Assembly: GCA_001460835.1 (NCBI GenBank)
Contig: CYKH01000651.1
Coordinates: 1,014 to 44,843 of the forward strand
Direction: 5' to 3'
From: Bodo saltans
Taxonomy: Eukaryota; Euglenozoa; Kinetoplastea; Eubodonida; Bodonidae
DNA length: 43,830 bases
Shown here in pieces: positions 1 to 43,830 of this stretch; within the stretch, counting starts at the first letter, position 1; every line of letters begins with the position of its first letter. The notes beneath the pieces are model-generated. The model made no database searches. It was not told the origin of the DNA and worked only from the letters and a program-made list of their open reading frames with translations. A program made the position numbers and the translations under genes.

Positions 1-368
1 CACGAAAATGAACCTATGCAACGGTAATGTTCGCCAAACCGTTTTCGGAGACACAAATGAACCTATGCAGCGGTAATGTTCGCCAAACCGTTTTCGGAGG
101 CACGAAAATGAACCTATGCAACGGTAATGTTCGCCAAACCGTTTTCCGAGACACGAAAATAAACCTATGCAGCGGTAATGTTCGCCAAACCGTTTTCGGA
201 GACACGGAAATGAACCTATGCAACGGTAATGTTCGCCAAACCGTTTTCGAAGACACGGAAATGAACCTATGCAACGGTAATGTTCGCCAAACCGTTTTCG
301 GAGACACGAAAATGAACCTATGGAACGGTAATGTTAACGGTGATGTTCCAAACTGTTTTGTGAGACAC
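1..368. repeat. 51-bp minisatellite, 7 copies plus a degenerate eighth
   Basis: The phrase aacctatgc recurs at 11, 60, 111, 162, 213, 264 and 315, giving a period of 51 bp; the first interval is 49 bp because of a 2-bp deletion. A decayed partial copy follows at about 334-368. Copies differ by single substitutions. Each unit holds a short imperfect inverted repeat (aacggt / accgtt). Because 51 is a multiple of three, open frames exist on both strands, but I do not regard either as a gene. The array runs off the left edge, so its full length is unknown. Confidence 0.95.
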
Positions 369-452
369 TTAACAATTTTTTTATGTTTTGAGTGGATGAC
401 GGTAAAGGTGGATGCTCAATGGAAGACGTGTAAAGTGGACCTTTGCCGATGA

Positions 453-490
453 TTTGTTGTTTTTTTGTTCTTTGTTTGTTTGTTCGAAGG
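453..490 (+). promoter_or_regulatory. Candidate spliced-leader acceptor for the 491 gene
   Basis: A T-rich tract (453-485) is followed by AG at 488-489, one base before the ATG at 491. This favours the 491 start over the in-frame ATG at 449, which would sit just upstream of the splice signal and be removed from the mature mRNA. The pattern is what kinetoplastid trans-splicing acceptors look like; the actual site is inferred. Confidence 0.5.
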
Positions 491-1684
491 ATGCAGAAAG
501 ATTTGCTCTGGGTTGGATTGTCTGATGAGAGCTGCACGCTTTGGAGAGAGTCAACAACTCTGCATGCCCTTTCTTTTATTTTGGTTGACAGATTTGGTCA
601 ATCGTTTAGCAGCTTGTGTAATTTTGTTGAACAACTCAAAGCGAGTCGATCAAGTGAAAGTGAGCTTCGAGTTGTAAGGCGAGACTTGCTTGAGCCTGTT
701 TGCGTAGATTGCAACGACGAATGGAGCAGTTGCACATACGCGACTTTTGTTGCGTGTGTTTCGCTTGCTGTTGAGCGGCATTGTTTGATGAAAGAGCAAC
801 TTTCTCCGCAAGAATTTTTTGGCGTGGATATTGCACCTGAAAGTTTTGAGATGAGGTTGAGGCGATGCGAGGAAATTGTGAGTCGCAGTATTGCAGACTT
901 GATGCCCGTGTTGACACCAAGCCACGATACACTTCGTGAGTGCAGAGGTTTGCACAGCTTTTGTGAGGCACATGCAGTTGTTGTAAGGATTTTCCCAAAT
1001 CACAAACGAGACATAGGCTTGAACCTGTCGCTCTTTGGCAGCAGTGTAACTTCGTTTGCGGACATATGTTTGATTGCGAAGATGCACGAAATGCTGTTTA
1101 GTTTGCGCAATGAGACTCCCGCAGCCAAAAGCGGCAATGCAGGTAACCGTACAAAAACGATTGAAGTGTGTCGTGGGGCTCTTCAACGTGTTGTTCTTAC
1201 TCCCTTCAGCTCGCGCAAGCGTTCTTCAAAGTTCACTTCTGTTGAAGATCAACGCCGTGCAAAATATCATTCGCGTTTTCAAAGCGCGTTGGACTTTGCT
1301 CGTGATGAATTTATTCCGAGGCCAAATCGTGAGGTTATCGTGCCTGAAACCCCTCATCTATCTACTGGATCAACGACGATTCCTCAATCAACTTGCAAGT
1401 TCGAGAAGAAAGAATTGCAATCATCTTGCAAGCTCGAGAAGCAAGAATTGATTTGTGGAGCTCGCTTTTCGCGAGAGTCATCTGCAAATTCTGCTGCTGT
1501 TCGCATACTGCACCCGTGTGAGGCTCGTGAGGGCGAACTTTGTGATCCTTGCGATCCGTGGGAAATCGTCGCGTCAAGTAAATATTTTAGGCGATTGCTT
1601 GGGTTCAACTCAGCACCTAAGACTGGTGGAAACCCCTCAAGAGTTGACTTTGTGATTGAGGAACTCTCTCGGACTGTACAATGA
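491..1684 (+). CDS. Hypothetical protein, 397 aa
   Basis: I do not recognise this protein. It is an uninterrupted frame ending in TGA at 1682-1684. I chose ATG 491 because of the T-tract/AG just before it; starting at 449 would add 14 hydrophobic residues. The N-terminal two-thirds looks folded and moderately cysteine-rich. The C-terminal third is polar, and an 11-residue unit (C-K-F/L-E-K-K/Q-E-L) occurs twice, encoded by a 33-bp direct repeat at 1394-1459. No membrane segment or catalytic motif is evident. Codon choice is visibly more T-rich than in genes further right, like the 5' part of the next gene. It could be lineage-specific. Confidence 0.6.
   Translation: MQKDLLWVGLSDESCTLWRESTTLHALSFILVDRFGQSFSSLCNFVEQLKASRSSESELRVVRRDLLEPVCVDCNDEWSSCTYATFVACVSLAVERHCLMKEQLSPQEFFGVDIAPESFEMRLRRCEEIVSRSIADLMPVLTPSHDTLRECRGLHSFCEAHAVVVRIFPNHKRDIGLNLSLFGSSVTSFADICLIAKMHEMLFSLRNETPAAKSGNAGNRTKTIEVCRGALQRVVLTPFSSRKRSSKFTSVEDQRRAKYHSRFQSALDFARDEFIPRPNREVIVPETPHLSTGSTTIPQSTCKFEKKELQSSCKLEKQELICGARFSRESSANSAAVRILHPCEAREGELCDPCDPWEIVASSKYFRRLLGFNSAPKTGGNPSRVDFVIEELSRTVQ
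1394..1459 (+). repeat. 33-bp direct repeat, two copies, coding
   Basis: Two imperfect copies, starting with tgcaag at 1394 and 1427, each encode an 11-residue Cys-Lys-Glu-rich unit in the preceding protein. Differences are few, suggesting a fairly recent in-frame duplication. Confidence 0.7.
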
Positions 1685-1767
1685 ACACACAGCAAAACAA
1701 TATTATCAAGTGTTCAATTTCGCGAACAGAATGCCATTCACAACCCTCGTTTTTGTTGAATTGTGGG

Positions 1768-1787
1768 TTTTTTTTTTTTTTTAAAAG
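1768..1787 (+). promoter_or_regulatory. Candidate spliced-leader acceptor for the giant reductase gene
   Basis: Fifteen consecutive T (1768-1782) are followed by aaaag, with AG at 1786-1787 and the ATG at 1794. Only six bases would lie between acceptor and start codon, a very short 5' UTR. Assignment as a trans-splice site is inferred from kinetoplastid convention. Confidence 0.6.
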
Positions 1788-1793
1788 GTTCGC

Positions 1794-4700
1794 ATGATTT
1801 TTTTCGTGTTTTCATTCTTGATCGTGGCTGTCGCAGAATGTTCGTTTTTCTCTTCAAACGCTACGATTTCGTTTCGTGGCACAGGCACTGCACTCGTAAT
1901 GAATGACACCATTGAGAGTGGTGAAATATTTGTTTTCAAGACAAAGTTTAGGAGTACATATGATGACTTTGGCACATACGATGAATTGTGGCCGTTGTTG
2001 GTGCAAATTCCTTCGTCGCACAACAGCTTTTTGAAGATATCAATAGTCGTGGTGCCAGAAGGTACAGCACAGATCACTTCAACTGCTGTTCTGGATGAGT
2101 TCATCGTTTTCCCAACTCCATACCTTTATCACTGTCTTTTGAGCAATTCAACAAATGAGGTCCCTTTCACCCGCAAAGAATTGGCAATCGTTGATGGTGG
2201 TCAAAAAGTTCAATTGACAGTTTTCCGTGACACTGACAGCAGTATTTCGAACTTGGATGCACTGCCAGCGTATGAGGTTATTGACCCAGTAACTCTGGCG
2301 AATCGATATGTTGTAATTGACAAGATTCCAGGAGACATAGGATACTCACCAATCCGTCATTGGTTCACAGTGTCTTCTCAACAGAATTTTACAACTGTGA
2401 GTGAAATTCTTGCAAGCAACTTGATTGTTGTTGATACTTTTATCGAAACTGTGGTTGCCCTCGGCGACTTCAGTTTTATCACACCAATTTCAAACTTGTC
2501 TGCGTTTGCAACCAGCAACCAGTCCGGAACCTTCGCTGAAGTATCAGTTGATGGACTGTTGATCCCCATGTCACTCCTTCCCACTGGGAATGTCGACAAT
2601 GAAACCCAAAAAATTTCTTCAGGGTTCATGATGGTGATTGAAGGGCAGCATCCTGTTATCGACTCCATTCCAGGGGATCCTCAATTTTCTTTTGCTCGTG
2701 CTGTTGTCTCTCTGTCACGTCAAACTGCAACTATCACATCACACGAAATGGTCAATTTTAGTTCTTTGGCACACAACTTTAGCGGAGACATTGTCAACGT
2801 TGTTGTTGTTGATGGCGATGTCCCTGGCGCACTTCGAGCTTGGTACAGAAATGAGACGGTGTGGGTCTTGATTCTTGAGTCACTTCCAAATGGTTGTGAA
2901 TTGCTTACAAATACCGCTGGGCTGCTTCAGTTTCAGCGCAACAATGAATCAACACCCATCAAGTCACTTTTCAAAACTCGTCCTCGGGAGTTTGATGAAA
3001 TTTTTTACTCTCCGTTTGTGTCGAGTGCCACTATTGACGTTGATGCATCGTTCTCTGACACAAGTTCGATTCCTGTGACATCATGGGACGCAACACCACA
3101 AATTTCTACCTCTCCAAACAATGATTTGTTCAATGCTCCAAGGAGATTGAAAGAACCTGCGGCTACGGACTTGAACAATCGGTTCGAATTCGCTTCATCG
3201 CGAAACATGTCAATCACAGTTGACTGGCATTTTTCGGATTGCTGTGCGTTTATTGATGTTGCTTTAGAAAGTGTTTCCCACCTTCACAATCCACTCGTTA
3301 TTGGCTTTCATGGCAAGTTGCCCTTCGCTGGAACGTTGTTGGTGGTTCACTTCGACCTTTCTGGCAACCAATGCACTCGACAGGTTCGAGGAAGTGTGTT
3401 GTCTCCAAATGAGTTGATCGATGTGACGGCAACCAACCCGTTGCAACTGTTGAAAACACCTGTTTTTTCACGCAAAATTGCGAATGGAGGAAAACTAGAG
3501 ATGCTGTCGATTACGGCGAACATCACAAACTTCTCAAACACAACTTCCTACCTCACTGCAGGCGTGCTCGACATTGATTCAAGTCGCCTGATGACTTGCT
3601 CAACCCTTTCTTTGAGTGGCTACTCTTTTCTGGACGACTCAATCTCTGAAATGCAAAGCGCACCCGTGACATGGGTGCCTGGGATATCAAATCCCAAGCA
3701 ACAGGGAAGACTATTGTCAAGTCTTGAGAATTTTGGTCTTCCGTCAACCATTTCCGACCCTCCTATGAATCTTCAAATTGAACCTGAAAGAGCAAACCTC
3801 ACTTTGCCACTTTCAAACCAGTCTAAGGGAGCGTTTCGTTGCGACTCGTCTTTTTCCTTTAGCTGGTCGTTTATCAACGCATCAACCAACGCTATGTACT
3901 TTAGCATTGTTCCTCCGTCCAATTTGAATACGTCGATGTATTTTGGGCTTGGGATTGGAAGTACCAGTCTCAGTGGTTCTGATGCGTTTTTTGTGTACCT
4001 TGATGCGCGGAACTCTTCGTTGCTTGTTTCAATCGACACCAAATGCAGCGCTTCTGGGAGCTCGACATTCTGCCTTAGAAGTAAATACAGCGATGGAGTT
4101 GTTTCTGTGTTTGGAAATGAATCACTTTGGGTCGTTCGACGCTCCGCAATTGTTTTTGATCCTGCTTCGAAGTTGCTTGGAACGAGTCTTGTTGGGAGCA
4201 CGATTGACACGACAGCAGCCTTCGGCGGCATTGGACTGTCTGTTAACTACGTTGCCTTCGCAAACACACCAGCGTTTATTTTCCAAGATAATTCCGTTGG
4301 TATGGCACCACTTTACCGTTTGCGCAACGAAACTGATCTAAATTCTACAGCGGACTTTTGGCCACCGTCGGAGGCTCAGCTTTCGCTTTCTCAGCCGTGG
4401 AGATACTATCTTTCTGCTGTTGCTCCTGGAACAGTGGGATACAGCGATCTTCGCAACATCGTTGATGTATTCATCCCTTCCAACTACGTTGGTGAGCTTC
4501 CGCAGAGGGTTTTGGACCTTCCAGAGACATGGAAGAGGCAACCATCGCGTCCATTGAATTGTCCCATGGTTCACCGCAGCAGTTCGCTTTCCACTTCAGT
4601 TGCTACCGCCGCAGTAATGCTGCCAGTTATGTTTGATGGTGTAACCTACAGTTGTGTTGCTTTTCTCTCGCCACAGTTTTCGAACTCTTCGAAGACACAA

Positions 4701-7700
4701 CGTGTCTACGAGCTACGGTCTTCCACAAACTTGACGTTGGAATACATATTTGAGTTCACACCCGATGCAGCGAACTACACTCCGTTTGGACACATGTATG
4801 CTGTGATTGTACCAACAGCGTTGCAAGGAGCACTGCAATCTGCTGAAGCCATCCTTCACTCTGGCCTTCCATTGATTGACCTGGATAGCTTCGTCAACTT
4901 CCCAATCATATCTTCATCATCAACCCCGGCGCCAACAACAGTTGTAACACCATCTGTTGAGGAATCGTATACATCCCTGTACGAGCACAGCTTGCTGCTC
5001 TTCGCTGACGTTTCATTGGACCAGAGAATTTTGCTCGTCTGGAATTACAACATCGATCTTCAGACAATTGATGTCGCTGTGCTGGCAAAAAATACGAATG
5101 GCTACATTTCTCTTGGGTTTTCAAGCAGCTCCACTTCGCAAATGGAAGACTCTGATATCGTACTTGGGTACATAAACTCTGCGACACTCGAGGGCTGCGT
5201 GCGCGTGCTGTATTCTGCCTTTCCAACAAGTGCACCATCAGGAACTCCAACGTTGGAAATTCGCTCGTCGAGCATTCAACGCAGCAGTGACTATTTGATA
5301 TTATCGTTCTCAAGAGACTTCGATGGCAGTGCACATTCATCTGGCGTCATCCCAAGCCCAGCGACGACTGGCGTAGCGACTGGTCGAGTCCTGTTTGCAT
5401 CACTTCTCCAGTACGTTGCTTCCGAATGTGCGAGCACTGAATTCTCTTCGTTGTATCATGGGACATCACCCCACGGTTCCGTTCTTATCGACTGGGCTGC
5501 GTCCACGTCGTCTACTGTAGCAACCCCGGCCCCTTCGACTTCTGTGCCAAGCACCACTGCCCCGACAGTGATCACGTTGACAGCATTCAACATTCAAGCA
5601 CGACCGGTGTACGTTCGTGGTGCGTTGGGCGTGATGGTTTGCGCTCCGTCATCGTTCCCAGTTGCAACACAGCCATCCACTGAATCTGAGTTCGGCATTC
5701 CGACTTTTCCGGCGATGTACCAGTTTGTGTTCAACGGCACCGTGCTTTCAAGCATCCTGCCGCTGATTGCAACATACCCCCAGTCGTCAGACTACAGTGG
5801 AGCATGGCGCATCCACCTTGTAAACCTGTCAGGCGCTTACAGCACTGCAGCCTCAATTGCAAACATCACTTCCTTCGCGGCACTACAAACCTTGGTAAAT
5901 GCAACGACTGCGATCGTCCCCACCGATTATTACCTTGATTGTCCGATAGTGAGCCAATTGACAACCGCACCAAACACAACGTTACGCGCTCTGTTCTTTA
6001 ATGGTCAATCCATCAGCTGCTTGCAATTGTCTCAAGAGTCGCTTCGAACAACTGCGAAATTCTCACCATCTTCAAAAGTTGCTCCGCTGTGGAATACGTC
6101 GTTTTCAGTTTCTATCATCGATGATCCGGCAGCCATGTTTTTTAAAGTGTTCCGAGTGAACTCATCGAGTAACGCAACGTTCCGAGCAGAGGATGTTTCG
6201 ACGTTGCCACGAATCTCAACAGGCGATATATTACAATGCAGGATTATTGTCAACACAACCAAAGCGCCAGTGTTATTTTCCAATCTATCGCTTGCTCTCC
6301 AGCCAATCACGCTGACAAAGCAATCGGCAACTTTTGGAAATCGAACAGTTTCCTTCATTGCTTTGCCATCCATCCGCGGGGGACGTTGTGCAAATCTTCG
6401 CAGCGGGTGGAGCCGCACTGGCGTGGCAACCCTATACCTGCTGCGGAACGTTTCTAAAAGTAGCAATGCCAACGATTCGTTACAGAATCTGAACGCGACA
6501 GCACTTCACGATATTCTCGCGGACTCATCCACATTGGCACCCCTACTATCGATTCGAGTTCGCAATGCATCCATAGGGTTGAGGAACCGAACAGTTTCTG
6601 TTGTTAACACGACGACGAATGTCACTGTCAACACAACAATCCAAGACACAGTCTTCGCAGAAATCGTAGACACTGCCGTCGAGTCACGTTATTTCGTTGA
6701 CGCGATGCCCGTGGTGAATGAATCGACGTACTGCGATGGCGTGTGGCAGGTCGTGATGGTTGACGTTTCATCCGTCCCAGCGGAGGACAACGTGACGCAA
6801 CTCAACGCAACCACAGGAACAGGTAATGCCACAGACAGCGGCAACGGCACGATAATTCCAGCTTGGCATTCTGGTGAATTTGTGCCGTCAGCTAGGGGTG
6901 ATGGATGGTACATTCCGTGGTGGGCCAATGTCAACACCATCCGCAGCCTCCCGCAGCGTTTGGTGAATGGCACCCTCCTTGGTTCCATGCTTCACTGCCC
7001 ACTGATTCATAAAAACACAACTGTCGAAGGAGGCGCAGCCACAATTCAGCGATTGTCCGTTCTTACTGCAGGCGGCTTCGTTGCCGACTGCCTGAACTTC
7101 GGTTGGCTGAATGAAGCCACAGCAGGAGCCGTCCTTCCCAATTTAGTGAATGTCTCAACGGCCGGCACCTTCGTCATGGACGCAATTCCGGGTTCACGAT
7201 ACTTTTCGTCGATGTTCTGGCTCCGTGAGCTCCGCGGTGTATCTCGTACTCCAACTTTCGTAAACGTATCGCTTCTCACAAATGATTCGTATCAAGTCGC
7301 ATACGTTCTTGTCCTCTCCGTCACAGGTGGGACACCAGGCAGCGCCGTCTCATCTCTTACGTCGTGGAATCTCACCCAGGCATCATGGAATTGGGCGACG
7401 CAAGGGTTGCAAATACCCATCACTGCTGTGGGACGTTCCGCATCAGATTCGTTTGGAATGATGTCGTTGACGAACTACTGGAACATGTCTGTGTTCCCGT
7501 GGAGTGCCATGCAGTGTCTCGACAGGTACAGTGCCAACTGTTCTCTGGGCCTTCGTAATACTCAAAAGTTGTTGATAAGCGCGTTGTCAGTAATTTACGT
7601 CTTCCGTCGAGGGACAACCATCGGCAGCCCCTCCGTGTCGCTCAATGGCAGCACTACACCAATGCGCTCCGTTGCCCTCCACTCCCCCCTGCAGTCTTAC

Positions 7701-10700
7701 TATAACGCTGCCAACGGTTCGTGGGGCTACACAGATCCAAAGCGCGTGGTTGTTGTGACGGTGCCGCCGACGTACAGCGGATCCGAAATCGGGAACGCGT
7801 CGCTCATCCCTAACACGTGGGTGCAGACCACCGCCGCAAACGTGGTTGGTCATTCGTTTTTGCTATCCACGGCTTCTGGGGTGACACCGCTATCACCACC
7901 TTCCACGTTTGGCCGTTCTATGTGGTGCCCTGCGACGAGTGTGTGGGCCAACGGGCAATTGTGGAGCACAGTTGACTGTGGATGGGGCCCAAGCACCAAG
8001 TCTATGGCCGTTGCGTCACTATCAATGACAACCCAAACCCCACCAACCTCGTCAACATTATTGTTCATTGGGAGCAACGTGACGAGCATCGCTTCGTTTG
8101 CACCACTTCACATCAACAACCTCAACTTGAAGCTTGCCTACAGTGTCTACAACACGTCCAGCACAAGGCAGTGCAACAATTCTGCCTTTGTGGTGGACCC
8201 ATCGACGCCCCTCCCTGAGTTAGTTCAGCTTCTCGTCATTCCCCAACATTTTCCTACCATGCTTCCTGAGAGTGGGAACGCAATGGTCAAGTTTGTGTTC
8301 CGGCGAGGCCCTGCTTTGTCAAGCTCTGGTGACGTTGCACCTCCAGTGATATCTTGGGCTGGAGCAGGCATCGGCTCATCAAACAGCGTCCCCAGCATTG
8401 CCCGAGTGTTTGTTGTCAATGTTGGCGCATTCATGACGTCAGCAGACTTGTACGATATGACGCTGACCACCGAGTATGAGATTCGCTCCGCAGCCATTCG
8501 CAACTGCTGGCCAATTCTTGAAACACTCAAGATTGAGGCGAGTGTCCTCCTTTACTACCAGTCGAATATCTCCAATGCAGACCTGGCCACATATCAAGCG
8601 CGCCGCTCACCATCTAACAGACTAGAGGTGGTTCCGGTGTTTGCCAATGGGATGCCGAGGCTGCAAATCGCCTCGCGAATTCTAGTGGAAGACGTCGCAG
8701 GTCGTACGAGTCTCTCACCCCGTGCGTTGGTGGCCGCAGATGGGTCGATGTTCCTAGCCCCTAAGGCTTCTCCGTCGTGGTTGCCCATTGTCCACGCCAC
8801 CGCCTCAGGTTCCTATGCAACTTTCACCAACCCTTCTCAGCTCCTCGGAACCATGGACACGCTTGTGTCGCTATTGGAGGCGCCATCCGCAGCGACGGTT
8901 TCTAACTTCATGCTGGTACAAGTAGTGGATGAGGCTTACGCGCCTTATGTCACTCCACCAGCTCAAGGGCAGACATTGACACGTCAAACTGCGTACTTCA
9001 ACGATAAGCAGCTGGCGGCGTACATCTTCTCAGATCGGAATCTCTATAACCCCACCCAACCATCCCCGTTGTACATATTCCGCCGCCTCAGCAGCACTGG
9101 GGCAGTGCTCTCCACTACTGGTGCCCCTCTTCTCGATGCTCTGCCGGGCCACGCTACATACAACGACTTGCACGAGTTGGTGTACTGCGACTTGCCGTCC
9201 ACATCGTCGACACTGCCAGCCCCAACCTCCATCGCCGCAATGCGCAGAATGCTTGCGCAACGAACCATCTTGGCACCAAAACAGAGTGGCATCATCAAGC
9301 ACGCACCAATAGTCGGTGCGGGCACGACAGTGGAGTTGCAAGATCAAGTTGCTAACGGTGGCAGCGTTCTAGGGCCTTCAGCAGTCGTTTTCGAAGGATC
9401 GACCCTTGCAATGCTAGATTTTGGTATTACCACAGTGGGGTTTGCGCCTGAGCTCTCCATTGCCATGCGCCTTTTGTACCAACTGAACAGTTTTCCAGTC
9501 CCCGATGGATGGATACTGAACTCTGATCCGTGGACCAATACCACAACATACTCGTTTCTGCGAAATACACACTGTACCATTGTGCCGAATTGGTTGCTCC
9601 CAAACACCATCACATCTCAGTCCGCAGCGACGAAAGTTGCACTTCAGAACGCAACAACTGCGTCGACACTGTGCAACCGCAATCTATCGGTCGCGGTGGT
9701 GGGGGTCACAACCGTCACAGCGGCCAGCAACGGGAATATCAGCACAACTGGTCCTACCCTCATCAACTGGGTCTACGGCACCGTGAACTACTCTTCCGCC
9801 ACTGGTGTCGTGACAAGAAGTGCGCCCCTTCGCAGTGGCAGTGGGACCATCGATTTTTTCACAGGCAACGTGACTGGGTCGACAAGCGTATCATCCGACT
9901 GGATCAATATTACGAACGGCTCCACCACTGTAACACTGAGTGACTCGCTGACTCTTTCATGGGAGCTCGGAACGTTGGGCGCAACTAGCAGCACTGCACG
10001 TCGTAGCTTTCATACGTTAGACACATCCCCCATTGACATCGCAACCTACGCACCGACGGAGCTCTACGCACAATTCAAGATTACCGTCACGGCCGATGTG
10101 TGGGTGGGTTTGGGCCTTACCAACAGTGGGGGGATGAGCGGGGCTGACATGTGGATTGCCTACGCATCTCAATCCGTTCCTGCAGGTTCGGTTTCGTCTG
10201 GCTACTACTACGAACTCTCCGATCGCCACGCTGACCCGACCAACGCCCACAACACCCCGATCAAAGATACAATCAACGACCTTGAACTTTTGTCATTAGA
10301 ATTGACAAGTTCAGGATACGTCATTGTATTCCGTCGACGTCTGATCACCACAGACAGCGAGAACGACATCGATATCCAAAACACACTCCAAACGATGCTC
10401 TGGGCCTATGGTCCGTATCTGCTCACTCAACAGACACCCAACACACACACAAACCGCGGGCTGCTGTTGGTGAATCTTTTTACTGGCCAGAATATTTCTG
10501 TGGAACAGCGTGGCTTCACATTTTGGTACGTGGCAATGATCATGGGTGTGACTGTGTTTATCATGCTGATCGGATTCTTGGCACGGCTGCTGTCGCCTGG
10601 GTACTTGATGTATAAGAGGCCGCTCCTCTTTTTATGGGCATCCAGAGGATTGCGCCGCATGACAGTGGCAGAGATTCTAGTGCTGTTTATGCTGTGGGGT

Positions 10701-12215
10701 GCTGGGGCTGCCTGGGGCTACGGAAACTTCACCAATTACGATGTCTCGCGCCGCTCAGATGGCGTGATCTTAGCGATTGGCAACACAGCACAGTACTTAC
10801 TGTACTTCGGTCTTTTCCCAACTGCCAGAAACAATATCTTGATCACTGGCGTGTTCCGGTCAAGCTGGCACAAGTTGCAGCACTGGATCACGCTCTTGCT
10901 GCTGCCCGCCCTCGTGTTATCTTGGGTGCATGGCGGCATCATGATGTATCGCCAACCCCATCTCTCCTTTCACACTACCAGTGGCATCTGCAGTATCATC
11001 GGTCTGAGCCTTCTTACACTGGCATATGCACTGTGGCACTCAAGTGACTTCGTTCGTCGAGGTATTCTTCGCCGTGTTGTGTCGCTACGTCGACAGCATA
11101 CCTTGTACCTCATCGTCATTGGTGGTGCTGTGGCATTGTTGTGCATTCACACCAACAAACTTGCCCTAGGCTGGATCCCGTGGTTCATCCTTTTCTTCAC
11201 GGATCATGTGTGGCGGTGGAAGGATTTTAGATCACGTTTTGGTACCGTTGTGGCCCAGGGCGCATTCAGTACCATCGCTGCAGCGTTTGAGCTTCGAATC
11301 TTCTCGCCCTGGAAGTCATGGTGGACTCGTCCTTTTGTCGTGTCCGCTCCTGGTCAGTTCATTCTCGTTGACATGGAGGGTGTTGATGAGGGCCCTATTG
11401 CACTGTCAATCAGCAGCAGAGTGTTGCAGGATCCCAAGCAGAACTTTGCGACGGCCACATTCCATTTGAAGCCACCAAGTGCAGGAGCCCAGAAACGAAT
11501 TACAAAGGACCGTGAGGGATATCTAGGTGCCCGCGAGCGTCTCCGGCGGCTTGCGGTTGACCAGCATCTTCAAGGCCGCTTCTGCAGGATTGAGGGCCCA
11601 TACGGAGGCATTGGGCTTCGGCTAAAATGGTACAAGTCACTACTCCTTGTCGGGGGCGGCATCGGTGCATCGACGTGCCTTTCCCTACTCGAGGCGATGA
11701 CGTTCCAACCTGACTTCTACGCTCAAGATACAAGTGTCGAGACTGTGACGCTTGTTCTAGTCGCCAAGGAACCTGAGGAGTTCGCTATCTTCGCTTCTGA
11801 GTTGTTTGAGCTGCTCAGCGCACCTCGAGCATTCGATTTACAACTACTCTTGCACTGCACTTCGTTGAAGTATCACCAACCTCCAACTGCACTGTCTGAT
11901 GGAAATTTCCACAGCCTCGTGGATGTTGCGTCACCGCCACGCCGTGCGACAGCCCCACCAGTAGACTTCTCAAATCCAAGTGCCCTACACCCACTGTTTG
12001 AGCACGTGCCCATCTTCTTCCACCGCCCAAATTGGACACAAATCATCACGGCAGAACAAATCGCTGCGGGGAAGCGGAAAGAGACGCGCCTCGCGGTGCA
12101 CGTCAACGGGCCATCAACTCTCACTTCCGAAGTTCTAGAATCAAGTGATGCACTTAGCTACTTTGGTGGCGTGCAGATTCATGTGGACTACGAGCAGTAC
12201 GACTTATGCGTTTGA
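1794..12215 (+). CDS. Giant DOMON-repeat ferric reductase/NOX-like membrane protein, 3473 aa
   Basis: Likely moves electrons from cytosolic NAD(P)H through FAD and membrane haem to an extracellular acceptor. Residues 1-16 form a hydrophobic signal peptide. Residues ~17-2900 form a Ser/Thr-rich ectodomain with dozens of N-x-S/T sequons and about nine degenerate repeat modules. A DOMON domain lies at ~1070-1210 (GYISLGF and MEDSD motifs) between two Thr/Pro linkers (~1040-1057, ~1239-1264); a second DOMON lies at ~2716-2877 (VWVGLG, GMSGADMW). Six or seven membrane helices follow (~2908-3142), with His pairs in two helices (HW...VHG; RQH...CIH) that fit b-type haem ligation, spaced slightly wider than usual. 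Then come a PGQF...SISS FAD-binding segment (~3186-3210), a GPYGG...LVGGGIG nucleotide-binding segment (~3270-3300) and a final NGPSTLTSEV. The HPF-type FAD motif has lost its His-Pro. The frame is intact over 10.4 kb. Enzyme class is well supported; the substrate is unknown. Confidence 0.85.
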   Translation: MIFFVFSFLIVAVAECSFFSSNATISFRGTGTALVMNDTIESGEIFVFKTKFRSTYDDFGTYDELWPLLVQIPSSHNSFLKISIVVVPEGTAQITSTAVLDEFIVFPTPYLYHCLLSNSTNEVPFTRKELAIVDGGQKVQLTVFRDTDSSISNLDALPAYEVIDPVTLANRYVVIDKIPGDIGYSPIRHWFTVSSQQNFTTVSEILASNLIVVDTFIETVVALGDFSFITPISNLSAFATSNQSGTFAEVSVDGLLIPMSLLPTGNVDNETQKISSGFMMVIEGQHPVIDSIPGDPQFSFARAVVSLSRQTATITSHEMVNFSSLAHNFSGDIVNVVVVDGDVPGALRAWYRNETVWVLILESLPNGCELLTNTAGLLQFQRNNESTPIKSLFKTRPREFDEIFYSPFVSSATIDVDASFSDTSSIPVTSWDATPQISTSPNNDLFNAPRRLKEPAATDLNNRFEFASSRNMSITVDWHFSDCCAFIDVALESVSHLHNPLVIGFHGKLPFAGTLLVVHFDLSGNQCTRQVRGSVLSPNELIDVTATNPLQLLKTPVFSRKIANGGKLEMLSITANITNFSNTTSYLTAGVLDIDSSRLMTCSTLSLSGYSFLDDSISEMQSAPVTWVPGISNPKQQGRLLSSLENFGLPSTISDPPMNLQIEPERANLTLPLSNQSKGAFRCDSSFSFSWSFINASTNAMYFSIVPPSNLNTSMYFGLGIGSTSLSGSDAFFVYLDARNSSLLVSIDTKCSASGSSTFCLRSKYSDGVVSVFGNESLWVVRRSAIVFDPASKLLGTSLVGSTIDTTAAFGGIGLSVNYVAFANTPAFIFQDNSVGMAPLYRLRNETDLNSTADFWPPSEAQLSLSQPWRYYLSAVAPGTVGYSDLRNIVDVFIPSNYVGELPQRVLDLPETWKRQPSRPLNCPMVHRSSSLSTSVATAAVMLPVMFDGVTYSCVAFLSPQFSNSSKTQRVYELRSSTNLTLEYIFEFTPDAANYTPFGHMYAVIVPTALQGALQSAEAILHSGLPLIDLDSFVNFPIISSSSTPAPTTVVTPSVEESYTSLYEHSLLLFADVSLDQRILLVWNYNIDLQTIDVAVLAKNTNGYISLGFSSSSTSQMEDSDIVLGYINSATLEGCVRVLYSAFPTSAPSGTPTLEIRSSSIQRSSDYLILSFSRDFDGSAHSSGVIPSPATTGVATGRVLFASLLQYVASECASTEFSSLYHGTSPHGSVLIDWAASTSSTVATPAPSTSVPSTTAPTVITLTAFNIQARPVYVRGALGVMVCAPSSFPVATQPSTESEFGIPTFPAMYQFVFNGTVLSSILPLIATYPQSSDYSGAWRIHLVNLSGAYSTAASIANITSFAALQTLVNATTAIVPTDYYLDCPIVSQLTTAPNTTLRALFFNGQSISCLQLSQESLRTTAKFSPSSKVAPLWNTSFSVSIIDDPAAMFFKVFRVNSSSNATFRAEDVSTLPRISTGDILQCRIIVNTTKAPVLFSNLSLALQPITLTKQSATFGNRTVSFIALPSIRGGRCANLRSGWSRTGVATLYLLRNVSKSSNANDSLQNLNATALHDILADSSTLAPLLSIRVRNASIGLRNRTVSVVNTTTNVTVNTTIQDTVFAEIVDTAVESRYFVDAMPVVNESTYCDGVWQVVMVDVSSVPAEDNVTQLNATTGTGNATDSGNGTIIPAWHSGEFVPSARGDGWYIPWWANVNTIRSLPQRLVNGTLLGSMLHCPLIHKNTTVEGGAATIQRLSVLTAGGFVADCLNFGWLNEATAGAVLPNLVNVSTAGTFVMDAIPGSRYFSSMFWLRELRGVSRTPTFVNVSLLTNDSYQVAYVLVLSVTGGTPGSAVSSLTSWNLTQASWNWATQGLQIPITAVGRSASDSFGMMSLTNYWNMSVFPWSAMQCLDRYSANCSLGLRNTQKLLISALSVIYVFRRGTTIGSPSVSLNGSTTPMRSVALHSPLQSYYNAANGSWGYTDPKRVVVVTVPPTYSGSEIGNASLIPNTWVQTTAANVVGHSFLLSTASGVTPLSPPSTFGRSMWCPATSVWANGQLWSTVDCGWGPSTKSMAVASLSMTTQTPPTSSTLLFIGSNVTSIASFAPLHINNLNLKLAYSVYNTSSTRQCNNSAFVVDPSTPLPELVQLLVIPQHFPTMLPESGNAMVKFVFRRGPALSSSGDVAPPVISWAGAGIGSSNSVPSIARVFVVNVGAFMTSADLYDMTLTTEYEIRSAAIRNCWPILETLKIEASVLLYYQSNISNADLATYQARRSPSNRLEVVPVFANGMPRLQIASRILVEDVAGRTSLSPRALVAADGSMFLAPKASPSWLPIVHATASGSYATFTNPSQLLGTMDTLVSLLEAPSAATVSNFMLVQVVDEAYAPYVTPPAQGQTLTRQTAYFNDKQLAAYIFSDRNLYNPTQPSPLYIFRRLSSTGAVLSTTGAPLLDALPGHATYNDLHELVYCDLPSTSSTLPAPTSIAAMRRMLAQRTILAPKQSGIIKHAPIVGAGTTVELQDQVANGGSVLGPSAVVFEGSTLAMLDFGITTVGFAPELSIAMRLLYQLNSFPVPDGWILNSDPWTNTTTYSFLRNTHCTIVPNWLLPNTITSQSAATKVALQNATTASTLCNRNLSVAVVGVTTVTAASNGNISTTGPTLINWVYGTVNYSSATGVVTRSAPLRSGSGTIDFFTGNVTGSTSVSSDWINITNGSTTVTLSDSLTLSWELGTLGATSSTARRSFHTLDTSPIDIATYAPTELYAQFKITVTADVWVGLGLTNSGGMSGADMWIAYASQSVPAGSVSSGYYYELSDRHADPTNAHNTPIKDTINDLELLSLELTSSGYVIVFRRRLITTDSENDIDIQNTLQTMLWAYGPYLLTQQTPNTHTNRGLLLVNLFTGQNISVEQRGFTFWYVAMIMGVTVFIMLIGFLARLLSPGYLMYKRPLLFLWASRGLRRMTVAEILVLFMLWGAGAAWGYGNFTNYDVSRRSDGVILAIGNTAQYLLYFGLFPTARNNILITGVFRSSWHKLQHWITLLLLPALVLSWVHGGIMMYRQPHLSFHTTSGICSIIGLSLLTLAYALWHSSDFVRRGILRRVVSLRRQHTLYLIVIGGAVALLCIHTNKLALGWIPWFILFFTDHVWRWKDFRSRFGTVVAQGAFSTIAAAFELRIFSPWKSWWTRPFVVSAPGQFILVDMEGVDEGPIALSISSRVLQDPKQNFATATFHLKPPSAGAQKRITKDREGYLGARERLRRLAVDQHLQGRFCRIEGPYGGIGLRLKWYKSLLLVGGGIGASTCLSLLEAMTFQPDFYAQDTSVETVTLVLVAKEPEEFAIFASELFELLSAPRAFDLQLLLHCTSLKYHQPPTALSDGNFHSLVDVASPPRRATAPPVDFSNPSALHPLFEHVPIFFHRPNWTQIITAEQIAAGKRKETRLAVHVNGPSTLTSEVLESSDALSYFGGVQIHVDYEQYDLCV

Positions 12216-12265
12216 ACGCCATGGAAGTCAAGGAGTTTTATTTTAAAAAGGGGTTTTAGTTCTAG

Positions 12266-12312
12266 TCCCTCGCTATTTAGAGCTGCTTTGGAGCTTCGCC
12301 GAGCAGGAGGGA
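12266..12312. repeat. Imperfect inverted repeat / possible hairpin
   Basis: The arm tccctcgct (12266-12274) pairs with agcaggaggga (12302-12312) with a small bulge, and the loop contains a second weak agct-based pairing. It lies about 50 bp after the reductase stop, so it would fall in the 3' UTR. It may be chance; no family recognised. Confidence 0.35.
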
Positions 12313-12490
12313 ATTAATAATAGACCACACAAACCACAGACTACTCATAAGTTGAGAGATAGACCCTCACACACAGCATAAGTGACACCGCGGTGCGCTT
12401 ACGTTTTGCAGATTTTGATATAGATGCTGATCACCACTTGCTTTTGCACTGCGTTTGCATTTGTATGCAATCCGAGGAAAGTGAGTAGTG

Positions 12491-12533
12491 CATTTTTTTG
12501 CTTCGTTATTGTTTTCCACCTTTACTAACAAAG
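12491..12533 (+). promoter_or_regulatory. Candidate polypyrimidine tract and AG acceptor for POLA
   Basis: A T/C-rich tract (12491-12524) is followed by the first AG at 12532-12533, about 110 bases before ATG 12644. There is no ATG between acceptor and start, which supports that start codon. Confidence 0.5.
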
Positions 12534-12643
12534 GAAGAGAGGAGCGAGTCAACCCCACTTGAGGAATCCAATCAAGTGGCCCATAGAACCAAATTGCTTG
12601 ATCGTGCAGACCATACAACCATACAATTCAACGCACAAACAGA

Positions 12644-15600
12644 ATGTCTCAATATGAAGCGGAGTTAACAGAGGAAGAGCGTTGGGCGCAGCTGATCGGA
12701 GACGGCGATGCAGATCTGGATCAGCCTGTTGAGCGGCTGCATAGCTCCTCGCAAAGCAGCGGCCCAAGGGTGAGACACAATGCTGCGGCATCGAAGGGTG
12801 AGGCTAGTCAACCAAAAGCGACGAAGCCAGCACCTGCCAAGAAGGAGCCAGCACCACTGGCAACAAACGGAAGTCAGGCCAAACCTGTCGTGCCCTCAAC
12901 TGGTACCTCCCAGCGACAGACCACCCTTAGCGAGATGCGCGTAAAGTCATCACAGTCTTCGGTGGACTTCGAGAAGTTGATGGAACGTTTCCAGTCCCAA
13001 GATGATCAGGAGGATCAAGGCCCAGTCGATATGTCGCGTTTTATGGACGACGACGACGACGACGATGCACCCCAACGAGAGGCAACCTTCTCAGCAGAGG
13101 GTTTTCTGAATGCGCTCACAGGTCTTCACACGACGGACGACGCCACTTCCACCACCAATGAAGAGCAACGTTCTGAATGCGCTCACAGGTCTTCACACGA
13201 CGGACGACGCCACTTCCACCACCAATGAAGAGCAACGAGTGAAGCCCACGTTGGATCATCTGTTCGACCGCATCAAAGAAGAAGAAGATGATCGAATTGT
13301 TGTTCCACTTTCGGACGACATCATTCCCACAGGCGTGACACCAGCGTCCTCCAAAGGAGCAACGAAGGGAAAATCTTCACACACAAGTGTTGCTGCGCAG
13401 CCCGCATCATCTGGCAAGCAGAATTTTGTGAAGAAAGAGGTCGTTGCAGCACCTACAGAGATTGTTGCCAAGAGTGAAACCGCAAAGGTTGAGCCTGACG
13501 CGTCGTTATTCTCTGAAGTGTCCATCAAGAAAGAGGAGGCAAGTGACGATACGGTCATTCCCGCCGAAGCTGCTGTCTACTGGTTCGATGCGAAAGAGCA
13601 AGATCACCACCACTCCGTTGACCCAGGGTCGATCTTTCTGTTTGGAAAGTATGTCGTAGGCGTTGGATCCAACAAATCATTCGAGAGTTGCTGCATTCGT
13701 GTGGTGAACGTGGAGCGCACTGTGATGTTCCTGCCCAAGGCGGGAGTGCAAGAAGTGGATGTCATCCACGAGGTAGCGTCCTTGTGCAAGAAACTTCAAA
13801 TTCCTAGCTTCCGCTTCAAAGTCGTGGAACGACACTACGCGTTTGAGGAACCCAACATTCCCAGAGACTGCAAGAAATGGGTCAAACTGCGCTACCCCGC
13901 AAGACACGGTCCTTTCCCTACCAATGTGAATTGGATCAACGTTGAGGCGGTTGTGGGTGCGGATAGGTCGCTTTTAGAATGGTTTATTTTAAAGCGTTGC
14001 CTCCGTGGCCCGAGCTACCTACGCATCGGTGAGTGGATGCCCGTTCCCGAGGGGCAGCGGGTCACACATTGTAAGCATGAATTCCGTGTCCTCAATCCGA
14101 AGATGGTGACCCCAATTGACGGGGGTGTGCCTCCCCCACTGGTGGCTGTGTCCATCCAGCTTCAGACGCAGCTCGATGCATCAGAATCTCACAATGAGGT
14201 ACATGCAGTGTCTCTTGTTGTCTGCAAAACAATCGCTGCTGATGGCTCTGCGAAGACCGCACCCATCTCCCAGCAAATGATAGGAGTTCGACCCTTCAAC
14301 CCCCAGAGCCCACTTCCCATAGATGTTGAAAAGTTTTGTGCTGGTAGAGGCCTGTCCTCAGTGCGCCGCTTCGCCAATGAGGGCCAATTGCTGCAGTGGG
14401 TTGCAACGATGCTAAAAGACATCGATCCCGATCTCCTGGTGGGGCACAATTTTATGGCCTTTACCCTTGACGTCCTTCTCCACCGCTTCCAAGCTCATCG
14501 AGTCAACAACTGGTCCTCGATTGGGAGGCTTGACCTTCGTCAATTCCCGAAGCTGCAAAGCGGTGCAGGTGGCACAGGTGAGTCCACATACCAAGAGCGT
14601 GAGATTGTGATGGGTCGTTTGGTAGTCGACACCTACCTGCTTTCACGAGAGTACTACAAGAGCAACAACTACAAGCTGATTGCACTGGCACAACAGTTGT
14701 CTCTGCACGGTATATTTGGACCAGTTGCGGAAAATTTCGAAGATAGTGTGGTGCCCATGGATGCCCGCAACATGACCCAGAATGCATTTTTATTCGATGT
14801 CCTTGCACGAAGCCTGAATCACGCTGTACTTGCACTCGCGCTGGCGAACCAGCTTGACGTCGTACCACTTACCAAGCGTCTTTGTTCGCTGGCCGGCAAT
14901 TTGTGGATTTTTTTTTTGCCGTAGTTTAGCAGGCTCAAGAGCGGAGCGCATTGAGTATCTGTTGCTGCACGCATTCCACCAGCTGAAATTCGTGACACCA
15001 GACAAGAAGTCGTTTTTTTTTTGCCGTAGTTTAGCAGGCTCAAGAGCGGAGCGCATTGAGTACCTGTTGCTGCACGCATTCCATCAACTGAAATTCGTGA
15101 CACCAGACAAGAAGTCATTCGAGGCCATCGAGAAGGCAAAGCGCAGTGAGATGGAGGAGGATGGCGGTGATGGTGCGGCAGCCACAATGGGAGGAACGTC
15201 GCGCCGTGCCAAGGCCAAGTACAAGGGTGGTATGGTGCTTGAGCCAAAAAGCGGATTGTACACCGATTACATCCTCATGCTAGATTTCAACTCCCTCTAC
15301 CCCTCCTTGATCCAAGAGTTCAACATCTGCTTTACGACTGTTCGTCGCGCAGGTGGGTGCGAAGTGTTTAAGGAGGATGAGGATCCCACGGCGCCTAGCG
15401 GTGTGCCTCCCCCAGAGCGACTTATCTGCAAGAATTGCAGCGCGTTGGGGCTGCCATCCCCGTGCATCCACCGCTGCGTTCTGCCGAAGGTGATCAAGAG
15501 CCTTGTTGACAGCCGCCGCGAGGTGAAGCGACTGATGAAGTCGGAACGCGACCCAGCCAACTTAGCCCAACTTGAAATTCGCCAGAAAGCACTCAAGCTC

Positions 15601-17169
15601 ACAGCAAACAGTATGTATGGTTGCTTGGGCTTTGCGTACTCTAGATTCTATGCCCAGCCGCTTGCTGAGCTCGTCACTCGTCAGGGTCGCCACGCATTGA
15701 TGAAAACAGTAGACGAGGTGCCTCTTGTTCACCCTTCTCTTCGTGTGCTCTACGGCGACACGGATTCTGTCATGATTCAAACCGGTGTACGTGACGACCT
15801 TCGCCTTGTGCGCGATATGGCCACCGACATCAAAGCGAAAATCAACAAATCCTACCGATGCCTCGAGATCGACATTGATGGTATCTTCCGATCCATTCTG
15901 CTGCACAAAAAGAAGAAGTACGCCGCAGTACACGTCGTCGACTGGGCGGGTGAAGGCAAGATCCTGAAAAAAGAAGTCAAGGGTCTGGACATGGTGCGAC
16001 GAGATTGGTGTCGCCTCTCTCAGCGATCCTGCGATGAGCTCTTGAATCGTATCCTGGAAACGACAGATCAGGCAGTTGATGTGTGTGACTTCATCGCACA
16101 GTACATGGGCACTGTCGCACAGCGTGTGCGTGAAGGCGCAACGTACCCCCTCGAAGACTACATTATCGCCAAAGGGCTCACCAAAGAGCCAGAGCTGTAC
16201 AAGGGGACGACCTTCCCCCATGCTACGGTTGCACAGCGCATGCGTGATCGCAAAGAGCAAGTACGCGTAGGGGACCTCATCCCGTACGTGATTTGCCGCG
16301 TCGATGACGAAGCAACCAACGCATCTATCAGCAGCAAAGCCTTCCATCCATCCGAAGTGCAGAGGGATGGACGTATGCTCGATACAGAGTGGTACCTCAC
16401 CTCGCAACTGTATCCCCCAGTCATGCGCATCTGTGAGCATATCCAGGGGTTCACAGCTGCTCAACTTGCGGAAGCGATGGGCATCCACGTGCACATCGAA
16501 GACGAGGGTCGGTATCAATATGACCAGGGATCTCGCGACACCGATGCCTCGAAAGACATAGAACAGCTGAAGGGGATGTTTAAGAGCGATGACCTCGACG
16601 AGTGCTTTCCTGATGCCGTGAAGCTGGAGGTGCAGTGCGAGAAATGCCAGCGCATGACCATTATTCAGCCACATGCTCGAGTGCGCCAACTGTTTGAAAG
16701 TACTGGCGTCCCAAGCGCTCCGTTTGAGCTGTACGTGTGCACAACATGCCGAGCCCCCCAGCGTGTTGTCTACGTTACCAACCGCTTGCAGTTAGCCATA
16801 CGAAACTCCATCGCCCAGTTCTATAGGCACGGCGGGGATAGTGCCGCTGTTCGGAAGCTGAGGATGCAGATGACGTACTTCCGTGCGTTGTTTGATGCAC
16901 CCCACATGCCCGGTTGCTCTCGCAAGATCGTCCACATGCACAACACCTTGGCGAAGCGATGCCTCACCGTGAACGGGAAGGAAGTGACCAAAGCATACGT
17001 GCCCGAGCGTGATGATGGGGACGAGGGGGATGTGGTGGATCCTGCGTTCGTGTTGATTCAGGCAACCTACGAGCGTGTAGATCATATGCTCCTTGATGTG
17101 GGAGGACTCCTGCAGGGCCTCCCGTCCCACCAGCGCACCACAAACAGGCCAGCAACACAACAACATTGA
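12644..17169 (+). CDS. POLA1: DNA polymerase alpha catalytic subunit, frame broken by duplications
   Basis: Replicative family-B polymerase that extends primase-made primers. Three frames must be joined: 12644-13170, 13171-14907 and ~14918-17169. Discounting a 67-bp copy, a 105-bp copy and a T10 run leaves 4344 nt, exactly 1448 codons and close to the usual length. In that numbering: an acidic poly-Asp stretch (~130); a degenerate exonuclease region (DLLVGHNF near 571) lacking the acidic pattern of proofreading enzymes, as in other alpha polymerases; motif A DFNSLYPS (~820); motif B KLTANSMYG (~923); motif C YGDTDS (~976). A four-Cys zinc site CEKC...CTTC lies at ~1271-1308. The second C-terminal Cys cluster that binds the B subunit in yeast and human enzymes is not visible. 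Conserved sequence on both sides of every break argues the gene is functional and the breaks are assembly or allele artefacts. Confidence 0.9.
13104..13237 (+). repeat. 67-bp exact tandem duplication in POLA
   Basis: Copy 1 is 13104-13170 and copy 2 is 13171-13237, identical by eye. 67 leaves remainder 1 on division by three, so the second copy shifts the frame: the upstream frame ends at TGA 13226-13228 and the downstream frame resumes with the residues that should follow copy 1. Confidence 0.95.
14908..15122 (+). repeat. 105-bp tandem duplication with T10 runs in POLA
   Basis: The segment beginning T10-gccgtag occurs at 14908 and 15013, a period of 105 bp (in frame). The copies differ at four sites, all third-codon-position and synonymous (Tyr tat/tac, His cac/cat, Gln cag/caa, Ser tcg/tca). 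Each copy is preceded by exactly ten T. Without the first T run, the sequence reads tgg-agc-cgt (W-S-R), which joins the polymerase frames. Confidence 0.9.
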
Positions 17170-17532
17170 TGGAGGCAACATTGAAAAAAGGAAGATTAAG
17201 AAAGGAAGAATGATAGAAGCAGCTATGCTCGGCAGCAACGATGAACACATAGATTTCAACAAACAACAACATACACACACACCCACCCCCTCTCACACAC
17301 ACAATACATGATCGCGAGAAGCATAGATCCATTTTTGTATCGAGAGTGTCAGCAGAAGAAGATGGGGGAAATGGGGGTCATTGGAGAGGAAGCAGAACAC
17401 GCGGTTTGGTGATAAGATGAACTTCCCACTCTAAGAGAAACTACTTTGCGTCAACGAATAGTGTTTTGAGATGTTGATTATGCCAAACTTGCCCTTTTGT
17501 CACCACATCCTTAGAACACACATCGTTTAGGA
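17170..17532 (+). other. Intergenic region with a CA-rich tract
   Basis: No gene recognised. A CA/ACC-rich low-complexity stretch occupies about 17262-17307. The right end has a weak T/C-rich segment and a TTAG at about 17510-17514, which could be the acceptor for the next gene. Confidence 0.65.
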
Positions 17533-20478
17533 ATGGCAGCAGCAGCCAACAACGCGACAACTTCATCGATGCGGCTCATGCCGTATCACCACACCCGAGG
17601 GCTGCTCTCGACCCTACGCGTGTTTCGAGGGGATGATGATGATGTTCGCCGAGTCCATGTCCCACTCAGTGTCATCATTCCTTATTGGCAGCTGTTGTGC
17701 GGTGTGTCCCGCAGCACGGCATTGTTCACAGTCGTCGCGCTGGAGAGAGATGGGTCCATCAGCCTCACGAAGTACGACGACAGCGTTGGATCTGCTGAGT
17801 ATTGGGAGGCAACAGAGACGATCAGTGACGTTGCTGATGTCCTGCTGGAGCATGGTGGCCTGCACTCATTGATCCCGCGACTCGTGCAGGTCGGAGATGA
17901 GGAGCAAGACGAGGAGCACTCCGAGAGCGAGACCACGTCGGTGCACGACATTGAGGACTCGTTCCTCCTGCGCGGTGGCGATGGTGCGGGGCTGGGCGCA
18001 TCGCATGACTTGTCGCCCCAAAGGTTTGTCAACACAGCAACGGCTGAGTTGCGGAAAGCAAAGGATGAGATGAGTCGGCTTCAAGCCTCTGCAATGCCGG
18101 TTGACGGAGAGCCAACTGAAGTGTTCATGTTTCCTCGCGAGGCCGATATTTACCGAGCGGCGCAGCGCGCCCATAAAGCGCAACAACGACGAGGCAGCGA
18201 CGCCTCCCACCCCGGCGAGGATCGAGTCGCGACCCCACGAAACACTCTCAACACATCTGTCCCCCTTGTTGTACCTGGAGGTGAGGAGATTGTCCCAGCA
18301 CCGCCAGATTTGCTCCGACGACTTGATGAGATCGACGTGGGCGGGGTGTTTGTGGTTCTGAATGGGCGGCAGCTTCAAGAAGCTGCTGAGGTGGAGGCGA
18401 ATGGTGTTGCAGTGAGTGTCGCTTCCAACGTAACGTTTGGGATCGTCCACGATGCCAGTGCCCCAGTGTCCGCCTTCGCATCGCTGCAAGCCCAACAGCA
18501 AAAGGAAAAGCTCATTTTCAGCAGCGCATGTACAGATCAGCGCCTGCATGAGAAGGTTGTCGACGCGTACAAGACAATGCTCCGGCGAAAGGACGCCCCA
18601 CCAGCAGCCGTCACCGTTGATGAACCTTGGGCCCTCGGCCCACAAGACAACTACTACTTTCGCAACATTGAGCACCATGTGCGGCAAGCTGCATACCGGT
18701 TCGATCTGTCCTTGTCGTGGAGGATTGCCCTGTTAATGAACATGTATCCTGAGAAGTTTGAGCCAGTCTACGGAGAGCAACCACCCGAAGCACATGCGGC
18801 AGCGGATGCTTCGACAGTGGAGGGCACAGACGATCTCTTCGCAGCAGGGGGAGGCCTTGTGAGTAGGAGCGAGGGAGCGACGTCTTCGTTGATGGGGTGG
18901 CTGAACAGTGCTCCCAGTCGAGGGGTCCCACCGTACTACCTCGCAGCTCTCCAGGAGGGGCAGTTTGGGCAGCCATCGCACTCTGCCGTGGCGACGCCTG
19001 GAGCGGGTGGCGGTGACGAAAGCGTCGAAGACCTCATTCCCTTTTTGGCCAAACGTTGTCCGTTGGTCGCATTAGCAGCCGCCAAAGGAGAGCGTTCACT
19101 TCTGCACGCGAACAAAAAAGCAGCGCTTGCTTCTGAGCGCTCATCCTCCACAGCTCGCAAATCTAAAGTGCCGTCGTCGTCCTACGGCCAAAGTGGCATG
19201 GCAGCATCTGCCCAGTCGCCGTACGAGGAGGGGTTTTCCGTACAGATACCGATGAGCCCCGGCGCAGGGTCAGGGTTGCAGTCTCCGCAAATGCGCGTTG
19301 GAAGCTTGTCGTCTCAATCATCCAGCACTGTAGTTTCCGCGGCAGCGAACACCGTCGCGGGTGGCGCTACGCATTTCAGCGCCGAGCCTTTCCAGCGCAT
19401 GCTGGATGGCGCGTTGAACGCTCTGTCTACTTTCCCAGACCTTGTGAGAGCGTGCATTGAGGGGAAGCGTGTGGTGGATTGTGAACTGGCTCGATTCGTG
19501 CTCCAAACGTGTGTGATTGATATGACAGAGGGACAGGTTGCCCTCGCGGATGCGATTGAGTCGTACATACGCACCAAGACATTCCTTGTGGAGGCAACGA
19601 GTTTACTGACCGCAACGGCATCGCTTGAGCGACCATTTGTGATCTCACCTGCTGAGTTGATGACGCTGCGGGTATCCACGCGGAGGCTGTTGGATACGAT
19701 GCTACGCGCGCTGTGTGAATACATGCACCCCACATCAATATCTTTTGAATGCGATGCTGATGAGGATTGGAATGGGAAGAGGGCCGCATCAGCACCTTGC
19801 AACAATACTGCTGCCGAGCATCGCAACGCTCTGCGAACCATAAGCTCTGCGATCAGCTCCATGTTCACCCAAGGACACAGGCTCCTTTTCCCAGCTGCCT
19901 TTCCGCAACAAAACCTTATTCATGTCTTGCGCGCATCAGTGAAAGAGCCTTCGCGCTGCAACGTGCGGGAATACCTTCAGTGGCTATGCATGCTACGAAC
20001 AATAGCCCGGTGCTTTGACGGGACTCCCATTCAGCCTCGCGAAGATTTCATCGACTCCTCCACAGAAGATGCCGCTGTGCTTCGAGAGCATGTTGAGCAG
20101 TTGTACCAATGGAGTGTTTCCTCCATTTCCCCTGCAATGCGATGGGCAACGTCTTACATCCTCCACAACCGTCGAAGGGACGAGGAGCGATGCTCGTTCA
20201 TCGAGGACGTCGTGCACGCCTATTGGGTGCGAACGGACAGCGTTGGCATTGTTCACGGAATAGCAGACGTGGTGCACGATGGCAATGGAGGATACGTCGA
20301 CGCTGTGCAAGAAGTGGCGGAGTTTATTCAAAGCCTTGGCCTGGACTACACGGATCATCGATACGACGCTGCCAGCTGGGGCGTGCATACGACGAACAAC
20401 TGGAGCGTGCTGCCACCGAGGATGCAGCGTGCAATGCGCAGTGGTTTCATGACTCATCCTGCGTTCATGAATGAATGA
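17533..20478 (+). CDS. Hypothetical protein, 981 aa
   Basis: I do not recognise a family. The frame is intact from ATG 17533 to TGA 20478. The N-terminal ~110 residues look globular, followed by an acidic Glu/Asp/Ser stretch (~120-140). A middle block contains RQAAYRFDLSLSWRIAL (~385-405), whose aromatic/hydrophobic pattern suggests a conserved fold. Residues ~490-610 are Ser/Gly/Ala-rich and likely disordered. Residues ~620-980 look mostly helical with several Cys, as in a helical-repeat protein. No signal peptide or membrane helix. Length and intactness make it a real gene, probably shared with other kinetoplastids; function unknown. Confidence 0.75.
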   Translation: MAAAANNATTSSMRLMPYHHTRGLLSTLRVFRGDDDDVRRVHVPLSVIIPYWQLLCGVSRSTALFTVVALERDGSISLTKYDDSVGSAEYWEATETISDVADVLLEHGGLHSLIPRLVQVGDEEQDEEHSESETTSVHDIEDSFLLRGGDGAGLGASHDLSPQRFVNTATAELRKAKDEMSRLQASAMPVDGEPTEVFMFPREADIYRAAQRAHKAQQRRGSDASHPGEDRVATPRNTLNTSVPLVVPGGEEIVPAPPDLLRRLDEIDVGGVFVVLNGRQLQEAAEVEANGVAVSVASNVTFGIVHDASAPVSAFASLQAQQQKEKLIFSSACTDQRLHEKVVDAYKTMLRRKDAPPAAVTVDEPWALGPQDNYYFRNIEHHVRQAAYRFDLSLSWRIALLMNMYPEKFEPVYGEQPPEAHAAADASTVEGTDDLFAAGGGLVSRSEGATSSLMGWLNSAPSRGVPPYYLAALQEGQFGQPSHSAVATPGAGGGDESVEDLIPFLAKRCPLVALAAAKGERSLLHANKKAALASERSSSTARKSKVPSSSYGQSGMAASAQSPYEEGFSVQIPMSPGAGSGLQSPQMRVGSLSSQSSSTVVSAAANTVAGGATHFSAEPFQRMLDGALNALSTFPDLVRACIEGKRVVDCELARFVLQTCVIDMTEGQVALADAIESYIRTKTFLVEATSLLTATASLERPFVISPAELMTLRVSTRRLLDTMLRALCEYMHPTSISFECDADEDWNGKRAASAPCNNTAAEHRNALRTISSAISSMFTQGHRLLFPAAFPQQNLIHVLRASVKEPSRCNVREYLQWLCMLRTIARCFDGTPIQPREDFIDSSTEDAAVLREHVEQLYQWSVSSISPAMRWATSYILHNRRRDEERCSFIEDVVHAYWVRTDSVGIVHGIADVVHDGNGGYVDAVQEVAEFIQSLGLDYTDHRYDAASWGVHTTNNWSVLPPRMQRAMRSGFMTHPAFMNE

Positions 20479-20750
20479 GAAGAAACGTTTTGTGTTCTTT
20501 CGCCATGACTTTCTCCTGTGTAGAATTCATACATCCCTGTGTACAGTGTAGAAAGAGAGAAAGAAGGAAAAAAACAAAAAAAACACTTGCCTCCTTTGCT
20601 CCCTCCTTGGCATGGAATGATCACTTCTCTCTCCTGTTGAGTCTTTTGTCAAAAACGAAGGATTTGGCGTTTTTAGGTAGATATTTATCTTGTGCGCATA
20701 GCCATTGCCACACAGTAAACACACAGTAGCAAATCAAAACAAACTCAGTG

Positions 20751-23700
20751 ATGACGTCACCGTTATCCGTTCAAGGTGCCGGGGCCGGCGCGGCACCGGG
20801 GGCACTAGTCGCCGCCAATGGTCAACAGTCGTCGGATCAGGTACAAATGATATCGAGGAGGTTTGTGTTTGGTGTTCGGCAGGATGTCAAAGACGGACTG
20901 CACTACATGGACGACTCTACGTGTGTATGGGCAGCGGGGAAGAGCATCGTCGTGTACAACACCCAACTTGGAACTCAAAAGTTTGTGGCGTGCACTGAGA
21001 GCTGCGAGGCAATTACCGCCATGGCTGTGAGCTCGAATCGCCGCAACTTAGCCGTTGCCGAGAGTGGTGAGAGCCCTTGCATCTGCATCTACGCCTACGA
21101 TCCACAGGGCGGATCGACGAAGTTCCGCCGAAAGCGTGTTCTGCAAGTACCCGGCGATATTGGATCGCGGGAGTACGTGTCTCTTTGCTTCTCCCTTGAC
21201 GGCAGATACCTTGTCTCGCAAGGCGGCTTCCCTGACTGGAGCGTTGTGTACTGGAATGTAGAGAAATCGAAAGCATTGGTGACGACGAGCGTCGTAGACA
21301 AAGGCGCCTCGTCACAGGATCGACGACTGATCAGTCAGTGCTCCATCTCCCCCAAGGATCAAAACCTTGTGTGCGTTTCTGGCAATGGCATCTTCAAGTT
21401 CTTCCGCTTCTCGGAGGGGCAGCTAAAGCCCGCCCCGGGAGGCATGAAAGGCGACCCTATGAATTACCTAGCCCACTTGTGGCTCCCACCGGAGGATCGC
21501 ATGATCGTGTCGACAGATAATGGAGACTTGCTCCTGATTGAGAATGGCGAGTACAAATACCCCCTACCTCTGTCTCCCTCTGATGGTCTCTCCATCGACG
21601 CACTCATTGCCCACAGCAAGGGGTTTGTATGTGGTGGCGATATGGGACTTGTCACGATTTTTGAGCGGAGCGAGGACAAGGAGCTGTACCGCAAAATGAG
21701 GACGCTTAAAGTCGAAGCGGAGCGCAGAGACGCGGACGGCCTCGCCTCCAACGAGGAATCTGCGAAGGTGCTTGCCTTTAGCCTCACCCCACCCCCCTCG
21801 GAAGAGTACCTGGGTCTGTTAACGAGCAACAAGCAGCTGTACACGCTGAATTTGTCCAACGCAGACTTCACCAAAGCGGATGAGCGTGTCTGCGAGGCGG
21901 TATGCCAGCCGTTCCACGCAGGGCCGGTCACTGGGTTGGACGTTTGCATCCGCAAGCCACTTATTGCAACTTGCGGCAAGGACAGAAAGATCATGCTGTG
22001 GAATTATCAAACCAACGCGGTAGAATGCGCCAAGACCTTCGCCACAGAGATTCTATCTGTCGCCATTCACCCCAGTGGCCTGCATCTGCTGGTAGGTTTC
22101 CCCGACAAGTTACGTTTTATGAACTTGTATGGAGATGACATCAGAGAGTTCAAAAACTTTGGCATCCGTTCTTGCAGTGAGTGTCGCTTCAGCAACGGAG
22201 GCCAGTACTTTGCCGCAATGCACAGCACCATCATCCACGTGTATTTCACCTACACGTGTGAATTGATTGGCCATCTCCGAGGCCACAACGGTAAAGTGAA
22301 GAACATCCAATTCGTTGCACCAGATGATACCCGCCTTGTTTCTGTGGGTAACGACGGTGCGGTGCACGAGTTCAGTCTGACGGATTTCCACAAGGTGAAC
22401 GATCACGTTATCAAGGCGATTACCTACAACGCCGTCGCCGCGGATGCGAACACCATCTGGGCAGCTGGCAATGACCGTAAACTGCGCCAATTTGAACGAG
22501 CACATCTTCAGCAACAAATGGAGTACGACATGAGCAATGCGGCGCTGCAATGCCTCGCTATCAGCTCCAGGATGAAGCTGCTGATTGGTGGGTGCGAGGA
22601 CGGCTCTGTCCGCGTGTTCAACACCTTTATGGGAGAAAAGGCGGTCCAAGATAAAGACGCCGCCAAGGAGCGGTTGGATATCACCATCGAGAACCACACT
22701 GCACACACTGGTGCTGTCACTCGCATCGCCCTGACGTTCGATGAGTCCCTGATCGCAACGGTAGGAGACGACGGCGTAATGACCCTTTGGGATGTTGTTG
22801 CCCCCCATCGCCCTCCTAAGAAGGACTTCGAGTTTACGCACGAAATTCTGATCGACAAGAGAGATCTTGAAGACCGCACAAAGGCGATCCTCGACCTCCA
22901 AGCGCAAGTTCAAGAACTGAAGCAGCGTATGGAGCACCAGCAGATCAAGCGAGAGCGGAAACACGAAGAGCAAATGTCAAAATTAGAGGTGGAATTTAAG
23001 GAGGAGAAGGCGCGGCAAATGTCACAACTAGACAAGCTCCTTGCAGACAAGAACGAGCAAGCCATCAAATTCACCGAACATAGGTCGGAGATGGAGGACC
23101 GTCACCGCCTCGACCTCACAAAGATCGACCAGGACTACTCCGCCAAGATCTTAGCGCTCAAGGAGCAGGAAACAAAGCTCAAGTCTGCCATCGATGAGCA
23201 ACGCTCTGACTTCGAAACGGAAATGCGTGCACGCCAGGATGCGGCCGGTGACGCCGCCATGCGTGAGAGTGACGAACACAGACGCCAGCTCCGTGCTCTA
23301 GATGATAATTACAGTGGACTTCTGGACAAGAAGGGCTCCGAAGAGGAGCGAGCATCGGAGCTCCAAAAATTGATTGAGTCGGAGACAGATGTTGAAATTA
23401 TCGGCCTCAAAGAGAACTACGAGAAGAGACGAAAGGAGCAAGAGGAGGAAATGGCGGCGCTGCAGGCCACCAACTCATCACAACTCAGCAAGGAGAACTT
23501 GAGCAAGGCGGATCTTGACGCCAAGAAGGCTGATATTGCAGAGAAGCTGAAGCAGCAAGCGTCACTCGACATGCAAATTGAAGGCTTCAAGCGTGATATC
23601 GACGCGTTGAACAACGAACTAAAGGAACGATCCGAGACCATCCTTGACAAGGACAAGCGCATCTATGACCTCAAGAAGAAGAATCAGGAGCTCGAGAAGT

Positions 23701-24452
23701 TCAAGTTTGTGCTAGACTACAAAATCCGCGAACTGAAATCTCAAATTGACCCTCGCGATGAGGAGATTCGCCAAGCACGTAGCAAGTACGGCGAAATGGA
23801 AGGTGAAGCAGAGCGCTATTTGCACAACAACGAGGCGTTGGTTCTGCAAATCCGTGGACTCAAGCTGAAGATTGACGGCCAAGTCAAAGAGCTCGAAAAT
23901 TTGGGAGGAAAACTTCAAACTGCTGATGAGTTCCAATCGCGGCTATGGACGGAGCTGTCGGACCTGCACGACGAAAAGAACCCTCGAAGGCTGAAGGACA
24001 TGGTGAAGGTCCTTTACACAAAGCACACTTCTACCACCACGACGGTTGCTCCCCCAGGCGCTACAAAGACCCTTGGCTCACGCACGCCAGAGGATGCTCA
24101 ACGAGAGTACAACAGGGAGCGTGACTACTTGGAGCGCACCGTAAGTGGATTGAAAAGGAAGCTGGTGAAGGACTCAGAGACAAACCGATCTGACCGTACT
24201 CGCATCATTGGGGAGAACGTGGTGCTCATTAAAGAAATCAACGAGCTGAGACGAGAGGTTAAGACCCTCAACGCGTCGCGCAAGAACCTTGATGTGACCG
24301 CACTTGCTGCATCTGCTGAGCAGGAGTCCAAGCGAGAGTTGGACATCCAGCGCGCTGAGATGGTCCGACTTCGTGGCCGCATTGAGCAGTTAGAACGCCA
24401 ACTCCATGCAGTGGGCAGACCGGTGTCGATTGCCACCCCCGCCCTAGTCTAA
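20751..24452 (+). CDS. CFAP57: CFAP57/WDR65-like WD40 coiled-coil axonemal protein, 1233 aa
   Basis: Cilia- and flagella-associated protein 57 helps assemble inner dynein arms on the axoneme; a flagellate would use it for beating. Residues 1 to ~690 are WD40-type beta-propeller repeats, with recognisable blades such as GPVTGLDVCIRKPLIATCGKDRK and HTGAVTRIALTFDESLIAT. Residues ~695-1225 are an almost uninterrupted coiled coil rich in Glu, Lys, Gln and Leu. The two-part layout and ~1230-residue length match CFAP57 of other flagellates and animals. ATG 20751 is used; a GTG one codon upstream is not a eukaryotic start. The main alternative is another WD40-coiled-coil axonemal paralogue. Confidence 0.85.
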   Translation: MTSPLSVQGAGAGAAPGALVAANGQQSSDQVQMISRRFVFGVRQDVKDGLHYMDDSTCVWAAGKSIVVYNTQLGTQKFVACTESCEAITAMAVSSNRRNLAVAESGESPCICIYAYDPQGGSTKFRRKRVLQVPGDIGSREYVSLCFSLDGRYLVSQGGFPDWSVVYWNVEKSKALVTTSVVDKGASSQDRRLISQCSISPKDQNLVCVSGNGIFKFFRFSEGQLKPAPGGMKGDPMNYLAHLWLPPEDRMIVSTDNGDLLLIENGEYKYPLPLSPSDGLSIDALIAHSKGFVCGGDMGLVTIFERSEDKELYRKMRTLKVEAERRDADGLASNEESAKVLAFSLTPPPSEEYLGLLTSNKQLYTLNLSNADFTKADERVCEAVCQPFHAGPVTGLDVCIRKPLIATCGKDRKIMLWNYQTNAVECAKTFATEILSVAIHPSGLHLLVGFPDKLRFMNLYGDDIREFKNFGIRSCSECRFSNGGQYFAAMHSTIIHVYFTYTCELIGHLRGHNGKVKNIQFVAPDDTRLVSVGNDGAVHEFSLTDFHKVNDHVIKAITYNAVAADANTIWAAGNDRKLRQFERAHLQQQMEYDMSNAALQCLAISSRMKLLIGGCEDGSVRVFNTFMGEKAVQDKDAAKERLDITIENHTAHTGAVTRIALTFDESLIATVGDDGVMTLWDVVAPHRPPKKDFEFTHEILIDKRDLEDRTKAILDLQAQVQELKQRMEHQQIKRERKHEEQMSKLEVEFKEEKARQMSQLDKLLADKNEQAIKFTEHRSEMEDRHRLDLTKIDQDYSAKILALKEQETKLKSAIDEQRSDFETEMRARQDAAGDAAMRESDEHRRQLRALDDNYSGLLDKKGSEEERASELQKLIESETDVEIIGLKENYEKRRKEQEEEMAALQATNSSQLSKENLSKADLDAKKADIAEKLKQQASLDMQIEGFKRDIDALNNELKERSETILDKDKRIYDLKKKNQELEKFKFVLDYKIRELKSQIDPRDEEIRQARSKYGEMEGEAERYLHNNEALVLQIRGLKLKIDGQVKELENLGGKLQTADEFQSRLWTELSDLHDEKNPRRLKDMVKVLYTKHTSTTTTVAPPGATKTLGSRTPEDAQREYNRERDYLERTVSGLKRKLVKDSETNRSDRTRIIGENVVLIKEINELRREVKTLNASRKNLDVTALAASAEQESKRELDIQRAEMVRLRGRIEQLERQLHAVGRPVSIATPALV

Positions 24453-24778
24453 GAACAGGAGGGCATCTATGTGGAAACGCGGCGAAAAGCGGTGAGAAGA
24501 GTGTCAAAGTTTATAGACAATTTGAATGTACAAGAACACAAAGAGGCCCCAAAACAAAAACCACGCGACCTCGAAGAAAACACTCAAAACCAAAAAGAAA
24601 AGCAAAACGAGACTGTAGGACAAAACGAAAACTCATCAAGAAGCAATTCCCCTCACCACACTACTTGTCAGATACTTGTGCACGTTAAAACGTGAAGGGA
24701 AGCCTTTCGATGTTTGACCCCATTTGCAAATCTCTACGAGCTGATCATCCCGTTGACCTTGCCTTCCAAGCATTCAGT
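24453..24778 (+). other. Intergenic region before the assembly gap
   Basis: A-rich, low in recognisable features. An ATG at 24710 opens a frame that runs into the gap, but whether it is the start of the following kinesin cannot be decided because the gap length is arbitrary. Confidence 0.6.
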
Positions 24779-25078
24779 NNNNNNNNNNNNNNNNNNNNNN
24801 NNNNNNNNNNNNNNNNNNNNNNNNNNNNNNNNNNNNNNNNNNNNNNNNNNNNNNNNNNNNNNNNNNNNNNNNNNNNNNNNNNNNNNNNNNNNNNNNNNNN
24901 NNNNNNNNNNNNNNNNNNNNNNNNNNNNNNNNNNNNNNNNNNNNNNNNNNNNNNNNNNNNNNNNNNNNNNNNNNNNNNNNNNNNNNNNNNNNNNNNNNNN
25001 NNNNNNNNNNNNNNNNNNNNNNNNNNNNNNNNNNNNNNNNNNNNNNNNNNNNNNNNNNNNNNNNNNNNNNNNNNNNNN
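24779..25078. other. Assembly gap, exactly 300 N
   Basis: A run of 300 undetermined bases, a round number that indicates an estimated or default gap size. It removes the 5' end of the kinesin gene and possibly part of its 5' UTR. Reading frames across it are meaningless. Confidence 0.99.
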
Positions 25079-27269
25079 GGAGCGTGCTTCGGTGCGTGTT
25101 CTCGCTCGTGTAAGGCCTTTGACATCTAGAGAGCGGCAAAAAGACCCAAACCCAAAGCAAGCGCTGACAGTTGAGGGCAATGAAATTATTGTCGTTCCAA
25201 GAGCGGCAAGTGGCACCAGCACAGGCTCGGCCTCCTCGGCAGCCACCACAGTCGGCTCCAACCCTCGTCCGTTTCGCTACGACATGTGCTTTTGCAGTGT
25301 TGAGGGTATGGAGCAACGTGGGTCTCAAGATGACATCTACGCGCACATTGGGCCACCACTAGTGGAGTGCGCGGTGAAGGGAATCAACGGCTGCCTCTTG
25401 GCGTACGGCCAAACTGGAAGCGGGAAGACGCACACAGTGATGGGCGGCGGTACCCGCGGTGGCAGCGTCGACGCGCAATCTCCGTCTGCTCTACCGGGCA
25501 GCAAGAGCGACGACGACGATGGAGTGCTCCCCCGTCTACTGCGGACGCTGTTCTCCACCACCCAGCGGGAGTCAGCGGCGTCCACTGAGAGTCGCACGGT
25601 GTCCTACCGCATTTCCGCAAGATACTTCGAAGTGTACAACGAGAAGGTGTTCGATCTCCTTCAACAAAAAACGCCAGAGATTACCATCAAAAGCATCAAA
25701 ACAGGGCTGCTTAGACCAGGCCGTGAGGAGCTGATCACGTCTGCGGACGCGGCGCTGCAACTCCTTCAGGAAGGCGATCGCAGACGTACAGTTGCGGCAA
25801 CGCTAAAGAATGAGCGCAGCAGTCGGTCTCATGCAATCTTTCAGTTCATTTGCCATCGAGACGTCTGCTCGACGCAGCTGAACCACGAAGGCGACATATC
25901 GAGTGCACAGCCAGTTTTGTCATCGACGGTATCTTGCGTCTCCCTGGTGGACCTAGCGGGCAGCGAACGGCAGAAGCAAAGTGGTGCAGAGGGCTTGCAG
26001 TTTCGAGAAATGGTCAACATCAACCTTTCTCTCTCCACGTTGCGACGGGTGATTCAGGTCTTGCACGACAACGCAATGCGCAGCGCCTCCGCTGCTGCAA
26101 GCGGTGCCCAACACGCAGGCGTCACGGTTGCTCCTGTTCGTGAGTCAGTCCTCACGTCCATTCTTTCTCCCTGCTTCGGCGGCAACAGCCGCACGACTAT
26201 GATTATCAACGTGAGCCCGTCCACTGCGGACATCGCCGATACCGTCTCCACATTAGAATTCGGCAGCGTCGCGCGGCGTGTTGTGAATGAAGTCAGCGTC
26301 AACGAGGATAAGAATCAAGCGATGCTGCGTGAGATGTCGGACGAGATCACACGGCTTCGACAAAAGCTGGAGAACCGCCGCGCATCTGTTCGTATGTCGC
26401 GACGAATGAGCGGTATTCTTCGTCAGCACGCAGAGGAGCTACGGCTCGAGGCTGAGCAGAACCGGAGATCCATTGGCGTGTCGACTGTGTTTTGTGGCCC
26501 AAGTGCCCAAGGGCTCTTCGATGTCCTTCCCGTTGAGACGATTGAACGACATGATGGCGATGTTGATGAGGATGACTTTGCAACATGTGAGCTTCATCGC
26601 AATATTGCTGAAACCACCAAACGCTTTGAATCGATGCAGTCAGAGGCAGCAGAGCACGTCCAGCTCTGCCGCCGATTGCAAGAGCAGCTCGAAGAAAAGG
26701 ATGTTCTTGTCGCCGCATTACGACATCAAGTTGCGGATTTGGGTGGTAACTTCATTGATCAGGTGAAAAAGCTGCTCCAATCTCCACCGCCAATGCCGGC
26801 GAGCGACAACGTTGTGCCACTGGTGCAATCTGTCGATGAAGATGCCTCGAAGAAGCTGGGACAACAGTTGCGTGACGAGGCAATCGCTCACCATGCCGTT
26901 GTATCGCATCTCACACGCAATCAGGAGGCCCTGTACACAGAAATTGAGCACCTCAGACGAGCCCACCTCAGCACTGTACAACAATTGGCTGAGATGCGCA
27001 ACGAAATGAACGCACTCGAAGACAAGGAAATGGTTGCCGCGATGCAAACAAAACGAATGAATGAGCTTGAAGAACAATGCGCGCACCACATGGAGGAGCG
27101 AGTGGCGTTGTTGATGGAGAACCACAGGCTTCGCCTACAAGTTGGGGGCACCGGAGAGACCGAGGGATTCTTTGCATCTGCAGCTGCAGCTACGCCTGCT
27201 GGGAGCGATGAGGATGCCATTGCAGCAGGGTTCGTCCGTGACCGCTGCGCCTCCACCAGTGGAATTTAA
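25079..27269 (+). CDS. Kinesin with N-terminal motor, 5' end in gap
   Basis: Microtubule motor. The visible frame starts inside the first motor strand (SVRVLARVRPL) right at the gap edge, so probably only a few N-terminal residues are missing. The motor runs to about 26290: P-loop GQTGSGKTHTVMGG (~25408), switch I NERSSRSHAIF (~25810), switch II LVDLAGSERQK (~25946), and the ...LEFGSVARRV end of the motor. A Gly/Ser/Asp-rich insertion follows the P-loop region. After the motor comes coiled coil (about 26290-27140) and a short Ala/Gly-rich tail. Catalytic motifs are intact. I cannot assign the kinesin class. Confidence 0.9.
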
Positions 27270-27526
27270 TATCGTGGGTGAGTAACCCGCCTTGTCGCTT
27301 CTGTTGCGTTCCCACCTTTTGTTTATGCTTTCCCCCACTTTCATCTAGCGGTACTTCTGCAACATTCTGAAATCTGCAGCAATCTGAAACATTGTGCTCG
27401 CTAATTTTCTTTGCTGGAAGACCAGTTCGTGTGATCCACACTTTCTGGATTACCTCTCTATTTTTTTATCGAGGTGTGGAAGGTTCAGTTGTACGAGCTT
27501 TGGACCATGCCCATATTCACCCAGTC

Positions 27527-28804
27527 ATGAATGCGTTTGGTGAACTAAAGATACTCAAGCGTTCCCCAGGAAAGCGGCGTCGATATCTATGGATGAGTTT
27601 GTCTGCCGTAGTGTTGATGATGCTATGCGGTGGGCAGCTGCTGCTGCTGAGTCGGCATGGGCGTCACAGTGCAGCTGACAGTTTTCACGAAATTCATCGT
27701 GAAAGCGAAAGTGCATGCCCGCCACCCACAGGTGTCGCTGCTTCATGGCGTATTATGGAACCCGCAGCCGGCGTCAGCAAATCCGCGTTGCGCAGCCTCT
27801 TCGACCAGTATCCCCAGCACTGGGGCGCCCCAAATAGCGATCCTGATATTGAGTCTTTCGCCCTCCACATCCCCTCAGCAGGAAGCAGCGACGATGCAAT
27901 GCAGACGTTCCCCACCATTGGCACAGTGCTGCAACGCTCGAGCGGCACAGTGCGTTTGTCGTTGAGCATTTATCAGCGGAAATTAAAGCGCAGCGATTTC
28001 GAATACTTCTCCATGAACTTCGTTCGCCCAGACATCATGAGAGCTACCAACGCCTCATGCGATGTGTGCTACGACACTAGAACCGCAGCCACTTTCCCTG
28101 CGCAGGAGGATACTGATGTCACAGGGCGTGCAGCTGCTGCTGAGCTTGCGCAATCATTGAACCATGTGATTGTTTGGCAGGTACTTCGAAGTGGCGGCCC
28201 TCGACTTTTGTACCTGCACAGTATCTTGAACCCATCCTTCTGTAGCCAGCTCATTGCGATGGCAAATAAAACGCTATCGCGAAGCACGGTGATGTTTGAC
28301 CGCAGCAGCGATGGTAAAACGGAAGGCTCTCAACTTGTGCATCAGGTGCGTACCTCCTCAGGAACATTTCTGACCTCCCACGCGGATAGGTTTTCGCCAG
28401 CTAACACTGCGCTTCGTGTCGCTGCGTCGTATGTGCTAGGCGTCCCGGAGTCATTCTTGGAGCCTACTCAAATTTTGCAGTACCATGCTGGTCAATACTA
28501 CGTCCCGCACCTCGACTATTTTGAGCTGGAGGGGGTGCACCGTGGTGGCCAACGCGTAGCGACAGTTCTGGTTTGGCTTAGTGACGTTGCGTGTGGCGGG
28601 GAGACCGCGTTCCCGGCTGCTAGAGTGCAGCTGCGACCAGCGAAAGGAGACGGTGTCATCTTTTTCAATGTGCAAGGCGGTGTGGGTCTCAACCCCGATC
28701 CCGCATCTTTGCATGCTGGTCAGCCTCCTCGAGGCACCAATGCCAGCAACGTGAAGTGGGTTGCTGTGCTGTGGGCACATCCAGCCGAATACAAGTCATC
28801 GTAG
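27527..28804 (+). CDS. Membrane-anchored prolyl 4-hydroxylase-like 2OG-Fe(II) dioxygenase, 425 aa
   Basis: Predicted to hydroxylate proline or a similar residue using 2-oxoglutarate, O2 and Fe(II). A short basic N-terminus is followed by one hydrophobic segment (~20-42), giving a type II signal-anchor layout with the enzyme in the ER/Golgi lumen. The catalytic domain is C-terminal (~240-425): iron ligands His328 and Asp330 in VPHLDYF, the P4H signature GGETAFP, distal His396 in LHAGQPP, and Lys410 in VKWVAVLW as the probable 2-oxoglutarate anchor. All catalytic residues are present. ATG 27527 is the first in-frame ATG; the open frame extends further upstream without one. The N-terminal half has no recognised domain. 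Substrate unknown. Confidence 0.85.
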   Translation: MNAFGELKILKRSPGKRRRYLWMSLSAVVLMMLCGGQLLLLSRHGRHSAADSFHEIHRESESACPPPTGVAASWRIMEPAAGVSKSALRSLFDQYPQHWGAPNSDPDIESFALHIPSAGSSDDAMQTFPTIGTVLQRSSGTVRLSLSIYQRKLKRSDFEYFSMNFVRPDIMRATNASCDVCYDTRTAATFPAQEDTDVTGRAAAAELAQSLNHVIVWQVLRSGGPRLLYLHSILNPSFCSQLIAMANKTLSRSTVMFDRSSDGKTEGSQLVHQVRTSSGTFLTSHADRFSPANTALRVAASYVLGVPESFLEPTQILQYHAGQYYVPHLDYFELEGVHRGGQRVATVLVWLSDVACGGETAFPAARVQLRPAKGDGVIFFNVQGGVGLNPDPASLHAGQPPRGTNASNVKWVAVLWAHPAEYKSS

Positions 28805-28856
28805 CCAAGTTTTCTCTTTATCTGTCCCTTAATGTTGCTGCATTGCGTCATTACCC

Positions 28857-28888
28857 AACTTTGTTGCTTTGCTGTGTTTTGTGAGTAG
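28857..28888 (+). promoter_or_regulatory. Candidate T-rich tract and AG acceptor for the 28904 gene
   Basis: A T/G-rich tract with many T runs precedes AG at 28884-28885 and 28887-28888, some 15-20 bases before ATG 28904. Assigned by analogy with kinetoplastid trans-splicing; weaker than other examples because G interrupts the tract. Confidence 0.35.
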
Positions 28889-28903
28889 GTATCACTTAAA
28901 CGC

Positions 28904-31129
28904 ATGAGGCGTGCCATCTTTGCATGCGGACCCCTCAGCGCGTCGTGGGATGTTGGTGGCTCGCGAGGCATTGCGTCCAAGGCGATGAGGAAAAAGGTTC
29001 GCGCGAGGGTTGCGTCAGTCGGAGATCCCTCGACAGAGACAGCTGCAGTGCCCACTGTTTTCTCCGCGTTGGCAGCAGATGCGTTGGCGCGTAACAGCAC
29101 CGAGCTGAACTTCGAAGGTTGGATTGACGATACTAAACACGAGCTAGCCGCACTCAGGAAGCATCGCTCATCCCCAGAGTATCGAGAGCTTCATCGACCA
29201 ACCAATACCAATGCGGCGATGGGTCTTTTCGGAGGTGAACCTGGGTTCGAGAAGAGCCATCGTGTGTGGGTAGATCCAGACAATTCTCATCTAAAGTACA
29301 TCTACAACGCCACCATGTTGTCGAAGAATATTCGCTACTCTCGGTACGGTTACTACAAACGCGAAATGCATCTGCTCGATATTGATAAGCTCGTCCGGCA
29401 TGCTCGCATGCTGCCTGCCCCTGGCAGACTTCTCACTGACTTTGTGTTTCAGAAAGTCCCACTTATGGACAAGGACTGTGCCGCCCTCCTGCGTTATGCG
29501 CACACCACACTGGTGAAGGTGACCGACGAGATGCGTGGCCCAGAGTTCCACAACATCGCAGAAGAGATGTTCGAACGGATGCTCTCAACGAATATCCCCC
29601 CGGTGGAGGTCGGCGTGGAGTCGCATACTGCGATGATCCGCTGCTGTGCGGTGGCAAAGAAGTGGAAAGAGGGATGGGATCAGTGTCGTGCTCGTGCATT
29701 GGAGCTTGAAGAAGAGTTCCTCAACACTTCCGCTGGTGCTGAGGGTGGCGGTGTTGGCGATGAGCGGGTGGGACTGTCGAGTGGGTTATCGACCACCAGC
29801 TTTGTGCTGGGCTCCCGTTTTTTTGATGCAGTTCTTGAACTGTGTGTTGCGTGTGAAAAACCCATGGAAGGCCTCACTGTTTTCGCCGAGTTCCTGGAGC
29901 GAGGTATCCTTCCGCAACCCTCAAGCCTCCAGCACGCCATGCACCTGCTGGCGATGGTGCCGGCCGCCACAACAGTCCCCCACGGTGGATCTCTGTCGCA
30001 AAGAGAAGCGTCCCTTGTGGCTCAATGCAACGACGTCTGGGGTTTATTCGAACTGTTCGGTCTGACGCGTGATGTGGCCTCCATTGCCGCTAGGATGCGA
30101 TGCTGTGCGCTTCTCAATTTCCCCCAGGGCGCACTGGAGGCGATGCGCGTGGCACATCAACTCAGCATCCCTCTCAACGAGAGCTGCTACCAATGGGTCA
30201 TGTACGCACTGCGCCACTCTCCTGATATGGGGGATTTCATTCTCGACCTCACCACACAAGCACAAGGAGCCGGTCTGTCCATCGACTACCGCCACGTCAC
30301 GTATGCGTTGATGTACTGCGCGATGCAGGGGGACGGCGATGCAGCGATGGTGATCTACCAGCAGCACGTTGTTCCACAGGACCTCAACTCCACGGCTGAG
30401 ATGCTACTGCTACTCCTTCAATCGTTCCGTCGCTCACCGTCTCCCACGGTCGATATGCTGCAGTGCGCGGAGGATGCGTGGCGACGGTTTCATCGTGTTG
30501 GTAGCGTCGTCGACTATCGTCAAGAGTCGTTAGAGGAAATGATGACGCTGTGCGCAAACCTTGGTGCGTCCGCAACTGCCTTCAGCTACCTAAAAGAGGC
30601 CATCGGCAAAGGGTGCGACATCACTGCGATTATGCTAAACGCGGTTCTGAAAGCGAATGCGTTGGCCCCATCTCCGAATGGATCTGCGTCGTTGGCAGAC
30701 GAAGTGGTGGAGATCTTTGGATTCCTCAAGGTGATTCCTACCCTGGACACCGCAGAGGCATTGCTAGCGTGCGACGAGGCGCATGGCTCCACCAAGCGGA
30801 GTCAAATGTTTACGAACGCGTTGGTAGATTACATCAAGTCTCAAGAGGAGGAGGGCAGTGCGGCGGAAGAGGGCGCGCTGGATGAACGAGAGGAGGAGGA
30901 AGAAAAACAAACGCGGCGGTTACGGCCGGTAGTAACCGCTGACCAGATGCTGGATGTAGTGGACATCCCTCCCCATCAGCTGCGACGGTTGAACACAGAT
31001 TTCAGGCTCGATGTGCTCGACATCAGTCTCAAGAAGCACGGCCAGACATCAGCTCAACCTGCCAAGTCTGACGATACATCAATAGTGCTTGATCGTGTGC
31101 AACCTTTTGGGCCTTGGCCAGGCTTGTAA
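28904..31129 (+). CDS. Probable mitochondrial PPR-like protein, 741 aa
   Basis: The N-terminus (about 40 residues) is Arg/Ala/Ser-rich with almost no acidic residues, like a mitochondrial targeting sequence. Several 35-residue helical stretches resemble pentatricopeptide repeats, for example the segment ending EFLERGILPQPSSLQHAM (~345) and those around residues 455-500 and 540-585, but they are divergent. A Glu-rich acidic patch lies near residues 645-665. PPR proteins bind organellar RNA, and kinetoplastids use many in mitoribosomes and RNA processing; a similar role here is inference. The alternative is another helical-repeat mitochondrial protein. The frame is intact. Confidence 0.55.
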   Translation: MRRAIFACGPLSASWDVGGSRGIASKAMRKKVRARVASVGDPSTETAAVPTVFSALAADALARNSTELNFEGWIDDTKHELAALRKHRSSPEYRELHRPTNTNAAMGLFGGEPGFEKSHRVWVDPDNSHLKYIYNATMLSKNIRYSRYGYYKREMHLLDIDKLVRHARMLPAPGRLLTDFVFQKVPLMDKDCAALLRYAHTTLVKVTDEMRGPEFHNIAEEMFERMLSTNIPPVEVGVESHTAMIRCCAVAKKWKEGWDQCRARALELEEEFLNTSAGAEGGGVGDERVGLSSGLSTTSFVLGSRFFDAVLELCVACEKPMEGLTVFAEFLERGILPQPSSLQHAMHLLAMVPAATTVPHGGSLSQREASLVAQCNDVWGLFELFGLTRDVASIAARMRCCALLNFPQGALEAMRVAHQLSIPLNESCYQWVMYALRHSPDMGDFILDLTTQAQGAGLSIDYRHVTYALMYCAMQGDGDAAMVIYQQHVVPQDLNSTAEMLLLLLQSFRRSPSPTVDMLQCAEDAWRRFHRVGSVVDYRQESLEEMMTLCANLGASATAFSYLKEAIGKGCDITAIMLNAVLKANALAPSPNGSASLADEVVEIFGFLKVIPTLDTAEALLACDEAHGSTKRSQMFTNALVDYIKSQEEEGSAAEEGALDEREEEEEKQTRRLRPVVTADQMLDVVDIPPHQLRRLNTDFRLDVLDISLKKHGQTSAQPAKSDDTSIVLDRVQPFGPWPGL

Positions 31130-31454
31130 TTATCTGATGAATAACTCCAGATATACGAAGCTTTTTGAAAACTTCTGGGTTTCTACTTTACCTCACACAG
31201 TTCATTTCTTTGATGGTTGAGGAATATGCAGGCTTACAACGACGTATCGCTCAAAACGCAAAGTGTTTCCTTTTTCTATGTTTCTTTTTTCTACCAATAC
31301 CAATTAGAAGCAGAGAAGCTTGCGCTTCAATGATCCACTGAACGTTGAACGCAAGAAAAAAAATACAAACACACACACACTCACACACACGCACCTCTCT
31401 GCGCACCACCGCACCACCGGAAGAAGGTAGGGAGTCTTGCGCCCTTCTCACTCA
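31130..31454 (+). other. Intergenic region with CA microsatellite
   Basis: No gene seen. A T/C-rich tract lies near 31265-31290, followed by AG at about 31309-31313. A CA-rich repeat covers about 31366-31395. Both precede the SMP gene. Confidence 0.6.
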
Positions 31455-32558
31455 ATGCTGCAGTTTGATTGGCCTAAGGTGTGGGACCAGGAGGTGGTGC
31501 GGTCGATTACCACAGCTCTCGAGACCACCATCCGGAACGCTCTTTCCAAAACGCCATCTGACCTGATTCGGGGAAGTGTCATTATCGACGAGTTACATTT
31601 TGGATCCGTGCCTCCCGTCATCGCATTGAGCAGCGTGCGTGAACTTAGCCCTGCTCATTCAGCAGTTGTTGTCAGTTTTAAGTATGCTGGAGATGCAAGC
31701 ATTGCACTAAGAGGCCTCCAGTTAAACCTCGACACGACAACCTACGTCAATGAAAAGGGCGAGGACGCGAACCACGCCGTACCGTTCTTCTGCCCATTTG
31801 TGATGTCGTTGGTGGACCTTGTCATTGAAGGCAATGTCCTCGTAGAGGTGTGCATCACGACAGCCCCGGCGACGCCGTCAACGCACTTGTCTCCCGTTGC
31901 AGGCACAGCACCACCAGCACCTTCTTCTTCTCGTGTGTCGGTTGGACGACTACTTCCCTCGCACGTGTTGAACGCAACCACAATTCGTGGTCACGGCGTC
32001 CTTGGGCTGGAAGGGGGCTCTGTATCAAGGGCAGGGTCATCGCGTGCTGTATCTCCAACGTCTTCCACGTTAGGAATGCCTTCATTCGAATCGAGGCTCA
32101 ACACATCGGTAACTGCAAGTGATACGTCGTTTGTGCGACGGCCTGTGCGGCAAAGTGGTGTTGGGTTGTTGTTTGGTGCTGGGGGTCGTCGAGGGATGCG
32201 ACATCCAGATGCCCCTGTGTCTGAGTACGCATCACCGTCGCGGTATGGCATCGGTACCCTCGAAGGCAGCTTCGCCTCCGACGCAGTGGGCTGGCAACCT
32301 GCGGTCTCTGCAGCTACCGTGACTGCTTCCACGTCGCCACCCCAGTTTCTTCTTGGTGACTTAGCTAACCATCGTGTCAAAATCACAAAGAAAACAATCC
32401 TGCTGCAATTATTTGGCGACCCTATCAAAATGTTCAAGGTGGAATCCAATTTTGCACCAGTTCAGGGTGCAAATGAAAAGATCGCTGCCCAACTAAGGAA
32501 CGTGTTGGCGCCAGCGATCGAGCGACTGAAGACGGAAGGACTCTCGATTCACCTGTGA
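31455..32558 (+). CDS. SMP-domain (MDM12-like) lipid-transfer protein, 367 aa
   Basis: SMP proteins carry lipids between membranes at contact sites; MDM12 is the soluble subunit of the ER-mitochondria ERMES complex. The N-terminus MLQFDWPKVW resembles the start of MDM12. The signature I-x-G-x-V-x-I-x-E-L-x-F-G-x-x-P-P is present (GSVIIDELHFGSVPP, residues ~37-51). A low-complexity Ser/Thr/Pro and Gly/Arg insert (~135-285) splits the domain, and it closes with LFGDPIKMFKVESNF near the C-terminus, as in MDM12. No signal peptide or membrane helix, arguing against MMM1. Start is ATG 31455; the frame is open a little further upstream but without ATG. MDM12 versus MDM34 remains open. Confidence 0.65.
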   Translation: MLQFDWPKVWDQEVVRSITTALETTIRNALSKTPSDLIRGSVIIDELHFGSVPPVIALSSVRELSPAHSAVVVSFKYAGDASIALRGLQLNLDTTTYVNEKGEDANHAVPFFCPFVMSLVDLVIEGNVLVEVCITTAPATPSTHLSPVAGTAPPAPSSSRVSVGRLLPSHVLNATTIRGHGVLGLEGGSVSRAGSSRAVSPTSSTLGMPSFESRLNTSVTASDTSFVRRPVRQSGVGLLFGAGGRRGMRHPDAPVSEYASPSRYGIGTLEGSFASDAVGWQPAVSAATVTASTSPPQFLLGDLANHRVKITKKTILLQLFGDPIKMFKVESNFAPVQGANEKIAAQLRNVLAPAIERLKTEGLSIHL

Positions 32559-32640
32559 CGAAAAATTCACTATTGTTGTTCTTCACTAACGATAAACGCT
32601 TGTTTGTTAAATCTGATGTTTCTTTCCTCCACCTAACATT

Positions 32641-32699
32641 AAGAGAGCGAGAAGGAGAGAGAGAGAAAAATAAAAATAGAAGGGGAGTAAGGAGGAGCC
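32641..32699. repeat. Purine-rich (GA/AAAT) tract
   Basis: A nearly pure A/G stretch in the 3' flank of the SMP gene, opposite in sense to the pyrimidine tracts used for trans-splicing on this strand. Low-complexity only; no function assigned. Confidence 0.6.
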
Positions 32700-32853
32700 T
32701 TGCAAAATAGGAAGACGTGAAAACAAAAACACTCCAACTCTCTCATACCCTGTGAAGGACAGAATCACTCGAACGCGCCACCACAACACACCTTTTTATC
32801 AACATCATCACACAGTCTTTATAACTTGTGCTAACACATCATCTATTATTATC

Positions 32854-35800
32854 ATGGATGACAAACGAGTGCTCGTGGCCATCCGTGCTCGGCCGAAACT
32901 AGAAAACGCTATCAACGCCCTGCAGTCGAATGAAAGGTACCAGATGGAGGCTGCCGCGAAAACATCAGATAGTACGATTCGCTTATCTGACGGAAAAGTC
33001 GGGCGCGACGGAAAGACGCACAACTTTAGTTACGATCTTGTGTTCGATAAAGATAGCACGCAGCTGGACGTTTACGAAGAGACGACCCTGGATGCGGTGG
33101 ATGCGGTCCTGATGGGGTGCAATGCAACCGTGATGACCTACGGCCAGACTGGATCAGGCAAGACGTACACAGTGCTTGGTTCTGTGAAGAAGAACCCCCT
33201 CACCAACGATATTATCACCGGTGACACCGGCTTGTTCCTGCGAGCCCTGAAAGATATTCTCACATTTGCCGAACAGCGAGCCAAGGATATTCATCTTGTT
33301 GTTGGCCTAAGCGTGATTGAAATCTACCTTGACGAGGTGCGAGACTTACTTTCTCCCGAGCCGACGCCACCGACGGTGAACGTTTCGATCATCCGTGATA
33401 TGCTCTCCATGCCTAACCTCACGTACAAACCGATTCAGGATCTCAATGATGCGGTGCAAGCCTACAAACTAGCCAACGCTCGCCGTGTGAGCAGAGCCAC
33501 CGCAGCCAACGACACGTCGTCTCGGTCCCATGCTGTGTTTTCTATAGAAGTGTTTCAACAAGTGAGGACCGCTGCCAACCCATACCCGATGGCTGCCAAG
33601 GAGTTGTGCGAGTTGCGTGAGAAGCAACAACTAGCAGCGAACACAAGCAGCTCTGGTGCTGTGGCAACGCCTGTGATAGATTCGTCATCGGTGTTGTCAG
33701 CGAGACAAGCAAGCTTCGCAGGAGCAGCAGCCGCCAACAGCGTCGTGTCGCCAGTCGCCTCCAACTCCGCGCAAAGCCCAGCATCGTCGCTCACCCCCCT
33801 CACCGCATCAGCCGCGGATGCTCCAGGATCTTCCTTCCGTGTGTCCAACCCCCAACTGGTAGTCCCAGGTAAGCCCTCCATCATGTTCTCCAAACTTGTC
33901 CTTACCGATCTCGCAGGTAGTGAGAAGCTGAAGAACTCCAAGGTGCGAGGGGACGGCCTTGAGGAGCTCAAGAAAATCAATGCGTCGCTTACAGCCCTGG
34001 GCAACGTGGTCCACAGCTTGTATGAGGGTGCCAAGTACATTCCGTACCGAGACTCAAAGTTGACGGTGATGATGCGAGAATCCTTTGCCGCACCAAATAG
34101 TAAAATCGTGTTGATTGCGAATGTGAGTCCAACGGTGTTGACCTTCGACGAAACGTTGTCGACGCTATTTTTCGCCGACAAGGTGAAGGGGATGAAGGTG
34201 GACAACCCACAAGGAGCTGACGTCGCAAGACTGGAGGTCGAGTTCCTGAACACGATGAAAACACTTGAGGAGCTCGCAGCAGACTTGCGTGTTGCCGGGG
34301 CGACGCATGATTATATTGTAGGCGGTGTCCGCTTGCGTGCCAAGCCAGAGACAATTCATTTACCTTTGGCGGTGCTTAAGAGATCACCAGCACAATCGCT
34401 GAATGCTCGTGAGCGAGAGCTCAAAGCACTGTATGGTGAGAGTTCCTTGGCAGCTTCCAGAGCAGCACAGGAGGGCAGAAAAGAAGAACTGCAAAAGATG
34501 TTAGATGACCTTCATGCTGCGGAGAGCGGGACGCTTGTTGGTGGATACAAGCAGGTGCGACAACGCGTGGAGACAATGCTGACGGAGGCTGCCACGTCAC
34601 GTAGGAACGATGAGACAGAGGTTCGTGAGGTGATGGCAGAGATCCAACAACAAGTGGTGGAGGCACAAGAAGCGCTCGCCCAGCTAGAGTCTGATCACAT
34701 TCGTCTCGAACCCAAGAAAACATCGCTGCCTCCCACGTTAGCAGAAATGTCGTCCCTTATTGTAGTCCTCGACGAACAGATCGTAGAGATGGAACGAAAG
34801 GTGTTTGAAGCGAACCGAGAACACGATGAGTCGTGGACCGATGCGCAGCGCACGCACGCGCTTCAGCAAACGCAATGGGCAAGCTCCTCGAAGTTTGCTG
34901 ACGGCTGTTTGTCTGTGTGGAGCTTGCGCTCAGCTTACGCACGTGCACGCAGCGACAACATTGCATTGATGCTCCAGACGTCCAATACGAAGCATGAAAG
35001 TGAAACTGCCGACGTCACCCATTGGATTCGGTCTGCAGTGGTGCGTATTGCTCGCAACGCGGTTGCCACCGCCATTTCACGCGCAAGACGGGCGCCATCG
35101 ACCCGCCCCGCCGCTCGATCCGTTGCGGGAAGCAAGGCCGGCTCCACCTCCGACTTGAACTCCACTCGCCGCTCCGACCCTGAAGGAGACTTGACCCCAT
35201 CTAACGGCGATGAGGCAACTGAAGTCAAGCGTGCAACCACCAAGCGCCGTGGTACGTTGTACGACCAGCCCACTCTGATCAAAGAAATTTTAGCATACGT
35301 GCAATATGGCTGCACCATTTTGAAGTACGGCCGCAGCGGTGCGCCACATTATCGCACCTTCTACATCATCACCAACGACGAAGAGGGATCACGATTGTGT
35401 TGGGATGAAGAGGACGACGGGAGACGGCTGGGCAAAGGCAGCAGTATTACATTAGCTAGTGTGACGGCTGTGTTGCTCGGTCGCTCCACGCCTGTGTTCG
35501 CCCGGATCCCGGGCATGGAGGGATACTACAACAGTTTCAGCCTTGAGTATGTCAGCAAGCAACAGACTCGCACACTAGACTTGGTGTGCGATACAGATGC
35601 GGAGTTGGAGTCTTGGGTGATTGCTATCTGCTACCTCACGAAGAAGAATCCCATCTTTGCGAAGCCCTTAACGCTACAGACGTACAATGCCACATCACAG
35701 CTTGATATGAATGAAGTTCAAATGTGCAGTGAATGGCATATTCCGCCTGATGTGTTCATGAGCTGCAAGCGTCGGGTGCTAGAGGCAAAGCAACGGACAA

Positions 35801-35955
35801 AGAATCTAGCCGTCAAGATGTCGCCAGGTGATGTTCGAATGTTGACTCAGTTGGACATCTTCCGATCATCTGCCGTCTGGAGGCACTTCGAGAGTACGGG
35901 GCTTGTGGAAAACCCCTTTGATCGACTGTACAGCTACCTCGAGTTTGAGTACTGA
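32854..35955 (+). CDS. Kinesin with expanded motor loop and C-terminal PH domain, 1033 aa
   Basis: Microtubule motor likely to carry or contact membranes. N-terminal motor: VLVAIRARP (~6), P-loop GQTGSGKT (~97), switch I NDTSSRSH (~219), switch II LTDLAGSEK (~350), closing with LSTLFFADKVKGMK. Roughly 120 residues separate SSRSHAVF from LTDLAGSE, where about 25 are usual, because of a Ser/Ala/Pro-rich insert (~245-340). Coiled-coil segments follow (~510-720), then an Arg/Ser-rich linker. A PH-like domain lies at ~804-931 (VQYGCTILKYG...DTDAELESWVIAI, with the invariant Trp near its end). ATG 32854 starts directly before the first motor strand, the expected position. Kinesin class uncertain. 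Confidence 0.88.
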   Translation: MDDKRVLVAIRARPKLENAINALQSNERYQMEAAAKTSDSTIRLSDGKVGRDGKTHNFSYDLVFDKDSTQLDVYEETTLDAVDAVLMGCNATVMTYGQTGSGKTYTVLGSVKKNPLTNDIITGDTGLFLRALKDILTFAEQRAKDIHLVVGLSVIEIYLDEVRDLLSPEPTPPTVNVSIIRDMLSMPNLTYKPIQDLNDAVQAYKLANARRVSRATAANDTSSRSHAVFSIEVFQQVRTAANPYPMAAKELCELREKQQLAANTSSSGAVATPVIDSSSVLSARQASFAGAAAANSVVSPVASNSAQSPASSLTPLTASAADAPGSSFRVSNPQLVVPGKPSIMFSKLVLTDLAGSEKLKNSKVRGDGLEELKKINASLTALGNVVHSLYEGAKYIPYRDSKLTVMMRESFAAPNSKIVLIANVSPTVLTFDETLSTLFFADKVKGMKVDNPQGADVARLEVEFLNTMKTLEELAADLRVAGATHDYIVGGVRLRAKPETIHLPLAVLKRSPAQSLNARERELKALYGESSLAASRAAQEGRKEELQKMLDDLHAAESGTLVGGYKQVRQRVETMLTEAATSRRNDETEVREVMAEIQQQVVEAQEALAQLESDHIRLEPKKTSLPPTLAEMSSLIVVLDEQIVEMERKVFEANREHDESWTDAQRTHALQQTQWASSSKFADGCLSVWSLRSAYARARSDNIALMLQTSNTKHESETADVTHWIRSAVVRIARNAVATAISRARRAPSTRPAARSVAGSKAGSTSDLNSTRRSDPEGDLTPSNGDEATEVKRATTKRRGTLYDQPTLIKEILAYVQYGCTILKYGRSGAPHYRTFYIITNDEEGSRLCWDEEDDGRRLGKGSSITLASVTAVLLGRSTPVFARIPGMEGYYNSFSLEYVSKQQTRTLDLVCDTDAELESWVIAICYLTKKNPIFAKPLTLQTYNATSQLDMNEVQMCSEWHIPPDVFMSCKRRVLEAKQRTKNLAVKMSPGDVRMLTQLDIFRSSAVWRHFESTGLVENPFDRLYSYLEFEY

Positions 35956-36450
35956 TGACGATAAGTCAGCTACAACATTTCAAAGAATATTTCACGTTGT
36001 TAATTTTTGGAAATATTGATTCCTCTCCTCCACGCACCACATGCTGTGCTCACGTTACACACAACTCATCATGAGATTGTATTCCTAGATCTCCCTTCTC
36101 TAGAAGGGCTTGCATAGCGATTTTTTCGCAGCCCTCTGTGATTTTTCTAAAGAACAATGTGAACCTACAAACAACTGATGAACAACTACAACTATCAAAT
36201 CATAACGGGTCGACATCGCAACTTTTTTTTTGTCGCCCTTTTTTTTTTCAATGTGAACCTACAAACAACTGATGAACAACTACAACTACCAATCATAACA
36301 GTCGACATCGCAACTTTTTTTTTTGCCGACACAAGACACCATCCCCATTACATTTCCCTTTTCTCAACCGCGGAACAAGGTGGATAGACTTAAAGAAAAT
36401 ACACACACTGGATCAAAAAGTGTCACAGAAGAAGCGCGGCACTCGAGACG
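35956..36450 (+). other. Intergenic region holding a 94-bp tandem duplication
   Basis: No gene seen. The main content is the 94-bp duplicated block with T9/T10 runs. To its right, a C/T-rich segment (about 36338-36366) and AG at about 36378 could serve the U1-70K gene as trans-splice signal. Confidence 0.65.
36155..36332 (+). repeat. 94-bp imperfect tandem duplication with T9/T10 runs
   Basis: Copy 1 begins with caatgtgaacc at 36155 and copy 2 at 36249. The copies share a long identical core and then differ by several substitutions and small indels (around 36194-36213 versus 36288-36305). T runs: nine at 36223, ten at 36239 and ten at 36315. The last is followed by gccg, as at both T10 runs in the polymerase gene. 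Confidence 0.9.
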
Positions 36451-37290
36451 ATGCAGCACGACGATGCAAAGCGGAGCGCACTCATTGAACGGAAGAAGCG
36501 GCAGCGAGAGGAGCACCTCATTTGGAGAGCGTTGATGTTCCCAAGCCGGCCCCCGCCCCCTCATGTGGATCACACCGCAACAATGAGGGAGCCTTGGGTG
36601 AAGCCCAGTGGAGGGTCTGCAAGCCTCGTGGCCAGAATACGGCGTCAACCATTTGCTCAGCCCCCATCGTCATCGGAAGAAGTAGGTTCACCAGTCACAT
36701 CGGCGTCTAATGGTGCAGACGAGCCAACTGCTGTGGTGGCTTCTTCCTCGCCGTCCATGGCCAGACAAACTGCTCTGCTGCGTCGCCTCCAGGAGGAGTG
36801 GGACCAACGAAATGTTTTGACAGATTCAAGAAGGACAAGTGTACCCAGTTGCACCGTCGCTGTTCTGTGCTTGCCAGCCGATGCGACGGAGGAGGACCTC
36901 CGAAGGTTCGGGGAGCGCTTTGGACGTGTTGTGGCGACGCGTGTGGTGCGCCAACGTAGTGGGACGTCCCGAAAGTACGGGTTCATACAATACAGCTACG
37001 CAAGGGAGATGCAAAGGGCTGTTCGCGACTGCAGCGATCCGACGTTGCCAAAGCCCCGCATCAATGGAAAAATTGTTGTCGTTGAGATGGAGCGCGGCCG
37101 CCTTGAGCCTCATTTTGTGCCAGGACGGTTTCGGACGCTCCAGGAAAGAGGTGGGTGCGGTGTGACGCCGCCCGCAGGTAATGGGAATGCCATGGAGCCC
37201 GCGGCATCGTCAAAGCCTGCGCCACTTGGCCCCACGACAACAGCCGAGGTTCTTGACAATCTGGATGACTTCTTAGCTGAATTTTCTTAG
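36451..37290 (+). CDS. U1-70K: U1 snRNP 70 kDa-like RRM protein, 279 aa
   Basis: U1-70K binds stem-loop I of U1 snRNA. The protein has a single RRM at about residues 130-215: the RNP2-like strand TVAVLCLP and RNP1-like strand RKYGFIQYSY, followed by VVVEMERGR and a basic/Pro segment. In U1-70K the RRM is likewise followed by a conserved V-x-x-ERGR-x..P motif, which is why I favour this over a generic RRM protein. The N-terminal ~50 residues are rich in Arg/Lys/Glu with a Pro run (FPSRPPPPH), comparable to the U1-70K N-terminus. The C-terminus is short and lacks the long Arg-rich domain of animal proteins, as in trypanosomatids. Alternative: another nuclear RRM protein. Confidence 0.65.
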   Translation: MQHDDAKRSALIERKKRQREEHLIWRALMFPSRPPPPHVDHTATMREPWVKPSGGSASLVARIRRQPFAQPPSSSEEVGSPVTSASNGADEPTAVVASSSPSMARQTALLRRLQEEWDQRNVLTDSRRTSVPSCTVAVLCLPADATEEDLRRFGERFGRVVATRVVRQRSGTSRKYGFIQYSYAREMQRAVRDCSDPTLPKPRINGKIVVVEMERGRLEPHFVPGRFRTLQERGGCGVTPPAGNGNAMEPAASSKPAPLGPTTTAEVLDNLDDFLAEFS

Positions 37291-37503
37291 TTGTGCAATA
37301 TCGCTTGGTACGAACTGATCAGTTGTTGTCGCACTGCACCACGATACAAAATTCCGTTTTTGTTTGCTGTAATTCTTCGGCAACGGAAGAAAAAAACCCA
37401 ACACGACGAGTAAGAACTACGCAAGGACGAAGGAAAAGTGAAATAAGACACACAAGAAAACGCAAACAAGACCAACCAATCTGAACATCAAACTGAGGTA
37501 ATA

Positions 37504-39450
37504 ATGCGTACGTTCTCCGTTGCTGAGATTATGTCCATGCGGGACATGTACAAAGAGCCGCCGTACCCGAATTTCAGCCTTGACGAGGTCCTCAGAAAGC
37601 GCGCTGCGCGAGGCACCACCCTGACACGAGGGGAGGGTGCCTGGAGTGTGTCTGCCGCCAAGAATCAAGACGAGGGCATCGTCCGTATGGTCAGGTGCTC
37701 TTTGAACAAGATCGCTCCTGAGAAGTACCAAGAAGTCCTCAAGGATCTCAGCATTCCGTCACTCATCGAGTCGGAGCGCGCAATGCAGCTGGTGATTGAC
37801 ATTATTTTTAAGAAAGCGCTTCAAGAGCCAGGATACTGCGAGATGTATGCTCGTCTGTGTTTCGATATGTCTCTTTATGAAGTGAAGTTGCAGCAGCAAC
37901 AACCATCATCGACCGCGCCGTCGCCCATGACGCAGCAAGCAGGCACACCGATGTCTGACGGCAGCGTAAGGAAAACAACGTCGAAGTTCCGTGAGCAGAT
38001 TGTGCGTAGTGCACAGAAGGAGTTCCAGCTCACTGACCCCCACATCTTTGACAGCTTGTCTGGCGAGGAGCTTGATGAGGCACGAGCGTCCCTCATTAAG
38101 CGCAAGAAGGCGAACATCACGTTTGTTGGGCAATTGTACGTTCACCGCGTGTTGAGCCCAAGTATTATGCTGGCTATCATTCAGACGGTCCTTCGCTCTG
38201 ATCGGCCAGAAGAGATTGACATTGAAGTGCTTGGTGCACTTCTGGAGACGGTAGGGAAAACGCTGGATCGCGATCCACACCGCAAAGCCCTCGACCAGCA
38301 CTTTGCTCAGCTGCAGGGCCTCCTTGGAGCATCGCACGACGCGAACCCGTATCCCATGCGCATTAAGTTCAAGCTGATGAACTTGATCGACTTACGGAAG
38401 TCCGACTGGGAGCCGCGAGTGACACGTGCAGACAACCAGGCACCCACAACCCTTCAGGAGCAGGAGAAGCAGCACCACCAGCAACAGCAACAACAAGTTG
38501 CAACCACAAGTGCGGCAACACTCAAGCCTCTTGGTCCCCGCTCACCTACTGTGTCGACGCCCACAGCCCGCCGTGGTGGAAGCAACGGGGGCATGCAGCG
38601 TTTTCCGAGTACCAGTCAGTTCCCTGACAGCCCCCAGCCCGGCCCTGCCCCACCATCCATTGCCACCTGGAGACACGTATCAGCTCCCCAACGTGACACA
38701 CCGATGGCCTACACCCCTGGCGATATTACACAACGCCGCGGTAACACAGATGACTTGCCTTTTGAGAAGCGCGTCAAGGCTGTCCTAGCGGAGTGGGTCA
38801 ATGAACGCAGCAACGAAGCGATGCCAGGATGGAGGTCACGCTTCAAGACCACGGATTGGGACGATGATGAAGATATGTGCCGCGCCATTGTTGCCGAAGT
38901 CACCCGCGAGGCATGCATCACCACCAAGAAGGATGCTCAGCGTGAGGCGTGCAGCTTCCTGCGCGTTGGACTTGCCTTCGAGCCTGATGATTCTGCCATC
39001 AGTCAAGGTCTTGTGGACACCCTCGTGAAGGCTGTTGAGGAGGGTACGAAGGAGGACGTGCCAAAGTTCTTTGAGCGTTTCGTGTCGATCCTGCACTTGG
39101 TCACCGAGAAGGAAACCATCGTCGAGCTCTACTGCCACGCCGCCAAACTGGTGTACCTTGTGTACGAGGCCGTAGAAGACAAGTCTGAAGAGACGCTAGA
39201 ACTGTTGCTCGAGGTGTGGAGACTGTTGCCTCGCCCAGGCCACGGGGGAGAGGTGCTCCCTGACAACGTTGTTCATTTCGTGGTCAACCTGAGAGACACG
39301 GATCAATGCGACGTTGCCGCAGCGCTGGTTGTGTCGCTTCAGGAGACTGCACTCTTGTCTTCAACCGCTATTTCTGCCTGGATGGGGTCTGTGTCTGCTG
39401 CCCAGTCGCAGAAGGTTGTGGAGATTGTGAAAGAACGCCTGAAGCTGTGA
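37504..39450 (+). CDS. EIF4G: eIF4G-like translation initiation factor, 648 aa
   Basis: Scaffold that bridges cap-binding eIF4E and the helicase eIF4A. A MIF4G HEAT domain covers ~50-305 (NKIAPEKYQEVL near 66; IIFKKALQEPGYCEMYARLC, the most conserved MIF4G stretch; FVGQLYVHRVLS). A Gln/Pro/Ser-rich linker (~310-415) includes a Gln run from CAG/CAA codons (about 38461-38500). A second helical domain (~420-648), of MA3/W2-like character, ends the protein. At residues 4-10, FSVAEIM fits the spacing of an eIF4E-binding Y-x4-L-hydrophobic motif with conservative substitutions; that reading is inference. Kinetoplastids carry several short eIF4Gs and I cannot say which paralogue this is. Confidence 0.78.
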   Translation: MRTFSVAEIMSMRDMYKEPPYPNFSLDEVLRKRAARGTTLTRGEGAWSVSAAKNQDEGIVRMVRCSLNKIAPEKYQEVLKDLSIPSLIESERAMQLVIDIIFKKALQEPGYCEMYARLCFDMSLYEVKLQQQQPSSTAPSPMTQQAGTPMSDGSVRKTTSKFREQIVRSAQKEFQLTDPHIFDSLSGEELDEARASLIKRKKANITFVGQLYVHRVLSPSIMLAIIQTVLRSDRPEEIDIEVLGALLETVGKTLDRDPHRKALDQHFAQLQGLLGASHDANPYPMRIKFKLMNLIDLRKSDWEPRVTRADNQAPTTLQEQEKQHHQQQQQQVATTSAATLKPLGPRSPTVSTPTARRGGSNGGMQRFPSTSQFPDSPQPGPAPPSIATWRHVSAPQRDTPMAYTPGDITQRRGNTDDLPFEKRVKAVLAEWVNERSNEAMPGWRSRFKTTDWDDDEDMCRAIVAEVTREACITTKKDAQREACSFLRVGLAFEPDDSAISQGLVDTLVKAVEEGTKEDVPKFFERFVSILHLVTEKETIVELYCHAAKLVYLVYEAVEDKSEETLELLLEVWRLLPRPGHGGEVLPDNVVHFVVNLRDTDQCDVAAALVVSLQETALLSSTAISAWMGSVSAAQSQKVVEIVKERLKL

Positions 39451-39753
39451 GAGCACTAGTGAACAAAAAACAAAACAAACACGAAAACAAAAATAATCCG
39501 AAACGAAAAAAAACCCCCCACACACAAACAACAGTGACGTTACATCAAACAATAATCAACCACACCGACTTTGGAGAGAAGAACGTAAACCAGCTGATTA
39601 GGCGGGGGCTTCTTTTTGTCAATCCTAAGATGGACGTGTATTGCACGCAACTTAGCTCTTTGAAGATCCTTGCTCACCTATACTCACAATAGGGTCACAG
39701 GAACAAACACGCATACTTCGCAACAATTAGGTAACGTAGTGAGTAGTACGTGC
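39451..39753 (+). other. Intergenic region, A/C-rich
   Basis: No gene seen. An A/C-rich low-complexity block covers about 39461-39535. A cttcttttt tract at about 39608-39620 is followed by AG at about 39629, a possible trans-splice acceptor for the next frame. Confidence 0.6.
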
Positions 39754-40233
39754 ATGGGTCGGCTGTTTTCTGCCTCGGCGCTGTGCACTGGCTTTGGCGC
39801 TATCGTAGCATTCCACAGCGTCTTCTACGTGCGGCCAGATACAGCTGCATTGGTGACACCAACAGGGGGAGCAACACAGGCAGGGGCTGCATCCCCCCCA
39901 ACTGTTTGGAGAGAGGGGCTGCACATATGCTTTCCTCTCGGGTACAATGTTGTACCAGTTGACTTGCGACGCCGGTCCAAAGAGGTTCAAGTTGTGGTCC
40001 GACGCAGCACAGACGGCGCTCCTGGCTGCTGCACTGTTCGCATCACGTATCATGTTGACCTCGACAAAGCCCACTCTCTGCATACAACATACGGACTCGC
40101 TTCGTTTGAAAACACATTGGTTGTTTCCAGCACAAATGCAGTTGTTTGGGAAGCCTTCCACGATGACAAGAAGACCTTGATTGAGCTGAAAGAGGAGCAC
40201 GTACGCCCACTGCTTGCTGAAAAAAAAAATTGA
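39754..40233 (+). pseudogene. Truncated SPFH/prohibitin-like protein, 159 aa
   Basis: Resembles the N-terminal half of the prohibitin/SPFH family. A hydrophobic anchor follows MGRLFSAS (residues ~10-28), then an EGLHICFPLGYNVVPVDLR segment matching the prohibitin EG-H-F...P-DxR pattern, then a second SPFH strand set and helix. The frame stops inside an A10 run (40220-40229). With one A fewer, or without the run, it continues 13-14 codons to TAA at 40271-40273 (ending HPLALK). Even so, it lacks the C-terminal coiled coil. It lies directly upstream of the true prohibitin 1 gene, with divergent sequence. It could be a decayed duplicate, a short working SPFH protein, or a damaged allele. Start ATG 39754 is the first in-frame ATG. 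Confidence 0.6.
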
Positions 40234-40273
40234 TGACGCCCGTGTGGAGTGGCATCCTTTGGCGTTGAAATAA

Positions 40274-40587
40274 AAAAAAACTTTATTGTCCATGTTGCTC
40301 TGTAGTAGCTGTTGGCAATTTGCATTTTTTCTTCTCAATTCGCTGGCGGCCACAGTCACAATCGCAAAACGTGGAGGCTCTCCTCTGTCGCGAGTGACAC
40401 TGATGACAACATGAAAAGTGTCGCTCGTCAAAGTGTAAAATATAGTCCGTGCAGATTTTTTTGTTTCCGACGATCGATAAAACCAAAATTGTACTGCTCA
40501 GAATAACGGTAAATGACTTTTGTTTCGTGTCTCCATTCTCTTCTTGATCCCATGATTTGTGTGTTGATAGAGTTCAATCCCAAAGAG
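40274..40587 (+). other. Intergenic region before prohibitin 1
   Basis: No intact gene. A nine-A run ends the SPFH fragment (40272-40280). A T/C-rich tract at about 40515-40545 probably belongs to the prohibitin 1 trans-splice signal. A B-box-like gttcaatcc at about 40571-40579 has no flanking tRNA fold. Confidence 0.6.
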
Positions 40588-41414
40588 ATGTTTCGTGCAA
40601 TCCAGAGGTAATTGGCACTGGTGTGTACAGCTGCTGCTTCGTCGTGCATCCTGGAGAGGCCGCCGTCCTGTACAACAAATTTACTGGATTGAAGGACGCC
40701 GTATATGGGGAGGGGCTCCACTTTCGCATGCTGGGCATCGATGATATCAAACTGTTTGACATGCGAATTCGCCCTCGTGTGCTGCAAACGATGACAGGAA
40801 CAAAAGATCTTCAAATGGTCAACATCCGCCTGCGCGTGCTGTTCCGCCCCGAGGCCAGCCGCCTGCCGCAGCTGTACCGCACCTTTGGTCTCGACTACGA
40901 TGAGCGTATCTTACCCTCCATTTCCAACGAGATCCTCAAGGCCGTTGTGGCAGAGTACAAGGCCGAGGAGCTCGTGCACAAGCGCGACTCAGTTTCTGCC
41001 CGCATCTTTCAGCTGATGACGGAGAAGGTCTCGTCGTTTGGGCTGACGTTGGAGGACTTGAGCTTGGTGGATATCCAATTTGGCAAAGAATTTATGGCTG
41101 CTGTGGAGCAGAAGCAAGTGGCGCAGCAAGAGGCGGAGAAGATGAGGTTTGTTGTCATGGAGAATGAACAGAAGAAGCTTGCGGCGATTGTGAGGGCGGA
41201 GGGCGAGGCGGAGTCTGCCAAGCTGATTTCGAAGGCAATTGCGGAATCTGGAAAGGGACTTGTGGAGCTGCGCCGCATCGACGCCGCGGTGGAGATCGCC
41301 AACGACCTTGCAACCTCGGCCAATGTTCACTTCGTCCCAAACGGTGGCAACATGCTCTTCAACCTTCAGCAGCAGCAGCAGCAGCAGGAGGCTCAGCGAC
41401 TTAACCGACAGTGA
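40588..41414 (+). CDS. PHB1: Prohibitin 1, with a probable 1-nt frameshift near its start
   Basis: Prohibitin 1 forms ring complexes with prohibitin 2 in the mitochondrial inner membrane. From about 40608 on, the frame is clearly PHB1: YGEGLHF, DMRIRPR, TGTKDLQMVNIRLRVLFRPE, GLDYDERILPSI, FGKEFMAAVEQKQVAQQEAE, ending in the coiled coil and a CAG-encoded Gln run (41367-41388). The conserved N-terminal membrane segment (VIGTGVYSCCFVV) has no in-frame ATG before it; the first in-frame ATG (40728) would delete it. ATG 40588 gives MFRAIQR and then a stop at 40609. A single missing base near 40606-40609 would join MFRAIQR to VIGTGV. I infer a 1-nt deletion, from sequencing or real. Confidence 0.85.
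41367..41388 (+). repeat. CAG trinucleotide run in PHB1
   Basis: About seven consecutive CAG codons encode a Gln tract near the C-terminus of prohibitin 1. Usual prohibitins end in a short LPAGQ-type tail without a Gln run. Confidence 0.8.
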
Positions 41415-41582
41415 GCGTCGCGATGAAACGAGTGCTTGTGAGATCTTGCTTCAGTGCTGTGAGGAGTTTCTGTTTGCGCTCCGTTTGTAGTTGGACGAGA
41501 GTGAGGCTCCCTTATGTTGCTCACGCCAATGGTCTGAAGGAAACGTTGTATTGTACTATGTGTCGCATTGGTTGCGCAAAGA

Positions 41583-41622
41583 TTTCTGCCTTGGCGTTTT
41601 TTTCTCATTGCTCGGGGGACAG
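41583..41622 (+). promoter_or_regulatory. Candidate polypyrimidine tract and AG acceptor for IPI3
   Basis: A T/C-rich tract (41583-41612) is followed by gggggacag with AG at 41621-41622, 40 bases before ATG 41663. It supports the 41663 start rather than in-frame ATG 41423, which lies only nine bases after the prohibitin stop and would leave no room for trans-splicing. Confidence 0.5.
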
Positions 41623-41662
41623 TAAGAAAAGGATAATTAAACAAAACAGAAAGCCGAAGCCA

Positions 41663-43126
41663 ATGTCATTGTCGTTCCTTGCGTCCTCCGACGCGATCAC
41701 ATGCACCACCAGTGCGTTAGACGATGCTGTCGCACTGGTTGGGACGGAGCGTGGTACTCTCATGGCCTTTGAGCTCTTTGCGACAAGAGGAGGGGACACG
41801 GCACCCAAAGCAAAACATAGTGGAGGTCCTAACAGCTCAGAGAGTAGTGGCGTGGAGGTGTGGCGGCTCGTCGCTTCGCACGCAACACATGCTCGAGCGA
41901 TTCGCTCTGTTGCCGTGTGTGGCGTGTCGTGGCTTGTTGCCACAGCCTCGGATGATGCAAGTGTTGTCCTGCAGCCGTTGCCGCTGCTGTTATGCGGCGG
42001 TATGCAGCAACACCCAACATTCACCAACACGACTCTTCACCACCGCCCCGCCCATTCTTCATCAGACAGTGACAGGACTACTTCATCATCCCTGCCCCCC
42101 ACATACCCGATGAGGCTTCGAGGCATCCACACGCTGCCCATTTCACATGCGGCATGGGTTCCAGGCAAGTCGGAGTTGATCACTTCTTCCTTTGATGGGC
42201 ACATTGCGGTCTACTGCGCCTCGTCACACGCCGTCGTCAATCGTGTGAATGTTGGCTTTCCATTGTCTACATTTTGCATTTGTTCAGCCGACCCTGGTGT
42301 CGTCTTTGCAGCAGGAAGCGGCATGGCGCGAGTGGACCTCTTGGAAGGTTCACGAATTCCGTTGCACGGCGCATTGACAACGCAGTTGGCGCTGTTCTCT
42401 CACCACCACGTGCGTCCAGAATCAACTAACAAAATCAAACCGGCAGCGATGGCTGGAGTTGAACGTATGCGATGGAGTGATTCTATCGACGAGGTCAACA
42501 CTCGTCAAGATGTTTCTGAAGAAGAATGGGCGACCGAAAGGTGCCGATACGCTTCGCAAGCAACGTACAACGATGACCTCCATGCCGTCAGCTAGCTTGT
42601 GGATCTGTGCGCTGGGAGAGGCTCGAAGCTGTTTACCTGGAAGCTAAGAAGTCAGCGCTGGATGATTGCTGAAGCACCGTGCAGTGTCCCTGGAACCCAA
42701 GCTGTTGTGGCGATAAATAGTATTGTCGCAAGGCGATTGCAACAGGCTCACATAGACAACAACGCTCCTTCAGACTCACTGACAAACAAAAGTCGGTCAC
42801 ACAACCTCACACAATCTACCACACAGAGCCTCACATCGAAGTGGTCACTAGGATTCTCCAACTGGTACAAACCCAATGCACTTCCGCTTCCTATCGAAGC
42901 CGAGGTTCGTCTTCTGGAAGGCACACACCCGAGTTCACGTGGCACTGGAAGCAACCAACGTATGGTTTCGATAACAGATCGCAAACGGATGCGCCAAGAG
43001 TTAGACGAAACAAAACAGTCGCGCGAGTTGTCGATGTTACGAACAAAAATGCTTTTAGCTCAGCAACAGTGTGATGATCTTGCAGGTAGGCTAAAAGACG
43101 CCCTGGTAAAAAGCCAGGGCTCTTGA
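41663..43126 (+). CDS. IPI3: IPI3/WDR18-like WD40 protein with an in-frame TAG
   Basis: IPI3 (WDR18) belongs to the Rix1 complex that helps process ITS2 and mature 60S ribosomal subunits. WD40-type blades are visible: ALVGTERGTLMAFEL, ARAIRSVAVCG...TASDDASVV, IHTLPISHAAWVPGKSELITSSFDGHI, and VFAAGSGMARVDL, which matches the family's position-specific blade after its TLPVTD motif. A single TAG at 42593-42595 (codon 311) interrupts the next blade. The same frame continues at once with LVDLCAGRGSKLFTWKL, a typical WD blade end, and finishes with a coiled coil (QELDETKQSRELSMLRTKM) like the IPI3 C-terminus. Counting the stop codon as a residue gives 487 codons. Readthrough, a real nonsense allele or a base error are all possible. 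Confidence 0.65.
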
Positions 43127-43230
43127 CGTCCAGTTGATTCTCATCGCTTCTGACGTGGCGCACTAACTACATTTTCCTGTGTCAGGATTCCTACTAACTT
43201 TTTCGTCTTTCCATTCTAACGTCACTGTGT

Positions 43231-43254
43231 GTCCCCTTTTCGTTTCTGATACAG
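43231..43254 (+). promoter_or_regulatory. Candidate polypyrimidine tract and AG acceptor
   Basis: A C/T tract (43231-43247) is followed by gatacag with AG at 43253-43254, 35 bases before ATG 43290 of the surface-protein gene. Confidence 0.5.
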
Positions 43255-43289
43255 TAAGAGTATTCTCTTCGCCCGCTCGCCCTCGAAAG

Positions 43290-43830
43290 ATGGCGTCCTA
43301 TCACTACCTGCTCGCTGCTGCGGTTCTTGTCACTACCTGCTCGCTGCTGCGGTTCTTGCCGTCGCTGTGTTCGGTGGCCAGTCTACCACGTGCCCCACCT
43401 ACGGTGTTAATGAGAGCCTGTTCTTCTACGACATGCCACTGTCATGCACCGCGTCCTTTGACTGCTGGACTGAGTTCTGCTTTGCTGTGAACGGCACGCT
43501 GACGGCAACCTGCACGCCGTTCGGCAACGTGAGCGTTGCGACCATTCAGCAGGCAGCTGCGCGCCGCGTGACGTGCGCGCTGAAGGCCGCGCTGGCGTCT
43601 GTCACGTCGACTGACGCGTCGTGCAAGAAGTGGGGCCAGTCCCTCACCGCGCTGTACTCCCTGTACTACGCGGACCACACGTCGACGAACGTGACCGATG
43701 CGTGCAGTGCGGACATGTGCCGCCTGCTGACTGCGGGCAACGCGACGCTTGCGCCGCAGGTGAACTACACGAGCGTGTGCGCGGTGAACGTGACCGCCGT
43801 TGGCAACCCGTGCCGGTACGCGTGCCCCGA
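43290..43830 (+). CDS. Cys-rich secreted/surface glycoprotein, frameshifted and partial
   Basis: ATG 43290 opens a classic signal peptide (MASYHYLLAAAVL). A 29-bp duplication inside it shifts the frame, and the shifted frame stops at 43488-43490. Removing one copy gives a continuous frame from 43290 to the window end: signal peptide ending near AVFGG, then a domain with regularly spaced Cys (STTCP, PLSC, FDCW, EFCF, ATCT, RVTCALK, SCKKW, DACSADMCR) and several N-x-T/S sequons (NESL, NGTL, NVSV, NVTD, NATL, NYTS). Codon use here is markedly more G+C-rich than elsewhere in the window. It resembles the secreted surface proteins expanded in bodonids, but I do not assign a named family. The 3' end lies beyond the window. 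Confidence 0.7.
43301..43358 (+). repeat. 29-bp exact tandem duplication in a signal peptide
   Basis: Copy 1 is 43301-43329 and copy 2 is 43330-43358, identical by eye. 29 is not a multiple of three, so the duplication moves the downstream Cys-rich domain out of frame with its own signal peptide. Confidence 0.95.

Follow-up and report, generated by a model that had tools for sequence, protein, structure and literature searches.

A giant Bodo saltans protein joining a repeat ectodomain and two DOMON domains to a ferric-reductase-like core

A 10.4-kb reading frame in the genome of the kinetoplastid Bodo saltans raises the question of what a ferric-reductase-like protein does with a giant ectodomain and two DOMON domains. 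The frame lies in a stretch of 43,830 nucleotides of contig CYKH01000651.1 (assembly GCA_001460835.1, positions 1,014 to 44,843, forward strand), which is called the window below and whose numbering is used throughout.

A single open gene and its surroundings

1794..12215, + strand: giant DOMON/ferric-reductase-like protein; single uninterrupted open reading frame of 3473 residues, ATG to stop
1768..1793, + strand: possible spliced-leader acceptor; T15 (1768–1782), AAAAG and six nucleotides, then the ATG

The giant gene is real and open. Its frame of 3473 residues, as delimited by the initial annotation, is intact from ATG to stop, and base-shuffling it 20 times gives stop-free runs of at most 196 codons. 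The T15-AAAAG stretch (1768–1787) is the sole tract of at least 14 pyrimidines within 400 nucleotides upstream of the frame, none lies inside it, and the stretch could be the spliced-leader acceptor of the gene. Such a signal is not general in this DNA, because only one of the 12 other frame starts that were checked has a tract of this length within 400 nucleotides upstream, and 11 are without one.

The 19-base pattern that we take to be the 3′ end of the kinetoplastid spliced leader occurs twice in the genome, and a control pattern does not occur. Contig C232 starts with this spliced-leader end (L013:1-19, G000:C232:1-19), followed by eight nucleotides and an open reading frame that presumably encodes ribosomal protein eL43. 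The start of the contig resembles a mature mRNA, and it is either cDNA-like sequence in the assembly or an integrated cDNA.

The left end of the window (1–335) is a 51-bp tandem repeat of 6.6 copies, adjoined by a low-GC stretch that extends into the N-terminal third of the giant frame. Upstream of the giant gene, positions 443–1684 hold a 413-residue frame with a TTG start, a GC3 of 0.41 and no Pfam match. The adjoining gene for a family-B DNA polymerase (PF03104, PF00136, zf-DNA_Pol) is split into separate frames near two tandem duplications, an exact one of 67 bp (13104–13237) and one of 105 bp with 96% identity (14908–15117). The split is due either to an assembly error or to a recent event.

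Searches of the own genome (29.3 Mb in 934 contigs) with residues 1–2735 and with residues 2701–3473 returned only the gene itself and no second copy; six-frame searches of this kind score only the best candidates, and distant relatives can be missed. The two genome-wide matches to PF03351 are both DOMONs of the giant protein. No relative has been confirmed among pattern matches in genome contigs (8 and 103) or in viral contigs (0, 17 and 0). A tblastn search of plasmids and phages with the ectodomain gave no match, and the own-genome reductase L003, used as a control, matched 57 plasmid records.

The repeat ectodomain and the DOMON domains

1794..1859, + strand: hydrophobic N-terminus, probable signal peptide (residues 1–22)
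2265..2528, + strand: ectodomain repeat A (residues 158–245), overlapping a weak DUF7482 match
2625..2888, + strand: ectodomain repeat B (278–365)
4299..4673, + strand: ectodomain repeat C (836–960)
4695..4928, + strand: ectodomain repeat D (968–1045), doubtful
5706..6038, + strand: ectodomain repeat E (1305–1415), the best score, 27.5 bits
6666..7103, + strand: ectodomain repeat F2 (1625–1770)
7143..7373, + strand: ectodomain repeat F3 (1784–1860), doubtful
7593..7991, + strand: ectodomain repeat G (1934–2066)
8280..8528, + strand: ectodomain repeat H (2163–2245), doubtful
9057..9431, + strand: ectodomain repeat I (2422–2546)

The hydropathy of residues 1–22 agrees with the signal peptide proposed earlier. 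The part of the ectodomain that lies outside both DOMON matches comprises about 2,700 of the 3,473 residues. Residues 21–2900 contain 72 sequons, compared with a mean of 32 and a maximum of 51 in 1000 shuffles, which suggests that the giant ectodomain is probably glycosylated. Much of it consists of what are, by their sequences, diverged repeats with the pattern Y.F.R / PG...Y / (N)CP.V / G...C. Ten units of 77–146 residues were picked by eye after a weak match to the family DUF7482 (PF24298), described below, had appeared and with the look of that family already in mind, which may have biased the selection; two additional candidates (in A3) stand outside this set. Each unit was scored with a hidden Markov model profile of the other nine and compared with 500 shuffles of the same segment. 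Seven of the ten (A, B, C, E, F2, G and I) have scores that none of the 500 shuffles reaches. Of the 500 shuffles, four reach the score of D, nine that of F3 and four that of H. With profiles of the seven strong units, D scores 5.3 or −0.9 bits, F3 scores 0.5 and 0.8 bits, and H is not listed, and these three units are therefore doubtful as repeats. Profiles of all ten units find no further unit above 1.0 bit. Thus, the repeat ectodomain of the initial annotation stands for seven units, with three in doubt, and its proposed glycosylation agrees with the sequon excess.

The relationship of the repeats to DUF7482 is a lead below the cut-off. Segment 1–335 of the protein matches PF24298 at residues 171–202 with an E-value of 0.0092 and 16.1 bits, against a cut-off of 27.5 bits. 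Two of the four machine consensus versions of the repeats also give sub-threshold matches (E 0.15 and 0.27; 12.2 and 11.3 bits) and the other two give none. The real segment and the two consensus versions fall on the same stretch of the profile, and DUF7482 is the sole Pfam family that answers both at one profile position. None of the ten single units matches it, including repeat A alone. The level of the E-values is within noise, because unrelated families score similarly on other or the same segments, reaching 0.02–0.04 on some of them (PA_Ig-like, E 0.033; Imm6, E 0.024). A search for DUF7482 gave no match in the own genome and none in the control genomes, and the family is named in no paper of the open-access literature searched.

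5019..5330, + strand: DOMON1 (residues ~1076–1179), Pfam PF03351
5142, 5457 and 5472, + strand: candidate haem ligands of DOMON1, M1117 with H1222 or H1227, respectively, placed by context
10065..10412, + strand: DOMON2, adjoining the membrane (residues 2759–2873), Pfam PF03351
10134 and 10446, + strand: candidate haem ligands of DOMON2, M2781 and H2885, respectively, placed by context
3846..4028, + strand: possible degenerate third DOMON (residues ~685–745)

The protein contains two DOMON domains, which match PF03351 with a whole-protein E-value of 1.2e-27 and 97.1 bits; the individual stretches score 52.9 and 48.5 bits against a cut-off of 32.7. The two domains had been placed side by side, and this layout needs correcting, because DOMON1 sits in the middle of the ectodomain, about 1,580 residues from DOMON2, which lies just outside the membrane. 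The possible third DOMON scores 13.8 bits against 32.7 (E 0.07) and is without a methionine at the haem position. DOMON and NAD_binding_6 are the only Pfam families found in the giant protein up to an E-value of 1.

A Met/His pair holds the haem in the DOMON of the cytochrome domain of CDH, as seen in its crystal structure, and the pair is described as conserved in insect CG8399 and has been modelled in plant HYP1 (PMC10691727, PMC10784544). Both DOMONs of the giant protein offer a corresponding pair, M1117 (in the context QMEDSD) with H1222 or H1227, and M2781 (GMSGAD) with H2885; the candidate histidines lie just beyond the ends of the Pfam matches. The gap from methionine to histidine is 104–110 residues in both domains, and the published pairs are closer (M90–H174 in HYP1 and M286–H379 in CG8399; PMC10691727, PMC10784544). 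The pairs fit as candidate haem ligands, and they are placed by context only, because neither DOMON1 nor DOMON2 matched a solved DOMON by sequence. Both domains would probably hold haem.

Membrane core and cytosolic domains

10512..11168, + strand: multi-pass ferric-reductase-like membrane core (residues ~2907–3125), from hydropathy and the own-genome profile; haem histidines from alignments, outer 3046 and 3119, candidate shifted inner 3030 and 3102
11349..11471, + strand: flavin-binding region with the worn motif GPIALS, from the paralogue alignment
11631..12140, + strand: cytosolic NAD_binding_6 domain, retaining GGGIG and with NGP in place of CGP

Five stretches between residues 2907 and 3125 pass the hydropathy cut-off. 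The Pfam family Ferric_reduct does not match the giant protein up to an E-value of 1, and the giant gene is not among the seven Ferric_reduct matches of the own genome. A profile made from the membrane parts of six of these own-genome ferric reductases (L003–L008; the stop-interrupted L009 was left out) scores the giant core at 19.9 bits, compared with 8.9 bits for the best of 1000 decoys (500 block and 500 full shuffles). The profile of L005–L008 alone, which bear ectodomains, gives 14.5 bits, reached by none of the 1000 decoys, and that of the plain reductases L003 and L004 gives 9.7 bits, reached by one of the 500 block and none of the 500 full shuffles. Therefore, the core belongs to the ferric-reductase type, with a leaning to the class that bears ectodomains. 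The initial annotation had described a NOX/FRE-type haem core, which the own-genome profile supports and Pfam does not recognize, and its central claim, that DOMONs are joined to a ferric-reductase-like core in one protein, is upheld. Judged by sequence, the membrane and cytosolic part is a divergent ferric reductase.

The inner haem site of the core is not canonical. H3046 and H3119 occupy the outer-haem positions in both alignments. The inner position of the fifth transmembrane helix is filled by H3102 only if an insertion of some three residues is allowed ahead of H3119, and that of the third helix is Ile3032, with histidines two residues away at 3030 and also at 3026. Thus, three of the four haem histidines that are canonical for eukaryotic ferric reductases (eFREs) align, one of them only with the insertion. 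The spacing between the histidines is 16 and 17 residues in the giant core, compared with 14 in the third helix and 13 or 14 in the fifth helix of the paralogues. In one reading, the inner haem may have come to lie closer to the cytosol by two to three residues in each helix; in the other, it may have been lost. The chance of finding a histidine within three residues in both helices is about 1%, a rough, post hoc figure based on the local histidine frequency.

By the published criteria, as given in PMC3591440, the core is neither NOX-like nor STEAP-like. The position of His-119 of NADPH oxidase, four residues after the outer histidine of the third helix, is Met3050. The arginine of the third and the glutamine of the fifth helix of STEAP/YedZ are absent, their places being taken by Ile3032 and by Tyr3105 (from the spacing of 14) or His3102 (from the alignment). 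The protein has no Pfam match to cytochrome b561, the core of the cytochrome b561–DOMON proteins (CYBDOMs), and has NAD_binding_6 instead. A sequence search of the PDB with the core returned only NOX2 and a ferric reductase, with E-values of 0.0075 or worse; beyond these, the queries, which also included the whole protein, each DOMON by itself and two profiles, yielded chance-level rows. Structure prediction yielded no confident model, either for residues 2703–3473 alone (mean pLDDT 38) or from a seven-row alignment of the protein's own repeats (mean pLDDT 43).

The cytosolic NAD(P)H segment predicted earlier is present, with NAD_binding_6 matching at an E-value of 1.5e-12 and 48.3 bits against a cut-off of 22.2; the predicted FAD segment is not recognized, and FAD_binding_8 has no match up to an E-value of 1. 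The own-genome paralogue L007 is also just below the cut-off of that family (21.0 versus 22). The motif GPIALS replaces the HPFT of L003, L004, L006 and L007 or the HPFS of L008 (the frame of L005 ends before it), and a flavin may still be bound there. The CGP of L003, L004 and L007 is NGP in the giant protein, GPYG and GGGIG are intact, and the C-terminal end is unlike that of the paralogues.

Relatives and possible function

Ferric reductases with extracellular DOMONs were already known as an architecture class, because Zhang et al. described in 2013 a single clade of such eFREs from Naegleria and stramenopiles, with one or two DOMONs in Naegleria gruberi (seven paralogues), Albugo and Phytophthora, and classed DOMON as an electron-transfer module (PMC3591440). 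The statement that no protein of this layout had been described thus does not hold for the fusion itself. It stands for the giant version, as no description of a DOMON–ferric reductase with a giant repeat ectodomain, or from a kinetoplastid, was found in the open-access literature among the matches listed. Its distinctive features are the size, the repeats and the altered inner haem site. Like the giant protein, these DOMON-bearing eFREs (N. gruberi, Albugo laibachii F0X089 and Phytophthora infestans D0MUZ3; model M10) carry DOMONs on a ferric reductase, and a signal peptide is given as predicted only for a two-DOMON homologue (PMC3591440). As far as the published description of the eFREs allows a comparison, the giant protein differs from them in its repeat ectodomain of about 2,700 residues, which precedes and separates the DOMONs, in lacking recognized Ferric_reduct and FAD_binding_8 domains, and in its non-canonical inner haem site (PMC3591440).

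The CYBDOM proteins (plant HYP1/CRR, insect CG8399 and human SDR2/FRRS1) share the Met/His pair, and their DOMON haem is thought to relay electrons from the membrane haem protein to a metal outside (PMC10691727, PMC10784544); by contrast, they have a cytochrome b561 core, ascorbate as the donor, no NAD(P)H domain and no such repeat ectodomain. In oocytes, HYP1 carries trans-membrane currents from cytosolic ascorbate to ferricyanide, and its DOMON ligands could not be tested, as the mutants mislocalize (PMC10691727, PMC10784544). Candida Frp1 and Frp2, and fungal FREs with CFEM-like N-termini, likewise combine a relative of ferric reductases with an extracellular haem-binding module (PMC9635878), but the module is CFEM and not DOMON, and for Frp1 and Frp2 the hemophores are separate proteins. 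By analogy, HYP1 is the nearest functional precedent with a measured activity, and Frp1 and Frp2 are the nearest for haem capture.

Ahead of the membrane core, each of the own-genome reductases L005–L008 carries one ectodomain or two, of about DOMON size, in which a methionine and a histidine are invariant; these reductases differ from the giant protein in having no such repeats and in keeping the four canonical histidines. That the ectodomains are true DOMONs is not supported, with none of the six domains matching Pfam and a probability of 0.3% in a profile comparison with the two-row profile of DOMON1 and DOMON2, and only the shared Met...His pattern points to DOMONs. Recognized by no Pfam family, these ectodomains are possibly a diverged haem domain family.

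Kinetoplastids are known to be wholly or partly without haem synthesis. Neither ALAD nor ferrochelatase found a match in the own genome, and of 14 control genomes the same search matched ALAD in 11 and ferrochelatase in 8, those with a match being prokaryotes. The organism thus looks like a haem auxotroph, which suggests that its haem comes from outside and makes haem a plausible ligand or cargo of the giant protein. A search for the HRG haem transporter was uninformative.

We propose, with a probability of roughly 0.5, that the giant protein is a haem-wired electron conduit across the plasma membrane with iron or haem as the outside acceptor. Electrons would pass from cytosolic NAD(P)H through flavin to the haem of the membrane core, from the outer membrane haem (H3046/H3119) to a b-type haem at Met2781/His2885 of the membrane-proximal DOMON2, and on to an acceptor outside the cell, for which ferric iron or captured haem is the likeliest candidate. 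DOMON1 would hold a second haem (Met1117 with His1222 or His1227) and would either capture a ligand or come close to DOMON2 as the repeat ectodomain folds. The giant, probably glycosylated ectodomain would serve reach or capture. The cell-surface address, the redox activity, the electron flow, the acceptor and the seating of an inner haem on the shifted histidines are what we infer from these domains. The case against a redox function, which remains plausible, comes mainly from the worn motifs of the flavin and inner-haem sites, and these are the reason why the reduction of iron or haem is put forward conditionally. A bolder proposal, which we consider improbable as a whole, is a surface machine of a haem auxotroph in one chain, in which repeats that trap haem or haemoproteins, two haem DOMONs and a core in which both helices place the inner haem two to three residues nearer the cytosol would together reduce haem from food bacteria and release it at the membrane.

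It is possible, if somewhat unlikely, that the core has lost or is losing its redox function and that the protein now serves to receive or scavenge haem; its DOMONs and repeats would take up haem or haemoproteins derived from food, and its membrane part would anchor the trap or pass haem on. The worn flavin and NAD(P)H motifs and the non-canonical inner haem site agree with such a scavenger, as does the failure to find ALAD and ferrochelatase in the own genome. So do the fungal ferric reductases with CFEM-like N-termini and the need for Candida Frp1 and Frp2 in haem uptake, where they are proposed to free haem from CFEM hemophores (PMC9635878). However, a dead anchor need not keep an NAD_binding_6 domain recognizable at an E-value of 1.5e-12 with GGGIG and GPYG intact. 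Moreover, the authors of the Frp study consider a haem-reductase role, so that the precedent is no argument for a loss of redox function (PMC9635878). The extent of the ectodomain outside the DOMON matches, its repeats and its enrichment in sequons would also suit a protein that is mainly a surface adhesin or coat, its repeats contacting prey or substrate and its redox part being minor or a regulatory leftover; but an adhesin does not need the Met/His pair of both DOMONs or the recognizable NAD-binding domain, all of which have been kept, and we regard this role as doubtful.

An assembly chimera, or two genes read as one, is the least probable explanation and in our judgement very unlikely. 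The GC3 rises along the frame from 0.43 to about 0.6, and the adjoining polymerase gene is interrupted close to the two tandem duplications. However, the climb is gradual and has no single break, homologous repeats flank the change (A and B versus C, E, F2, G and I), and the frame is open over 10.4 kb. The absence of long pyrimidine tracts inside it also speaks for one gene, although such tracts are not general before other frames. Furthermore, introns are described as exceedingly rare in kinetoplastids (PMC7859406).

The electron conduit remains our preferred reading. A CRISPR/Cas9 protocol has been reported for B. saltans (PMC9544060). If the concerted shift of the inner-haem histidines is real, it would also probe how much variation the NOX/FRE core tolerates in the distance between its two haems. 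To our knowledge, the uptake of haem and iron from prey by free-living kinetoplastids is poorly known, and a single gene that unites repeats of a capture-like kind with candidate haem DOMONs and a reductase core provides a directly testable candidate for it.
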